From assembly GCF_029871235.1 (NCBI RefSeq), contig NZ_SSOM01000055.1:62001-126000 (forward strand): DNA of 64,000 nt, given 5' to 3'. Positions within the stretch are counted from its first letter, which is position 1. Each line of letters begins with the position of its first letter. The stretch comes from Pseudomonas sp. BN411 (GTDB taxonomy: Bacteria; Pseudomonadota; Gammaproteobacteria; Pseudomonadales; Pseudomonadaceae). The notes under the pieces are model-generated. The model saw only the letters and a list, made by a program, of their open reading frames with translations, was not told the origin of the DNA and did not search any database. Positions 1 through 64,000 of the stretch are shown in pieces. The position numbers and the translations under genes were made by a program.

Positions 1-183
1 CCCCGTCAGCACCAGGGTGCCGTGGATGAGGATGCCGCAGGCGAGGCCCAGGGCACTGAGCAAGCCGGCGCGGCGCCCCTGGTGTACGGCGGTGCGGACC
101 ACCAGTGCCACGTCGGGGCCGGGGCTGACCAGGGCGATGGCGAACACGGCCGCCAACGACAGCAAGACGGAAGTCTCCTGCAT
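1..183 (-). CDS. LysE/RhtB-family amino-acid exporter, N-terminal part (runs off left edge)
   Basis: Only the first 61 codons are in the window and the frame is open to base 1. The translation starts MQETSVLLSLAAVFAIAL and continues with the SPGPD motif that opens LysE/RhtB exporters, followed by a second hydrophobic segment. Family members are inner-membrane proteins of about 200 residues that export amino acids or similar small metabolites; the substrate cannot be told. A GGAG ribosome-binding site lies 7 bases before the ATG. The AraC-type regulator gene ends 44 bases upstream on the same strand and may control it. Confidence 0.85.
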   Translation of the reverse strand, partial: MQETSVLLSLAAVFAIALVSPGPDVALVVRTAVHQGRRAGLLSALGLACGILIHGTLVLTG

Positions 184-227
184 GGAAGTTCTCCAGGATG
201 TAGGGGGAGTTCAGCGGTCTGGGCGGG

Positions 228-1031
228 TCAGCGGCTGCGCAGCTTCGCCGGCGGCAGGCCGTAGGTACGACGGAACAGTCGCGAGAAATGCGCCTGGTCG
301 TAGAAGCCCAGGTCCAAGGCCACTTCACTCAGGTTCTCGCCGCGCAGCACCCGTGGCAGGGCACGTTCCAGGCGCAACTGGGTCAGCCACTGGTGGGGTG
401 GCAGCCCGCACTGGCGATTGAAGCGCCGCAACGCCTGCCAGGGACTGAGGCCGCAGAACGCAGCCAGTTCCTCCAGGGAGGGTGGCGAGTCCAGCCGCGA
501 TTCGAGCCACTCCCGCAGCCGCGCCCAGGTACGCCCGTCGAAACCCTGCTCCGGCTCCCGGACTCGCAAGGTGGAGCCCTGCCCCAGCAGGTTGGCCAGG
601 GCCGGCCACAGCAGGCTCTCCTGCTCCAGCCGCGAGCCCTCGATCAGCGCGCCGTGCAGGCCCTGCAGCTGGCTGCGCAGCCCAGCGTCGCGAAGGATGC
701 TGGTGGTCAGGCGCGGCGCACCCTGGCGGTCGTCGCTGAGGGTGCGGCTGGCTTCGTCCAGCCAATGCGGATCAAAGGCCAGCACGCGGATCTGGTAACC
801 CTGGCCATCGACGCCAGCGCCATCGTGGATCTGCTCCGGCGCCATCAACAGCACATCCCCGGTGTCTGCCTGGTGGCTTTCACCCTGGTGCAGATAACGC
901 TGCCGGCCACGCACAACCAACCCCAGGTGGTACTCCAGGTGGAAGTGTCGGGGGAAGCTGAAGCGCTGGTGCTGGGCGTCGATCAGGCGAACGCCGGGCA
1001 GGCAGCTGGGGATGTGATGAGTCTGGTCCAT
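228..1031 (-). CDS. AraC-family transcriptional regulator
   Basis: 267-residue protein. The first ~100 residues form a cupin-like ligand-binding domain (FPRHFHLEYHLGLVVRG) typical of AraC regulators that sense small molecules. The last ~100 residues carry two helix-turn-helix motifs, the second being LSEVALDLGFYDQAHFSRLF, the classic AraC signature. The ATG giving MDQTHH was chosen because upstream in-frame sequence runs through a palindromic repeat and has no protein-like character. The neighbouring LysE-type exporter is the likeliest target, as AraC regulators of this kind often sit beside LysE exporters. The effector is unknown. Confidence 0.9.
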   Translation of the reverse strand: MDQTHHIPSCLPGVRLIDAQHQRFSFPRHFHLEYHLGLVVRGRQRYLHQGESHQADTGDVLLMAPEQIHDGAGVDGQGYQIRVLAFDPHWLDEASRTLSDDRQGAPRLTTSILRDAGLRSQLQGLHGALIEGSRLEQESLLWPALANLLGQGSTLRVREPEQGFDGRTWARLREWLESRLDSPPSLEELAAFCGLSPWQALRRFNRQCGLPPHQWLTQLRLERALPRVLRGENLSEVALDLGFYDQAHFSRLFRRTYGLPPAKLRSR

Positions 1032-1088
1032 GGGCGCCACTTTACTCCCGGGTAGCGCCGGGTTCTTGGACAAAATTGCAGGGTTGGC

Positions 1089-1117
1089 TGATGGGTATCG
1101 CTTCGCTCCACCCATCC
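1089..1117. repeat. Short palindromic repeat unit (REP-like)
   Basis: GATGGGT and ACCCATC flank a 13-base loop containing CGCTTCGCTC. This hairpin core is a type scattered between genes in several Pseudomonas genomes. It lies between the AraC gene and the thioesterase gene, beside a second and different palindrome. Confidence 0.55.
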
Positions 1118-1143
1118 TACGGGTGTGTACGGACGACTTCCTT

Positions 1144-1199
1144 GTAGGGTGGGCTTCAGCCCACGCTGACCTCCGATGGTGGGCTGAAGCCCACCCTAC
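1144..1199. repeat. Paired REP-type inverted repeat
   Basis: Two 21-base arms, GTAGGGTGGGCTTCAGCCCAC and its exact reverse complement apart from the central bases, are separated by 14 bases. Each arm is itself nearly palindromic, so the element can fold as two hairpins or as one long stem. The right arm overlaps the stop codon of the thioesterase gene, and on that strand it may protect the mRNA 3' end or act as a weak terminator. Confidence 0.75.
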
Positions 1200-1639
1200 G
1201 CCCGTGGAGGCTCGGCACCCAATGGGACGATGGCCATGGTCAGACGGGAGATGCAGCTCGACTTGCCGTCCTCCCCGGCCAGGCGGATGTCCCACACGTG
1301 GGTGGTGCGCCCCAGGTGCACCGGCCGGGCGACCGCTGTAACACGACCGCTGCGCAGGCCGCGCAGGTGGTTGGCGTTGACTTCCAGGCCAACGCAGTAA
1401 AAGCGGCTGGTGTCGATGCACAGGTAGCTGGCGGTAGAACCCAGGGTTTCCGCCAGCACTACCGACGCGCCGCCGTGAAGCAGGCCGTAGGGTTGGTGGG
1501 TGCGCGGGTCGACCACCATGCTGGCGGTCAGGGATTCGTCGTCGTAGGCCTCGAAGCGGATGTCCAGGCCTTCGCCGATGGTGTTTTTCAGGGATTCGTT
1601 GAGTTGTGCAAGATCAGGGGTTTGATTCCACAGGCCCAT
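1196..1639 (-). CDS. Hotdog-fold acyl-CoA thioesterase (YdiI/MenI-like)
   Basis: 147 residues, the usual length for this family. Sequence around residues 50-64 (PYGLLHGGASVVLAE) closely resembles E. coli YdiI, with the HGG loop at 55-57 and the catalytic-type glutamate at 64. The family hydrolyses aromatic or medium-chain acyl-CoA thioesters in the cytoplasm. Pseudomonas makes ubiquinone, so a menaquinone role is unlikely. The ATG at MGLWNQ has a GGAG site 8 bases upstream; the longer frame before it is not conserved-looking. It follows the acyl-CoA ligase gene by 50 bases and is probably co-transcribed, pairing acyl-CoA synthesis with hydrolysis. Confidence 0.88.
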   Translation of the reverse strand: MGLWNQTPDLAQLNESLKNTIGEGLDIRFEAYDDESLTASMVVDPRTHQPYGLLHGGASVVLAETLGSTASYLCIDTSRFYCVGLEVNANHLRGLRSGRVTAVARPVHLGRTTHVWDIRLAGEDGKSSCISRLTMAIVPLGAEPPRA

Positions 1640-1659
1640 GGGGTCACTCCTTGTGGGAA

Positions 1660-1680
1660 GCCGGGACGCGGAGTCCCGGC
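1660..1680 (-). other. Intercistronic hairpin between ligase and thioesterase genes
   Basis: GCCGGGAC and GTCCCGGC pair perfectly over 8 bases around a 5-base loop. No T-run follows, so it is more likely an mRNA processing or attenuation hairpin than a strong terminator. Confidence 0.45.
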
Positions 1681-1689
1681 CAGGCGGAT

Positions 1690-3357
1690 TCAATCGTGCC
1701 AGACGACTGCTTCCTGGCGTTCGAGCCATTCGGGGAAGCGCTTGCCGTAGGCATCTTCGACGATGTTGCGCTTGATCTTCAGCGTCGGGGTGAGGAAGCC
1801 GTTGTCCACGGCCCAGACGTCCTTGACCAGCACCAGCCCCTGCAGACGCTCATGCTTGTCGAGGTCGCCATTGACCTCTTCCAGCAGGCTGCGCAGGCTG
1901 ATTTCCAGATCGGAGCGGGCTCCGTTCGCCGCTTCCTGCCGCCCCACTTCAGACAGCACGCAAAGGGCCATCGGCTGCGGCAGGCCGTCGCCCACCACGC
2001 ACACCTGTTCGATGCGCGGATGCACGGCCAGGCGATTCTCGATGGGCGCGGGAGCCACGTACTTGCCCTTGCTGGTCTTGAAGATTTCCTTGATGCGACC
2101 GGTCAGGTGCAGGTTGCCCTTGGCGTCCTGCTCGCCCTTGTCGCCGGTGCGCAGGTAGCCGTCCACCGTGATGGTTTCGGCGGTCTTTGCCGAGTCCTTG
2201 TAGTAGCCCTGCATGGTGGCGCCACTGCGGACCAGCACTTCCCCCTCCTCGCTGATGCGGACTTCCACGCCGGGACTGTTGCGGCCGATCCAGCCGGGCA
2301 TCACTTCGCCCTTGCGGCACAGATGGGAATAGCCGCAGTTCTCGGTCATGCCGTAGACCTCCAGCACTTCCAGGCCGAGGCGCTTGTACCAGTCCAACAG
2401 TGCCCCGGGTACCGGCGCCGCGCCACACAGGGCGTTGCGCACGGCATCCAGGCCGAGGCCGGCAAGCACCTTGCGACCGACGATGCGGCCGATGATGGGC
2501 AGCCTGAGCATGCGGTCGAGCTTCTGCGCCGGCATCTTCGAGTAGACGCCCATCTGGAACTTGGTCCAGATCCGCGGCACGCCGAAGATGGCCGTCGGCC
2601 GGGCACGGCGCAGGTCGTCGAGGAAGGTTTCCAGGCTTTCGGCGAAGAACACCGTCTGCCCGGCGTAGAGCGAACCCATTTCAACGAACATGCGCTCGGC
2701 TACATGGCACAGCGGCAGGTAGGACAGCAGGCGGTCTTCCTCGCCGGTCTGGAACATGTCCATGCCGTGGGTGGCGGCGAAAGCGAAGTTGCTGAAGTTG
2801 TGCATCACGCCCTTGGGAGTGCCGGTGGTACCGGAGGTATAGATGATGGTGGCGAGTTGATCCGGGGCGCTGCGGGGGCTGTCCTGGATCGGGTTGACGG
2901 CCTGCAGGTCGGTCCAACTGAAGTTGAACTCGCCAGCCGGGTGGATCGGCAGCGCGATGGTTGAAACGCCTTCGGGCACGCCGCTCGCCATCGCCGGCCA
3001 ATCGTCGAGCTTGCCGATGAAGGCCAGCGCCGATTCGGAATGCGCCAGCACCTGCTGGACCGATTCGGCGGTGAGGTTGGGATACAGGGGAACGGAAACG
3101 TGGCCGGCCATCCAGATGGCGAGGTCGGCGATGATCCAGTGGGCGCAGTTCTTGGAGATGATTGCGATGCGGCTGCCCTGGGGCAGGTCGCGCCCTCGCA
3201 GCCAACTGGCGGCCCGGCGGGCCTGCTCGCCTACTTCACCCCAGGTCAGCTCCTCGATCCTTCCACCGCCTAGCGGCTGGACCAGGTAGCGCTTGTTCGG
3301 GTGACGGGCTTCACGCTCAAAAAACACTTCAAGCGGCAAACGGACTGCATCAGCCAC
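1690..3357 (-). CDS. AMP-binding acyl-CoA synthetase (long-chain FAA1-type)
   Basis: 555 residues. It carries the adenylate-forming motifs in order: YTSGTTGTPKG (P-loop), YGMTENCGY (A5 region), a YLRTGDKGE motif and a C-terminal lysine region (GRIKEIFKTSKGKYVAP). The ligase activates a fatty acid to acyl-AMP and then acyl-CoA. The overall pattern is that of long-chain FAA1-type synthetases rather than short-chain ligases. A GTG start giving VADAVRLPL is chosen because AGGAGG lies just upstream; the 13 codons before it overlap this site. It heads a two-gene unit with the thioesterase downstream. Substrate chain length is not evident. Confidence 0.9.
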   Translation of the reverse strand: MADAVRLPLEVFFEREARHPNKRYLVQPLGGGRIEELTWGEVGEQARRAASWLRGRDLPQGSRIAIISKNCAHWIIADLAIWMAGHVSVPLYPNLTAESVQQVLAHSESALAFIGKLDDWPAMASGVPEGVSTIALPIHPAGEFNFSWTDLQAVNPIQDSPRSAPDQLATIIYTSGTTGTPKGVMHNFSNFAFAATHGMDMFQTGEEDRLLSYLPLCHVAERMFVEMGSLYAGQTVFFAESLETFLDDLRRARPTAIFGVPRIWTKFQMGVYSKMPAQKLDRMLRLPIIGRIVGRKVLAGLGLDAVRNALCGAAPVPGALLDWYKRLGLEVLEVYGMTENCGYSHLCRKGEVMPGWIGRNSPGVEVRISEEGEVLVRSGATMQGYYKDSAKTAETITVDGYLRTGDKGEQDAKGNLHLTGRIKEIFKTSKGKYVAPAPIENRLAVHPRIEQVCVVGDGLPQPMALCVLSEVGRQEAANGARSDLEISLRSLLEEVNGDLDKHERLQGLVLVKDVWAVDNGFLTPTLKIKRNIVEDAYGKRFPEWLERQEAVVWHD

Positions 3358-3461
3358 AGGGCCTCCTCCTTTGTTCTTTTTGTGGGGGACAACCAAGCAC
3401 TTGCTTGGGCGACTATTCCACGCACCCGGAGGAGGCGCAAGTTAAGAAATGTTGCGATTCG

Positions 3462-3926
3462 TCAGTGACGGCGAACGTGATGCACGGTGCGCAGGGACAT
3501 CAGCCCGGGCACCAGCAGATCGCCTTCCAGCTCGGCCAGGCTGGCCGTGCCCATGGGCACAGGTTCCTGGCGATGGCCGTGAATGAGGAAGCCCGCGAGG
3601 TCGCTGACGAAGGGGTTGTGGGTGACCAGCAAGAGGTCCTGTTCACCGCGCTCGGCGAGGAAGTCGAGGGCTTCCCGCGGGTCGCTGTCGGGGGTCAGCC
3701 AGGGGACTGTCCCAACAGCGGCGTTGAAGCCCAGGGCATCACGAACCAGTTCAGCAGTCTGCTGCGCCCGCACGTACGGGCTGGCGAGAATCGCCCCCAG
3801 CGGTCGGCCGGCAAGCACGGCTGCGGTCTGCAGTACATCCTTGCGGCCGTGACGGGTCAGCTCGCGCTGCGCATCGGTAGCGGCGCGGGGCTCGGCCTCA
3901 CCGTGGCGCAGCAGCCAGAGCCTCAT
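3462..3926 (-). CDS. sixA: Phosphohistidine phosphatase SixA
   Basis: 154 residues, a full-length small histidine-phosphatase-fold protein. The RHG catalytic motif is at residues 7-9 (nucleophile His8), and a second histidine lies in LLVTHNPFVSDL. SixA removes phosphate from histidine of phosphotransfer domains or PTS proteins. The start codon overlaps the stop of the DUF4389 gene as ATGA, so translation is likely coupled, with gpsA upstream in the same operon. Confidence 0.92.
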   Translation of the reverse strand: MRLWLLRHGEAEPRAATDAQRELTRHGRKDVLQTAAVLAGRPLGAILASPYVRAQQTAELVRDALGFNAAVGTVPWLTPDSDPREALDFLAERGEQDLLLVTHNPFVSDLAGFLIHGHRQEPVPMGTASLAELEGDLLVPGLMSLRTVHHVRRH

Positions 3927-4270
3927 AGCTTGGGCTCTTCGTCACGCACCGGGTGGGCGGCCGGCGGCACTTCGTGTGCGGCTTCGCCCTGGGGGGCGCT
4001 GGCCTCGGGCCAATCGGCGAAGGGCCAGGGCTTCTCTTCGGTGTTGAAGGTGCCGAAGCGGCCGATCTGCGCCAGGTACTGGCTGAGACTGTCGCCGAAG
4101 GACAGCAGGCCGCTGTTGGGCGCGCCGTAGAACGCGCGGTAGCCGAGTTGCAGCAGCACCACGGCGCCGAGGACGATCTCGGCCAACTGCCAGACGATGA
4201 CGAAAATGAGCATCCACAGGACGCGCAGCAGGATGTGTTCGCGCTGCAGGTCTTCGCGCTCTTCGCTCAT
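3923..4270 (-). CDS. DUF4389 inner-membrane protein
   Basis: 115 residues. A hydrophobic segment at about residues 15-45 (RVLWMLIFVIVWQLAEIVLG and onward) is followed by LSQYLAQIGRFGTFNTEEKPWPF, the pattern of DUF4389 proteins, and a charged, proline-rich tail. The function is unknown. It is packed between gpsA (28 bases upstream) and sixA (4-base overlap), an arrangement also remembered from P. aeruginosa. A GGAG site precedes the ATG. Confidence 0.85.
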   Translation of the reverse strand: MSEEREDLQREHILLRVLWMLIFVIVWQLAEIVLGAVVLLQLGYRAFYGAPNSGLLSFGDSLSQYLAQIGRFGTFNTEEKPWPFADWPEASAPQGEAAHEVPPAAHPVRDEEPKL

Positions 4271-4298
4271 GGGGGATCTCCTTGTCCGAAAGGGTGAA

Positions 4299-5321
4299 TC
4301 AGAAACCGGTGGTTGGAATGAAGTCTACGTCGGTCTTGGGCTCGCCGCGCATCAGCAACTCGATCACCTGAGCCAGCGTACGCCCCTCGAAAAGGATGGC
4401 ATGCAGACCCGCGACCAGCGGCATGTAGACCTGCAGCTCCTCGGCACGGGTCTTGAGCACCTTGAGGGTGTTGACGCCTTCGGCCACCTCCCCCAATCGC
4501 GCCACGGCGTCTTCCAGCGACAGACCTTCGCCCAGCGCGTAGCCCACCTGGTAGTTGCGGCTCTTGGGCGAGGAGCAGGTGACGATGAGGTCGCCCACGC
4601 CGGCCAGGCCGAGGAACGTCATGGGGTTGGCGCCGAGCTTGACCGCGAAGCGGGTCATTTCCGCCAGGGCGCGGGTGATCAGCATGCTCTTGGTGTTCTC
4701 ACCCATGTCCAGCGCGGCGGCCATGCCAGCGATGATGGCGTAGACGTTCTTCAAGGCGCCGCCCAGCTCGACCCCGAAGCGATCCTGGCTGGCGTAGACG
4801 CGGAAGGTGCGCCCGTGCAGGGCGGACTGCACACGCTTGCAGAGTTCGGCGTCCTCACTGGCGACCACAGTGGCGGTCAGCGCGTGGTCGGCGATTTCCT
4901 TGGCCAGGTTGGGGCCGGAGATCACGCCGATACGGGCATCCGGGGCCACTTCTTCAAGAATCTGACTCATCAGCTTGAAGCTCTGCGCCTCGATGCCCTT
5001 GGTGGTGCTGACCAGCAGCTTGCCCGCCAGTTGCCCGGCCACCGGCTCCAGCACCTTGCGCAGTGCGCTGGACGGCAAGGCCACGAACACCAGCTCGCAG
5101 TCGGCGAGCACGCCGGACAGGTCGGTATCCGGTTCCACGCCGGGAAGGATCGTCACACCCTTGAGATAGCGCGGGTTCTCGCGCTGGGTACGGATCGCCT
5201 CGGCCTGTTCCGGGTCGCGCATCCAGTGGCGCACACGCTGGCCATTCTCGGCCAGCAGGTTGGCGATAGCGGTGCCGAAGCTGCCGCCGCCGAGCACCGC
5301 AACGGGTTGCTGTTCAGTCAT
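4299..5321 (-). CDS. gpsA: Glycerol-3-phosphate dehydrogenase [NAD(P)+]
   Basis: 340 residues, the normal GpsA length. The dinucleotide-binding loop [19 protein letters not shown] starts at residue 8 and the substrate-binding GALKNVYAI lysine motif is present. The enzyme reduces dihydroxyacetone phosphate to sn-glycerol 3-phosphate, the backbone for phospholipids. The ATG giving [11 protein letters not shown] is used; in-frame sequence upstream contains the promoter region. It is the first gene of a probable gpsA-DUF4389-sixA operon. Confidence 0.97.
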
Positions 5322-5644
5322 AACGGGTCCATGTAGGCCATAGGAATGGCGAATCCGCGCATTATACGGAGGCGCCGCTGGCCAGCCAGCCTCTATCCGG
5401 GGCCTTTGCGCTGGAAAAGCCCTCATCCTCGGTTAAGATGCCGCAGTTTTGCGGCGTCGAGAGCGCCACTTGGTTCCCTGGCAACCTCAACGCAGCAAAA
5501 TTTCCCCGAGCACCGGGGCGCAACGGGACTAAAGTTCCAGCATAGAACCGCTCCACGGACGACCCTGCACCGAGGCAATAGGAAGATGTGCCCACCCGCC
5601 CCCCGACGCCCGACACCTCCCGCAGCTCAAGGAGCGGCGCACCC
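5322..5644. other. Intergenic region between divergent gpsA and hybrid kinase genes
   Basis: 323 bases without a supported gene. It must hold divergent promoters. A perfect -10 for gpsA is listed separately. A 6-base stem GCCGCA/TGCGGC with a four-base loop lies at 5440-5455. No clear -35/-10 pair for the kinase gene was found. Confidence 0.6.
5361..5389 (-). promoter_or_regulatory. Candidate sigma-70 promoter of gpsA operon
   Basis: Read on the minus strand, a perfect TATAAT (5366-5361) lies 39 bases before the gpsA ATG. The hexamer 17 bases upstream, CTGGCT at 5389-5384, is a poor -35, so the call rests mainly on the -10 and its position. Confidence 0.45.
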
Positions 5645-7552
5645 ATGACCTTGCGGCGCCGCTGGGACATCCATACCCGTACCCAGCTCATCAGCCTCGG
5701 TCCGGCACTATTACTGACCCTGTTGCTCACCGGTTTCTTCACCTTCGCCCGTTTGCAGGACCTGCGCCAGGAGCTGAACCACACCGGCCAGTTGATCGCC
5801 AGTCAACTTGCCCCGGCGGCGGAATACGGCGTGGTCACCGGCAACCTGGAAGTCCTGGAGGGCCTGCTCCAGGCCAGCCTGGGCACACCCCACGTGCGCT
5901 TCCTGGAAGTACGCGACCGCGCCGACAACATCCTCGTTTACCTGGAACAGCAGGAAAGCCTGGAAAAGAGCGGCACCCAAGTGGAGGTCTTCCACGCGCC
6001 CATCATCCAGCAGCAGCTCCACCTGCAGGCCCAACGCACCCACGCCAGGGTCGACGGCCGCAGCAGCGATAGCAACTACCTGGGCCGCGTCGTGGTCGGC
6101 ATGTCCAACGACGCCTTCAGCAGCCGCCAGCAGGAAATCCTCCTCAAGGCCACAGTGCTGGCCCTGATTGCGCTGCTCCTCACCTTCCTCCTCGCCCGCC
6201 GTCTGGCCACCCGCCTGTCGCAGCCCATCAGCGCCATGGGCGATGCGGTCAAGGCCATCCAGGATGGCAACTACAACGCCAGCTTGCCCGTGGTAGATGA
6301 CAGCGAATTGGGCGACCTCAGCCGCCACATCAACAACCTCGCCGGCGGCCTCGAACAGGCCAGCCAGGAGCAGCAGCAGGCGATGGGCCAGCTGATCAAG
6401 GCGCGCGAGGAAGCGGAAATGGCGAACCGCGCCAAATCCGACTTCCTGGCAATGATGAGCCACGAACTGCGCACCCCCATGAACGGCGTCCTGGGCATGC
6501 TGCAGCTGCTCGAAACCACCGAGATGACCGATGAACAGGCCGAATACGCGGCACTGGCCACGGAATCCACCGAGCACCTGCTGAAGGTGATCAACGACAT
6601 TCTCGATTTCTCCCGCATCGAGCGTGGCGCGCTGGAGCTGGAGCGCATCCCCTTCAACCTGCTGGACCTGATCCTCGGCTCGGTACAGGTGTTCCAGCAC
6701 AGCGCCCAGCAGCGCGGGCTGGCCCTGAGCCTGGACACCCAGGAAGGCCTGGAGCGGGTCGAGGTGCACGGCGACCCGACGCGCCTGCGGCAAATCCTGG
6801 TCAATCTGGTGGGCAATGCCCTGAAGTTCACCGAAGAAGGCGGCATCAAGGTGCAAACCCGCTGGCAGGCGCTGGACAGCGAAGTGCTCTGGCTCACGTG
6901 CGCGGTACATGACAGCGGCATCGGCATCCCGCCGGACCGACTGGAACATATGTTCGACGCCTTCCAGCAGGCCGATCACTCGATTTCCCGCCGTTACGGC
7001 GGCACCGGCCTCGGGCTGCCCATCGCCCGCACCCTGGCCGAACGCATGGGCGGCACCCTGCGTGCCGAGAGCCATGAAGGTTCGGGCTCGATCTTCACCC
7101 TGGAGATTCCCCTGCCGTTCCGTCCCCAGAGCTCGGAAACGCTGGGCGACCAGGCCCATGGGCATGGCGCGGGTACCGGCCAGCACGTGCTGCTGGTGGA
7201 GGACAATCCGGTGAACCAGACCGTGATCGAGGCCATGCTGCGCAGCCTGGGCTACCAGGTGAGCCTGGTGGGCGACGGCGCCCAGGCGGTGCATCAGGCC
7301 TCACGCCATCACTATTCGGCCATCCTCATGGACTGCCGCCTGCCGGTTCTCGACGGTTACGAAGCCACGCGCCAGATTCGCCAGATGAATGGCGGCGCCA
7401 CGCTGCCGATTATCGCCCTGACCGCCAATGCCCTGCAGGGCGACCGCGAGGCCTGTCTGGCCGCGGGAATGAACGACTACCTGGCCAAACCCTTCAAACG
7501 GGCTGACCTGCTGCGGGTCATGCAGCGCTGGTTGAGCAAGCCGTCGGACTGA
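5645..7552 (+). CDS. Membrane hybrid sensor histidine kinase/response regulator (PA1611-like)
   Basis: 635 residues. TM1 at about 14-35, a periplasmic sensor of ~130 residues, TM2 at about 165-185, HAMP to ~240, HisKA with the phospho-acceptor His273 in [10 protein letters not shown], an HATPase domain with a [10 protein letters not shown] box, and a C-terminal receiver with Asp563 in [19 protein letters not shown]. There is no Hpt domain, so phosphotransfer must use a separate Hpt protein. Position directly before fabA-fabB matches PA1611, which is known to interact with RetS and feed the HptB relay. The ATG at 5645 was preferred over an upstream in-frame start because the extra 19 residues look non-coding and an AAGGAG site precedes it. 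Confidence 0.88.
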
Positions 7553-7813
7553 AACGACTGGTGCCGTTTCCAGACATTCGTCGAGTGTCCGGGAATGTTA
7601 AAGTGCGAGACGCTTTGCGCGCGGGAGGTCCCCCGGCAGCCCCTTGCGACGGGCTGTGGTCACATCAGGTGAACGACTGTGCTCGGCATTCTGTGACTTT
7701 CACCGCAACGCAACAGTCTATGACTAGTCTGCCGCATGACGCCCCCTACAACGGCCACGGCAGAAGGATGAATGCAACGCCCTGTGCCAGACGGGGACCA
7801 TTGAGGAGCTCGC

Positions 7814-8329
7814 ATGACCAAACAAAACGCCTATACCCGGGAAGACCTGCTGCGCTGCAGTCGCGGCGAGCTGTTCGGCCCTGGTAATGCGCAACTGCCC
7901 GCCCCCAACATGCTGATGATCGACCGCATCGTGCATATCAGCGAAACCGGCGGGAAGTACGGCAAAGGCGAGATCGTCGCCGAGCTCGATATCAACCCTG
8001 ACCTGTGGTTCTTCGCCTGCCACTTCGAAGGCGACCCGGTCATGCCCGGCTGCCTTGGCCTCGACGCCATGTGGCAGCTGGTCGGTTTCTTCCTCGGCTG
8101 GCAGGGCAACCCCGGCCGTGGCCGCGCCCTCGGCTCCGGCGAAGTCAAATTCTTCGGCCAGATCCTGCCGTCCGCGAAAAAGATCACCTACACCATCCAC
8201 ATCAAGCGCACTATTAATCGTTCGCTGATCCTCGGTATCGCCGATGGCACCGTTGCCGTCGACGGCCGCGAGATCTACAGCGCCGAAGGCCTGCGCGTCG
8301 GCCTGTTCACCTCTACCGACAGTTTCTGA
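7814..8329 (+). CDS. fabA: 3-hydroxydecanoyl-ACP dehydratase/isomerase
   Basis: 171 residues, full length. The active-site histidine is His70 ([15 protein letters not shown]) and the partner aspartate is Asp84 (LGLDAMWQ), exactly as in E. coli FabA. The enzyme dehydrates 3-hydroxydecanoyl-ACP and isomerises the trans-2 product to cis-3-decenoyl-ACP, the branch point to unsaturated fatty acids. GAGGAG lies 7 bases before the ATG. fabB follows after 11 bases, so the pair is one operon. Confidence 0.98.
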
Positions 8330-8340
8330 AGGACATCCGC

Positions 8341-9558
8341 ATGCGTCGCGTCGTGATCACTGGCCTGGGCATCGTTTCGTGCCTGGGCAATGACAAAGCC
8401 ACTGTTTCCGCCAACCTGCGCGCCGGCAAGGCCGGTATTCGCCACAACCCGTCCTATGCCGAGATGGGTCTGCGCAGCCAGGTGTCCGGCTCGGTCAACC
8501 TGAACCTGGAAGAGCTGATCGACCGCAAGCTCTTCCGCTTCATGGGTGATGCCGCTGCCTATGCCTACCTGGCCATGCAGCAGGCTATCGAAGACGCCGG
8601 CCTGAGCGCCGAGCAGATCTCCAACCCGCGCGTGGGCCTGATCGCCGGCTCCGGTGGCGCTTCCACCGTCAACCAGATGGAAGCCATCGACACCCTGCGC
8701 GAGAAGGGCGTCAAGCGCATCGGCCCATACCGCGTGACCCGCACCATGGGCAGCACCGTTTCCGCGTGCCTGGCCACCCCCTTCCAGATCAAGGGTGTGA
8801 ACTTCTCCATCTCCTCGGCCTGCGCCACCAGCGCGCACTGCATCGGCCAGGCCATGGAGCAGATCCAGCTGGGCAAGCAGGACATGGTCTTCGCCGGCGG
8901 CGGTGAAGAAGAGCATTGGAGCCAGAGCTGCCTGTTCGACGCCATGGGCGCCCTGTCCACCCAGTACAACGAAACCCCTGAGCGCGCCTCCCGCGCGTAC
9001 GACGCCAAGCGTGACGGTTTCGTCATCGCCGGCGGCGGTGGCATGGTGGTTGTCGAAGAGCTGGAACACGCCCTCAAGCGTGGCGCCAAGATCTACGCAG
9101 AGATCGTCGGCTACGGCGCGACTTCCGACGGCTACGACATGGTCGCCCCGAGCGGCGAAGGCGCCATCCGCTGCATGCAGCAGGCGCTGGCCACCGTCGA
9201 CACCCCGATCGACTACCTGAACACCCACGGCACCTCCACCCCGGTGGGCGACGTGGCGGAAATCCGCGGCGTGCGCGCCGTGTTCGGCGAAAAAGCCCCG
9301 GCCATCAGCTCCACCAAGAGCCTGTCCGGTCACTCCCTGGGCGCCGCAGGCGTGCAGGAAGCCATCTACTGCCTGCTGATGATGGAAGGCAAGTTCATGG
9401 CTGGTTCGGCCAACATCGACGAACTGGACCCGGAAGTGGCCGATCTGCCGATCCTGCGCGAGACCCGCGAAGACGCCAAGATCGACACCGTCATGTCCAA
9501 CAGCTTCGGCTTCGGCGGCACCAACGCCACCCTGGTACTGCGCCGCTTCAACGGCTGA
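8341..9558 (+). CDS. fabB: 3-oxoacyl-ACP synthase I
   Basis: 405 residues. The Cys-His-His triad is Cys161 (SSACATSAH), His296 ([11 protein letters not shown]) and His331 ([11 protein letters not shown]), with Lys326 near the active site. FabB elongates the cis-3-decenoyl-ACP made by FabA and so is required for anaerobic-type unsaturated fatty-acid synthesis. It is the second gene of fabAB and is followed by a hairpin terminator. Confidence 0.98.
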
Positions 9559-9580
9559 TCCCAAACCCGGCGGTATCCAC

Positions 9581-9614
9581 AACGCCCGTATCCCCCCGGA
9601 TACGGGCGTTGTCG
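9581..9614 (+). terminator. Terminator of fabAB
   Basis: AACGCCCGTATCC pairs with GGATACGGGCGTT over 13 bases around a CCCC loop, starting 22 bases after the fabB stop. The following T-run is broken (GTCGTTT). Confidence 0.8.
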
Positions 9615-9747
9615 TTTATGGCGCCTCAACTAATTCCATTAGATCTGTAGGACCTTTCCGAACCGTCTGTTCCGCTATCAAGAAGCGCCGCCCTCCTCCG
9701 CTACAGGGACCAGCAACACCCTTTTCGTCCCGGATCGGAGTAGACCC

Positions 9748-11373
9748 ATGTTCCTTCGCCAATTGCCCATCGCCTACCGCGCCGCCATCGGCTTCGCCAT
9801 CATCACCCTGATGCTGGTCGGCCTCGGTGGTTTCGCCCACAACCGCATGGAGGCCATCAACGAGGCCTCCACCGAGATCAGCGAAATCTGGCTCCCCAGC
9901 GTCGAGGCCTCCGGCCAGATGGCTCTGCTCATGGCCACTTTCCGCCTCAGCGAGATGAACCACGTTCTGGCCCAGGACAGCGACACCATGAATGCCCAGG
10001 AGCAACGCATGGACAAGCTGCTCGCCGAGCTTGCAACGGTGGAAAAGGCCTACCAGCCATTGCTGCAGCTGCCGGAGGAGAAGCAGTTGTTCGAGGAAGT
10101 ACTCAGCGCCAGCCGCGACTACATGAACAGCCACGAGGCCCTGCTGCAGCTGTCGCGCCAGAACGACACCGAACGCGCCTACGCGCTGATTCGTGGCGAG
10201 CAGTACCAGCGCTACGAAACCCTGTCACGTAGCCTCGCCGCATTGATCGACCTCGACCAAAGCCAGGCGCGGGAATCCAGCCGCCTCGGCGACGAAGTGG
10301 TGAGCGATGCCACCCGCTCCGTCGTGCTGGTCATGCTGCTGGCGGTCCTGGCCAGCATCGCCATCGCCTGGCTGCTGACCCAGAGCATCGTCGGCCCTAT
10401 CCGCGAAGCCATGCGCACCGCAGAACGGGTAGCCGGCGGCGATCTCACCGGTGAGCTGGACAGCACCGGCCGCGACGAACCCGCCCGGCTGATGCAGGCA
10501 CTGCAGTCCATGCGACAGTACCTGCGCGACACCATCGAACAGATCGGCCATTCCGCCACCCAGCTCGCCTCGGCAGCGGAAGAGCTCAATGCGGTGACCG
10601 AGGAAGGCAACCGCTCGCTGAACCGTCAACACGACGAGATCGAGATGGCCGCGACAGCGGTCAACCAGATGAGCGCGGCGGTGGAGGAAGTGGCGCGCAA
10701 TGCCGCCTCCGCTTCCGAGGCCGCCACCACGTCGGAAGGCGTCGCGCTCAGCGGCCGCGAACAGGTGGAGGAAACCGTCCAGGCCATTCGCGGCATGGGC
10801 GAGGAAGTCACCCGTTCCACGCACATGGTGGCGGACCTCGCCGAGCAGGCCCAGGGCATCGCCACTGTGCTGGACGTAATCCGTTCCATCGCCGAGCAGA
10901 CCAACCTGCTGGCCCTCAATGCCGCCATCGAGGCGGCCCGTGCAGGTGAACAGGGGCGCGGCTTCGCCGTGGTGGCCGATGAGGTACGCGCCCTCGCCCA
11001 CCGCACCCAGGAGTCGACCCGCGAGATCGAACAGATGATCGCCGCCATCCAGGCCGGCTCCGATGCAGCCGTCAGTGCCATGAACCAGAGCGATACCCAT
11101 GCGAGGGATATGGTCAAGTTGGCGGAAAGCGCCGGCCAGGCCCTACAGGAAATCGCCCGACAGGCCGGCGAGATCAACGAGCGTACCCTGGTGATCGCTA
11201 CCGCCGCCGAGCAGCAGGCCCAGGTGGCCCGCGAGGTAGACCGCAACCTGGTGAACATCCGCGATATCTCGGTGCAGACCTCGGCCGGCGCCAACCAGAC
11301 CTCCGCCGCCACTCATGAGTTGTCGCGCCTGGCGGTGGAGCTCAACGGCATGATCGCGCGCTTCGTGGTCTGA
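9748..11373 (+). CDS. Methyl-accepting chemotaxis protein
   Basis: 541 residues. TM1 at about 11-31, a periplasmic four-helix-bundle-type sensor rich in Glu/Ala/Leu, TM2 at about 191-211, HAMP, then a long coiled-coil signalling domain. Its hairpin tip at about 382-412 contains EQTNLLALNAAIEAARAGEQ and GRGFAVVADEVR, which bind CheA/CheW. The C-terminus (ARFVV) lacks a CheR/CheB tethering pentapeptide. Ligand unknown. The position after fabB matches PA1608. A GGAG site 7 bases before the ATG supports the start. Confidence 0.93.
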   Translation: MFLRQLPIAYRAAIGFAIITLMLVGLGGFAHNRMEAINEASTEISEIWLPSVEASGQMALLMATFRLSEMNHVLAQDSDTMNAQEQRMDKLLAELATVEKAYQPLLQLPEEKQLFEEVLSASRDYMNSHEALLQLSRQNDTERAYALIRGEQYQRYETLSRSLAALIDLDQSQARESSRLGDEVVSDATRSVVLVMLLAVLASIAIAWLLTQSIVGPIREAMRTAERVAGGDLTGELDSTGRDEPARLMQALQSMRQYLRDTIEQIGHSATQLASAAEELNAVTEEGNRSLNRQHDEIEMAATAVNQMSAAVEEVARNAASASEAATTSEGVALSGREQVEETVQAIRGMGEEVTRSTHMVADLAEQAQGIATVLDVIRSIAEQTNLLALNAAIEAARAGEQGRGFAVVADEVRALAHRTQESTREIEQMIAAIQAGSDAAVSAMNQSDTHARDMVKLAESAGQALQEIARQAGEINERTLVIATAAEQQAQVAREVDRNLVNIRDISVQTSAGANQTSAATHELSRLAVELNGMIARFVV

Positions 11374-11408
11374 CTTCCGAGCCCCGCCCTCCATCGCCAA
11401 ACATGAAA

Positions 11409-11431
11409 AAGGGCGCCACCAAGGCGCCCTT
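11409..11431. terminator. Bidirectional terminator
   Basis: AAGGGCGCC and GGCGCCCTT form a 9-base stem with a five-base loop, flanked by A- and T-runs, between the convergent chemoreceptor and methyltransferase genes. Confidence 0.85.
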
Positions 11432-11446
11432 CTCTGTTCCCGGCGA

Positions 11447-12220
11447 TCAGGCCGCTTCGCGGTCGCCCGCCGCCTTATCCCGCCCGCCAATGCGCGGCAG
11501 CAACATGGGCACCTGGTTCCGATAGTCCGCGTACTCCGGATGCGCCCGCAGCAGGTCGCGCTCTTCCAGCCGGATGGCGGCCAGGATGTAGATGCTGGTC
11601 AGCGCGGCGAACAGCAGGTGGGTCGCACTCATGGTCGGGGTGGCCCAGAAACACAGGAACCATCCCAGGTAGAGCGGGTGGCGCACCAGCTTGTAGGCTC
11701 CCGGCGTCTTGAACTCCAGCTCGGTGTAGGGCTTGCCAAGCAGGTTCAGCCAGACCTGGCGCACGCCGAACAAGTCGAAGTGGTTGATCAGCAGGGTGGC
11801 GTAGAACACCAGCGCCCAGCCGAATCCGAAGGTCGCGCCCATTACCAGACGGCCGGAGCGGTTCTCGATGTTCCAGATTTCACCGCCGAGCGGCTGCCAA
11901 TAGCTGTACAGCAGGATCAGCGCCAGGCTGGAGAACAGCACGTAGGTGCTGCGCTCAGCCGCTGGCGATACCCACTGGGTCCACCAGGCCTTGAAGGCCG
12001 GCCGGGCCATCAGGCTGTGCTGGACGGCGAAGATGGTCAGCAACAACACGTCGATTCCCAAGGCGGTCCAGAACGGCAGGCGCGGCTCGCCATCCAGGGT
12101 TCGTGGCGCGAACGGCAAGTTGGCGATGAAGCCGATGGAGTAGACGAAGGTGGCGAAGAAGATCAGGTAGCTGATCAGACCATAGGAAAAGATCGAAATG
12201 CGCTTGAAGTAGGTGAACAT
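11447..12220 (-). CDS. mddA: MddA-like methanethiol S-methyltransferase (membrane methyltransferase)
   Basis: 257 residues with about six hydrophobic segments, for example YGLISYLIFFATFVYSIGF near the N-terminus. The C-terminal motif YKLVRHPLYLGWFLCFWATP and the later RLEERDL with a carboxylate-rich tail are the NnrU/isoprenylcysteine-methyltransferase-type SAM-binding signature, and the FAVQHSLMARPAFKAWW and LLINHFDLFGVRQVW stretches resemble MddA. MddA methylates methanethiol with SAM to give dimethyl sulfide. AGGAG lies 6 bases before the ATG. It follows the large hybrid kinase gene by ~100 bases. The membrane methyltransferase fold is clear; the exact substrate is inferred from recalled similarity. 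Confidence 0.72.
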   Translation of the reverse strand: MFTYFKRISIFSYGLISYLIFFATFVYSIGFIANLPFAPRTLDGEPRLPFWTALGIDVLLLTIFAVQHSLMARPAFKAWWTQWVSPAAERSTYVLFSSLALILLYSYWQPLGGEIWNIENRSGRLVMGATFGFGWALVFYATLLINHFDLFGVRQVWLNLLGKPYTELEFKTPGAYKLVRHPLYLGWFLCFWATPTMSATHLLFAALTSIYILAAIRLEERDLLRAHPEYADYRNQVPMLLPRIGGRDKAAGDREAA

Positions 12221-12319
12221 GATGCGCTCCTGCCGGGGGTTCTGGTCGGCGGGATCGCTCCGCTCCGCCTTGGACACCAGCTTCGCCCCGGCCTGTATCA
12301 GCCCGATGGCTGAGAGCGC

Positions 12320-15142
12320 TCAGTTTGTTTCCACTTTGTATCCGCTCCTGGGGCTCTCCAGCCAAGCGTGCAACAGTTGGTGCAGGCGCTGCTGGTCCAG
12401 TGGCTTGGTCAGCAGAGCCTTGACGCCCTGTTGCTGCACTTCGCTCTCCAGCAGGGAGTCGCTGAAGCCGGTGTAGAGCACGATGGGCAGGTCGGCACGG
12501 GACGCCAGCAGGCGCCGCGCCAGTTGCAGTCCGGACAGGCGCGGCATGCTCTGGTCGAGGATGACGAAGTCCCAGGCGTAAGGATCGGCGCAGAGCGCCT
12601 GGCTGGCCTGCTCCGCATCGCAGTAGATGCCCGGCTCCAGCCCCCAGCCCTCCAGCAGTTCCCCCATGAACTCGGCCACCGTGGCATCGTCGTCCACTAC
12701 CGCAACACGGCCGCACAGGGCCGAGCGCAGGGGTGGCCGGGCGGCAATCGGCGCACTGGCCTCCTCCCCCTTCGCCGCCGGGCTGTGGGCCGGCATCAGC
12801 ACGCGGAAGGTGGCGCCCTGCTCCGGCGTGCTGTCCAGGTGAATATGGCCGCCGTACTCATGGACGATGCCGTGCACCATGGACAGCCCCATTCCGCTGC
12901 CCTGGCCCGTGGCCTTGGTGGAGAAGAACGGCTCGAAGATCTGCGCCCGCAACGCCGGCTCGATCCCCGGGCCGCTGTCGCTGACCGTCAGTGCCACGTA
13001 CCGGCCCTTGATCCGCTGCTGGCAGGAGGCGCAGACGCCCTCCAGCTCCTGCTGGCCCAGGCTCACCCGCAACTGGCCGACGCTGCCCATGGCATCGCGG
13101 GCATTGATGCAGAGGTTCATCAGCACCTGCTCCAGCTGCACCGGATCGGCCAGTACCCGTGGCAGGTCGTGGTCGAGTTGTACTTCCAGCTCCACCGTGG
13201 CCGGCAAGGTGGACTCCACCAGGCGAATGAAATCCCCCAGCAACAGATCCAGCGCGACCACCTGGGGCTTGCCACGGCTGCCCCGGCTGAAGGTGAGCAT
13301 CTGCTGGATCAGGTCGCGGGCCTTTTCCGCCGAACGCTGCACCCGCGACAGGTACTTGCCCAGGCGCTCGTCGCTGCCCTGCTCCGCCAGTTCCTGGGCC
13401 ATCACGGTGTAGCCCAGCATGCTGGTCAGCAGGTTGTTGAAGTCGTGGGCGATGCCCCCGGTGAGATGCCCGATGGCCTCCATGCGCTGGGCCTGGCGCA
13501 GTTGCTGCTCCAGGCGGGCGCGCTCCTCCTCGGCCTCGGTGCGCTCGGTGATGTCGCGCAGGTAGCAGATGAAACGCGGCCCCTCATCCCCCGGCACCTG
13601 GGTCAGGGCCAGTTCGGCGGTGAATTCGCGGCCGTCGGCACGCTGCGCCACCACCTCCATGCGTTTGCCGAGGAAGGCGCCGTGACCGGTCTGCAGGTAG
13701 TGCTCCAAGGCGTGCTCGTAGGCCTCGCGGAAGCGCGGCGGGATGATCAGCTTGAGCAACGAGTGCCCCAGCGCCTGCTCGCGACTGATACCGAAGCACT
13801 GCTCGGCGGCCGGGTTGAACGCCAGCACCCGCCCGGTCTCGTCCATGCTGATGAAGCAATCCAGGGCGGTATTGGTGATGGCGCGGTACTGCATCTCGCT
13901 GGCGCGCAGGGCCTGTTCGGCCTCCTTGCGCTGGGTGATCTCGCGGGTGATGCCGAGGATGCGGTCGATGCCGCCGATGGCCACACGCTTGAGCAGCACT
14001 TCGTCCCAGTGCAGGCTGCCGTCACGGTTGCGCCGGTGCCATTCGAAGCGCTGCACCTGGCCGGCAGCCGCACGCGCCAGGTAGCCGGCCGCCTCCTTGC
14101 CGGTATAGGGCGCGTAGCCGGCGCTGAAGGCATCGATGTCCAGCTTGAGCATTTCCTCGTAGCTGTAACCGTAGGCACGGCAGGCCTTGGGGTTGACGTC
14201 CACCAGGGCGCCGCTCTCGATGTCATGGACGAAGATGGCGTCCTCGGAGGTATCGAAGATCGCCCGGTAGCTGGCTTCCGCCTCCAGCCGCTCGATTTCC
14301 GCCGCTGCCCGTACCGAGAAGATGCGCAGCACCGATTCCACCTTGTCGCGGTCCGACATCGGCCCCAGCCGGCCGGCGGCGATCAGGCCCAGCGGCCGGC
14401 CATCGCTGGCGAACAGCGGGTAGCCCGCGTAGCTGTCGACGCCAAAGGCAGCCAGCACCTCGTCTGTGGGGTAGGAACTGCGCAGGTCGCGGGGCACGAA
14501 GTGGAAGCTGCGTCCGAACACCTCGGCGCAGGGCGTGCCTTTGAGGGAGTAGGTGGCGTTCTCGTGCAACGTCCCGCCGTAGTAGAGGGCCAGGGTGGTG
14601 AGGCTTTGCGGCCCTTCGTCGCTGATGCGGCTGACGAAGGCGAAATCGGCGTTCAGCGAACGCACCATGTAGCGGGCGATTGCCTCGAACACCTCGTTTC
14701 CTGTGGCGGCAGACACACCCAGGGCCACGAAGCGCAGCACCTCTTCCAGGCTCTTGCGGGAACTGATGTCGGTAGAGATGCCGCAGATGGCGCTGACCCG
14801 GCCGTCGCCATCGAAGAGCGGGAACTTGTTCGACAGATAGGTGCGGATGCTGCCGCCCATGGGCACCTGCTCCTCGAACTCCAGTTCATGACCGAGCTGG
14901 ATCACCCTCAGGTCGTTGGCGCGCAGTACGTCGGCGATTTCCGGGGGAAAGAACTCGTGGTCGGTGTGCCCCAGCACCCGATCGGCGCGGACCTTGAACA
15001 AGCGCTCGAAGGCCCGGTTGACCAGCACCAGGCGGCCGTCGAGGTCCTTCACGTAGATCACCGCACTGCTGCTGTCGACGATCTGCCGCAAGCGATGCTC
15101 TTCAGCGCTGATGGCAAAGCGGCTGGTCAGGGGCTGGCTCAC
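12320..15142 (-). CDS. Soluble PAS-GAF-PAS-PAS hybrid histidine kinase
   Basis: 940 residues with no transmembrane segment. Order: PAS at about 15-130, GAF at ~150-300, PAS ([20 protein letters not shown]) with a PAC segment, PAS ([20 protein letters not shown]), HisKA with His566 ([17 protein letters not shown], the HDFNN type), HATPase, and a receiver with Asp863 ([13 protein letters not shown]). It probably reads an internal redox or small-molecule signal. A GTG start ([10 protein letters not shown]) is chosen because GGAGG lies 8 bases upstream and the earlier 58 codons run through a palindromic repeat. An OmpR-type regulator gene lies 228 bases upstream on the same strand and may be its partner. 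Confidence 0.85.
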
Positions 15143-15272
15143 CGTAAGGCCCTCCGGGGTTGGCGGACTTGCCTGAGTATAGAGACAGCCCACCCCGGCC
15201 CGGGGAAACCCCGAGGCCATTGAAACAATTGAAACAAAGAGCTGACGTGGGGCGAATTTAGTGTTGTAACCC

Positions 15273-15328
15273 GTAGGAGCTGGCTTGCCAGCGAATGGCC
15301 CCTTTTTCGCTAGCAAGCTAGCTCCTAC
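15273..15328. repeat. REP-type palindrome (GTAGGAGCTGGCTTGCCAGC family)
   Basis: The arm GTAGGAGCTGGCTTGCCAGC followed by GAA, and an inverted arm TTCGCTAGCAAGCTAGCTCC followed by TAC, face each other over 10 bases. This is a common Pseudomonas REP core. It lies between the regulator gene and the hybrid kinase gene. Confidence 0.8.
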
Positions 15329-15370
15329 AAGGCTCCTAGATCGATGAATTCGCCCCTACAGCCTTACGCT

Positions 15371-16090
15371 TCAGCCCGGCACGAACATGTAGCCCACACC
15401 ACGCACGGTGCGGATGATCTGCGGCTTGTCCGGGTCCTGTTCCAGCTTGCGACGCAGGCGGGCGATACGGATGTCGATGGAACGGTCGAAGGGATTCCAG
15501 TCGCGGTGCTGGGTGAGGTTCAGCAACTGGTCGCGGGACAGCGGCCGGTTGGGGCGCTGGGCGAAGGCCTGGAGCAGGTCGAACTCCATGGCGGTCAGGG
15601 GAATTTCCTCGCCCGAGGCGTCGAACAGCTGGCGGCTCTGCAGGTCGAGGCGGCACAGACCGAGTTGCAGGCAAGGGCTGTCGTTGTCCGCGACAGGCTG
15701 GGCGGCTGGTGCCGGATTGCGGCGATAGCGCCGCAGCACGGTCTTGAGCCGAGCCAGCAACTCGCGCGGGTCGAAGGGTTTGGCCAGATAATCATCGGCC
15801 CCGACTTCCAGGCCGACGATACGGTCCAGCGGCGTGCCGGCGCCGGACACCATGATCACCGGCAGGTCGTGATGTTCGCGCAGGTAACGCGCCAGGCTCA
15901 GGCCGTCCTCGCCCGGCAGCCCCACGTCCAGCAGCACCAGGTCGGGCAGCGCCTCGGCCAGCCGCGCACGCAGCTGGCCGCTGTCGGCCACGGCCTGGAC
16001 CTGATAACCCTGGCCGCCGAGGTAATCCAGCAGCATTTCGCGGATTGCCTCGTCGTCGTCCACCACCAGGATGCTGATCTGTTCGGCCAT
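15371..16090 (-). CDS. OmpR/PhoB-family response regulator
   Basis: 239 residues. The receiver holds the acidic pair at residues 11-13 (VVDDDEA), phospho-acceptor Asp55 (LVLLDVGLPGEDGL) and the KPF lysine motif. A linker of ~20 residues leads to a winged-helix DNA-binding domain ending IIRTVRGVGYMFVPG. It is a DNA-binding transcription factor. It has no classic membrane kinase beside it; the nearest candidate partner is the soluble hybrid kinase downstream. Targets unknown. Confidence 0.9.
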   Translation of the reverse strand: MAEQISILVVDDDEAIREMLLDYLGGQGYQVQAVADSGQLRARLAEALPDLVLLDVGLPGEDGLSLARYLREHHDLPVIMVSGAGTPLDRIVGLEVGADDYLAKPFDPRELLARLKTVLRRYRRNPAPAAQPVADNDSPCLQLGLCRLDLQSRQLFDASGEEIPLTAMEFDLLQAFAQRPNRPLSRDQLLNLTQHRDWNPFDRSIDIRIARLRRKLEQDPDKPQIIRTVRGVGYMFVPG

Positions 16091-16155
16091 GGGCCCGCGC
16101 CTCGCGCCTGCTTCAGACCCAGCGACTATAGCGCGCCATTACGACGCACGCGGGA

Positions 16156-16620
16156 TCAGCGAACGGTGAAACTCTGGCGGGCCAGCAGGCGGTCGCCCTG
16201 GAAGACCATGAATTGCCACTCGCCCGGCACCACTTCGTAGTGCTCGGTGAACTCGAAGGCCATCACGTCGGTGGGGGCACCCGGTGCCATCTTCTGCTCC
16301 ACGACGAACTTGTCGTGGCGCTTGCCGTCCGGACTGACTACGCCGGGGGTGAGGTAAAGCAGGGTCAGCGGGGTGTCCTTTTCCTGCTTGCCGACCAGGG
16401 TGTAGCGCATGCCGAACTTGGTGCCCAGCTTGGCCGGGATTTCGTCGGTCGGCTGGATCGTCTGGTTGCTGCGGGTCAGCACGCGCTCGCCCGGCTGGTA
16501 GTCCTGGTACTGGGATTCGAAGATGCCGTATTCCACCGGACCTTCCACGCGCACGTCAGCCAGGGCAACGCCGGAAGCCAGGCCGAGGGCCACGAGTGCT
16601 GTCATTCGAAAGGGGATCAT
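16156..16620 (-). CDS. DUF3859 exported protein
   Basis: 154 residues with a Sec signal peptide (MIPFRMTALVALGLASGVALA, cleavage likely after ALA). The mature part starts VRVEGPVEYGIFESQYQDY and is beta-rich, with paired statements of a force-like or coat-like Ig domain (YEVVPGEWQFMVFQGDRLL). This matches what I recall of DUF3859 proteins, whose function is unknown. No operon partner is obvious; the amidohydrolase gene ends 63 bases upstream on the same strand. Confidence 0.7.
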   Translation of the reverse strand: MIPFRMTALVALGLASGVALADVRVEGPVEYGIFESQYQDYQPGERVLTRSNQTIQPTDEIPAKLGTKFGMRYTLVGKQEKDTPLTLLYLTPGVVSPDGKRHDKFVVEQKMAPGAPTDVMAFEFTEHYEVVPGEWQFMVFQGDRLLARQSFTVR

Positions 16621-16683
16621 GTCGCGCTCCTTGTTTGCGGTGGCGCGAGGTTATGACGCGGTCATGACAACCTCGTGACAGGC

Positions 16684-17706
16684 TCACTGCGCTGCGGCAT
16701 TCCCCTGTTTTCGGGGCAGCACGGCGAGGAAATTGTCCCGCGCTACCTGGCGCGCCACCGGCTCCGGCAAGGCATCGAGGAAGGGTCGGTAGGCTGACAG
16801 GTAATCCCCCAGCCCATCGAAGCGACCCACTACATCCGAGCCCAGCATGAAGCGCTCCGGATGGCGCTCCACCAGTGCCAGCCAGCGGCGATCCGGTTTG
16901 CCGTCGGCGTCCAGCAGGTAGGGTTCCAGCACGCTCCAGGAGAGGTCGATGTAGAGGTTGGGGTAGTCCGCCAGCAGGCGTTCCAGGGTGGGCAGGAGGA
17001 AATCCAGCTTCGTCTGGTGGCGGTGGATTTCCATGCTGGAGCCGGCGTGGGCCCAAATGAAGCGCACATGGGGATGGTTGCGCAGCGGTTCTTCCACCTC
17101 CTGCAGGAACAGCGGATTGCGTTCGCGCTTGGAGGTGATGTTGGAGTGCAGCAGCACCGGCAGGTCGTATTCGGCGGCCAGGTGATAGATGCGGCCCATG
17201 GCCTCGTTGTTGGCCCGTGGCGTGTCGCCGTCGATCAGGGCGGTGAGGTCGTCGTGGCGGGTGAAGACTTCGCCAATCCCCTGCCAGAGCCCCGGGTCCA
17301 GCTCCAGCATGCGGCGGATATGGGCATCGGAGTTCTTGTCGTTGGGATTGAAGCCGCTGAGAAAGGGATGGAAGCGCTTGCGTTGTTCGTCCGGCAGTTG
17401 CTTGACCGCAGCGGCCACCAGCACGTCGGTGGCGCTGTACCAGTAGGCATCGGCGTCGTCGCCGGCGTAGTAGCGCGGGCGCTTGGGTTCGTCCTCGTGC
17501 CACTTCTTGGCCACCGGAATGCCGGAAATCATCACATGGTCGATGCCGCCCTTGTCCATCGCTTGCAACAGGGCCTGCATACCGTCGCTTTCCTGGAAGA
17601 AATCCACGTAATGCAAATGGGCGTCGCTGTAGCGGTAATCGCGCGCTTCGCCGGGAATCGCCAGCACCAGCAGGAGCGCGGCGAGACTGGTCTTCAGTCG
17701 ATACAA
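16684..17706 (-). CDS. Exported amidohydrolase-family metallohydrolase
   Basis: 340 residues. A signal peptide (SLAALLLVLAIPGEA) suggests export to the periplasm. The HxH metal motif is His30/His32 (YSDAHLHYVDFF). Later metal or catalytic positions include VLLHSN, FIWAHAGSSMEIHRH and LGSDVVG, giving an amidohydrolase-2 TIM barrel. The start is TTG, supported by GGAGG 7 bases upstream. The substrate is unknown. It is divergent from the OsmC-like gene. Confidence 0.82.
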   Translation of the reverse strand: MYRLKTSLAALLLVLAIPGEARDYRYSDAHLHYVDFFQESDGMQALLQAMDKGGIDHVMISGIPVAKKWHEDEPKRPRYYAGDDADAYWYSATDVLVAAAVKQLPDEQRKRFHPFLSGFNPNDKNSDAHIRRMLELDPGLWQGIGEVFTRHDDLTALIDGDTPRANNEAMGRIYHLAAEYDLPVLLHSNITSKRERNPLFLQEVEEPLRNHPHVRFIWAHAGSSMEIHRHQTKLDFLLPTLERLLADYPNLYIDLSWSVLEPYLLDADGKPDRRWLALVERHPERFMLGSDVVGRFDGLGDYLSAYRPFLDALPEPVARQVARDNFLAVLPRKQGNAAAQ

Positions 17707-17844
17707 GGCTCGTCCTCCGGGATGGGTGAGTGACCTTGGACCGACATCGCAATGGCTGTGTTCAACACCACAAGCCGCTGCCCGGTCGCCAGCCTTTGCG
17801 CTAGCCTAGCGGGACTCAATCGCTCACTGGCCAGGAGGCCCTCG

Positions 17845-18264
17845 ATGACTATCCGTCTCACCCGTGATTCCGCCACCGGCACTCGCCAGCGCATCGAACT
17901 GGACGGCAAGGCACCGCTGTTCACCGACCTGCCGACGGACCTTGGCGGTGCCGGTGCGGACCCGGAGCCCCATGACTACTTCGATGCCGCCCTGGGCAGC
18001 TGCAAGGCCCTGACCGTCACCTACTACGCGCAGAAGAACGGCATTCCGCTGACCGGCGTGGACGTCGAGGTGAACCGCGACGACAGCGAAGAACGCAAGG
18101 GACACTACCGCCTGGACGTGAAGCTGACCCTGCGCGGCCCCCTCAGCGACGAACAACGCGCCACCCTGCTGCGCATCGCCGACAAGTGCCCGGTGCACAA
18201 GCTGATGACCCAGGTGGAAGTGAGCATCGAAACGCGCCTCGCCGAAGGCAACTTCAGCCAGTGA
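17845..18264 (+). CDS. OsmC-family peroxiredoxin-like protein
   Basis: 139 residues. The two family cysteines are Cys53 (ALGSCKALTVTYYAQ) and Cys115 (IADKCPVHKL), in the arrangement used by Ohr/OsmC proteins to reduce organic peroxides; the YhfA-like subgroup fits best. AGGAGG lies before the ATG at 17845; in-frame sequence upstream has no protein character. The pirin gene follows after 20 bases, so the two are probably co-transcribed, which suggests an oxidative-stress setting. Confidence 0.88.
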   Translation: MTIRLTRDSATGTRQRIELDGKAPLFTDLPTDLGGAGADPEPHDYFDAALGSCKALTVTYYAQKNGIPLTGVDVEVNRDDSEERKGHYRLDVKLTLRGPLSDEQRATLLRIADKCPVHKLMTQVEVSIETRLAEGNFSQ

Positions 18265-18284
18265 CCTGCGCAGGAAGTCCGAGC

Positions 18285-19145
18285 ATGAACATTCTCACCA
18301 TCCGCCCGCGCGCCGAAGAGGTCGCCGGGCAACCGATTCTCCGTCCGCTGCCCTCGGCCCAGTGCCGAAGTGTCGGCCCCTTCGTGTTCTTCGACCACAT
18401 GCTGGAGGCGGACTACGCCCCCGGTGCGGGAATGGACGTGCGCCAGCATCCGCATATCGGCCTCTCCACCCTCACCTACCTGTTCGAGGGCGAACTGCAG
18501 CACAAGGACAGCCTGGGTTCGGACCAACTGGTGAAGCCGGGTGACGTCAGTTGGATGACCGCCGGACGCGGCGTCGCCCATGTCGAGCGCACCCCGGCCA
18601 ACCTTGTGGCCAGCGGTTCCCGTGCCCATGGCCTGCAGGTTTGGCTCGCCTTGCCGAAGGAACTGGAAGACTGCGAGCCCAGCTACAGCCATCACCCGGC
18701 CGCCAGTCTGCCGACCCAGGACGCCCTCGGCGTGCGCATCCGCCTGATCGCCGGCAACGGCTTCTGCCTGGAATCCCCGGTACCGGTGCTCTCCCCTACC
18801 CTCTATGCCGACCTGCAACTGGAGGCTGGTGCCACCCTGACCATCCCCTGCGAGCATCCGCAGCGGGCGCTCTACCTGCTGGAAGGTGAAGCACTGCTGG
18901 ACGACCAGCCGCTGGAACCACGCAGCCTGGTGGTGCTACCGGAAGGCGTGGAGTTCGTGCTTTCTGCCTGCAGCGGCTGCCAGTTGGTGATGATCGGTGG
19001 CGCACCGCTGGACGGCCCGAGGCGGATGAACTGGAATTTCGTGTCCAGCAGCCCGGAGCTGATCGACCAGGCCCGCAGCCGCTGGGCAACCGGCGACTGG
19101 CCTGTGGTGCCGGGGGAAACCAGCCGGATCGAATTGCCGCGCTGA
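18285..19145 (+). CDS. Pirin family protein
   Basis: 286 residues, normal length. Two cupin halves; the N-terminal one carries the metal-binding histidines in RQHPHIGLSTLTYLFEGELQ and the GRGVAHVER motif. Pirins include quercetinase-like dioxygenases and redox-sensing cofactors; neither role is fixed by the sequence. The start at ATG (MNILTIRPR) follows an AGGAAG site. It is the second gene after the OsmC-like gene. Confidence 0.9.
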   Translation: MNILTIRPRAEEVAGQPILRPLPSAQCRSVGPFVFFDHMLEADYAPGAGMDVRQHPHIGLSTLTYLFEGELQHKDSLGSDQLVKPGDVSWMTAGRGVAHVERTPANLVASGSRAHGLQVWLALPKELEDCEPSYSHHPAASLPTQDALGVRIRLIAGNGFCLESPVPVLSPTLYADLQLEAGATLTIPCEHPQRALYLLEGEALLDDQPLEPRSLVVLPEGVEFVLSACSGCQLVMIGGAPLDGPRRMNWNFVSSSPELIDQARSRWATGDWPVVPGETSRIELPR

Positions 19146-19188
19146 TGGTGTGGGGGCGAATTCATTCGCCAGGCGGGACCTAGTTCCG

Positions 19189-19219
19189 CCGTAGGTTGGC
19201 GCTGAGCGCCAACCTACGG
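19189..19219. repeat. 31-base perfect palindrome
   Basis: CCGTAGGTTGGCGC, TGA, GCGCCAACCTACGG: 14-base arms around three bases, 43 bases after the pirin stop. The shape matches the GTAGG...CCTAC repeats near position 1150 but the core differs. It may also end transcription. Confidence 0.7.
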
Positions 19220-19250
19220 ACTGTGGGTAGGGAGTGATTGAGCGCTTTTC

Positions 19251-19323
19251 TGTGGGGGCGATTTTAATCGCGAAAGGGTATGGCACCGAGCCCTGGCCAA
19301 ATTCGCGAATGAATTCGCTCCGA
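19251..19323. repeat. REP-like imperfect inverted repeat (GGGGCGATT/GAATTCGCTCC type)
   Basis: GTGGGGGCGATTTTAATCGC is followed about 30 bases later by TTCGCGAATGAATTCGCTCC. The same building blocks appear at 19150-19169 and at 58567-58603. It lies between the convergent pirin and hydrolase genes. Confidence 0.6.
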
Positions 19324-19338
19324 CAAACGGCGTGAAGC

Positions 19339-20064
19339 TCAGGCGAACACTTCGTCCAGCAGGGTGTACATCGCTGCGAAGGCACGTCGCGAGACCTTGC
19401 CGTTGTATTGCGCGGTACCCGGATTGTTGGCCGCCGGGTCGGTAAAGGAATGCACCGCACCGCCGTAGCTCAGCAGCTGCCAATCCACACCCGCCTCGCC
19501 CATCTCCCTGGCAAATGCCGGCAGCTGGTCTCGGGGCACCAACGGGTCCTGCGCGCCATCCAGCACCAGCACGGCTCCCTGGATATTGCGGGCGTCAGTG
19601 GGGTCCGGCGTATCCAGCGAGCCATGGAAGGACACCGCGGCCTTTAGCGGTGCGCCGGCCCGCGCCAGTTCCAGCGCGCAGGTGCCGCCGAAGCAGAAAC
19701 CGAAAGCCGCCAGCCGGGCCGCATCAGTGGGAGCCGCTTGTTGGCCACGCAAGGCTTCCAGGGCCGCCAGTAGGCGACGGCGCAACAGCGTGCGGTCCTG
19801 CTTCAGCGGCAGCATGGCGGCACTCGCCTCCGCCGGGTTGCCCGGCCGCACCGTCGTGCCATACACGTCCGTCAGCAACACGCGATAACCCCGGCCGGCG
19901 ACCTTCCCGGCGAGCTCCTCGGCACCACCGCTGACCCCGAACCAGTTGGGGGCCATCAGCAGACCCGGACGCGGCGCCGAGTCGGTGGCATCGAATAGCA
20001 GGCGGCCTTCGAAGGCCACGCCATCGACCGAGTAGCGGAGAGACTGGGACTGGATCTGCGTCAT
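19339..20064 (-). CDS. Dienelactone hydrolase family protein, cytoplasmic paralogue
   Basis: 241 residues, alpha/beta hydrolase fold. The nucleophile is Cys124 (FGFCFGGTCALELA), with Asp173 (DGAQDPLVP) and His205 (GAVHSFTDP) completing the triad. It has no signal peptide. It lies 3 bases after the stop of a paralogue that does have a signal peptide, and both share the PNWFGV/PNWMGV, FCFGG and SYGGAVHSFT motifs. The substrate is unknown; family members hydrolyse lactones or esters. Confidence 0.9.
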   Translation of the reverse strand: MTQIQSQSLRYSVDGVAFEGRLLFDATDSAPRPGLLMAPNWFGVSGGAEELAGKVAGRGYRVLLTDVYGTTVRPGNPAEASAAMLPLKQDRTLLRRRLLAALEALRGQQAAPTDAARLAAFGFCFGGTCALELARAGAPLKAAVSFHGSLDTPDPTDARNIQGAVLVLDGAQDPLVPRDQLPAFAREMGEAGVDWQLLSYGGAVHSFTDPAANNPGTAQYNGKVSRRAFAAMYTLLDEVFA

Positions 20065-20067
20065 GGA

Positions 20068-20856
20068 TTACCTCGTTCCGGTGAAGACTTCGTCGAACAG
20101 GTCGTTCATCGCCTGGTAGGCCCGCGCGGCGACCTTGGGGTTGTACTCATTGCGCCCCGGCACGTTGGCACCGGGCTCGGTGAAGGAGTGCACCGCGCCT
20201 CCGTAGCTGACCAACTGCCAATCTGCCTTGGCGGCAGTCATTTCGGCGGTAAAGGCGTCCACCTGAGTTTTGGGCACGGCCGGGTCATCGGCACCATGCA
20301 GCACCAGGACCGGCGCGCGGATGTTGCGGGCATCGGCCGGGTTGGGTGTGTCCAGGTTGCCATGGAAGGATACGAAGCCCTTCAACTGCGCCCCGGAGCG
20401 TGCCAGCTCCAGCACACTGCCACCGCCGAAGCAGAAACCGATGGCGCCGAGGCTGGCCAGATCAAGCGGCACCTTCGCACCCTGGGCCTTGAGCATCTCG
20501 ACCCCTGCCTGGGCGCGCTTGCGCATCAGCGGCCGGTCACCCCGCACCGCAGTGGCGGCAGCCCTGGCTTCCTCCGGCTTGGTCGGGCGGACGCCCTTGC
20601 CGTACATGTCGGCGATGAAAATCACGTAGCGCTGGCCGGCAATGCCCTTCGCCTGGTCGGCAGCGGCCGGCGTCACCCCCATCCAGTTGGGCACCATCAG
20701 CAGGCCTGGGCGCGGGGTTTTCACCGCGTCGTCATAGACCAGGGTGCCTTCGAACGGCTTGCCGTCGATTTCATAAGGCACCGTCTGGGTGACCATGCCC
20801 GCCCAGGTCGGGCCGGCGAACGCGAACAGCAGCGAGGGCAGCAGCAATCTGTTCAT
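20068..20856 (-). CDS. Dienelactone hydrolase family protein, exported paralogue
   Basis: 262 residues, with a signal peptide (LLLPSLLFAFAGPTWAG) absent from the downstream paralogue. The triad is Cys142 (IGFCFGGGSVLELA), Asp190/191 (HGADDPAVP) and His223 (GAVHSFTEP). Probably periplasmic. It is the first gene of the tandem pair, and its position next to htpG matches PA1597 as remembered. Substrate not deducible. Confidence 0.9.
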   Translation of the reverse strand: MNRLLLPSLLFAFAGPTWAGMVTQTVPYEIDGKPFEGTLVYDDAVKTPRPGLLMVPNWMGVTPAAADQAKGIAGQRYVIFIADMYGKGVRPTKPEEARAAATAVRGDRPLMRKRAQAGVEMLKAQGAKVPLDLASLGAIGFCFGGGSVLELARSGAQLKGFVSFHGNLDTPNPADARNIRAPVLVLHGADDPAVPKTQVDAFTAEMTAAKADWQLVSYGGAVHSFTEPGANVPGRNEYNPKVAARAYQAMNDLFDEVFTGTR

Positions 20857-20972
20857 GGACGATCTCCTGTAGCGGAGGGATGACTGAGCTTAGACCCTCT
20901 GGTGGGGTGAACTTCCCAACCTGCTTCATGGGAGATCGCAGCCCCAGCCGGCCCAGAATCCCGCACCAAAGA

Positions 20973-20998
20973 AAAAGGCCCGCAATCGCGGGCCTTTT
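20973..20998 (-). terminator. Terminator of htpG
   Basis: AAAAGGCCCGC and GCGGGCCTTTT form an 11-base stem with an AATC loop, 16 bases downstream of the htpG stop, with a T-run on the htpG-sense strand. Confidence 0.9.
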
Positions 20999-21014
20999 CC
21001 ATTGCAGCCGTCTA

Positions 21015-22913
21015 TCAGGCAGAGAGCTCCACCAACAGCTTGTTCAGGCGACGCACGTAGGCGGCCGGGTCCTTCAGGCTGTCGCCGGCAGCCAGGGCCG
21101 CCTGATCGAAGAGGATGTGGGACAGCTCGCCGAAGCGGTCTTCGTCCTGCTCGCCGTCCAGTTTCTCGATCAGCGGGTGGGCCGGGTTGATCTCGAAGAT
21201 CGGCTTGGAATCCGGAACCTTCTGGCCGCTGGCTTCGAGGATCTGGCGCATCTGCAGGCCCAGGTCCTGTTCACCGATGGCGAGGATCGCCGGGGAATCG
21301 GTCAGGCGGTGCGACACGCGTACTTCCGAAACTTCCTCGCCCAAGGCGGACTTGAGGCGCTCGATGAGCCCTTCCTTGGTCTTGGCGACTTCTTCCTGGG
21401 CCTTCTTGTCCTCTTCCGAGTCCAGCTTGCCGAGGTCGAGGTCACCACGGGCGACATCGACGAAGCCCTTGCCGTCGAAGTCGGACAGGTAGCTCATCAG
21501 CCACTCGTCGATGCGGTCGGTGAGCAGCAGCACTTCGATGCCCTTCTTGCGGAAGACTTCCAGGTGCGGGCTGTTCTTGACCTGCGAGTAGCTCTCGCCG
21601 GTGAGGTAGTAGATCTTGTCCTGGCCTTCCTGCATGCGGCCGATGTAGTCGGCCAGGGACACGCTCTGCTCACCCGACTCATCGCTGGTGGCGGCGAAGC
21701 GCAGCAGGCCGGCGATCTTCTCCTTGTTGGCGAAGTCCTCGGCCGGGCCTTCCTTCAGCACCTGGCCGAAGTTCTTCCAGAAGCCCTTGTACTGCTCGGG
21801 CTCGTTCTTCGCCAGTTTCTCCAGCATGTCCAGCACGCGCTTGGTCAGGGCCGACTTCATGGAGTCGATCACCGGGTCCTTTTGCAGGATTTCGCGGGAG
21901 ACGTTCAGCGACAGGTCATTGGAGTCCACCACGCCCTTGATGAAGCGCAGGTAGAGCGGCAGGAACTGATCCGCCTGGTCCATGATGAACACGCGCTGCA
22001 CGTACAGCTTCAGGCCACGCGGGGCCTCGCGGTGGTACAGGTCGAACGGGGCCCGGGCGGGTACGTAGAGCAGCGAGTTGTATTCCAGCTTGCCTTCGAC
22101 CTTGTTGTGGCTCCAGGTCAGCGGGTTCTCGAAGTCGTGGGCGACGTGCTTGTAGAACTCCTGGTATTCCTCGTCCTTCACCTCGGTGCGCGGACGGGTC
22201 CAGAGGGCACTGGCGCGGTTGACGATTTCCCATTCCTCCTCGGCAGGCGCCTCTTCACCGTGCTGCTCCTTCGGCAGCTCGATGGGCAGGGCGATGTGGT
22301 CGGAGTACTTCTTGATGACGTTGCGCAGGCGCCAGCCATCGGCGAATTCCGCTTCGTCGGCCTTCAGGTGCAGGACGATGCGGCTACCGCGCTCGGCCTT
22401 GTCGATAGTAGCGACGTCGAACTCGCCCTCGCCCTTCGATGCCCAGTGCACACCCTCGGCGGCCGGCAGGCCGGCGCGGCGGGTGAAGACGTCGACCTTG
22501 TCGGCAACGATGAAGGCGGAATAGAAGCCCACGCCGAACTGGCCGATCAGGTGGGAATCCTTTTTCTGGTCGCCAGACAGGTTCTTCAGGAAGTCGGCGG
22601 TGCCGGACTTGGCGATGGTGCCCAGGTGCGCGATCACCTCGTCACGGCTCATGCCGATGCCGTTGTCTTCGATAGTGACGGTGCGAGCGTCCTTGTCGAA
22701 GCTGACCCGGATCTTGAGATCGGCGCCGCCTTCCAGCAGCTCGGGCTTGGCCAGCGCCTCGAAGCGCAGTTTGTCAGCGGCGTCGGAGGCGTTGGAAATC
22801 AGCTCGCGAAGGAAGATTTCCTTGTTGGAATACAGGGAATGGATCATCAGGTGAAGCAGTTGCTTCACCTCGGTCTGGAAGCCCAGGGTTTCTTTTTGAG
22901 TTTCCACACTCAT
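21015..22913 (-). CDS. htpG: Molecular chaperone HtpG (Hsp90)
   Basis: 632 residues. The N-terminal ATPase domain has the GHKL motifs [30 protein letters not shown] and [11 protein letters not shown]. The middle domain and a C-terminal dimerisation domain follow. HtpG is the bacterial Hsp90, an ATP-driven chaperone. The ATG giving [13 protein letters not shown] is chosen; this is the conserved start. A near-consensus sigma-32 promoter lies just upstream (22971-22998), so heat-shock induction is expected. Confidence 0.98.
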
Positions 22914-22970
22914 GGTCGTCTGACTCCACTTGGATGGCTTGAGCCGCATGTGCGGCGGCGGATGTCATCC

Positions 22971-22998
22971 AGATGGGGCCTTCGACAAGGATTTCAAG
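22971..22998 (-). promoter_or_regulatory. Sigma-32 (heat-shock) promoter of htpG
   Basis: Read on the minus strand: -35 CTTGAAA (22998-22992), a 13-base spacer, -10 CCCCATCT (22978-22971). This fits the RpoH consensus CTTGAAA-N11-16-CCCCATNT at every fixed position. It lies about 58 bases before the htpG ATG. Confidence 0.88.
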
Positions 22999-23055
22999 TG
23001 CTTAGCGAAACGCGGGCGTCATTGCTGTGACGGGGAGCTTCGGCCCCCATACGGC

Positions 23056-24303
23056 TCAGGGCTCGAGCAGCTCGACGTGGGAGACCTCGTCCAGGTCGAA
23101 GCTGAAGCTGGCGGCACCCGCTCCGCCCAGGTTGCGACGGATGAGGATGCGGCCTTCGCGGTCCAGGCCGGTGAAGCGGCCTTCGGCGGTGCTGCCACGC
23201 ACCGTGTACACACGCATGCTGAGCTCCTGGTACTGGCTGGGATTGCTCAGCAAGCGCTGCAACGAGAAGCGCAGGCGACGATCCACCGGGCGGGCGGCGT
23301 CCGCTGCGGATGCCGATTCCTGCGCCTCGCTGGGCGCCTGGGGTGCCGCACCGGGTTCGGCCAAGGGCGGGAAGCTGTCGCGGCGCACTCGCCAGCCCTT
23401 GGTCTCGCTCTTGGCAAGCTGAATCGACAGGCGCTGGTCCTGGCCATCGACCCGGGCCTCCACTTCAAGGTCCAGCTCGCGCGCCGGCAGGCTGACGGCC
23501 GGCAACGGCACCAGCTCGACATTGCGGGTAGCGAATCGCCGCTGCAGGTAGTCGCGTATCACGTAGGCCAGGGTGTCGCGGGAGTCGTAGGTCGGGTCCA
23601 CCCGGCCGTCGCGATAGCGCAGGCGGTCGGTAAAAACCTCCAGATGCCCGGTGAGCGTGGTGGAGAACTTCGGCGGTAGTACCAGGTGGAAGTCCCCTGC
23701 CAGACGGTTCGGCGCCACCGGCTGCAGGTCCAGGTGCAGGGTGTAGCCACGGGGAATGCGCCGCGCCTCCGGCAGCTCCTGCTCCGGCAGCAGCCAGCTG
23801 ATCTCGACTTCCGGCTTCGGGCCGACGTCCTGGGGCAGGACATCCAGGCGCAGGCCACTCTGGGGCTGGTTGCCGACGCGGATGGTCAGCTCGCGACGGG
23901 CGTAGAAGTCCTGCCCTTCACGCAGGCTGAGAATGCCGTCTACCAGCTCGGCCTCCAGCGGTGAAAAGTGCTGCCCGTTGAGTTCGCCGTTCAGTCGGAT
24001 GTCCAGTTCGGACCTGGCCCGATCCTCCTCGCCCAGCCAGCGCAGGCTGAGAATCGCCTGGAGGCGCTCAGGGTCCTGGGCGGCGAGCATGGTGAGGCCC
24101 ACCACCAGCGGGATGAAGCCCATGGCGCCCAGGACCACGGCCTTGCGTGCGTTACGCCAGTGGTAGAGCACGTAGGCCAGGGTGACGGGCGGCAACAGGC
24201 TGCCGAAGCCCCAGAGCAGGCTGGTGCCGAAGGCCAGCATGACCAGCCAGACGAGTCCGGTGACGATCAGCAACAGGCCGCCAAGAATCAGTAACGCAAC
24301 CAT
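23056..24303 (-). CDS. Membrane-anchored protein of unknown function (PA1595-like)
   Basis: 415 residues. Three hydrophobic segments at about 3-30, 35-50 and 58-75 are followed by a large soluble region of ~340 residues, beta-rich, with a basic/acidic alternation and a low-complexity Ala/Ser/Glu patch around 320-335. No enzyme motif was recognised. The ATG (MVALLILGGLLLIVTG) is chosen as the first start that places a membrane segment at the N-terminus. It lies between htpG and the thioesterase pair; position matches an uncharacterised gene next to P. aeruginosa htpG. Confidence 0.75.
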   Translation of the reverse strand: MVALLILGGLLLIVTGLVWLVMLAFGTSLLWGFGSLLPPVTLAYVLYHWRNARKAVVLGAMGFIPLVVGLTMLAAQDPERLQAILSLRWLGEEDRARSELDIRLNGELNGQHFSPLEAELVDGILSLREGQDFYARRELTIRVGNQPQSGLRLDVLPQDVGPKPEVEISWLLPEQELPEARRIPRGYTLHLDLQPVAPNRLAGDFHLVLPPKFSTTLTGHLEVFTDRLRYRDGRVDPTYDSRDTLAYVIRDYLQRRFATRNVELVPLPAVSLPARELDLEVEARVDGQDQRLSIQLAKSETKGWRVRRDSFPPLAEPGAAPQAPSEAQESASAADAARPVDRRLRFSLQRLLSNPSQYQELSMRVYTVRGSTAEGRFTGLDREGRILIRRNLGGAGAASFSFDLDEVSHVELLEP

Positions 24304-24343
24304 CGGGCTTTCCTTGTGAACGACCGGACGCGACTGGCGCGCC

Positions 24344-24787
24344 TCAGGGTTCGTCGACCTTGAAGTGGGCGCGCGCGGTGGCGATGGGTTCGGTCTGGGT
24401 GGTCTGCCAGGCGGTGATGGCGACGTTGGCGACGCGGCGGCCTTGTCGCCAGACCTGGCACTGGACGTAGGTGTCACGATAGTGCCCGGCGCGAAGGTAA
24501 TCTATCGAGAAGTCGATGATTTTGGGCATATGTGGCGTGCCCATGAACATCAGCAGGTGGAGCATGGCCGCGTGCTCCATGAAACCGGCGATCACGCCGC
24601 CATGGATGGCCGGCAGGGTCGGATTGCCGATGTTGTCCTTGCTCGCCGGCAGGCGGAACACCATGTCGTCCCCAAGGCGCAGGCATTCCATGCCAATCAG
24701 CTTGGCGTAAGGAATCAGGCACACCAGCGAGCCGTAGTCATTCTTTTCATGGGCTTCACGCACCAGGGCGTTGAGGTCGAGGCTCAT
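24344..24787 (-). CDS. PaaI-type hotdog thioesterase, second of an overlapping pair
   Basis: 147 residues. The family loop IHGGVIAGFMEHAA has HGG at 62-64 and Glu71 where PaaI enzymes usually have Asp. PIIDF-like strand IIDFSIDYLRAGHYRDTY follows. It should hydrolyse acyl-CoA thioesters; the substrate is unknown. The ATG (MSLDLNALV) overlaps the stop of the upstream thioesterase gene as ATGA, so translation is likely coupled. Confidence 0.87.
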   Translation of the reverse strand: MSLDLNALVREAHEKNDYGSLVCLIPYAKLIGMECLRLGDDMVFRLPASKDNIGNPTLPAIHGGVIAGFMEHAAMLHLLMFMGTPHMPKIIDFSIDYLRAGHYRDTYVQCQVWRQGRRVANVAITAWQTTQTEPIATARAHFKVDEP

Positions 24788-25239
24788 ACCGCACCTCCCT
24801 GCTTCAACTGGCCCGGCTTGCCCATGCGCATGAATGCACCGACCACATGGGCGATGGGCTGGGCCGGATCGTCCTGGTAGGCATAGCCGCGGGTGAAAAT
24901 GACGTTGGGCGTCACCCGGTAGCATTCAGCGAATCCGAAGACGTCCTTGTGGGGCTCGGCCGGATGCATGTAGTCGATGCGCAGGTCCAGAGTCGGGCAG
25001 ATCTCGAATTCCGGCAGCACGCAGACCGTGGAGATGCCGCAAGTAGTGTCCATCAGAGTGGTGATGGCGCCGCCGTGGATCACACCGGTTTCCGGATTGC
25101 CTATGATTTGTGTGCTGTAGGGCAGACGCAGGGTCAGGCCCTCGGGGGTGGCATCGTGCACGCTGAGGCCGAGCACCTGGCAATGGCGCAGCACAGTGAG
25201 AAAGCGCTGCGCCCGTTCAATAAGGGAGTTGTCCGTCAT
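24784..25239 (-). CDS. PaaI-type hotdog thioesterase, first of an overlapping pair
   Basis: 151 residues. HGG at 55-57 and the catalytic-type Asp64 in VIHGGAITTLMDTTCG, then LDLRIDYMHPAEPHKDV, the standard PaaI/COG2050 core. It probably acts on phenylacetyl- or other acyl-CoA thioesters. With its overlapping neighbour it could form a homodimer or a mixed assembly; hotdog proteins act as dimers or tetramers. Divergent from the lipoprotein gene. Confidence 0.88.
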   Translation of the reverse strand: MTDNSLIERAQRFLTVLRHCQVLGLSVHDATPEGLTLRLPYSTQIIGNPETGVIHGGAITTLMDTTCGISTVCVLPEFEICPTLDLRIDYMHPAEPHKDVFGFAECYRVTPNVIFTRGYAYQDDPAQPIAHVVGAFMRMGKPGQLKQGGAV

Positions 25240-25342
25240 GACTGCAACCTTGGCGGAAGATGGGCAAAGAGTCGAATAATACCCTGCTGACGATTAGCCG
25301 TTGTCGACAAGTACTGAAACCAGGCTTTTTTTAAAAGACGTT

Positions 25343-25370
25343 GAACTTAGAATCAGTTCACAAACTCCAA
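25343..25370 (+). promoter_or_regulatory. Candidate AlgU (sigma-22) promoter of the small lipoprotein gene
   Basis: GAACTT at 25343-25348, a 17-base spacer and TCCAA at 25366-25370 resemble the AlgU/RpoE pattern GAACTT-N16-17-TCtgA, though the -10 matches only in part. It lies 37 bases before the ATG. Confidence 0.4.
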
Positions 25371-25407
25371 CTGCTATCTACGAGGAAAGCCACACATGGA
25401 GGCTCAA

Positions 25408-25629
25408 ATGAAAAAAACCCTGTCTCTCGCCCTGCTGCTGGCCGCCAGCCTTGGTCTCGCCGCCTGCGACAAGAAGGAAGAGGCTCAGGCACCGGCTGCA
25501 CCGGCTGCACCGGCGACCGAATCGCAGCCGAGCACTCCGGCTCCGGCTCCGGAAACCGCCCCGGCTCCGAGCGCACCCGCCGCGCCGGCCGCTCCGGACA
25601 CCGCCCCGTCCGAGGAGAAGAGCCAGTAA
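25408..25629 (+). CDS. Small Ala/Pro-rich lipoprotein
   Basis: 73 residues. Signal peptide with lipobox LAAC (MKKTLSLALLLAASLGLAAC), so the mature protein begins at Cys20 and is lipid-anchored. Lys/Glu follow the cysteine, then a ~45-residue stretch built almost only of Ala, Pro, Glu, Thr and Ser, which will be disordered. No function can be assigned. GGAGG lies 5 bases before the ATG at 25408, which decides the start over an in-frame ATG 12 bases earlier. Confidence 0.8.
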   Translation: MKKTLSLALLLAASLGLAACDKKEEAQAPAAPAAPATESQPSTPAPAPETAPAPSAPAAPAAPDTAPSEEKSQ

Positions 25630-25644
25630 GCTTCCGGCAGCAAT

Positions 25645-25679
25645 AACAACAAGGCCCGCATATCGCGGGCCTTGTTGTT
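25645..25679. terminator. Bidirectional terminator
   Basis: AACAACAAGGCCCGC and GCGGGCCTTGTTGTT form a perfect 15-base stem with a five-base loop between the lipoprotein gene and the convergent MAPEG gene. Confidence 0.92.
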
Positions 25680-25689
25680 TCCGAAGGGT

Positions 25690-26079
25690 TCAGAGCGCAG
25701 GACTGAGCATCAGCAGCAGGCTGCAGACCAGGCCGACGCCCCAGACCAGACTGCGCAGGCTGGCCTTGTCGTTCCAGTAGAGGAACAGATAGAGCACCCG
25801 CGACACGATGAAGGCGATTGCCAGCAGGTCGACGAACCAGCCCTGGCTCTGGGTGACATGGGCCACCAGCACGCCTGCCGCGAACAACGGGAAGATCTCC
25901 AGGGTGTTCTGGTGCGCCGCCACCGCCCGCGCGCCGAAGCCAGTCAGTCGCGCCTGCTGTGCACGGGGATTGCGGTTGTCGTACCCCCTGCCCTCCTCGC
26001 GCATGGCCTTGGCCACCGGCACCTTGGCCAGGTAGATGAGCAGAGCGGCAAAGAACAGGCACCAGAACGGAATACTCAT
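25690..26079 (-). CDS. MAPEG family membrane protein
   Basis: 129 residues with four hydrophobic segments. The RNPRAQQARLTGFGARAVAAHQNTLE motif region is typical of MAPEG proteins (membrane-associated, eicosanoid/glutathione metabolism fold). The bacterial members have no settled function. Its ATG overlaps the stop of the DUF599 gene as ATGA, so the two are translated together. Confidence 0.87.
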   Translation of the reverse strand: MSIPFWCLFFAALLIYLAKVPVAKAMREEGRGYDNRNPRAQQARLTGFGARAVAAHQNTLEIFPLFAAGVLVAHVTQSQGWFVDLLAIAFIVSRVLYLFLYWNDKASLRSLVWGVGLVCSLLLMLSPAL

Positions 26080-26810
26080 TCGACTTTCTCCTTGGGCGCT
26101 TCCAGCGCCTGGGTCGGGGTGTAGACCATCACATCCAGTACATCCGAGTGGAATTCGCGGCGGTAGAGCACCAGCACGACTCCGGTGGTCACGATGACGA
26201 AGAACCAGGGGTTGATGAACCAGGCCAGCATGGCCAGGCCGAAGTAGTAGCTGCGCAGGCCGAAGTTGAACTGGTTGGCCGCCAGCGAAATTACCCTCGC
26301 GGTGCGCTCGGCGAAGTCTTTCCTTTCCTGCTCACTGACGTGCTTCTCGCCGATCATCGGGGCAGACCCCACCAGAATGGCGGCGAAGTTGTACTGGCGC
26401 ATGCACCAGCTGAAGGTGAAGAAGGCGTAGACGAAGACCACCGCCAGCCCCAGCAGCTTGAGTTCGGAAATGCCGCGACTGGCGGGTTGTACGAATGGCA
26501 GGTCCGCCAGCACCGACACCGCGCGGTCGGTCGAGCCGAGCACGGTGAGGATGCCGGCCAGGATAATCAGGGTGCTGGACGCGAAGAAGGAGGCATTGCG
26601 CTCCAGGTTGCCGATCACGCTGGCATCGGCGATACGGTTGTCGCGCAGCAACAGGCGGCGCATCCAGTCCTCGCGATAGAGGTGCAGAACCGAAGCCAGG
26701 CAGGCGGTATCCCTGCCCTTCCAGATGGCGTAGCGGGTGTATCCCACCCAGCACGTGATGAACCAGAGGATGGCCACCAGGTGGGGCCAATTGCGCAGAA
26801 TGCTGGACAT
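26076..26810 (-). CDS. DUF599 membrane protein
   Basis: 244 residues with about four transmembrane segments. Conserved-looking features include REDWMRRLLLRDNRIADASV, LERNASFFASSTLIILAG and NQFNFGLRSYYFGLA, which mark the DUF599 family. Function unknown. AAGGAATTCGC leads into the ATG. First gene of a two-gene unit with the MAPEG protein. Confidence 0.85.
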   Translation of the reverse strand: MSSILRNWPHLVAILWFITCWVGYTRYAIWKGRDTACLASVLHLYREDWMRRLLLRDNRIADASVIGNLERNASFFASSTLIILAGILTVLGSTDRAVSVLADLPFVQPASRGISELKLLGLAVVFVYAFFTFSWCMRQYNFAAILVGSAPMIGEKHVSEQERKDFAERTARVISLAANQFNFGLRSYYFGLAMLAWFINPWFFVIVTTGVVLVLYRREFHSDVLDVMVYTPTQALEAPKEKVE

Positions 26811-26890
26811 GCGAATTCCTTTTAAGAACGCGGCCGATTATAGCGACCCATTAGCAGGCCCCTGCAGGGTCTGATGACGGCTGTTCGAAA

Positions 26891-26920
26891 CAAAAAGGCC
26901 GCCCGGAGGCGGCCTTTTTG
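26891..26920 (-). terminator. Terminator of brnQ
   Basis: CAAAAAGGCCGCC and GGCGGCCTTTTTG pair over 13 bases around CGGA, 14 bases past the brnQ stop, with a T-run. Confidence 0.9.
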
Positions 26921-26933
26921 CACTAGCCAGCAA

Positions 26934-28247
26934 TCAGGCGGTGACTTCCACCGGCTTGCCCAGCAGGCGGTCGTAGATGCTGGCCGCGGCCAGGGTGGCC
27001 ACGGACGGCAGCAGCCAGGCGAGTCCTTGCTCGGACAGCGGCAGGTGAGACAGCCACTGCGGCATCCAGCCCGCGAGTTCGGCACCCTTGAGGGCATCGA
27101 TCAGGCCGAACAGCAGCGACACCAGCATCACCGGGGCCACCACGCGGCCTGGGGAGCGCCACAGACCCACGCAGAAACTCAGGGCCACCAGCACGATGCA
27201 CGGCGGGTAGATGCCGGTGAGTACCGGCACCGAAACCTGGATCAGCTTGGTCAGGCCGAGGTTGGATACCACCAGGCTGAAGGCGGCAAGGATGATCACC
27301 AGGCTGCGGTAGGACAGCGGCAACAGGCGGCTGAAGTACTCGGCGCAAGCACAGGTCAGACCAACAGCGGTCACCAGGCAGGCCAGGGAGATCAGCAGCG
27401 CGAGGAAGGTGCTGCCGAGGTTGCCGAAGGTGTGCTGCACATATGCGTGCAGGACCGCGGCACCGTTTGTGGCGGCACCAGCGATGTCGTGGCTGTTGGC
27501 ACCGAGGCGGAACAGGCTGATGTACACCAGCGCCAGACCGACACCGGCGATCAGGCCTGCGATGATGGCGTATCGGGTGATCAGGCGCGGCGACTCGACG
27601 CCACGGGAACGGATCGCGTTCACGATGACGATGCCGAACACCAGGGCGCCCAGGGTATCCATGGTCAGGTAGCCGTTGATGAAGCCCTGGGAGAACGGCG
27701 CGGCCTGGTAGGCCGGGGTGGCGTCACCGATTTCGCCCATCGGCAACATGAAGGCGGCGATGCCGAGAATGGCCAGGGCCACGATCTTCATCGGCGCCAG
27801 CACGCGGCCGACGGTATCCAGCAGACGGCCGGGATACAGGGAAACCGCCAGTACCACGATGAAGTACACGAGGCTGTAGGCGAACAGGGCCAGCGGGGTA
27901 TCGCCGGTCAGCGGCGCCAGGCCGACTTCGAACGAGACGGTCGCGGTACGCGGGGTGGCGAACAGCGGGCCGACCGACAGGTAGCAGACAGAGGCCAGGA
28001 GCACGCCTGCCGTTCTGCCGATGGGGCTGCTGAGGGTGTCCATGGCGCCGCCGACCTTGGCCAGGGCGATGACGGTTACCACGGGCAGGCCGACGGCGGT
28101 GATCAGGAAGCCGAGCGCAGCCATCCAGACATGGGGACCGGACTGCAGACCGACAATGGGCGGGAAAATGATATTGCCAGCTCCGACGAACAACGCGAAC
28201 GTCATGAAGCCGAGTGCCAGGACGTCCTGGCCTTTCAAGGATTTCAT
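26934..28247 (-). CDS. brnQ: Branched-chain amino acid:Na+ symporter (BrnQ/BraB, LIVCS family)
   Basis: 437 residues with about 12 hydrophobic segments. The N-terminal [21 protein letters not shown] is the LIVCS signature. The carrier imports leucine, isoleucine and valine with Na+. Position between the DUF599 gene and sucD matches braB (PA1590) in P. aeruginosa. No good ribosome-binding site is seen before the ATG (TTCCCCA), and a 260-base leader separates it from sucD. Confidence 0.93.
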
Positions 28248-28510
28248 TGGGGAATTACCACATCGCTGAAACAGGGTTTACCGAAGGGGTTTCCCGATTG
28301 GGTCGGGGGAAACGTCATCCATCCGTTTGGGATTGATCGCTAGTGCCCGACCTTCGCCCTTGTGGGGCATGGTGAGCGGCATGGTTGCTACCCTACCGAT
28401 TTTACCGAGGGAAGCGCCTGACGTGGATCAGGTTGTCGGAGTAGCTACCGTTTCTGTCGCTTGGCCGACAGGCGGTTGCACTTTCACGCAAGAGGGTTGC
28501 ACCTCGAACG
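28248..28510. other. Long leader region upstream of brnQ
   Basis: With the sucD terminator this makes a gap of just over 300 bases. Read toward brnQ it holds a weak CCCGA/TCGGG hairpin near 28290-28305 and a short possible reading frame without branched-chain codon enrichment. No clear promoter, riboswitch or attenuator was recognised. Confidence 0.5.
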
Positions 28511-28540
28511 ACAAAGGCCACCCCGAAGGGTGGCCTTTGT
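28511..28540 (-). terminator. Terminator of the sdh-suc cluster (after sucD)
   Basis: ACAAAGGCCACCC and GGGTGGCCTTTGT form a 13-base stem with a CGAA tetraloop, 18 bases after the sucD stop. Confidence 0.9.
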
Positions 28541-28558
28541 TGGGGGAATCAAGTCGCC

Positions 28559-29446
28559 TTAGGCGTTCTTGACTTCCCAGCCGGTCAGCTCGGCCAGGGC
28601 CTTGCCGATGTCGGCCAGCGAACGCACGGTTTTCACACCAGCGTCCTGCAGGGCAGCGAACTTCTCGTCCGCGGTGCCCTTGCCACCGGAGATGATGGCG
28701 CCTGCGTGGCCCATGCGCTTGCCGGGCGGTGCAGTTACACCAGCGATGTAGGACACCACCGGTTTGGTCACGTTGGCCTTGATGAAGGCAGCAGCTTCTT
28801 CTTCAGCGGAACCGCCGATCTCGCCGATCATGACGATGGCTTCGGTCTGCGGGTCTTCCTGGAACAGCTTCAGGATGTCGATGAAGTTGGAGCCCGGGAT
28901 CGGGTCACCACCGATGCCCACGCAGGTGGACTGGCCGAAGCCGGCGTCGGTGGTCTGCTTCACGGCTTCATAGGTCAGGGTGCCGGAACGCGACACGATG
29001 CCTACTTTGCCCGGCAGGTGGATGTGACCCGGCATGATGCCGATCTTGCACTCGCCGGGAGTGATCACGCCCGGGCAGTTCGGGCCGATCAGGCGTACGC
29101 CCAGCTCGTCGCACTTGACCTTGGCTTCCAGCATGTCGATGGTCGGGATGCCTTCGGTGATGCAGACGATCAGCTTGATGCCGCCGAAGGCCGCTTCCAG
29201 GATCGAGTCCTTGCAGAACGGAGCCGGAACGTAGATCACCGAAGCTTCGGCGCCGGTGGCTTCAACGGCTTCCTTGACGGTGTTGAACACCGGCAGGCCC
29301 AGGTGGGTGGTGCCGCCCTTGCCGGGGGTCACGCCGCCAACCATCTTGGTGCCGTAGGCGATGGCTTGTTCGGAGTGGAAAGTACCCTGGCTACCGGTGA
29401 AACCCTGGCAGATGACTTTGGTGTCTTTGTTGATCAGGACGCTCAT
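28559..29446 (-). CDS. sucD: Succinyl-CoA synthetase (ADP/GDP-forming) alpha subunit
   Basis: 295 residues. CoA-binding N-terminal domain ([19 protein letters not shown]) and the phosphohistidine His247 in [14 protein letters not shown]. With SucC it makes ATP or GTP from succinyl-CoA, giving succinate and CoA. The ATG overlaps the sucC stop by one base (TAATG), so expression is coupled. Last gene of the TCA cluster before the terminator. Confidence 0.98.
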
Positions 29447-30612
29447 TACTTGCCCTCCGCGGCCTTGACGACTTGCTGTGCAGCGTCGGTCAGGCTGGTC
29501 GCCGCGATGATGTTCAGACCGCTCTCGGCCAGTACCTTGGCGCCGAGGTCAGCATTGTTGCCTTCCAGACGGACGACCACGGGGATCTTCACGCCAACTT
29601 CCTTCACCGCGCCGATGATGCCTTCGGCAATCATGTCGCAACGAACGATGCCGCCGAAGATGTTCACCAGTACGGCAGCGACGTTGCTGTCGGACAGGAT
29701 GATCTTGAACGCTTCGGTCACGCGCTCCTTGGTCGCACCACCGCCAACGTCGAGGAAGTTGGCCGGCTTGCCGCCGTGGAGGTTGACGATGTCCATGGTA
29801 CCCATGGCCAGACCGGCACCGTTGACCATGCAGCCAATGTTGCCTTCCAGGGCCACGTAGTTCAGTTCCCACTTCTGCGCATGGGCTTCACGAGCGTCGT
29901 CCTGGGACGGGTCGTGCATGGCGCGCAGCTTGGGCTGACGGTACATGGCGTTGCTGTCGATGTTGATCTTGGCGTCCAGGCAGTGCAGGTTGCCGTCAGC
30001 CTTGATAACCAGCGGGTTCACTTCCAGCAGAGCCAGGTCGTAGTCCTGGAACAGCTTGGCCAGGTTCACGAAGATGTGGGTGAACTGCTTGATCTGGTCA
30101 CCTTCCAGGCCCAGCTGGAATGCCAGTTCGCGGCCCTGGTAGGGCTGAGCGCCGACCAGCGGGTCGATGGTGGCCTTGAGGATCTTCTCGGGAGTTTCGT
30201 GAGCAACTTTCTCGATGTCCACGCCACCTTCGGTGGAAGCCATGAACACGATGCGGCGGCTGGAACGATCTACCACGGCGCCCAGGTACAGTTCCTTGGC
30301 GATGTCGGTGCAGGATTCAACCAGGATTTTGCTGACCGGCTGACCATTGGCGTCAGTCTGGTAAGTCACCAGGCGCTTGCCCAGCCAGTTGGCGGCGAAC
30401 GCCTTGGCGTCGTCCTTGCTCTTGACCAGCTTCACGCCGCCCGCTTTACCGCGGCCGCCAGCGTGGACCTGGGCTTTAACAACCCATTCGCTGCCACCGA
30501 TTTTTTCGCAGGCTTCTGCGGCTTCTTCCGGGGTGTCTACGGCAAAGCCCTTGGATACGGGCAGGCCGTATTCAGCGAACAGCTGCTTACCCTGATACTC
30601 GTGGAGATTCAT
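29446..30612 (-). CDS. sucC: Succinyl-CoA synthetase beta subunit
   Basis: 388 residues, full length. ATP-grasp N-terminal domain ([33 protein letters not shown]) and the CoA-ligase C-terminal domain ([17 protein letters not shown]). It supplies the nucleotide site and succinate site of the SucCD enzyme. 156 bases separate it from lpdA, and that spacer carries a hairpin. Confidence 0.98.
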
Positions 30613-30715
30613 GCTTGTCTACCGTCTTCGTTTAGGTATTGCGCATTCGGCGCTGCATTCGTGGTGCCGCGCCACCTGTGACTGCTGTTGAAGGCAGTCC
30701 GGCAGACCTTCCGCG

Positions 30716-30734
30716 GTGAGCCCCAGGGGCTCAC
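30716..30734 (-). other. Intercistronic hairpin between lpdA and sucC
   Basis: GTGAGCCCC-A-GGGGCTCAC is a perfect 9-base inverted repeat inside the 156-base spacer. There is no T-run, so it may stabilise or process the polycistronic mRNA. Confidence 0.5.
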
Positions 30735-30768
30735 AGCACGGGCAGTCCGCCGTGGTTCTTCTTTGCTC

Positions 30769-32208
<1,440 letters not shown>

Positions 32209-32233
32209 TCATTCCTTCTCGTATGAAACCGGA

Positions 32234-32254
32234 CGGCCCCTGTAAGGGGGGCCG
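32234..32254 (-). other. Intercistronic hairpin between sucB and lpdA
   Basis: CGGCCCC and GGGGCCG pair over 7 bases with a 7-base loop. It could partly terminate or protect mRNA, tuning E3 relative to E1/E2. Confidence 0.45.
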
Positions 32255-32274
32255 CCGTAAAGAGAGACTGCCGA

Positions 32275-33498
32275 TCAGATGTCCAGCAGCAGACGAGCCG
32301 GGTCTTCCAGCAGGTTCTTGATGGTCACCAGGAAGCTCACAGCTTCCTTGCCATCGATCAGGCGGTGGTCGTAGGACAGAGCCAGGTACATCATCGGGCG
32401 AATAACGACCTGACCGTTGATGGCCATCGGGCGCTGGATGATGTTGTGCATGCCGAGAATGGCGGCCTGCGGCGGGTTGACGATCGGGGTCGACATCATC
32501 GAGCCGAAGGTGCCGCCGTTGGTGATGGTGAAGGTGCCACCAGTCATCTCGTCGATGGACAGCTTGCCTTCACGGGCCTTCTTGCCGAAGGTCGCAATGC
32601 CGTTCTCGACTTCAGCCAGGCTCATCAGCTCAGCGTTGCGCAGAACCGGAACCACCAGACCACGGTCGCTGGATACGGCAACGCCGATGTCCTGGTAGCC
32701 GTGGTAGACGATGTCGTTGCCGTCGATGGAAGCATTGACAGCCGGGAAGCGCTTCAGCGCCTCGACGGAAGCCTTGACGAAGAAGGACATGAAGCCCAGG
32801 CGCACGCCGTTGTGGGTCTTCTCGAACAGGTCCTTGTACTTCGAACGCAGCGCCATGACTTCGGTCATGTCGACTTCGTTGAAGGTGGTCAGCATGGCCA
32901 TGGTGGACTGGGCTTCGACCAGACGCTCGGCAACTTTGGCACGCAGGCGGGTCATCGGTACGCGCTTCTCAACGCGTTCGCCAGCGGCGAAGACCGGAGC
33001 CTCGGCAGCCGGGGCAGCGGGCTTGGCGGCCGGAGCAGCCGGAGCGGATTTCTTCGCTTCGACGGCGGCAACCACGTCTTCCTTGGTCACGCGACCGCCC
33101 TTACCGGTGCCAGCGATGCTGTTCGGGTCGATGCCGTTCTCTTCGGCCAGCTTGCGGGCAGCCGGAGAGAGGATGGCGTCGTCGGCGCCCGCGGCGGCAG
33201 GAGCGGCGGCCTGGGCAGGAGCGGCAGCAGGGGCAGCGGCAGCAGGGGCAGCAGCCGCGGCACCAGCGTTCAGCTTGCCGAGCAGTTCGCCGCTGAGGAC
33301 GGTGTCACCCTCGTTCTTGACGATTTCAGCCAGGACGCCGTCGGCTTCCGCCAGGACTTCCATGACCACTTTGTCAGTTTCGATGTCGACGATCAGCTCG
33401 TCGCGCTTGACCGCATCGCCCGGCTTCTTGTGCCAGGTAGCCACGGTGCCATCGGCAACCGATTCCGGGAAAGTGGGGGCTTTGATCTCGATAGCCAT
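32275..33498 (-). CDS. sucB: 2-oxoglutarate dehydrogenase E2, dihydrolipoyl succinyltransferase
   Basis: 407 residues. A lipoyl domain with the modified lysine at Lys43 (ETDKVVMEV), an Ala/Pro-rich flexible linker at about 78-103, a peripheral-subunit-binding domain ([20 protein letters not shown]), and a catalytic domain with His378 and Asp382 (SYDHRLIDG). It transfers the succinyl group to CoA. It lies 44 bases after sucA. Confidence 0.97.
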
Positions 33499-33542
33499 TG
33501 TTCAGGGTTCCTATCTAATTCGGTTTCTTCAGCGCGAAGGCG

Positions 33543-36374
33543 TTAAACAGTAAAGGCATCTTGCAGCAGTTTTTCCTGCTGCTCAGCGTGCATGGAGGCG
33601 TAGCCGCAAGCCGGAGCTGCAGAACCTTCACGACCGGCGTACTCGAGGAACAGGCCCTTCTTGTGGGCTGCCGCGACACGACGCATGTGGTGCTGGCTGC
33701 AGTACCAGGCGCCCTGGTTCATCGGCTCTTCCTGGCACCAGACGATGTGCTTGAGATTCTTGTACGGAGCCAGAATCTCTGCCAGGTCATCCTCGGGGAA
33801 CGGATACAGCTGCTCGATACGCACGATGGCGATATCTTCGCGGCCTTCGGCACGGCGCTTCTCCAGCAGGTCGTAGTACACCTTGCCGCTGCACAGGATC
33901 AGGCGGTCCACTTTCTTCGGATCGATTGCGTCGATCTCGTCGATGACGGTCTGGAAGGAGCCTTCGGCCAGGTCTTCCAGGGTCGAGATGGCCAGCTTGT
34001 GACGCAGCAGGGACTTCGGAGTCAGGGCCACCAGCGGCTTGCGCAGCGGGCGGATCACCTGGCGGCGCAGCATGTGGTAGACCTGGGCCGGAGTGGTCGG
34101 CACGCAGACCTGAATGTTGTGCTCGGCGCACAGCTGCAGGTAACGCTCCAGGCGCGCGGAGGAGTGCTCCGGACCCTGGCCTTCGTAGCCGTGGGGCAGC
34201 AGCATGGTCAGGCCGCACAGACGACCCCACTTGTGCTCACCGCTGGTAATGAACTGGTCGACCACGACCTGAGCACCGTTGGCGAAGTCACCGAACTGGG
34301 CTTCCCAGATCACCAGCGCGTTCGGCGTGGTGGTGGAGTAGCCGTATTCGAATGCCAGCACGGCCTCTTCCGACAGGTAGGAGTCGTACAGGTCGAACTT
34401 CGGCTGGTCAGCGAACAGGTGCTGCAGCGGCAGGTGGGTGCTGGCGTCCTTCTGGCTGTGCAGCGCCGCGTGGCGGTGCGAGAAGGTGCCGCGGCCCACG
34501 TCCTGGCCGGTGATACGTACCGGGTGGCCTTCGAACAGCAAGGTGGCGTAGGCCATGGTCTCGGCGTAGCCCCAGTTGATCGGCATCGCACCGGCGCCCA
34601 TCTTCTGGCGGTCTTCGAGGATCTTGGCGACCTGACGCTGAACCACGAAGCCTTCCGGGAATTCCAGCAGCTTGCTGGAGAGTTCCTGCAGGGTCTTCAG
34701 ATCGAAGCGGGTGTCGTGACGCGCGGTCCAGGCATGGCCCAGATACGGACGCCAATCAACGAAGAGCTCCTTGTTGGGCTCCTTGACCAGACTCTTCACC
34801 ACGTGCTGGCCGTTGTCCAGAGCGGTACGGTACTCGTCAACCTTGGCCTGGATGGCGGCGGTGTCGAGCACGCGGGACGAGCTCAGGGCGTCGGCATACA
34901 GCTCACGAGTGGTGCGCTGCTTGCTGATCTGCTGGTACATCAGCGGCTGGGTGCCGTTCGGCTCGTCGGCCTCGTTGTGACCGCGACGGCGGTAGCAGAC
35001 CAGGTCGATGACCACGTCACGCTTGAACTGCATGCGGTAATCGACGGCCAGCTGGGTAACGAACAGTACGGCTTCCGGATCGTCGCCGTTCACGTGCAGG
35101 ATCGGCGCCTGGATCATCTTGGCGACGTCGGTGCAGTACTCGGTGGAGCGCGAGTCTTCCGGACGGCTGGTGGTGAAACCAACCTGGTTGTTGATCACGA
35201 TGTGGATGGTGCCGCCCGTCTTGTAGCCACGGGTCTGCGACATCTGGAAGGTTTCCATGACCACGCCCTGGCCGGCGAATGCTGCGTCGCCGTGGAGGGA
35301 GATAGGCAGAACCTTGTCACCGGTCTTGTCCTGGCGACGATCCTGACGGGCGCGTACGGAACCCTCGACCACCGGGGAAACGATTTCCAGGTGAGACGGG
35401 TTGAACGCCAGGGCTAGGTGAACTTCGCCGCCCGGAGTCATGACGTTGGAGGAGAAGCCCTGGTGGTACTTCACGTCACCGGAGGACAGGCCCTCGGTCT
35501 TCTTGCCTTCGAACTCGTCGAACAGGTCGCGCGGGTTCTTGCCGAAGGTGTTGACCAGGACGTTCAGACGGCCACGGTGGGCCATGCCGATGACGATTTC
35601 CTTCAGGCCGTAGGAGCCGGAGCGCTGGATGATTTCGTCCAGCAGTGGAATCAGGCTCTCGCCGCCTTCAAGGCCGAAACGCTTGGTGCCCGGGTATTTG
35701 GTGCCCAGGTACTTTTCCAGGCCCTCGGCAGCGGTCAGGCGCTCCAGCAGGTGGCTCTGGACTTCCGGCGAGAACGCAGGACGGCCGCGCACGCTTTCCA
35801 GACGCTGCTGGAACCACTTGCGCTGCTCGGAATCGACGATGTGGGTGAACTCGGCACCGATGGTGCGGCAATACGTCTCGTTGAGGGTCTGCTGAATCTC
35901 ACGCAGAGTAGCCTCTTCTTTGCCGATGTAGAGCTCACCAGTGCGGAAGGTGGTATCGAGGTCGGCGTCAGTCAGCCCGTAGTGGCGGATCGACAGGTCA
36001 GCCGGAGCCGGACGCTGCCACAGACCAAGCGGATCGAGCTTGGAAGCCTGGTGGCCGCGCATGCGGAATGCCTGGATCAGGCGCAGGACTTCAACCTGCT
36101 TCTTCTCGTGCTCAGAACTCACTGCACCAGCGGACACCGGCTGGGCGCGGCGCTGATTCTTGGCGAGCAGGACGAAATGATCCCGGATGGTGGAGTGCGA
36201 AACGTCGGTGGCAAGATTGCCGTCGGTCGGCAGCTTCTGGAAGTAGGTGCGCCACTCTTCGGGCACAGCGTTGGGATCGTGCAGGTAGAGCTCATAGAGC
36301 TCTTCCACATATGCAGCGTTACCACCGGATAGGTGGGCACTGTTCCACATGCGCTGCATTTCGCTTTCTTGCAT
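33543..36374 (-). CDS. sucA: 2-oxoglutarate dehydrogenase E1
   Basis: 943 residues, normal length. ThDP-binding regions include VIGMAHRGRLNVLVNTFGK and the pyrimidine-domain stretch ending TYSHRHAALHSQ-like in GRGTFSHRHAALHSQ. It decarboxylates 2-oxoglutarate and passes the succinyl group to SucB lipoate. It starts a subcluster 245 bases after sdhB. Whether it has its own promoter or is read from sdh is not settled by the sequence. Confidence 0.97.
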   Translation of the reverse strand: MQESEMQRMWNSAHLSGGNAAYVEELYELYLHDPNAVPEEWRTYFQKLPTDGNLATDVSHSTIRDHFVLLAKNQRRAQPVSAGAVSSEHEKKQVEVLRLIQAFRMRGHQASKLDPLGLWQRPAPADLSIRHYGLTDADLDTTFRTGELYIGKEEATLREIQQTLNETYCRTIGAEFTHIVDSEQRKWFQQRLESVRGRPAFSPEVQSHLLERLTAAEGLEKYLGTKYPGTKRFGLEGGESLIPLLDEIIQRSGSYGLKEIVIGMAHRGRLNVLVNTFGKNPRDLFDEFEGKKTEGLSSGDVKYHQGFSSNVMTPGGEVHLALAFNPSHLEIVSPVVEGSVRARQDRRQDKTGDKVLPISLHGDAAFAGQGVVMETFQMSQTRGYKTGGTIHIVINNQVGFTTSRPEDSRSTEYCTDVAKMIQAPILHVNGDDPEAVLFVTQLAVDYRMQFKRDVVIDLVCYRRRGHNEADEPNGTQPLMYQQISKQRTTRELYADALSSSRVLDTAAIQAKVDEYRTALDNGQHVVKSLVKEPNKELFVDWRPYLGHAWTARHDTRFDLKTLQELSSKLLEFPEGFVVQRQVAKILEDRQKMGAGAMPINWGYAETMAYATLLFEGHPVRITGQDVGRGTFSHRHAALHSQKDASTHLPLQHLFADQPKFDLYDSYLSEEAVLAFEYGYSTTTPNALVIWEAQFGDFANGAQVVVDQFITSGEHKWGRLCGLTMLLPHGYEGQGPEHSSARLERYLQLCAEHNIQVCVPTTPAQVYHMLRRQVIRPLRKPLVALTPKSLLRHKLAISTLEDLAEGSFQTVIDEIDAIDPKKVDRLILCSGKVYYDLLEKRRAEGREDIAIVRIEQLYPFPEDDLAEILAPYKNLKHIVWCQEEPMNQGAWYCSQHHMRRVAAAHKKGLFLEYAGREGSAAPACGYASMHAEQQEKLLQDAFTV

Positions 36375-36619
36375 GCTTTGTCACCCTCGATAAGGGGACA
36401 CCATCGGCATGGACACCGCTAGGGCTAAGAAGTCCTGGCACAGCGACTTCGGTAAAGCCACCAAGGATCCCGCTGATAGTCCGGGCACCAGCCCGGTTGC
36501 CCCTGCTGGTCATCTATATATTTTTCAAATAAGGAACACGGCTTTGTGAGCTGCGTTCCTGGTTTTACTGCGGTACCGACCAGGCCGATACCGCAGGTGT
36601 TACGCGTACAGCAATCGAA
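36375..36619 (-). other. sdhB-sucA spacer with hairpins and an AT-rich patch
   Basis: 245 bases. Two hairpins: CTGCGGTA/TACCGCAG at 36568-36596, just after sdhB, and CCGGGC/GCCCGG at 36481-36496. Between them lies an AT-rich patch (36515-36532) containing TATATA on the minus strand. The layout suggests partial termination after sdhB and a sucA promoter, but no good -35 was found. Confidence 0.45.
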
Positions 36620-37336
36620 TCAGGTACCGCTTTGCAGCAGCATGCTACGTACGTGACCGATTGCCTTGGTCGGGTTCAGACCCTTCGGGCAAACGTTCAC
36701 GCAGTTCATGATGCCGCGGCAACGGAACACGCTGAACGGGTCGTCCAGCGCAGCCAGTCGCTCTTCGGTCTTGTTGTCGCGGCTATCGGCCAGGAAGCGA
36801 TAGGCCTGCAGCAGCGCAGCGGGACCGAGGAACTTGTCCGGGTTCCACCAGAAGGACGGGCAGGAGGTCGAGCAGCAAGCGCAGAGGATGCACTCGTACA
36901 GACCGTCGAGCTTCTCGCGCTCTTCCGGGGATTGCAGACGCTCGATGGCCGGAGCCGGAGTATCGTTCTGCAGGAAGGGCTTCACCTTCTCGTACTGCTT
37001 GTAGAAGATGCTCATATCGACGACCAGGTCACGGATGACCGGCAGGCCCGGCAGCGGGCGGATCACCAGCTTGCCGCCCTTCAGGCCAGCGGCGGACAGC
37101 GGAGTGATGCACGCCAGGCCGTTCTTGCCGTTGATGTTCATGCCGTCGGAACCGCAGACGCCTTCACGGCAGGAGCGACGGTAGGAGAAACCTTCGTCCT
37201 GCTCCTTGATCAGGGCCAGCACGTCGAGGACCATCACGTCCTTGCCGTCGGTGTCGATCTGGAAGTCCTGCATGGTCGGAGCGCTGTCGCTCTCCGGGTT
37301 GTAGCGATAGACGCTGACAGTAAGAGTCTTGGACAT
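36620..37336 (-). CDS. sdhB: Succinate dehydrogenase iron-sulfur subunit
   Basis: 238 residues. All three cluster motifs are present: 2Fe-2S (CREGVCGSDG...NGLAC), 4Fe-4S (CILCACCSTSCP) and 3Fe-4S (CRGIMNCVNVCPKGLNP). It passes electrons from SdhA to ubiquinone. The ATG giving MSKTLTVSVYRY is preferred over an upstream in-frame GTG because AAGGG is correctly spaced for it. 11 bases after sdhA. Confidence 0.96.
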   Translation of the reverse strand: MSKTLTVSVYRYNPESDSAPTMQDFQIDTDGKDVMVLDVLALIKEQDEGFSYRRSCREGVCGSDGMNINGKNGLACITPLSAAGLKGGKLVIRPLPGLPVIRDLVVDMSIFYKQYEKVKPFLQNDTPAPAIERLQSPEEREKLDGLYECILCACCSTSCPSFWWNPDKFLGPAALLQAYRFLADSRDNKTEERLAALDDPFSVFRCRGIMNCVNVCPKGLNPTKAIGHVRSMLLQSGT

Positions 37337-37347
37337 ATCGGCCACCC

Positions 37348-39120
37348 TTAATAAGTACGTATTTTGGGTTCGAACGCCGGAACGGTCTTCGGCGCGAAGT
37401 TGACGGCGCGCTTGGTAACGCGCTTCTCACCCGGGAAGTACAGGGTGTGGCACAGCCAGTTCTCGTCGTCGCGGTCTTCGAAGTCTTCGCGGGCGTGAGC
37501 ACCACGGGACTCTTTGCGCACTTCGGCGGCGATGGCGGTGGCTTCAGCGACTTCCAGCAGGTTCTGCAGCTCCAGCGCTTCGATACGCGCGGTGTTGAAG
37601 GCCTGGGACTTGTCGTTGATCTTGACGCTGCCGATACGCTCACGCAGCTCGGCAAGTTGGGCGATACCCTTCTGCATGTATTCGCCGGTACGGAATACAC
37701 CGAAGTAGTTCTGCATGCAGCTTTGCAGCTCGCGCTTCAGCGGGGCAACTTCTTCGCCGCTGGTGCGCTCGTTGACACCGGACAGTCGCTTGAGGGACAG
37801 CTCGAGGTCGGTCTCGCTGGCGCCGCGCGCCTCGATACCTTCCTTGAGCGCCTTCTCCAGGTGCAGACCGGCAGCACGGCCGAATACCACCAGGTCGAGC
37901 AGCGAGTTGCCGCCCAGGCGGTTGGCACCGTGAACCGATACGCAAGCCACTTCGCCCACGGCGAACAGGCCTTCGACGATGGTGTCGTTGCCGTTGGCGT
38001 CCTGGGTGATGGCCTGGCCATGAATGTTGGTGGCAACGCCGCCCATCATGTAGTGGCAGGTCGGGATAACCGGGATCGGAGCAACGACCGGATCGACGTG
38101 CGCGAAGGTCTTGGACAGTTCGCAGATGCCGGGCAGGCGGCTGTGCAGGACTTCCTCGCCGAGGTGGTCGAGCTTCAGCAGTACGTGGTCCTTGTTCGGG
38201 CCCACGCCGTTGCCGGCGATCACTTCTTTCACCATGGAACGGGCAACCACGTCGCGGCCGGCCAGGTCCTTGGCGTTCGGAGCGTAACGCTCCATGAAGC
38301 GCTCGCCATGGGCGTTGATCAGGTAACCACCTTCACCACGGCAGCCTTCGGTGACCAGTACACCAGCGCCGGCGATGCCGGTCGGGTGGAACTGCCACAT
38401 TTCGATGTCCTGGACCGGTACACCAGCACGCAGGGCCATGCCCACGCCGTCGCCAGTGTTGATCAGGGCGTTGGTGGTGGAGGCGTAGATACGGCCAGCA
38501 CCGCCGGTGGCCAGAACCACGGCCTTGGAACGGATGTAGACGGTTTCGCCAGTCTCGATGCAGATGGCGATGATGCCGACCACGGCGCCGTCCTGGTTCT
38601 TCACCAGGTCAACGGCATACCACTCGTTGAGGAACGAGGTGCCGCTCTTCAGGTTGGCCTGGTACAGGGTGTGCAGCAGCGCGTGACCGGTACGGTCGGC
38701 AGCGGCGCAGGTACGGGCAGCCTGGCCACCCTTGCCGAAGTCCTTGGACTGACCACCGAACGGACGCTGGTAGATGCGGCCCTGCTCGGTACGGGAGAAC
38801 GGCAGGCCCATGTGTTCCAGTTCGAACACGGCTTCCGGACCTACGGAGCACATGTATTCGATGGCGTCCTGGTCACCGATGTAGTCGGAGCCCTTGACGG
38901 TGTCGTACATGTGCCAGCGCCAATCGTCGTTCGGGTCGGCCGAAGCGATGGCACAGGTGATGCCGCCCTGGGCGGATACGGTGTGGGAGCGGGTCGGGAA
39001 GACCTTGGTCACCACAGCGGTCTTGTGGCCACCTTGGGCCAGTTGCAGCGCAGCGCGCATGCCGGCGCCGCCGCCACCTACGATGATGGCGTCGAAGGAA
39101 AGAGTACGAATGCTAGACAT
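37348..39120 (-). CDS. sdhA: Succinate dehydrogenase flavoprotein subunit
   Basis: 590 residues. FAD-binding [15 protein letters not shown], the FAD-linking histidine in [12 protein letters not shown], and the active-site region [15 protein letters not shown]. It oxidises succinate to fumarate. Starts 3 bases after the sdhD stop; operon order sdhCDAB as usual. Confidence 0.98.
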
Positions 39121-39123
39121 GGA

Positions 39124-39492
39124 TCACACACCCCAGAGAATCTGCACGCCCCAGACGAAGAACGCGAACATTGCCATGCCGCATACCGCCTGGAACAGGA
39201 AACGCACGACAGTCGCCGCCTTGCCCAGCGCCATGGGCGTCAGGTAGTCGGTGGAGATAGTCCACATGCCGACCCAGGCATGGACGCTCAGGGCGACCAG
39301 GGCCAGCAGGCTGAAGATGCGCATCGCGGTGTGGGAGAACAGACCGTGCCAGTCGGCAAAGGTCAGACCCGGATTGAACAGCAGGTAGCCCAGCAGGAAG
39401 AGGAAATAAGCCGCGAGAACGACCGCAGAAACGCGCTGGGCCATCCAGTCATAAAGGCCCGAACGCGAGAAGTTCGTGACGTTGGTTACCAT
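39124..39492 (-). CDS. sdhD: Succinate dehydrogenase membrane anchor subunit
   Basis: 122 residues with three transmembrane helices. The haem-ligand type histidine is in ALSVHAWVGMWTISTDYL, and RSGLYDWMAQRVSAVVLA is the conserved opening. It anchors SdhAB and helps form the quinone site. The ATG overlaps the sdhC 3' end by 7 bases; the longer in-frame sequence upstream is inside sdhC and was rejected. Confidence 0.95.
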   Translation of the reverse strand: MVTNVTNFSRSGLYDWMAQRVSAVVLAAYFLFLLGYLLFNPGLTFADWHGLFSHTAMRIFSLLALVALSVHAWVGMWTISTDYLTPMALGKAATVVRFLFQAVCGMAMFAFFVWGVQILWGV

Positions 39493-39860
39493 ACCCACAC
39501 CCCCAGCAGCACGATCAGCACCGCAGAAACTACGATGACGATTTTCGAGCCCAGCGCACCGCCCTCGAGCGTTTCGCCGACGCCCGCATCCATTACCAGG
39601 TGGCGCACACCGGCGACCAGGTGGTAAAGCAGCGCGGACAGGAGGCCCCAAATCACCAGCTTGGCCAGCGGACTGGTCAGGCACGCTTTTACCTGCTCGA
39701 AGCCTTCCTCGGAGCTCAGCGACTTGTCGAGTGCGAACAGCAGCACGGCAATGCCGAAGAAGAGGATGACGCCGGAGATACGATGCAGGATGGACGTGTA
39801 AGCAGTGATGGGGAGTTTGATGGTCCTGAGATCTAGGTTTACAGGTCGTTGGCTATTCAC
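39486..39860 (-). CDS. sdhC: Succinate dehydrogenase cytochrome b556 subunit
   Basis: 124 residues from a GTG. Three transmembrane helices; conserved RPVNLDLRTIKLPITAYTSI, then SILHRISGV and HLVAGVRHLVMD, which holds the haem-ligand histidine. This start has no good ribosome-binding site. The recalled Pseudomonas start (MKKAVNSQRP) would need the upstream GTG, but the eight-A tract between them puts that GTG out of frame (see findings). The first few residues are therefore uncertain; the rest of the gene is intact. Confidence 0.92.
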   Translation of the reverse strand: MNSQRPVNLDLRTIKLPITAYTSILHRISGVILFFGIAVLLFALDKSLSSEEGFEQVKACLTSPLAKLVIWGLLSALLYHLVAGVRHLVMDAGVGETLEGGALGSKIVIVVSAVLIVLLGVWVW

Positions 39861-39881
39861 GGCTTTTTTTTCACACTGAGG

Positions 39882-39886
39882 CCCCT
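39882..39886 (-). promoter_or_regulatory. Ribosome-binding site aimed at an out-of-frame GTG before sdhC
   Basis: AGGGG on the minus strand lies 7 bases before a GTG at 39874-39872. That GTG reads GTG AAA AAA AAG CCG TGA and its stop overlaps the annotated sdhC GTG. It decides either that translation is coupled or that the A-tract has the wrong length. Confidence 0.6.
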
Positions 39887-39992
39887 AACAAACAGGGCAA
39901 GTTGTCGGGAAGTGCACTGATCAGGTACCCCTCACCAAAGGGAGTGCCGACCTCCAGAATATGGGCCCAAGGCCCCTGGCGATCGGGCGCTG

Positions 39993-40021
39993 AGTATAGA
40001 CAGTTAGCTGACTAATGACAA
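39993..40021 (-). promoter_or_regulatory. Sigma-70 promoter of sdhCDAB
   Basis: On the minus strand, TTGTCA (40021-40016), a 17-base spacer and TATACT (39998-39993). This is a strong match at ideal spacing and leaves a leader of about 125 bases before sdhC. Confidence 0.82.
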
Positions 40022-40136
40022 TGCAAACGCCTGCCCCCAAAAGCGGATTGCGCTGCCCATATAAAAGGCGTAAATAGCCCCTCTTTTTTTGCCTAAAAAC
40101 CCACGCAAACCCCACTGCCACATGGGTTTCTTCAAA
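40022..40136. other. Spacer between divergent sdh and gltA promoters
   Basis: The sdhC-gltA gap (39861-40222) has no gene. Apart from the two promoters, this part has A/T-rich runs (ATATAAAAGG, CTTTTTTTGCC) but no operator could be named. Confidence 0.5.
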
Positions 40137-40164
40137 TTGACATTCGAATTTATAGCTCTATAGT
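40137..40164 (+). promoter_or_regulatory. Sigma-70 promoter of gltA
   Basis: TTGACA (40137-40142), a perfect -35, a 16-base spacer and TATAGT (40159-40164). The predicted transcript starts about 50 bases before the gltA ATG. Confidence 0.85.
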
Positions 40165-40222
40165 GTCCCGGGCCCTGCGTGGGGGGCTGTCTGATGATTT
40201 CAAGCATAACTAGGAGGCCGCT

Positions 40223-41509
40223 ATGGCTGACAAAAAAGCGCAGTTGATCATCGAGGGCGCAGCCCCCGTAGAGCTGCCCGTTCTGTCCGGAACCATGGGA
40301 CCCGATGTAGTCGATGTGCGGGGCCTGACCTCCACGGGCTGCTTCACCTTTGATCCTGGCTTTATGTCGACCGCCTCTTGCGAGTCGAAGATCACCTACA
40401 TCGACGGCGACAAGGGCGTATTGCTGCACCGTGGCTATCCGATCGAGCAGCTGGCAGAGAAGTCCGACTATCTGGAAACCTGCTACCTGCTGTTGAACGG
40501 CGAATTGCCGAACGCTGAAGAGAAGGCCAAGTTCGTTGGCACCATCAAGAACCACACCATGGTTCACGAGCAGTTGAAGAGCTTCTTCAACGGCTTCCGC
40601 CGCGACGCCCACCCAATGGCGATCATGTGCGGCGTGGTGGGTGCCCTCTCCGCCTTCTACCACGACTCCCTGGACATCAATAACCCGCAGCACCGCGAAG
40701 TTTCAGCGATGCGCCTGGTCGCCAAGATGCCGACCATCGCGGCGATGGCCTACAAGTACTCCATGGGCCAGCCCATGATGTACCCGCGTAACGACCTGAA
40801 TTACGCGGAAAACTTCCTGCACATGATGTTCAACACCCCGGCTGAGATCAAACCGATCAGCCCGGTGCTGGCCAAGGCCATGGACCGCATCTTCATCCTG
40901 CATGCAGACCACGAGCAGAACGCTTCTACTTCTACCGTTCGTCTGGCCGGCTCCTCCGGCGCCAACCCCTTCGCCTGTATCGCAGCCGGCATCGCGGCCC
41001 TCTGGGGCCCGGCACACGGCGGCGCCAACGAAGCGGTGCTGACCATGCTGGACGAGATCGGCGACGTATCGAACATCGAGAAGTTCGTGGCCAAGGCCAA
41101 GGACAAGAACGATCCGTTCAAGCTGATGGGCTTCGGCCACCGCGTCTACAAGAACTTCGACCCGCGCGCCAAGGTCATGAAGCAGACCTGCGACGAGGTT
41201 CTGGCCGAGCTGGGTATCAACGACCCGCAGCTCGAGCTGGCCATGAAGCTGGAAGAGATCGCGCGCAACGATCCGTACTTCAAGGAGCGCAACCTCTACC
41301 CGAACGTGGACTTCTACTCGGGCATCATCCTGAAGGCCATCGGTATTCCGACCAGCATGTTTACCGTGATCTTCGCCCTGGCACGTACCGTGGGCTGGAT
41401 CTCGCACTGGAAGGAAATGCTCTCCGGTCCGTACAAGATCGGCCGTCCGCGCCAGCTGTACACCGGTTACGAGAAGCGCGATTTCGTCGCGCTGGAAGGC
41501 CGCAAGTAA
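40223..41509 (+). CDS. gltA: Citrate synthase (type II)
   Basis: 428 residues, the large Gram-negative hexameric type. The catalytic region [14 protein letters not shown] and the second histidine in [14 protein letters not shown] are present. It condenses acetyl-CoA with oxaloacetate. TAGGAGG lies 7 bases before the ATG. Single gene with its own promoter and terminator, divergent from sdhCDAB. Confidence 0.98.
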
Positions 41510-41524
41510 GGCTTTCCGCCAATG

Positions 41525-41552
41525 AAAAAGGCTGCCGATTGGCAGCCTTTTT
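41525..41552. terminator. Bidirectional terminator after gltA
   Basis: AAAAAGGCTGCC and GGCAGCCTTTTT form a 12-base stem with a GATT loop between gltA and the convergent START-domain gene. Confidence 0.92.
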
Positions 41553-41574
41553 TATTTCAACTTCGTCTAGCCGT

Positions 41575-42177
41575 TCAGCGCTTTTCCGCCCGCTGGCGCA
41601 TTGCTTTCAGGGTATTGAAGGGCGCATCGACCACGAAACTGTTCGCCAGCCAGGATGGCACGCTTCCGCCCGGCTCGGTGTGCACCTGATAGGTCACTTC
41701 CACCTCCCCCGTTCCTTTGGGCGCCAGCTTCCAGAAGCCTTGCACCTCGGTCACCCGCACGAAGCCATCGGCTTCCGGCAGGTATTTGGGCACACCCTCC
41801 AGAACGCGCGTCACACTGCCATCAGCCCCGATCTCGGAGGTGACGTGCAGCACCGAGTCGCGCGGAGTGACCGGCCAGGGCGTATTGAAGCGGGTATAGG
41901 TCCAGCTCTGCGCCCCTTCGCTCTTGAGCAACTTCTGCTCCTTGCACTCGTGGATCCAGGTGCAGGAACCAACGACGTCTTCCTGCAAGGCACGCAGTGT
42001 GGCCATGTCGGCCTTCATTGTGACGACGCCGCGATAGGCCTTGTACTTGGACCCGGGCACCTCGCTCAAGAACACCTTGATGCCGTCCTCGTCCTTGGCC
42101 AGCTTCCAGTCCTCGGCCTGCACGGCGGATGCCGCCAGCAGCCCCAGGGCACAGAGCGCCGCAACCTTGATTCTCAT
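41575..42177 (-). CDS. Exported START/SRPBCC lipid-binding-fold protein
   Basis: 200 residues with a signal peptide (MRIKVAALCALGLLAASAVQA). The mature part (WKLAKDEDGIKVFLSEVPGS, then NTPWPVTPRDSVLH) is a START-type helix-grip fold that holds hydrophobic ligands. Ligand unknown. Position after gltA matches an uncharacterised P. aeruginosa gene. YkgJ-type gene lies 46 bases upstream on the same strand. Confidence 0.83.
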   Translation of the reverse strand: MRIKVAALCALGLLAASAVQAEDWKLAKDEDGIKVFLSEVPGSKYKAYRGVVTMKADMATLRALQEDVVGSCTWIHECKEQKLLKSEGAQSWTYTRFNTPWPVTPRDSVLHVTSEIGADGSVTRVLEGVPKYLPEADGFVRVTEVQGFWKLAPKGTGEVEVTYQVHTEPGGSVPSWLANSFVVDAPFNTLKAMRQRAEKR

Positions 42178-42223
42178 GATCTCTCCTTGCTCAGGCGGTA
42201 CCGGCGATCTGCCGGCAGATTGA

Positions 42224-42481
42224 TTAGGCGGCCGAAGTTGCCTGCTCTAGCCAACCGAGCAGGCGGATGGCCTCTTCGCGGCTCTCTCCACAGACCTCGG
42301 GGTCCGCATCGAAATCGCCACAGACCGCCGGTCGGCGTGGGTCGCCGAATAGCTGGCAGAGGTTCTCCGCGGACAAGTGCAGGCAACGCTCACCCGCGGG
42401 CTTGCCCTCAGGCATGCCGGGCAGCGGGGAACTGATGGATGGAGCTATGCAGCAGGCGCCACAGCCTGGGCGGCAATGCAT
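42224..42481 (-). CDS. Small YkgJ-type cysteine-cluster protein
   Basis: 85 residues with six cysteines: CxxGCGACC-type opening at the N-terminus (MHCRPGCGACC), then ERCLHLSAENLCQLF and RPAVCGDF with a later Cys. This is the Zn- or Fe-binding YkgJ/UPF0153 pattern, with PRRPAVC at its end. Function unknown. It follows the GH31-domain gene by 45 bases. Confidence 0.85.
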   Translation of the reverse strand: MHCRPGCGACCIAPSISSPLPGMPEGKPAGERCLHLSAENLCQLFGDPRRPAVCGDFDADPEVCGESREEAIRLLGWLEQATSAA

Positions 42482-42526
42482 GGCGAAGAACCTCGAACGA
42501 CAGGAATGACAACACGAAGCGCCATT

Positions 42527-43384
42527 TTACTTGGGCAGAGCCGGCGTTGACACGACCCCAGGCACCGAAGATTGCAAGGCACGCAGCTCTTCGAGGCTAT
42601 CGCCCTTGTAGATATATGCCTTGAGCCGCCCCTCATGCACTTCAAGTCCGACACGCTGGGGGTCACGCAGATCGAACAACTGATAGGCACTGGACTGGCT
42701 CTGAAAGGCACGAAGGCGTGAGGTCACGAAAAAGGCCTGGGTCGCCGAAGAGCTCCAGCCCCCCTCCTCCTCCGGTCGGCTGCCAGCCGCCAGCACCGCC
42801 AGGCGCCGCCCCGACATGTCGTAGACGCCGGACACCTCGCCAAAACCGAAGATTCGCTCCCCCGCCTCACGACTCCAGCTCAGGTACAGTCGATTCAGCG
42901 CCGGGTCACCCAGCACCACGACCAGAATCAGACCGCGCTCGCCATCATCCTCCAAGGTCAGCACGTAGCTGCTCAAGGCTCCATCGGCACAGCGCAGTTG
43001 CCCCTTCAGCGAGAGCCTGCTCCCCAGACGCTCGAAGGCTTCCAGGCTCTGCTCGCGGCATAGCCGGTCACGAAGATCGTGCACTTCCCGCCCCGAATCG
43101 AGCAGACCAGGCACCGCCTGTCCCATTCCGGCCGCCAGAAATCCACCCTCGGCAGCCCAGAGCACCTTTTCCGGCCGCCCCTGCGGATAGACGATAAGGC
43201 CCCGGCCGCTCCACGACATCCGATAGCGGCCAAAGTCGAAATCCCGCGCAACCTTGAACGCCGGCGGCACATGCAGCGTCGCGATCACGGGCTCCTTGCG
43301 CCAGGCATCGATACCGCGCAGCGCTGCGATCGCCACCCCGAGCAGCACAATTGCCACAAACCACAATCCACGCCAGACGGCCAT
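42527..43384 (-). CDS. Membrane-anchored protein resembling only the N-terminal domain of GH31 glycosidases
   Basis: 285 residues. One N-terminal transmembrane anchor (residues ~5-24) and then a beta-rich domain. Residues 164-193 (NRLYLSW..ERIFGFGEVSGVYDMSG) fit the GH31 pattern seen in E. coli YihQ (NRIWLRL..DHIYGCGEQFSYFDLRG). Residues 74-112 and 216-285 also align in order with the YihQ N-domain. The protein stops at STPALPK, where the GH31 catalytic barrel should begin, and no barrel sequence lies downstream. It has no glycosidase active site, so a binding or scaffolding role is possible. Similarity was judged by eye from memory of YihQ. It is convergent with nothing and precedes the YkgJ gene. 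Confidence 0.7.
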   Translation of the reverse strand: MAVWRGLWFVAIVLLGVAIAALRGIDAWRKEPVIATLHVPPAFKVARDFDFGRYRMSWSGRGLIVYPQGRPEKVLWAAEGGFLAAGMGQAVPGLLDSGREVHDLRDRLCREQSLEAFERLGSRLSLKGQLRCADGALSSYVLTLEDDGERGLILVVVLGDPALNRLYLSWSREAGERIFGFGEVSGVYDMSGRRLAVLAAGSRPEEEGGWSSSATQAFFVTSRLRAFQSQSSAYQLFDLRDPQRVGLEVHEGRLKAYIYKGDSLEELRALQSSVPGVVSTPALPK

Positions 43385-43456
43385 GGCTCACCCCTTTCCT
43401 TGAGAATCAGCACCCATTAGGCTTGCGCGCTCCTCCCAGACTCAGAGCACCCGATC

Positions 43457-43798
43457 ATGCCTGTATGGATGCAGACCGCCACTCTGCTTGCGCTGTCCAA
43501 CGTATTCATGACCTTTGCCTGGTATGGCCATCTCAAGACCCTCAACACCAAGCCCTGGGTGATTGCAGCGCTGATCAGCTGGGGAATAGCCCTGTTCGAA
43601 TACATGATCATGGTGCCGGCCAACCGCATCGGCTACACCGAACTCTCGGTCGGCCAGCTGAAGATCATGCAGGAAGTGATCACCCTGGCCATCTTCGTCC
43701 CGTTCAGCGTGCTCTACATGCAGCAGCCGCTGAAGCTGGACTATCTGTGGGCGGGGCTATGCCTACTAGGCGCGGTCTACTTCATTTTCCGCAGCTAG
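43457..43798 (+). CDS. DMT-family small membrane protein (DUF486)
   Basis: 113 residues with four transmembrane helices. ALSNVFMTFAWYGHLK and the closing WAGLCLLGAVYFIFRS fit the DUF486/DMT_6 family, a half-size relative of drug/metabolite transporters. The substrate is unknown; half-size proteins usually act as dimers. Divergent from the GH31-domain gene. Confidence 0.87.
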   Translation: MPVWMQTATLLALSNVFMTFAWYGHLKTLNTKPWVIAALISWGIALFEYMIMVPANRIGYTELSVGQLKIMQEVITLAIFVPFSVLYMQQPLKLDYLWAGLCLLGAVYFIFRS

Positions 43799-43923
43799 GC
43801 GCCCTGATCGTCGACCAGGCGTTGTTGGAAATCGGATCGAAATGCTCATTGACGGTCGTCAACTCCGCTTTCTCCCCGATTTCCGCCTAGCCTGGTCTTA
43901 GCTCAGGACGCCTGCCTCACTCG

Positions 43924-44796
43924 CTACGCCGGTTTTTTCAGCCGCGCGATCAGGCTGGACGTGTCCCACCGCCCGCCGCCCATGGCCTGGACCTCAGCGT
44001 AGAACTGGTCCACCAGCGCGGTAACGGGCAGTTGTGCGCCGTTGCGCGCCGCTTCGTCCAGGACGATGCCAAGGTCCTTGCGCATCCAGTCAACGGCGAA
44101 CCCGAAGTCGAACTTGCCATCCAGCATGGTCTGGTGGCGATGCTCCAACTGCCAGGACTGCGCCGCGCCCTTGCTGATGACCTCCATCGCGCCTTGAGGA
44201 TCGAGACCTGCGCACTGGGCGAAGTGCAGCGCCTCGGCCAACCCCTGCAGCAACCCGCCGACACAGATCTGGTTGACCATTTTGGTGAGCTGGCCGCTCC
44301 CGACCGGCCCCATGCGGCGGATCATCTTGGCGTAGCTGTCGATCACCGGCGCGGCGCGATCGTAGAAGGCCTGCTCGCCCCCCACCATCACCGACAGCAT
44401 GCCCGCTTCGGCCCCGGCCTGGCCGCCGGAGACCGGGGCGTCGAGGAAGCCCAGTTCACGCTCGGCGGCCAGGACGGCCATTTCCCGCGCCACGTCCGCC
44501 GAAGCCGTGGTGTGGTCCACCAGGATCGAACCTGGCGCCATTCCTGCGAAGGCACCGTCCGCCCCCAGCAGCACCGCACGCAAATCCTCGTCGTTACCGA
44601 CGCAGACCATCACGAACTCCGCCCCCTCCGCCGCCTCTCGCGGCGTGTCGAAAGCATCGCCACCGAACTCGTCGCACCACAGCGCGACCCGCCCCGGCGT
44701 GCGGTTGTAGATCCTTACCGAGTGACCTTCGCAAGCCAGGTGCCCGGCCATGTTGAAGCCCATTACCCCCAGACCGATGAACGCTACTTCAGCCAT
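43924..44796 (-). CDS. NAD(P)-dependent beta-hydroxyacid dehydrogenase (3-hydroxyisobutyrate dehydrogenase type)
   Basis: 290 residues. The Rossmann loop FIGLGVMGFNMAGHLA opens the protein, followed by the substrate motif DAPVSGGQAGAEAG and the catalytic lysine region GSGQLTKMVNQI. It is likely to oxidise a short beta-hydroxyacid. Position matches PA1576. The ATG at MAEVAFIG is preceded by GGAG. Divergent from the exonuclease gene. Substrate not proven: 3-hydroxyisobutyrate, tartronate semialdehyde and others are possible. Confidence 0.87.
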   Translation of the reverse strand: MAEVAFIGLGVMGFNMAGHLACEGHSVRIYNRTPGRVALWCDEFGGDAFDTPREAAEGAEFVMVCVGNDEDLRAVLLGADGAFAGMAPGSILVDHTTASADVAREMAVLAAERELGFLDAPVSGGQAGAEAGMLSVMVGGEQAFYDRAAPVIDSYAKMIRRMGPVGSGQLTKMVNQICVGGLLQGLAEALHFAQCAGLDPQGAMEVISKGAAQSWQLEHRHQTMLDGKFDFGFAVDWMRKDLGIVLDEAARNGAQLPVTALVDQFYAEVQAMGGGRWDTSSLIARLKKPA

Positions 44797-44912
44797 TGTT
44801 GTTCTCCTTCGTCGACCTGCGGAAAAGCCTAACACGCAGTTTGCCGACCCGCGAAAGCGCCACCATACTCGCTCCGGGCAGGACTCGACCGCCCCATGCC
44901 AAGGAGAACCCC

Positions 44913-45455
44913 ATGCCACATTGGCTGGTCATCGATCTGGAAGCCACCACCGAAGAAGGCGGTTGGCCCCTGGAAGAAATGGAAATCATCGAGATCGGCG
45001 CGACTCTCGTTCGCGCAGACGGCCATGAAGTGGACCACTTCCAACGCTTCGTGCGTCCCGCGCGCCGCCCATGCCTGACCGGTTTCTGCCGCCAACTCAC
45101 CCATATCAGCCAGTCCGACATGGACAGCGCGGCGAGCCTGCCTCAGGTATGGCAAACCTTCGAACGCTGGCTCAGCCATCACAGCCCGCGCCTGGTGGGA
45201 TGGGCGAGCTGGGGCGACTACGACCGCCACCAGCTGGAACAGGAGTGGCACCTGCATGGACTCGACAGCCTGCTAGCTGCCGTACCGCACCTGAATCTCA
45301 AGCAGCGCTTCGCTGAAGTGCGCCAACTCAAGCGCGCCGTGGGCCTGCACGCCGCCCTGCAACTGGCGGGCCTGCACTTCCAGGGGCAGCAACACCGTGC
45401 CCTAGAGGATGCCCGCAACACCGCGCGCCTGCTGCCTCTGGTGCTCCCCGCCTGA
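44913..45455 (+). CDS. DEDDh 3'-5' exonuclease (KapD/ERI-1-like)
   Basis: 180 residues. Exo I motif Asp8-x-Glu10 (LVIDLEATT), Exo II in WASWGDYDRHQL (Asp102), and Exo III with His161 and Asp166 (QHRALEDARNTARL). Such enzymes trim RNA or DNA 3' ends with two metal ions; the substrate here is unknown. The ATG giving MPHWLVIDLE has GGAG upstream. It probably starts from the divergent promoter region shared with the dehydrogenase gene. Confidence 0.88.
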   Translation: MPHWLVIDLEATTEEGGWPLEEMEIIEIGATLVRADGHEVDHFQRFVRPARRPCLTGFCRQLTHISQSDMDSAASLPQVWQTFERWLSHHSPRLVGWASWGDYDRHQLEQEWHLHGLDSLLAAVPHLNLKQRFAEVRQLKRAVGLHAALQLAGLHFQGQQHRALEDARNTARLLPLVLPA

Positions 45456-45532
45456 AGGTTCGAACCTAGTGACGGCATAACCCGCCTTGGGCATACTGTC
45501 GGCCCCTTTCAGACCCCATCCAGGAGCCCAGC

Positions 45533-45814
45533 ATGTTCAAGGTCAACGAATACTTCGACGGCACCGTCAAATCCATCGCATTCGGCATGACCGAAGGCCC
45601 GGCCACCATCGGCGTGATGGCTGCCGGCGAGTACGAGTTCGGCACCAGCCAGCTGGAAGTGATGCACGTCATCGCCGGCGCCCTGACCGTGAAACTGCCG
45701 GGCAGCGACGCCTGGGAAACCTTCGCCGCCGGCAGCAAATTCACCGTTCCGGCCAACAGCAAGTTCCAGCTGAAAGTGGCCCAGGACACCGCCTATCTCT
45801 GCGAATACCGCTAA
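45533..45814 (+). CDS. ppnP: Pyrimidine/purine nucleoside phosphorylase PpnP
   Basis: 93 residues, full length. One cupin domain opening [17 protein letters not shown] and containing [18 protein letters not shown], as in E. coli PpnP (YaiE, DUF1255). It splits purine and pyrimidine nucleosides with phosphate. AGGAG lies before the ATG. Flanked by the rearrangement junction region. Confidence 0.92.
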
Positions 45815-45880
45815 GCGCCCGCCTCGGGCCTGACGCGCGTCGGCGAGGCAGCCTTGCCGATACGAGAGAAGAAAAAACCG

Positions 45881-45910
45881 GCCATCTGGCCGGTTTTTTC
45901 ATTGGCGGGA
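45881..45910. terminator. Bidirectional terminator between ppnP and murB
   Basis: GAAAAAACCGGCCA and TGGCCGGTTTTTTC form a long stem with A- and T-runs on both sides. Confidence 0.9.
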
Positions 45911-45918
45911 AGTGAGCC

Positions 45919-46938
45919 TCAGATCAGGTTAGGCTCCATCTCCAGCTCCACCCCGAACTTCGTTGCGATATCCGCCTGGATGCGGCGAGCCAGCTCATGG
46001 AGCTGGTTCCCGGTAGCCGAGCCATAGTTCACCAGCACCAATGCCTGCAGACGGTGCACGCCTGCATCACCTTCGCGGAATCCCTTCCAGCCGGCACGCT
46101 CGATCAGCCAGCCGGCGGCCAGTTTCACCTGCCCATCCGCCTGGGGATAGGCGACCAGATCGGAATACTCGCCACGCAGGCGCTGGGCGAGGTCGGCATT
46201 GACCAGCGGGTTCTTGAAGAAGCTGCCGGCGTTGCCCAGCTCGGCGGGGTCGGGCAGCTTTTCGCTACGAATGGCACAAATCGCGCGACTGACATCACTG
46301 GGAGTCGGCGCATCGATACCCTCAGCCTGTAGGCGTTGGCGCACCGGGCCGTAGTCCAGATGCAGCTGCGCAGCGCGGCTCAGGTTGAAACGCACCCGCA
46401 GGATCAACCAACGACCAGCCTCGCGCTTGAACAGGCTGTCGCGGTAGGCGAACTGGCAGTCCTCAAGACCGAAATCACGCAGCTCGCCGGTTTCTCGATC
46501 CAGTGCGGTCAGCCCGGCGAACACGTCCTTCAGCTCGACGCCATAGGCCCCGATGTTCTGCATGGGGGCGGCACCCACCGTGCCGGGAATCAGGCTGAGG
46601 TTCTCCAGCCCGCCCATGCCCTGTTCCAGGGTCCAGAGCACCAGCGGATGCCAGGGCTCGCCGGCCTCGGCCTCCAGAAGCACCTTCGCGCCGTCGTCGG
46701 CCAGGACGCGAATACCACGGCTGGCCATGCGCAGTACCAGCGCATCCACATCGCGGGTCAGCAGCAGGTTGCTGCCACCGCCGATCACCAGTAGCGGAAG
46801 ACCGCGCTGGGCCGCCAGGGCGAGGCCCTCACGCACCTCGGCATCGTCACGGGCTTCGCCGAACAGACGCGCCTTCACGTCCACGCCAAAGGTGTTGTAG
46901 GGCTTGAGGGACAAATTGTCGTGCAGGACCAGGCTCAC
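45919..46938 (-). CDS. murB: UDP-N-acetylenolpyruvoylglucosamine reductase
   Basis: 339 residues. FAD-binding LLVIGGGSNLLLT, the substrate region YRDSLFK, and the serine acid/base region LGNAGSFFKNP. It makes UDP-MurNAc for peptidoglycan. The start is GTG with AAGGGG upstream, overlapping the phosphatase stop as GTGA. It is the last gene of a long overlapping operon. Confidence 0.97.
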   Translation of the reverse strand: MSLVLHDNLSLKPYNTFGVDVKARLFGEARDDAEVREGLALAAQRGLPLLVIGGGSNLLLTRDVDALVLRMASRGIRVLADDGAKVLLEAEAGEPWHPLVLWTLEQGMGGLENLSLIPGTVGAAPMQNIGAYGVELKDVFAGLTALDRETGELRDFGLEDCQFAYRDSLFKREAGRWLILRVRFNLSRAAQLHLDYGPVRQRLQAEGIDAPTPSDVSRAICAIRSEKLPDPAELGNAGSFFKNPLVNADLAQRLRGEYSDLVAYPQADGQVKLAAGWLIERAGWKGFREGDAGVHRLQALVLVNYGSATGNQLHELARRIQADIATKFGVELEMEPNLI

Positions 46939-47399
46939 AGGCGCCCCTTGATTTCCAGGATCAGCGCATCGCAGGCCTGCTCCACCAGGTCGAGTACCTG
47001 TTCGAAGCCTTCCTCGCCGCCGTAGTACGGGTCCGGCACCTCATCCAGCGCCAGCTCGTAGCGGCGCAGGAACAGGTCGAGCTCGGCCGACGAACTGCCG
47101 GGACGCAGCCGGCGCAGATTGGACAGATTGCTCTCGTCCATCGCCAGGATCAGGTCGAAACGAGCGAAGTCTTCTGCAGCCACTTGCCGTGCGCGCAACT
47201 GCGAAAGGTCATAGCCGCGACGCTGTGCGGCCACGCGAGTACGGGCGTCCGGCGCCTTGCCCACGTGCCAGTCACCGGTGCCGGCGGAGTCCACCTGCAC
47301 CCGATCGACCAGTCCGGCTTCACGCAATTTGTGCCTGAGCACACCTTCAGCAGTGGGCGAACGGCAGATATTGCCGAGGCAAACGAACAGAACGCGCAT
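46935..47399 (-). CDS. Low-molecular-weight protein-tyrosine phosphatase
   Basis: 154 residues. The phosphate loop is C7LGNICRS (nucleophile Cys7, Arg13), and the general acid sits in DPYYGG. It removes phosphate from tyrosine in proteins such as polysaccharide tyrosine kinases. The ATG overlaps the kdsB stop by one base (TGATG), so translation is coupled. Confidence 0.93.
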   Translation of the reverse strand: MRVLFVCLGNICRSPTAEGVLRHKLREAGLVDRVQVDSAGTGDWHVGKAPDARTRVAAQRRGYDLSQLRARQVAAEDFARFDLILAMDESNLSNLRRLRPGSSSAELDLFLRRYELALDEVPDPYYGGEEGFEQVLDLVEQACDALILEIKGRL

Positions 47400-48163
47400 C
47401 AAGCCCCCAGCAGGCGCCGGACGCGCTCGAGGTCTTCCGGGGTATCGACGCCAGCGGGTGGCGCTTCCAGAGCGTCGGCCACATGGATGCGCACGCCATG
47501 CCAGAGCGCACGCAGCTGCTCCAGGCACTCGGTGTTTTCCAACCAGCACGGTCCCCAGGTGACGAAGTCATGGAGGAAGCCCGCGCGGTAGGCATAGATG
47601 CCGATATGACGGCGATAAGGCACATCTGCCGGCAGTTGGTCTCGGCTGACCGCAAAGGCATCGCGGGCCCAGGGCAGCGGTGCACGACTGAAGGTCAGTG
47701 CCAGGCCGTTGAGGTCAGCGACCACCTTCACCACGTTGGGATTGAACAGCGCCTGCACATCCTCGATTGGCTCGGCCAGGGTGGCGATGCCAGCTTCCGG
47801 GTGAGCGGCGAGGTTGGCGGCCACCTGATCGATGATGGCCGGCGGAATCAGCGGCTCGTCACCCTGCACGTTGACCACGATGGCGTCGCTGGCCAGGCCA
47901 AGCTGGCTGGCCACTTCGGCCAGACGATCAGTGCCGGAATTGTGGTCCACGCGGGTCAGCAGCACCTCGGCGCCAAAGGCGGCGCAGGCTTCGACGATGC
48001 GTGCATCGTCGGTGGCCACCACAACGCGCTGGGCCGCACTGCGCCGCGCCTGCTCCCACACGTGCTGGACCATCGGCTTGCCGGCGATGTCCTGCAGCGG
48101 CTTGCCAGGCAGGCGAGTCGAGGCGTAGCGGGCCGGAATGACGACGGTAAAAGCCTGGGTCAT
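47399..48163 (-). CDS. kdsB: 3-deoxy-manno-octulosonate cytidylyltransferase
   Basis: 254 residues. Nucleotide-binding opening [19 protein letters not shown] and [10 protein letters not shown]. It makes CMP-Kdo for the LPS inner core. Its ATG overlaps the Trm112-type gene stop as ATGA. Confidence 0.97.
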
Positions 48164-48345
48164 TTGTCCAGTCGCTCGTCGACATTCAAGGTACGGGCTT
48201 CACCTTCCAGCATCACCGGGATGCCATCGCGTACGGGGAAGGCCAGAGCATCGGCCTTGCAGATGAGCTCGCTCTTGTCGTCGGCCAGTTTCAGCGGGCC
48301 CTTGCACAGGGGGCAGGCGAGGATATCGAGGAGTTTCGGGTCCAT
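48160..48345 (-). CDS. Trm112/YcaR-family small protein
   Basis: 61 residues. [10 protein letters not shown] zinc-type motif near the N-terminus, then [20 protein letters not shown]. Members of this family activate methyltransferases or are of unknown role; in LPS operons they always sit between lpxK and kdsB. The ATG at MDPKLLDIL is chosen over an upstream in-frame start. Confidence 0.9.
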
Positions 48346-48384
48346 GAGTGTGTCCTTGAGACGGCAGCCCAAGGGCTACCCGGA

Positions 48385-49389
48385 TTAGAAATGGTTCGGC
48401 AGCAGGCGGGCCAGCTGTCCGTCGAGCCAGGCGACGAAGGCTGGAGACGGATCGGCATCGACCGCCAGGTACCACCAGTCGGTAGCCGCGAAAGCCCGGC
48501 ACTTCACCGCATCCTTCTCGGTCATCAGCAACGGTAGCGACGGTGTGAAATCCAGGGCTTCCGGGCTATAGACCGCGTGATCGGCGAAGGGGTGCGGAAT
48601 CGGGCGCCAGTTTAGCGCCTCCAGAGTCCTGAAGAAACGCTGGGGGTTGCCGATACCGGCCACCGCGTGCACGGCCTGGGCCGGCGGGAAATGCTCCAGC
48701 AACACGCGCTCGCCACTCTTGAGGTTGACCAGCACGCTCGGCCGCAGCTTGAAGGCGAAACCTTCGGCGGAATCGGCGGCGGCGCCATTACGCAGCACCG
48801 CATCCACCGAAGCCAGGCGTTCCGGAGGCTCACGCAGGGGGCCGGCCGGCAGGCAGCGACGATTGCCGAGTCCACGAGCCGCATCGATGAGCACCAGCTC
48901 CAGGTCGCGCCCCAGGCGGTAATGCTGCAGACCGTCATCGCTGAGGATGAGGTCCAGCTCTTCCTGCTCCAACAGGGCCTTCACCGCGCGGGATCGGTCA
49001 GGATCGATCATCAGTGGAACGCCACTGCGCTGAACAATCAGCAGAGGCTCATCGCCTGCCTGCTCAGCGCCCTGCTCCGCGCGTACCCGCCAGGGCAGCT
49101 GCGGTGGTTTGGCGCCATAGCCACGGCTGACCACACCGACACGCAGCCCGCGCGCCCGGCAGTGTTCGATCAGCCAGAGAATCATCGGAGTCTTGCCGGT
49201 GCCGCCAACAGTGATGTTGCCGACAACGATCAGGGGTACGGGCGGGCGGTAGCTGTTGCCCTGCCCCGCTAGAAAGGTCGCGCGCTTGCGCTCGGCCACT
49301 CGGCGATAGAGCCACTCAAGCGGAGCAAGAAGACCCAGGGCCGGATGGCCCCGGTACCAGGCGTCCAGCAAACGGTCGGAGAAGGCCAT
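48385..49389 (-). CDS. lpxK: Tetraacyldisaccharide 4'-kinase
   Basis: 334 residues. Walker A loop [14 protein letters not shown], and an N-terminal membrane-associating segment. It phosphorylates the 4' position of the lipid A disaccharide. The ATG shares one base with the exbD stop. Confidence 0.97.
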
Positions 49390-49835
49390 CAGGGCTTCTT
49401 GGCCGGTTCGGACTCGATGGTGGTCATGCGCAGATGGCTGAAACCGAGTTTGCCGGCAGCGTCCATGGCGGTGATCACCGATTGGTGGGTAGTGCGGGCG
49501 TCGGCGGTAATCACCAGCGGCAGGCTGTTGTCGCCTTCCGACTCGCGCCCCAGGGCCGAGATCAGCGTGACCAGGTCGCTTTTGACCAGGTTCTGGCCGT
49601 TGAGCGAATACTGGCCATCGGCAGCAATGCTCAGCTCCAGGGTCTTCAGCTGGGTTTCCTCGGGCGGCGTGCCGCTCACCGCTTCAGGCAGCTCGATCTT
49701 CAACTGACTCGGTTTGCTGAAGGTGGTGGTCACCACGAAGAACAGCAACAGCACGAAGATCACGTCGATCAACGAAGTGAGGTTGAGGAACACCTCTTCG
49801 CGGGCGACATTGCCCGCCCTGCGGCGGAACTTCAC
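49389..49835 (-). CDS. exbD: ExbD/TolR-type biopolymer transport protein
   Basis: 148 residues. One transmembrane helix at about 17-40 with the functional Asp24 ([17 protein letters not shown]), then a periplasmic domain. With ExbB it couples proton flow to outer-membrane transport. The start is GTG with GAGGAAG upstream, overlapping exbB as GTGA. Confidence 0.92.
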
Positions 49836-50467
49836 GCTTTGGCTTCCTCTGCGAAGTCGACCTCGCGATCACCCTGGACCACTTCCACCAGCTTGATCGC
49901 TTCCTGTTCCATGGCTACAACCAGCTCGTCGACACGGCGCAGCAGGTAGCGGTGGAAGAATACTGCCGGGATGGCCACGATCAGGCCCGCCGCGGTGGTC
50001 ACCAGGGCCTTGGCGATACCGCCGGCCAGGATCGGCGCGTTGGCCATGCCGTTCTCCATGAAGCCGCCGAAGATATCGATCATGCCGAACACCGTGCCCA
50101 GTAGGCCGAGCAGCGGCGCCATGGCAGCGATGGTGCCGAGGGCATTGAGGTAACGCTCCAGCTCATGGATCACGCGGCTGGCGGCCTCCTCGATGCACTC
50201 CTTCATGATCTCGCGACCATGCTTGGAGTTGGCCAGGCCCGCAGCCAGCACTTCACCCAGCGGAGAAGAGGCGCGCAGCTCCTTGAGCTTCTGGCTATTG
50301 AGCTGCTTGTCCTTGATCTGACGCCAGACCTGGCCAAGCAGGTGCGGCGGAGAAACCCGGCTGATGCGCAGGGTCCACAGGCGTTCAGCGATGATCGCGG
50401 TGGCGGCGATGGAACACAGAATGATCGGCAGCATCATCCAGCCACCGGCTTTGACCAACTCCCACAC
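49832..50467 (-). CDS. exbB: ExbB/TolQ-type MotA-family proton channel
   Basis: 211 residues with three transmembrane segments. AAMAPLLGLLGTVFGMIDIF and GGIAKALVTTAAGLIVAIPAV are the MotA/TolQ/ExbB signature. It forms the stator with ExbD. A GTG start (VWELVKAGGWMMLP) is used; longer in-frame sequence lies in the spacer after comEC. Confidence 0.92.
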   Translation of the reverse strand: MWELVKAGGWMMLPIILCSIAATAIIAERLWTLRISRVSPPHLLGQVWRQIKDKQLNSQKLKELRASSPLGEVLAAGLANSKHGREIMKECIEEAASRVIHELERYLNALGTIAAMAPLLGLLGTVFGMIDIFGGFMENGMANAPILAGGIAKALVTTAAGLIVAIPAVFFHRYLLRRVDELVVAMEQEAIKLVEVVQGDREVDFAEEAKA

Positions 50468-50539
50468 GGTAGGAAATCCCCTTCGGAAAAGTGGCGCCAC
50501 TCTAGCATAGGGTCGGGCCCTCGCCGACCGCCGCTGTTC

Positions 50540-52765
50540 TCATTTTTCCCTCCAGAACACGGACTTTTCTCGCTCGACTTCCGGCTCGCCAAAAGCGCCA
50601 AGACGTAGCAACAGGTGGCCCTGTTCCGCCGTATCGTGGATTTCCGCCGGCAGCGCGCGAATTCGTGATACGACCAACGGATGCGGGTGGCCATAGGCAT
50701 TCAGATGACCGCGGGAAACCAGCACCTTTTCCGGTTTCACGGCGCGCAGGAAAGCGGCGTTTGAAGAGGTCCGGCTGCCATGGTGCCCGGCCACCAGCCA
50801 GCGCGCCGCGAGGGGCTGGCCGCTGGCAATCCAGGCCGCCTCCCCGCGAACGCCCAGATCACCACTGAGCAGGATCCGCTCGCCGGCGGCTTCAACGGCC
50901 AGCACACAGGAGCTGTCATTGCTGTCGCCGCCCGACGGCGGCTGCCAGATCAGGAATTCCACTCCATCCCAGGACCAGGCCGTACCTACCGCGCAGGGCT
51001 CCGCCTCAAGCTCGGGCGCAAGGCGTTGGGGCTCGCCGCTGAGTACTCGCGCCACGGTCAATCCGCGCCGTACTGCCAGAGCCCCGCCGGCGTGGTCGGA
51101 ATCGGCATGACTGATCAGCATCAGATCGAGCCGGAACACGCCAAGGCCCCGCAGGGTTGGCACGACCACCCGCTCGCCGATATCGAAGTCACCCCGGCGA
51201 GGTCCGGCGTCATAAAGCAGCGCGTGCTCGCGAGTACGCACCAGCACCGAAAGCCCCTGCCCGACATCCAGCACCCGTACCTCGGCCTGGCCGGGTTCAA
51301 GGCGCTGCTGCGGCGGGAAGAGCGCCGGCATCAGCATCGCCAGGCCGAGAGCGCGTAACGGCACGCCAGACGGCGCTATCAACAGCAGGACACCCAGCGC
51401 GCCCAGCAACCAGGCCCAGACCGGGAGCTGTACGGGAATCCACGCGGGCAGCTGCGTGGAGGTCCAGGCCAGCATCTGGAACAGGAGTTCCAGCGCACCT
51501 CCGGCCAGCCAGAGCAACGCTTCTCCCAACCACGGGATGCCTAACGTGGCGGTTCCCAACAAGGCCAGCGGCAGCACTACCAGACTGATCCAGGGCACGG
51601 CCACCAAGTTGGCCAAGGGACCACTGAGGCTAATGGGCAACGCCAGGGCCAGCAGCATCGGCGCAAGGCCGAGACCCATCACCCATTGGGCGCGCCACCA
51701 GGTCATCCACCAGCGCCAGGCCCCCAACCGCCCGGCGAAAGTCAGAACCAAAAGGGCCACAGCGCCGAAGGACAACCAGAAGCCGGGCTGCAGGACCACC
51801 AAGGGCTCGACCACCAGCACGACGCAGAGTGCGACCAGCAATGGAGTGAGGAATCCCAGGTGGCGAAAGCGCAGACGCCAGATCAGGACCACAGTCAGCA
51901 TCACACAGGCCCTTCTGACCGGTACGTCGAACCCCGCCAGGATTCCGTAACCGAGCCCACCAATGAAGGCCATGGCGCACGCCCAGGGCAGCCAGGGCAA
52001 GCGCCTTGGCCAGAGCGCCAATCGCGCGAGAACCGCTACGAGGCCGTAGAGCACACCGGCGAACAGGGTGATGTGCTGCCCGGAGATCACCATCAGGTGC
52101 GTGGTGCCGGTGTCCTGCAGCAGGCGCCAGTCCCGATCCTGCAGGCCGGAGCCATCGCCCAGCACCAGCGCGGAGAGCCCACCGGCCCGGCCCCAGGCAT
52201 CCACCTGGAGCAGGCGCTGGCGCAACTGGTCGCGCCAGGCAATCGGGCCGCTGGCAGGCAACAGGAGCTCACCAGTCTTTACCGAGCCGGTCGCACCGAT
52301 GCGCCTTGCCAGCAGCCAGGCTTCGAAATCGAAGGTCGCCGGATTCACGAGACCGCGCGGCCGCTTGAGACGGACTGCCAGGCGCCAACGCTCTCCCGCC
52401 AGCACAGGCGGCCCGTCGTACCACGACAGCCGCAGGCGCTGGGGCATGTGCGCCCGTGGCGCATGAACATCCTCCAGCTCGAAACGCACCACGCCATCCG
52501 CCCTGCTTGGCAGGCCGACCACCCTCCCCTCCAGCCAGCGGACCTGACCATCCAGCCGCCGCTCCAGACGGTCATCCAACGCCCACTGGGCGCTCAGGCA
52601 GGCCCAGCCGAGCCCGAGCAGGAACAGCCCCACTCGCCAGGCCCGCGAGCCCAGCAGCAGCAATCCGAGAATCAGCTGGAGATAGAGCCACCAGACAGGC
52701 GGCAGGATGGGCATCCAGCGTAATAGAAGAAGGCCGACAGCAAAGGCGGCCAGGCCCGAGACCAT
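50540..52765 (-). CDS. comEC: ComEC/Rec2 DNA-uptake channel
   Basis: 741 residues. An N-terminal DUF4131 region and a polytopic competence domain with many transmembrane helices, then a metallo-beta-lactamase domain (LISHADSDHAGGALAV). ComEC carries single-stranded DNA across the inner membrane during natural transformation. It heads the operon leading to murB, with a 72-base gap before exbB. It is divergent from the DUF2062 gene. Confidence 0.93.
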   Translation of the reverse strand: MVSGLAAFAVGLLLLRWMPILPPVWWLYLQLILGLLLLGSRAWRVGLFLLGLGWACLSAQWALDDRLERRLDGQVRWLEGRVVGLPSRADGVVRFELEDVHAPRAHMPQRLRLSWYDGPPVLAGERWRLAVRLKRPRGLVNPATFDFEAWLLARRIGATGSVKTGELLLPASGPIAWRDQLRQRLLQVDAWGRAGGLSALVLGDGSGLQDRDWRLLQDTGTTHLMVISGQHITLFAGVLYGLVAVLARLALWPRRLPWLPWACAMAFIGGLGYGILAGFDVPVRRACVMLTVVLIWRLRFRHLGFLTPLLVALCVVLVVEPLVVLQPGFWLSFGAVALLVLTFAGRLGAWRWWMTWWRAQWVMGLGLAPMLLALALPISLSGPLANLVAVPWISLVVLPLALLGTATLGIPWLGEALLWLAGGALELLFQMLAWTSTQLPAWIPVQLPVWAWLLGALGVLLLIAPSGVPLRALGLAMLMPALFPPQQRLEPGQAEVRVLDVGQGLSVLVRTREHALLYDAGPRRGDFDIGERVVVPTLRGLGVFRLDLMLISHADSDHAGGALAVRRGLTVARVLSGEPQRLAPELEAEPCAVGTAWSWDGVEFLIWQPPSGGDSNDSSCVLAVEAAGERILLSGDLGVRGEAAWIASGQPLAARWLVAGHHGSRTSSNAAFLRAVKPEKVLVSRGHLNAYGHPHPLVVSRIRALPAEIHDTAEQGHLLLRLGAFGEPEVEREKSVFWREK

Positions 52766-52938
52766 AGATTTCCGACTCCCTTTCCCTGGGTCGGGAAGCG
52801 CGGCAACGTCCTGTGCCGCCCAGCGCCGGCCGATGCAACCCGCGCAAATCCCCTTACACTTGCCGACACAAACTGACCCGGCGATGTCATTTCCCGGTGT
52901 GCATAATACCCGGCGCTTCCGTCCGCCAGAGACCGCCC

Positions 52939-53466
52939 ATGCCGCGTCGCATCTTCAAACGCTACATGCCGAATCCGGACACCATCAGGGACCACAAGTC
53001 CCTGCGTTTTCTCGGCACTCTGATCCACGATCCGAACCTCTGGCACCTCAATCGCCATTCGGTCGCCCGCGCCATGGCCATGGGCCTGTTCGCCGCGTTC
53101 GTACCGATTCCCATGCAGATGCTGCTGGCCGCCGGCCTGGCCATCATGGTGCGCGCCAACCTGCCCATCTCCGTGGGCCTTGTCTGGCTGACCAACCCCA
53201 TCACCATGCCGCCGGTCTTCTACTGCACTTACAAGATGGGCGCCTGGATCATGCAGATATCTCCGCGCGCCCTCCCCGATGAACTGACCTGGGAATGGAT
53301 CACCCAGGAACTTTCCACGCTCTGGCAGCCGTTTCTCCTAGGATCATTGGTCTGTGGCGTGCTGGTCGGGGCGCTCGCCTACATGCTGACGATGCTCTAT
53401 TGGCGCTGGTGGGTCGGTCACAGTTGGCGCAAACGCCAGAAGGCGCGCCGGGAAGTCAGCCGTTGA
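52939..53466 (+). CDS. DUF2062 membrane protein
   Basis: 175 residues. A basic N-terminus (MPRRIFKRYMPNPDTIRDHK) precedes two to three transmembrane helices, including LFAAFVPIPMQMLLAAGLAI and the NPITMPPVFYCTYKMGAWIM motif that marks DUF2062. The C-terminus is basic. Function unknown. Divergent from comEC, as in P. aeruginosa. Confidence 0.87.
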   Translation: MPRRIFKRYMPNPDTIRDHKSLRFLGTLIHDPNLWHLNRHSVARAMAMGLFAAFVPIPMQMLLAAGLAIMVRANLPISVGLVWLTNPITMPPVFYCTYKMGAWIMQISPRALPDELTWEWITQELSTLWQPFLLGSLVCGVLVGALAYMLTMLYWRWWVGHSWRKRQKARREVSR

Positions 53467-53547
53467 ACAGACTTGCTAGCTGACTGGTCGCCCAAACACC
53501 GGGGCGCATGGCGCACCCAACCCGTCGACTCAATCGCGCCAGAAAGA

Positions 53548-53574
53548 AAAACGCCGCATCTGATGCGGCGTTTT
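53548..53574. terminator. Bidirectional terminator between DUF2062 gene and lolE
   Basis: AAAACGCCGCATC and GATGCGGCGTTTT form a stem flanked by A- and T-runs. Confidence 0.88.
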
Positions 53575-53594
53575 CGTTTGCGGAGGGCAACCCG

Positions 53595-54839
53595 TTACTC
53601 GTAGCGCAGGGCTTCGGCTGGCTGGGTCTGGGCCGCGCGCCAGGCCGGGTAGATAGTGGCCAGGAAGCTCAGGACCAACGCTGCCGTGCAGATCAGCACC
53701 ACGTCACTCAGTTGCAGTTCGGAAGGCAGGTAGCTGACGAAGTAGACGTCGGAGCTGAAGATCTGCCTGCCGCTGGCGCGCTCCAGTGCGGCGATCCACT
53801 GGCTGACGTTGAGCGCAGTGATGATGCCCAGCACGGTCCCGATCAGGGTGCCGACGAAGCCGATCACGCTGCCCTGCACCATGAATACCGCCATGATCTG
53901 CCTGGGCGTTGCACCGAGCGTGCGGAGAATGGCGATATCCGCGCGCTTGTCGGCGACCACCATGATCAGGGTGGCGATGATGTTGAATGCCGCCACGGCC
54001 ACGATCAGCAGTAGAAGGAGGCCAATCATGGTCTTCTCCATCTTCATGGCGCTGAACAGGCTGCCCTGGGTGTGAGTCCAGTCATCGGCGCGATAGCCCT
54101 GCCCCAGCTCGGCGACGATCTGCTTCGACACTTCAGGCGCCTGGAACAGGTCCTTCAGGGCGATGCGCACACTCTGCACCTGACCTTCCGGCAGGCGCTG
54201 GATGACAGAGGCATCGGCGACGTTGATCAGCGCCAGGGTGCTATCCAGTTCGGCGCCGACCTTGAACACGCCCACCACATTGAAGCGCTGCATGCGCGGG
54301 GTGATGCCACCCGGCGCGCTGCTCACCTCGGGGACGATCAGGGTCAGCTTGTCGCCGACGTTGAGGCGGAAGCGCCGCGCAGTGATCTCGCCGATGACGA
54401 TGCCGGACTCTCCCGGCTTCAGCGCTCCCAGGTCACCCTGCACCATGTGCTTGCCGATGATGGAGACCTTGGTCTCTTCCCGGGGATCGATACCGTTGAT
54501 CTGAACCGGCTGCATCAAGCCCTTGAACGAGAGCATGCCCTCCAGTTCGGCAAAGGGCACCGCCCCGACCACTTCCGGATGCTTCATCGCGGCGTCGGCC
54601 ACGCGGCGCCAGTCATCCAGGGGCTGATCGGCGCTCAGGGTGGCATGGGACACCATGCCGAGAATGCGCGAGCGCATTTCCTTCTGGAAACCGTTCATCA
54701 CCGAAAGCACCACGATCATGGCCAGCACGCCGAGCGCCAGACCGATCATCGAGGTCAGCGAGATGAACGAGATGTAGTGGTTACGGCGCTTGGCGCGCGT
54801 ATAGCGCGTGCCGATGAAGATCGGGAGAGGTCTGAACAT
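53595..54839 (-). CDS. lolE: Lipoprotein-releasing ABC permease LolE
   Basis: 414 residues. One N-terminal and three C-terminal transmembrane helices around a periplasmic MacB-like domain, with an FtsX C-terminal domain. The opening [20 protein letters not shown] is almost the same as LolC. It binds lipoproteins in the LolCDE complex. Starts one base after lolD stops. Confidence 0.94.
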   Translation of the reverse strand: MFRPLPIFIGTRYTRAKRRNHYISFISLTSMIGLALGVLAMIVVLSVMNGFQKEMRSRILGMVSHATLSADQPLDDWRRVADAAMKHPEVVGAVPFAELEGMLSFKGLMQPVQINGIDPREETKVSIIGKHMVQGDLGALKPGESGIVIGEITARRFRLNVGDKLTLIVPEVSSAPGGITPRMQRFNVVGVFKVGAELDSTLALINVADASVIQRLPEGQVQSVRIALKDLFQAPEVSKQIVAELGQGYRADDWTHTQGSLFSAMKMEKTMIGLLLLLIVAVAAFNIIATLIMVVADKRADIAILRTLGATPRQIMAVFMVQGSVIGFVGTLIGTVLGIITALNVSQWIAALERASGRQIFSSDVYFVSYLPSELQLSDVVLICTAALVLSFLATIYPAWRAAQTQPAEALRYE

Positions 54840-54840
54840 C

Positions 54841-55524
54841 TCAGGCAGCCACCAGCCGGCCTTCTTCCAGGCGCAGCACCCGATCCATCTGGTGGGCCAG
54901 CTGCAGGTCATGGGTCACCACCAGGAACGCGGTCTGCAGGGAACGGCTCAGCTCCTGCATCAGCTCCTGGATGCCGTGGGCTGTGTGCTGGTCGAGGTTG
55001 CCGGTGGGCTCGTCGAGCAGTACCAGCGCCGGGTTATTGACCAGCGCACGAGCGATGGCCACGCGCTGACGCTCGCCACCGGACAGCTCCGCCGGCTTGT
55101 GCGACAGGCGATGCCCAAGGCCCACGCGCTCCAGCAGCGCCGTGGCGCGCTGACGCGCTTCACCGATGGCGGTGCGGCCGATCAGCAGCGGCATGCAGAC
55201 GTTCTCCAGGGCGGTGAACTCCGGCAGCAGGTGGTGGAACTGGTAGACGAAGCCCAGGGCGCGATTGCGCAGCAGGCCGCGCGCGGTCTCGCTGAGGGCG
55301 GACAGTTCTTCGCCGGCCAGCCAGACGCTGCCCTTGCTCGGGGTATCCAGGCCGCCCAGCATGTTCAGCAAGGTGCTCTTGCCGGAGCCGGAGCTACCCA
55401 CAATGGCCACTCGCTCGCCCGGATTCAACTCCAGTTCGACGCCAGCCAGCACCTCGACCGATTGCGGACCTTCCTCGTAGCTCTTGCCCAGGTTGCGGCA
55501 ACTCAGGACTGCCTTGTTACTCAT
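54841..55524 (-). CDS. lolD: Lipoprotein-releasing ABC ATPase LolD
   Basis: 227 residues. Walker [10 protein letters not shown] (Lys49), signature [15 protein letters not shown], Walker [13 protein letters not shown] and the H-loop VVTHD. It powers lipoprotein release to LolA. Its ATG lies inside the 3' end of lolC, an 8-base overlap. Confidence 0.97.
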
Positions 55525-56767
55525 AGCGCAATGCCTCTGCTGGCTGGGTGCGCGCGGCACGCCAAGCGGGATAAAGGGTGGCGAGGAAGCTCAGGACCAG
55601 CGCGGCCGAGCAGACCATCACCACGTCCTCGGTCATCAGTTGGGATGGCAGGTAATCGATGAAATAGACATCGGCGCTGAGGAACTTGTGTCCCAGCAGG
55701 CGCTCCAGCAGGGCAATGGCATCGCTCACATTGAGCGCGGCGAGAATGCCCAGCACCCCGCCGATGAGGGTACCGACGACCCCGATCACCGTGCCCTGGA
55801 CCATGAAGATGCCCATGATCTGTCGAGGCGTGGCGCCCAGCGTGCGGAGAATGGCGATATCGCCGCGCTTGTCGGTGACCACCATCACCAGGGTGGAAAT
55901 GATGTTGAAAGCAGCCACGGCGACGATCAGCAGCAGAAGCAGGCCGATCATGGCCTTCTCCATCTTGATCGCCTGGTAGAGGTTGCCGTGGGTACGGGTC
56001 CAGTCACGGGCGTAGAAATCCTCGCCCTTCAATTCGCCGGCGATCTGCCAGGCCACCTGGGGCGCCTGGAACAGGTCATCGAGCTTGAGGCGCAGGCCCT
56101 GCACCTGGTCCGGTTGCCAACGCTTCAGGCGGGCGACATCGGACAGGTTGGCGACGGCCAGGAAGCCGTCCAGCTCACCGGCACCGACATGGAAGATGCC
56201 GACGATGGTGAATCGCTTCATGCGCGGGAAGACGCCGGCAGGGGTGACTGCCACTTCAGGCATCACGAAGGTGACCTTGTCGCCCATGCCCACGCCCAGT
56301 TTGGCGGCAGCGCGATCGCCGATGACAATGCCGAACTCGCCGGGCTTCAAGGCAGACAGGCTTCCCTGGCGGAAGAAGTCGCCAATGATGGAGACCTTGG
56401 ACTCTTCCTGAGGATCCACGGCATTGACCAGCACCTTCTGCACTTTGCCGTCGGCGGTCAGCAGGCCCTGGACCTGGGTGTAGGGCGCGACGGCCTTCAC
56501 CTCGGAATGACGGGCGACACCTTCGGCCAGTTTGCGCCAGTCCTTGATGGGGACGGCGGATTCCACCGTGGCGTGGGGCACCATGCCCAGCACGCGGGTA
56601 CGCATCTCATGGTCGAAGCCGTTCATGACCGACAGCACCAGGATCATCACCAGCACGCCGAGGGCCAGGCCGATCATGGAAGTCAGGGAAATGAAGGAGA
56701 CGAAGTAGCTACGGCGCTTGGCGCGCGTGTAACGGGCGCCTATGTACAGGGACAGCGGTCTGAACAT
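55517..56767 (-). CDS. lolC: Lipoprotein-releasing ABC permease LolC
   Basis: 416 residues, same architecture as LolE: N-terminal helix, periplasmic domain, three C-terminal helices with FtsX domain. The ATG at [20 protein letters not shown] is used; a longer in-frame extension upstream is antisense to the PilZ gene and was rejected. First gene of lolCDE. LolC recruits LolA. Confidence 0.95.
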
Positions 56768-56934
56768 GGAAGTGGAGTTCGCTGGCGAAAGAAGGGACGT
56801 CCTTGTGGCGGGGCCTGGCGAGCAGCGTTTACACTCAAATTCTGTTCGTGATCTGTCGCGGCGCCCCGGGCGACGCAAACGGACTTGCGATAACGGAACA
56901 GCTCTTCGACCACCACTGCTGCCATGGGTTCGCC

Positions 56935-57519
56935 ATGTCGACACGAGACGCGGATGACCGCCGCGAATACTACCGCATCGAAGATACGATCGCACTGGAA
57001 TTTCACCCGCTGAAACAGGGCGAAACAGCTGATGCAAGCGGCGCCGACAGCGCTTCCCAGCTGTTCAGCCTGCTCAGCGAACTGCACCTGATGGACTTTG
57101 AATCCCAGCACTTGCTGCGGCATATCCATGAGCGCGATCGCACGTTGGCCGGCTACCTGAAGGTCATCAACAAACGCATTGACCTGCTCGGCCAGGCACT
57201 CGCCCAGAGTCTGCTGCGGGACATCGGCCCGGCGCGTCAGGTCACCCTGTCCGAGGGCGGCATCAGCTTCAGCAGTGCGCAGCCCCTGGAAACGGGCACC
57301 CACCTGGCGATCAAGATGGTGCTGATGCCCCAGGCCCTCGGCATGCTGTTGCGTGCCGTGGTGGTCCATAGCCGGCCGCGCGAGGATGGCCAATTCGAAA
57401 TCGGCACCGAATTCGAGGCGTTGACCGACGCCCAGCGCCAGCTGTTGGCACGGCACATCCTGCAGAAACAGGCCCAGAAGCGACGCCAGGCCCGTGAACG
57501 CTCCTCCCCTTCCTCCTGA
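56935..57519 (+). CDS. PilZ domain protein
   Basis: 194 residues. The N-terminal RxxxR arm is RREYYR at 9-14, and the second motif, normally (D/N)xSxxG, reads TLSEGG, with Thr in the first position. A helical segment of ~90 residues separates the two. PilZ domains bind cyclic di-GMP; this one may bind weakly or be a partner-binding form. The ATG at 56935 is used. Followed by a small exported protein gene after 9 bases. Confidence 0.85.
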   Translation: MSTRDADDRREYYRIEDTIALEFHPLKQGETADASGADSASQLFSLLSELHLMDFESQHLLRHIHERDRTLAGYLKVINKRIDLLGQALAQSLLRDIGPARQVTLSEGGISFSSAQPLETGTHLAIKMVLMPQALGMLLRAVVVHSRPREDGQFEIGTEFEALTDAQRQLLARHILQKQAQKRRQARERSSPSS

Positions 57520-57528
57520 GACCCTCGC

Positions 57529-57819
57529 ATGACGCGCCCCGGCCTGTTGCTGACCTGTCTCCTCTTCGCGCTGCCCGCTGGCGCTCAAACCATCGAAATC
57601 CCCGTCGGCGACCAGGGCGACCAGGCCCTTTCGCTGCCGGCGCGCGGTGAGAGCCAGAACGCTGTGCTGGAGCGCTTCGGCCTGCCCGACGAAGAACACC
57701 CTGCGGTCGGAAAGCCGCCCATCAGCCGCTGGGACTACCGCGAATTCTCGGTCTACTTCGAAAGCGGACGCGTCATCGACAGCGTTCGCCACCATCAACC
57801 CAGAGCACCAAGGGAATAA
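57529..57819 (+). CDS. Small exported protein, unknown function
   Basis: 96 residues with a signal peptide (MTRPGLLLTCLLFALPAGAQ). The mature part has AVLERFGLPDEEHPAVGKPP and ISRWDYREFSVYFESGRV, which recalls the BamE/SmpA fold, though this was judged by eye. It sits 9 bases after the PilZ gene and 2 bases before the phosphodiesterase gene, so it is part of that operon. Confidence 0.8.
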   Translation: MTRPGLLLTCLLFALPAGAQTIEIPVGDQGDQALSLPARGESQNAVLERFGLPDEEHPAVGKPPISRWDYREFSVYFESGRVIDSVRHHQPRAPRE

Positions 57820-57821
57820 AC

Positions 57822-58544
57822 GTGACCCTGATCTACGGCCATCGAGGCGCCAAGGGCGAATGCCCGGAAAACACCCTGGCCAGCTTTCGTCAATGCCTGT
57901 CACATGGCGTGAAGCGTTGCGAGCTGGACCTGCATCTGTCCCGTGACGGCGAGCTGATGGTGATCCACGACCCCAGCTTGAAGCGCACCACCGGCCGCCG
58001 CGGCAAGGTAGCGGAGCATGACTCCGAGGAACTGGTGACCTACGACGCCCGCCTGGGCGGTCCCGGTTGGCATCAGCCCTGCCCCATTCCGCGCCTGGCG
58101 ACCTTGTTCGAGCAATGCGACTTCGAGCACTGGCAACTGGAAGTGAAGAGCGCATCGCGGGTACGCGCTGCACGGACGGTGCTGGCGATCCAGGAACTGG
58201 CCGAGCGCCATGGCCTGATGGACAAGGTGACCGTCACCTCCAGCTCGCGGGAAGTGCTGCGCGCACTCAACCGCCTGACGCCGAAGCTGTCCCGTGGCCT
58301 GGTGGCCGAGTACGCCTGGCTCGACCCGCTCAAGGTGGCCAAGCACCACGGCTGCCACCTGCTGGCGCTGAACTGGACCCTGTGCACACCGGAACGCCTG
58401 CTGCGGGCGCAAAAGGAAGGACTGCATGTGTCGGTGTGGACGGTCAATGAACCCGCCCTGATGCGACGCCTGGCGGACTTCGGCGTGGACAGCATCATCA
58501 CCGACTTCCCCGGACTGGCCAGCACCACGGTCGGGATTCGCTGA
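57822..58544 (+). CDS. Glycerophosphodiester phosphodiesterase
   Basis: 240 residues. The catalytic GHRGAKGECPENT (His7, Arg8) and the metal motif CELDLHLSRDGELMVIHDP are complete. It hydrolyses glycerophosphodiesters to glycerol 3-phosphate and an alcohol. No signal peptide, so cytoplasmic (UgpQ-like). The start is GTG with AAGGGA upstream. Confidence 0.92.
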   Translation: MTLIYGHRGAKGECPENTLASFRQCLSHGVKRCELDLHLSRDGELMVIHDPSLKRTTGRRGKVAEHDSEELVTYDARLGGPGWHQPCPIPRLATLFEQCDFEHWQLEVKSASRVRAARTVLAIQELAERHGLMDKVTVTSSSREVLRALNRLTPKLSRGLVAEYAWLDPLKVAKHHGCHLLALNWTLCTPERLLRAQKEGLHVSVWTVNEPALMRRLADFGVDSIITDFPGLASTTVGIR

Positions 58545-58566
58545 AGAACCCAATCCATCCCGCCCC

Positions 58567-58603
58567 GTGGAGCGAATTCATTCGCGATTGAAATCGCTCC
58601 CAC
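58567..58603. repeat. REP-like inverted repeat
   Basis: GTGGAGCGA and TCGCTCCCAC face each other over ~18 bases that include GAATTCATTCGCGATTG. The same modules occur at 19150-19323, so it is a dispersed family member. Confidence 0.65.
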
Positions 58604-58624
58604 GACTCCGGGCAGTTCCCCATG

Positions 58625-58652
58625 AAAAAGCCGGCCACAAGGGCCGGTTTTT
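58625..58652. terminator. Bidirectional terminator between phosphodiesterase gene and sthA
   Basis: A-run, CCGGCC, short loop, GGCCGG, T-run. Ends the plus-strand operon and sthA. Confidence 0.85.
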
Positions 58653-58671
58653 CGTTCTGGGCGTCGCCTGA

Positions 58672-58764
58672 TCAGAAGCTCTCCCGGTTCGGCCAGCGCC
58701 AGGTGCGCGGATCGTCGAGAGGATCCTCCCCGGCCGGTTCAGGCGCCCGGCCGGTGCCGCTCAA
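58672..58764 (-). CDS. Candidate small protein overlapping the sthA stop
   Basis: A 30-codon frame from a TTG that overlaps the sthA stop as TTGA. It ends [13 protein letters not shown], a non-random looking tail with two tryptophans. No ribosome-binding site is visible apart from coupling to sthA. No homologue is recalled; could be chance. Confidence 0.25.
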
Positions 58765-60155
58765 AAAAGCCGGTTGAGGCCGTCGAACGCCGCCACCCGA
58801 TAGGCTTCCGCCATGGTCGGGTAGTTGAAGGTGGTGTTGACGAAGTACTTGATGGTATTCGCCTCGCCCTTCTGGTTCATGATCGCCTGGCCGATGTGCA
58901 CGATCTCCGACGCCTGGTAGCCGAAGCAGTGGACGCCGAGGATTTCCAGGGTTTCGCGATGGAACAGGATCTTCAGCATGCCCACCGGCTCGTGGGAGAT
59001 CTGCGCGCGAGCCATGCCCTTGAAGAAAGCCTTGCCCACTTCGTAGGGGATCTTCGCCTGGGTGAGTTCGCGCTCGTTCTTGCCGATGGAGCTGATCTCC
59101 GGAATGGTGTAGATGCCGGTCGGCACGTCGTCGACGAAGCGCCAGCTGTCATTCTCGACCGCGCTCCCGGCAGCCGAACGGCCCTGGTCGGCGGCGGCGC
59201 TGGCCAGGCTCGGCCAGCCGATCACGTCGCCAGCGGCGAAGATGTTGCTGACTTCGGTGCGGTAGTACTGGTCGACGTTGATTTGGCCACGGCTGTTGAC
59301 CTTGATGCCGATGTTCTCCAGGCCCAGCTTGTCGGTGTTGCCGGTACGGCCGTTGCACCACAGCAGGCAGTCGGCCTTGATCTTCTTGCCGGACTTGAGG
59401 TGCAGGATCACCCCGTTCTCCAGGCCCTCGATGCGCTCGTACTCCTCGTTGTGGCGAATGAGCACGTTGTTGTTGCGCAGGTGATAGCTCAGGGCGTCGG
59501 AAATTTCGTCGTCGAGGAAGCTGAGCAGTTGGTCGCGGTTATCGATCAGGTCCACCAGCACGCCCAGGCCACTGAAGATGGAGGCGTATTCGGAACCGAT
59601 CACACCGGCTCCGTAGATGATGATGCGGCGCGGCGTGTGGGTCAGGCTGAGGATGGTGTCGCTGTCGTAGATGCGCGGGTGGTGGAAGTCGACGTCCGCC
59701 GGGCGATAGGGACGCGAGCCGGTGGCGACGATGATCTGCTTGGCCACCAGCTTCTCCACTACGCCGCTGGTGCAAACCACTTCCACGGTCTGTTCGTCAT
59801 GGAAGCTGGCGGTGCCGAAGAACACGTCGACGCGGTTACGCGCATAGAAGCCGGTACGCGAGGCCACCTGCTTGGAGATTACCCGCTCGGCGCTCTTCAG
59901 CACGTCGGGGAACGAGAACCAGCGCGGCTCGCCGATCTGGCGGAACAGCGGGTTGGTGTTGTACTGCATGATCTGCCGTACCGAGTGGCGCAGGGCCTTG
60001 GACGGGATGGTGCCGAGGTGGGTGCAGTTGCCGCCGACCAGCGGGCGGTTGTCCACCACCGCCACCTTGCGACCAGCCTTGGCGGCGTTCATTGCCGCGC
60101 CCTCACCCGCCGGGCCGGAACCCAGCACCACTACGTCGTAGTTGTAGACAGCCAT
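58761..60155 (-). CDS. sthA: Soluble pyridine nucleotide transhydrogenase
   Basis: 464 residues. FAD-binding [19 protein letters not shown] and the motif [19 protein letters not shown], which has only one of the two cysteines of related disulfide reductases, as is normal for Sth. The NAD domain is [17 protein letters not shown]. It moves hydride between NADPH and NAD+. Followed only by a candidate 30-codon frame and the terminator. Confidence 0.96.
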
Positions 60156-60305
60156 GCTTACTCCTCATAACGGGCCGGGGCGCCCTCTGGCGCCCCCGGC
60201 AAGGTCCGCGGCGAACCACACCGCAGAATTCGGAACCTGTTTCGGCGATCCCGGGCGGGACCCTGAACTGGCGTGCAGCTTAGCCGAGCCGCTTGGCGCT
60301 GCACA

Positions 60306-60533
60306 TTAGCGCTTGGTCGCGTCGTAGGCGAGCGCTGAATCCACTACATCGCCCTCGCGGCGCACTTCTTCGCATTTCTCACGATTACCACCACAGATCG
60401 AGCATTCCTTTTCGATGCCGAGGTTGGCGATACCCCCACAGGAGCCGGCGATCGGCTTGCGTCCCATGATCACGCCGATGGCCATGCCCAGCACTACCAG
60501 CAGCATGATCACGAACACCAGAACGAAGGTCAT
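60306..60533 (-). CDS. nqrM: Na+-NQR maturation protein NqrM
   Basis: 75 residues. One N-terminal transmembrane helix and then four cysteines: Cys32, Cys44, Cys47 and Cys54 (GSCGG, ECSICGG, EKC). This is DUF539/NqrM, which delivers iron for the NQR [2Fe-2S]/Fe centre between NqrD and NqrE. AGGAG is correctly spaced for the ATG (MTFVLV), which is chosen over a GTG six bases earlier. Confidence 0.92.
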   Translation of the reverse strand: MTFVLVFVIMLLVVLGMAIGVIMGRKPIAGSCGGIANLGIEKECSICGGNREKCEEVRREGDVVDSALAYDATKR

Positions 60534-60535
60534 GC

Positions 60536-61552
60536 TCACTTCTCCTCTTGCTCGAACAGTTCGTGGAAGCGGCTGCTGCCACGACTCCTGAATCCATCAC
60601 CTTCGCGCGTTACGAAGAGCGCGGCGATGCCGTGGCGTTCAGCAAAGGCCGCACCTTCCTCCGGCCCCAGCACCATCAGCAGGGTAGACAGGCCGTCCGC
60701 CCGCAGCGCCGACTCGTCCACCACAGTCACCGCCGCGAGGTTATGGCTGATCGGTGCCCCGGTCTTCGGGTCCAGCGTGTGGGAATAGCGCTTGCCATCC
60801 CTTACAAAGTAGTTGCGATAGTCGCCCGAGGTGGAAACGCCAAGCCCGTCCAGTCGAATGACCTGCTGCGCCACCTGGCGATCGTCGCGTGGCGCTTCGA
60901 TGGCGATGCGCCAGGGCGCGCCATCCGGCTTGCGACCGATGGCCTTGAGTTCACCAGTGATCTCCACCAGGGCGCTGCTGACACCCAGTTCACCAAGCCT
61001 TGCCACCACGCGATCGACGGCATAGCCGGCGGCGATGCTGTTGAAGTCCAGCTGCACCGCCGCGTCCTTGCACAGTTCCGAATTTCGAATGAACAGGTGC
61101 TGCTGGCCGACATCGGCCTTCGCGGCGGCAATGGCTTCGGCGCTGGGCACCTGGTCGCCCCTCGACTGAGGACCGAAGCCCCAGAGATTGAGCAGCGGCT
61201 CCACCGTCATGTCGAAGGCGCCCGCGCTGTCCTTCGACAGTGCGCCCGCGAAGGAAACCAGTTCCAGCATCGAGGCAGGCAACGCCATGCAGCTACCCGC
61301 AGGCAGGGCATTGAAACGCTCCACTTCGGAGTCGGCACGGTAGGTGGACATCTGCTGATCGATCTCGGCCAGGATGCCCTCCACCTCGTTGCGCGCCTGC
61401 TCCACTGAGGGACCGGACGCGCTGCGCACATACTTCACCGAGTAACTGCTGCCCATGGTGGGGCCGCCGAACTGCTCCAGGCGGTCGCCGCATCCGGCCA
61501 GTAGCAAGCCGACCGAAAGCAGGAAGGCGATGCGCTTAGCCACCGAAGTCAT
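60536..61552 (-). CDS. apbE: FAD:protein FMN transferase (ApbE), lipoprotein
   Basis: 338 residues. Signal peptide with lipobox LAGC, so periplasmic lipid-anchored. The ApbE motifs [14 protein letters not shown] and the FAD/Mg region with [14 protein letters not shown] are present. It attaches FMN to NqrB and NqrC. The ATG lies inside nqrF (17-base overlap); a GTG nine bases later is the alternative. The stop overlaps nqrM. Confidence 0.93.
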
Positions 61553-62762
61553 CCAGCAGGATGTTTTCCCGCTCCACGCCAAGGTCGGTGAGCATCTTGA
61601 TCACCGCAGCATTCATCATCGGCGGACCGCACATGTAGAACTCGCAATCCTCAGGGGCCGGGTGGTCCTTGAGGTAGTTCTCGTACAGGACGTTATGGAT
61701 GAAGCCCTTCAGCCCCGTCCAATTGTCCTCCGGCTGCGGGTCGGACAGCGCCAGGTGCCACTGGAAGTTCGGGTTTTCGGCCGCCAGTTGGTCGTACTCC
61801 TCGGTATAGAAGGCTTCGCGCAGAGAACGCGCGCCATACCAGAAGCTGATCTTGCGCTTGGACCCCAAGCGCTTGAGCTGGTCGAAGATGTGCGAACGCA
61901 TGGGTGCCATGCCCGCGCCACCACCAATGAAGACCATCTCCGCTTCAGTGTCCTTTGCGAAGAACTCGCCGAAGGGACCGTAAACGGTGACCTTGTCGCC
62001 CGGTTTGAGGCTGAACACCCATGACGACATCTGCCCTGGTGGCAGGTGGTCCTTGCCCGGCGGCGGCGAAGCAATGCGGATGTTGAATTTGACGATGCCC
62101 TTTTCGTCCGGGTAGTTGGCCATCGAATAGGCGCGGATCACCACCTCATCAACCTTGGACACGTACTTCCACTGGTTGAACCTGTCCCAGTCGCCCCGGT
62201 ACTCGGGCTGGATGTCGAAGTCCTTGTAGGCCACCTGGTGAGGCGGGCACTCCAGCTGCACATAGCCACCGGCGCGGAAGTCCACGCTCTCCCCTTCTGG
62301 CAGGCGCAGGGTCAGTTCCTTGATGAAGGTGGCCACGTTGGGGTTGGACTCCACCGTGCACTCCCACTTCTTCACGCCGAAGACCTCTTCCGGCACTTCG
62401 ATGTGCATGTCTTGCTTCACCGGGGTCTGGCAGGACAGGCGCCAGCCTTCCTTCGCCTGACGGCGGGTGAAGTGGGATTCCTCGGTGGGCAGCATCTCGC
62501 CGCCACCGCTTTCCACCACGCATTTGCATTGGGCACAGGTACCGCCGCCACCGCACGCAGAAGACAGGAAGACGTTATGGGATGCCAGGGTTTGCAGCAG
62601 CTTGCCGCCGGCCGGCACGGTGACGGTCCGCTCGCCGTTGATCACGATGTTCACGTCGCCGCTGGAAACCAGCTTGGCGCGGGCCGCCAGGATGATCACC
62701 ACCAGCCCGAGGACGATGGCGGTGAACATGCCGATGGCAAGGAAGATTTCGAAACTCAGCAT
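61536..62762 (-). CDS. nqrF: Na+-NQR subunit F (NADH-oxidising)
   Basis: 408 residues. N-terminal membrane helix, a plant-type 2Fe-2S domain ([15 protein letters not shown]), FAD domain (RAYSMANYP) and NADH domain ([16 protein letters not shown]). It takes electrons from NADH and passes them to the rest of the complex. Followed directly by apbE. Confidence 0.97.
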
Positions 62763-62771
62763 GTCCTTTCC

Positions 62772-63380
62772 TTAGAGCTGCACACCGGAGAACGACATGA
62801 AGCCGAGGGACATCAGGCCGATGGTGATGAAGGTGATACCGAGGCCCTGCAGGCCTTCGGGGACATCGCTGTATTTCAGCTTCTCGCGGATGCCCGCCAG
62901 CAGCGCAATCGCCAACGCCCAGGAGAAACCGGAGCCGATGCCGTAGACCACGCTTTCGCCGAGGTTGTAATCGCGCTCCACCATGAACAGCGAGCCGGCC
63001 ATGATGGCGCAGTTCACCGTGATCAGCGGCAAGAACACGCCGAGGGCGTTGTAGAGCGAGGGTACGTATTTATCGAGCAGCATCTCGAGGATCTGCACGA
63101 TGGCGGCGATCACCCCGATGTAGCTGAGCAGACCGAGGAATGACAGATCCACATCCGGCAAGCCGGCCCAGGCCAGGGCGCCGTCCTTGAGCAGCAGGCT
63201 GTACAGCAGGTTGTTGGCCGGCACGGTGATGGCCTGCACCACGATCACCGCGATACCCAGGCCGATGGCGGTTTCCACCTTCTTCGAGATAGCGATGAAG
63301 GTGCACATGCCGAGGAAGAAAGCCAGGGCCATGTTTTCGACGAACACGGCCTTCACGAACAGGCTGAGGTAATGCTCCAT
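62772..63380 (-). CDS. nqrE: Na+-NQR subunit E
   Basis: 202 residues with six transmembrane helices. [19 protein letters not shown] and [17 protein letters not shown] hold one of the cysteines that bind the Fe centre shared with NqrD. It forms part of the Na+-pumping core. Its ATG shares one base with the nqrD stop. Confidence 0.97.
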
Positions 63381-64000
63381 CAGTAGGCCTCCTTATTGGA
63401 TACCTGGGGCGCGATCTTGTAGGCCGGCGCCTCTTTCTGCTCGGTCTTCCAGCTGCGCAGGGCCCAGATGATCAGGCCGATGAGGAAGAAGGCCGAGGGC
63501 GGCAGCAGGAGCAGGCCGTTGGGCTGGTACCAGCCGCCATCATTGATTACCGGCAGCACCTCGTAGCCCAGCAGCTTTCCGGCGCCGAACAGCTCGCGAA
63601 CGATGCCGAGGACAATCAGCATGGCGCTATAGCCCAGGCCGTTGCCGATGCCATCGAAGAACGACAGGAGCGGCGGATTGGCCATGGCAAAGGCCTCCGC
63701 GCGGCCCATCACGATGCAGTTGGTGATGATCAGGCCGACGAACACCGAGAGCTGCTTGGACAGGCTGAAGGCATAGGCCTTGAGCACCTGGTCCACCACA
63801 ATCACCAGCGACGCGATGATCACCATCTGCACGATCATGCGGATCGAGCTGGGGATCTGGCTGCGGATCATCGAGATGAACAGGTTGGAGAAGCCGGTCA
63901 CCAGGGTCAGGGCGATGGACATCACCAGCGCGGTCTTCAGGTTGGAAGTGACCGCCAGGGCCGAACAGATGCCGAGGATCTGCAGGCCGATGGGGTTGTT
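63380..64000 (-). CDS. nqrD: Na+-NQR subunit D, 5' end beyond the window
   Basis: The last 206 codons of a gene of about 224; the frame is open to base 64000 and begins [20 protein letters not shown], so an internal ATG near 63925 is not the true start. Six transmembrane helices and [20 protein letters not shown], which matches NqrE in inverted-topology fashion. NqrD and NqrE bind the Fe centre between them. Confidence 0.96.

Follow-up and report, generated by a model that had tools for sequence, protein, structure and literature searches.

The window, the whole 64,000-nucleotide stretch of Pseudomonas sp. BN411 DNA that was analysed, carries on its minus strand a real ORF with an ATG start and a product of 285 aa, hereafter the orphan. 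Genes for a YkgJ-like protein and a START-domain protein follow downstream on the same strand, and the orphan and YkgJ genes probably belong to the same transcription unit. The gene, its parts and its neighbours are listed in Table 1. The anchor was called by Kyte-Doolittle hydropathy, without a dedicated topology predictor, as the single hydrophobic segment of the protein (mean 2.37 over residues 7-25; the best 19-residue stretch past residue 40 reaches 1.35). Residues 37-172 are the best-conserved and best-predicted part and include W58, W76, GGFLAAG (80-86) and LNRLYL (163-168). Judging from the aligned sequences, C109 and C132 likely form a disulfide, and their invariance would fit such a bond outside the cytoplasm.

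Table 1. Features of the orphan gene and its downstream neighbours in the window.
Feature	Position	Strand	Basis
Orphan GH31 (YihQ-type) N-terminal domain protein, 285 aa	42527..43384	-	ORF, profile match, structure model
Shine-Dalgarno-like AAGGAAAGGGG, 6 bases 5' of ATG	43391..43401	-	printed sequence
Signal anchor / transmembrane segment, residues 7-25	43310..43366	-	hydropathy; relatives' sequences; helix 2-29 in model
Beta-sandwich core, residues 37-172	42869..43276	-	conservation and model
C109, invariant cysteine	43058..43060	-	32/32 aligned sequences
C132, second invariant cysteine	42989..42991	-	32/32 aligned sequences
Residual GH31 motif IFGFGEVSGVYDMSGRR, residues 178-194	42803..42853	-	alignment; Q and F of enzymes' GEQF replaced
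Loss site of enzymes' conserved loop (VQEQGxGRG...AGGDWW), ~residues 200-214	42743..42787	-	alignment
Short tail, residues 267-285, replaces linker into barrel	42530..42586	-	alignment; omega 0.391, least constrained part
YkgJ-like CxxCxxCC protein (PF03692), 45 bases 3' of orphan	42224..42481	-	domain search
START-domain protein	41575..42177	-	PF01852 4.6e-10; apparent signal peptide, judged by eye

The initial annotation had aligned the protein with the N-terminal domain of YihQ-type GH31 glycosidases, and both profile and fold comparisons bear this out. The orphan matches PRK10426, the NCBIfam model of the YihQ family, at E 3.7e-10 and 38.8 bits, residues 129-268 falling on profile positions 81-237 of 683, a match below the whole-enzyme cut-off of 553 bits. 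Among 25 relatives aligned in A1 (17 orphan or broken copies and 8 N-domains from full-length enzymes), 22 match the model at E<=0.01, the best at 4.2e-48. A Pfam search of the 285-aa protein gave no match up to E 10, and phmmer against the PDB found a YihQ-type enzyme (5ohs/5ohy) with a whole-sequence E of 2.7e-4 and a best single-stretch i-Evalue of 0.0097, so that the evidence of sequence alone is modest. The pattern claimed at residues 178-192 does occur, as GFGEVSGVYDMSG at 180-192. The structure model is of moderate confidence (pLDDT 67.4; below 50 at residues 177-240). VIA alignments match its fold to that of the YihQ-type N-domain at rmsd 3.2-6.0, some of them extending beyond the target's N-domain to about residue 430, but Foldseek returned no match at E<=0.001. 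The orphan has the YihQ-kind N-terminal beta-sandwich of GH31, and lacks the TIM barrel (PF01055) with its nucleophile and acid/base Asp, the C-terminal domain PF21365 (found in L014 and L015) and the N-domain EQGxGR loop.

The absence of a barrel downstream was also claimed correctly. PF01055 is absent from the 285-aa protein, tblastn of 15 barrels gave no match in the window at E<=1, and a PF01055 profile search of the window's genome found none at E<=0.001. The same tblastn against 16 orphan or broken loci recovered genuine pieces in L046, together with matches at E 0.15-0.96 in L035, L047, L048 and L049 that look like chance. PF01055 was without a match in 15 of the 18 genomes of the window's genus, among them the window's own. 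An identical search was positive in the two genomes with a full-length gene, in the one with a broken gene and in 6/14 controls.

Each of these 18 genomes contains one match (all candidates scored), and the N-domain is missing from none. Two of them, G008 (taken to be P. alcaligenes MRY13-0052) and G009, encode a full-length enzyme in which the open frame continues through the GH31 barrel and C-terminal domain for 763 aa (PF01055 E 1.7e-36 and 8.3e-36; PF21365 present). In one, G017 (locus L046), fragments of the barrel follow an N-domain whose frame is open. These lie in more than one frame, a 453-residue barrel query is unmatched there at 1-143 and 297-379, and the PF01055 piece contains a TAG. 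The remaining 15 genomes have the N-domain only. Orthologues of similar length with the same YkgJ and START neighbours, for which the initial annotation had proposed a search, do exist: they measure 277-288 aa in a clade of 12 (the window's copy and L032-L042) and 244-277 aa in the genus's three other orphans. In Pseudomonadaceae at large at least 35 of 398 genomes match (best 6 candidates per genome scored). Among the 17 matches listed outside the genus, frames of 743-795 aa account for 13, one is an orphan (G130, taken to be P. aeruginosa PA7), and three (G276, G294, G366; E ~1e-4) are weak matches without the neighbour genes. These three were left out of the comparison, and L063 there contains another GH31 barrel. 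In genus g14 at least 3 of 99 genomes match, all with frames of 755-759 aa (best 25 candidates per genome scored). Order-wide, at least 10 of 293 genomes match, two of them Pseudomonadaceae (best 8 candidates per genome scored); the eight matches listed outside the family comprise six in frames of 725-787 aa and others of 562 and 384 aa.

The gene order HIBADH-like, DUF486, GH31 or orphan, YkgJ, START, gltA is common to orphan and full-length loci, which identifies orphan and enzyme as the same gene. The exceptions are these: DUF486 is unmatched in L039 and L040 and split in L036 and L047, an insertion precedes YkgJ in L046, L044 stops before YkgJ, and a search of the stretches L044, L049 and L053 yielded no gltA. 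The L046 insertion (L046:8861-13165), ~4.3 kb long, separates the barrel fragments from YkgJ and has two large same-strand ORFs, by eye a GGDEF/EAL-like protein of 744 aa with a receiver and a histidine-kinase-like protein of 635 aa. In L036 (G006) ~4.3 kb of other sequence (L036:2484-6781) interrupts the DUF486 gene, and L035:1689-4815 holds ~3 kb extra relative to its relatives, between YaiE and an exonuclease-like gene. Full-length relatives begin with a segment resembling the orphan's anchor, of lower hydropathy in some (1.48 in L044, 1.92 in L052), and the anchor is therefore ancestral. It had been described as standing in place of the barrel; the N-terminal anchor is indeed present, but the full-length relatives start with a similar segment. 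The derivation from an enzyme stands, since full-length GH31 proteins of ~750 aa occupy the same locus in other Pseudomonadaceae. Such relatives with an attached catalytic domain make the orphan a truncation by descent. It is not a simple, decaying one, because the short form occurs in 15 of 18 species, and in 12 of these it is under purifying selection.

A different course was found in the sister genus g9, where 25 genomes (all candidates scored) comprise 8 with a full-length gene, one orphan (PA7), one fragment (G094) and 15 without a match. All 17 g9 genomes that were searched for START contain it, including the 15 with no GH31 match. In these 15 YkgJ always adjoins START, and in 13 DUF486 adjoins YkgJ, with no GH31 piece between the two at E<=1e-3 and with a partial DUF486 match in L095 and L104. 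The exceptions are L096, where the HIBADH-like gene comes next, and the L089 flank, where nothing was recognised past YkgJ. The whole gene thus tends to disappear in g9, whereas the N-domain is always kept in the window's genus. Since START is retained by genomes that lack the domain, it is independent of the orphan, and any link between the two is one-sided. The G094 copy (L085:1501-1972) is a decaying gene with both ends left: only enzyme residues 29-110 and 644-738 are matched, in pieces, and the middle is deleted. A second, more distant START match lies elsewhere in 15 of the 17 g9 genomes (e.g. L106-L108), mostly 47-54% identical to the window protein and in pieces in two genomes.

The full-length relatives (L044, L045, L050-L062) form a clade of GH31 proteins with an N-terminal anchor or signal, likely of uncharacterised specificity to judge from their sequences. 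Both catalytic Asp positions are kept in 15/15, as are YihQ's Q, Q, W and Y positions. We take the functional residues of YihQ to be R301, W304, Y508, D405 and D472. Where four solved sulfoquinovosidases have Arg, after SFGx, all 15 have Gln, so the parent was probably an uncharacterised anchored alpha-glycosidase rather than a sulfoquinovosidase.

When the 15 enzymes were compared with the orphan clade of 12, 71 of the enzyme-conserved positions were kept and 61 lost. The kept positions are spread across the core (e.g. W58, W76, GGFLAAG, LNRLYL). The losses are clustered: they fall on EEHRGA and GEQF (Q and F), on the VQEQGxGRG loop and the AGGDWW..YAPVP stretch that follows it, and on the sequence linking the domain to the barrel. 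None of the 12 retains the EQGxGRG loop, conserved position by position in at least 14 of the 15 enzymes, or the GEQF residues Q and F. In GH31 structures the EQGxGR loop reaches the active site. GFGE is largely retained in the clade and lost in the outlying orphans L043, L047, L048 and L049, a loss that in L048 and L049 looks like decay.

Purifying selection on the orphan was measured in the clade of 12. Omega is 0.168 over 264 gap-free codons, with lnL -5877.8 against -6248.9 at omega 1 and kappa 3.2, a gain of 371 over neutrality. By segment, omega is 0.27 in the anchor, 0.11-0.15 across residues 37-266 and 0.39 in the tail. The same-species neighbours lie lower, at 0.018 (gltA), 0.026 (DUF486, from 9 sequences, with L036 left out and no match in L039 and L040), 0.044 (HIBADH), 0.053 (YkgJ) and 0.070 (START), and the 15 enzymes give 0.085 for the N-domain and 0.074 for the barrel. 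With an omega above those of all five neighbours and of the enzyme N-domain, the orphan is under a constraint that is relaxed but real. Frames of 277-288 aa are open in 12/12 members, and 0 stop-making changes were observed on the clade tree, where a rough count expects ~51 without selection. The orphan is thus a homologue of an enzyme that has lost the catalytic parts, with purifying selection after the loss in 12 sequences sharing the truncation, as in a pseudoenzyme.

Two barrel losses can safely be counted, one in L046 and one for all remaining orphans. A tree of seven neighbour proteins suggested at least four, placing L048 with L044-L046 at support 100 and L049 close to the enzymes of g9 at support 68, although the placement of L049 rests on 504 of 2086 columns and several other nodes are weak (21-78). 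In the N-domain tree, all orphans but L046 fall into one clade (support 94). On N-domain data orphan monophyly was not rejected (AU p 0.36 and 0.56), the grouping of L048 with L044-L046 failed the AU test (p 0.0104) but passed the SH test (p 0.387), and the neighbour-protein topology was rejected by both. Long-branch attraction among the freed sequences or gene transfer could account for the conflict. In the clade of 12 the gene ends 43-47 bases before YkgJ, a constancy that one deletion would produce, and the range is 43-48 with L043 and L047 included; L048 and L049 end 107 and 104 bases before YkgJ, and these differing end points speak for separate losses. It is conceivable, if somewhat doubtful, that the same anchored glycosidase was reduced several times independently (in the ancestor of most of the genus, the P. 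otitidis line, the P. aeruginosa/PA7 line and G017) to a similar barrel-less domain, with the N-terminal segment, the core and both cysteines retained on each occasion, giving a new family of non-catalytic envelope proteins. If true, the repeated reduction would mean that the enzyme's N-domain already had this job in latent form.

On balance we favour the reading that the orphan is a barrel-less descendant of a YihQ-type GH31 enzyme, kept as an anchored, non-catalytic binding or scaffolding domain. Its origin from a membrane-anchored YihQ-type enzyme is close to certain, and it is very probably a functional non-enzyme; its intact retention across many related species suggests a new, non-enzymatic job. 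The starting point on this reading was a membrane-anchored YihQ-type alpha-glycosidase, of the kind still found at the locus in other Pseudomonadaceae. In the ancestor of most of the genus, it lost the barrel and C-terminal domain by deletion at the domain boundary, as well as loops conserved in the enzymes. The anchor, beta-sandwich core and two cysteines are left, under purifying selection. The remaining domain would sit outside the inner membrane, probably in the periplasm, and may bind or scaffold a protein or lipid that forms another part of the envelope; the START protein, encoded in the same direction, is a candidate partner. Scaffolding or binding as the mode of action is put forward tentatively. 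GH31 catalytic residues lie in the barrel, so catalysis by the orphan is not expected. The initial annotation had offered a sugar-binding or scaffold role; the former is not favoured, as the enzymes' conserved loop into the active site is deleted, which makes it unlikely that the old site still binds sugar. A lectin-like protein, whose N-domain still recognises the parent enzyme's sugar, would agree with the fold of a sugar-enzyme domain and with the GFGE largely kept in the clade, but all 12 lack the VQEQG loop and have lost Q and F from GEQF, the four outlying orphans have lost GFGE too, and we regard this explanation as unlikely.

It is less probable still that the orphan is a dying gene, the 5' part of a broken enzyme gene that is open by chance. 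Breakdown is visible in G017 and G094, the outlying orphans are eroded, and constraint is weaker than in the neighbours; against this stand the omega and likelihood gain, the missing stops, the 12 open frames and the short form in 15/18 species. Decay is contradicted for the clade of 12 and may apply to L046, L047, L048 and L049. The frame might also be kept because, as a leader or through translational coupling, it serves to express YkgJ and START downstream, and not for the sake of its protein. The steady gap to YkgJ in the clade is in keeping with this, but selection acts on amino acids (omega 0.168) and g9 keeps YkgJ and START where no GH31 gene was found, which makes coupling highly improbable. 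A split enzyme, in which the N-domain acts in trans with a GH31 barrel encoded elsewhere, has next to no likelihood, PF01055 being unmatched in 15 of 18 genomes and the idea contradicted at that sensitivity. Under the favoured reading of a retained non-catalytic domain, a single locus in one bacterial family shows the whole enzyme, the gene in the course of breaking and the established non-enzyme as successive stages, which makes testable how an accessory domain outlives its enzyme's catalytic half.

Compared with the YihQ-type sulfoquinovosidases (E. coli YihQ 5aed/5oht, Agrobacterium 5ohs, E. rectale 6pnr, BmSQase 8r56), the orphan lacks the barrel, C-terminal domain and EQGxGR loop, and has an anchor and two cysteines. 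The full-length GH31 proteins at the locus are its direct relatives, sharing N-terminal segment, cysteines and fold core, but they keep the barrel. The 4F2hc/rBAT proteins of animals are anchored GH13-like non-enzymes. They offer an analogy in the way they work, a single-pass anchor carrying a glycosidase fold that serves as a scaffold; they belong to another family and retain the barrel, and no relation is claimed. Open-access titles and abstract openings named no GH31 non-enzyme or orphan GH31 N-domain. The orphan is a conserved, undescribed protein with an eroded form in P. aeruginosa PA7 (L049/L074), which is likewise a short N-domain between YkgJ and DUF486, more eroded than the window's copy and with a less hydrophobic N-terminal segment (1.44). 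From its printed first 30 residues and from gene order, PA1578 / PA14_44100 of P. aeruginosa is judged to be the probable orthologue of the PA7 copy. No published function for PA1578 / PA14_44100 was found in the open-access literature. In one report, PA14_44100/PA1578 is listed with a predicted Tat signal that was tested and was not Tat (PMC6085387).
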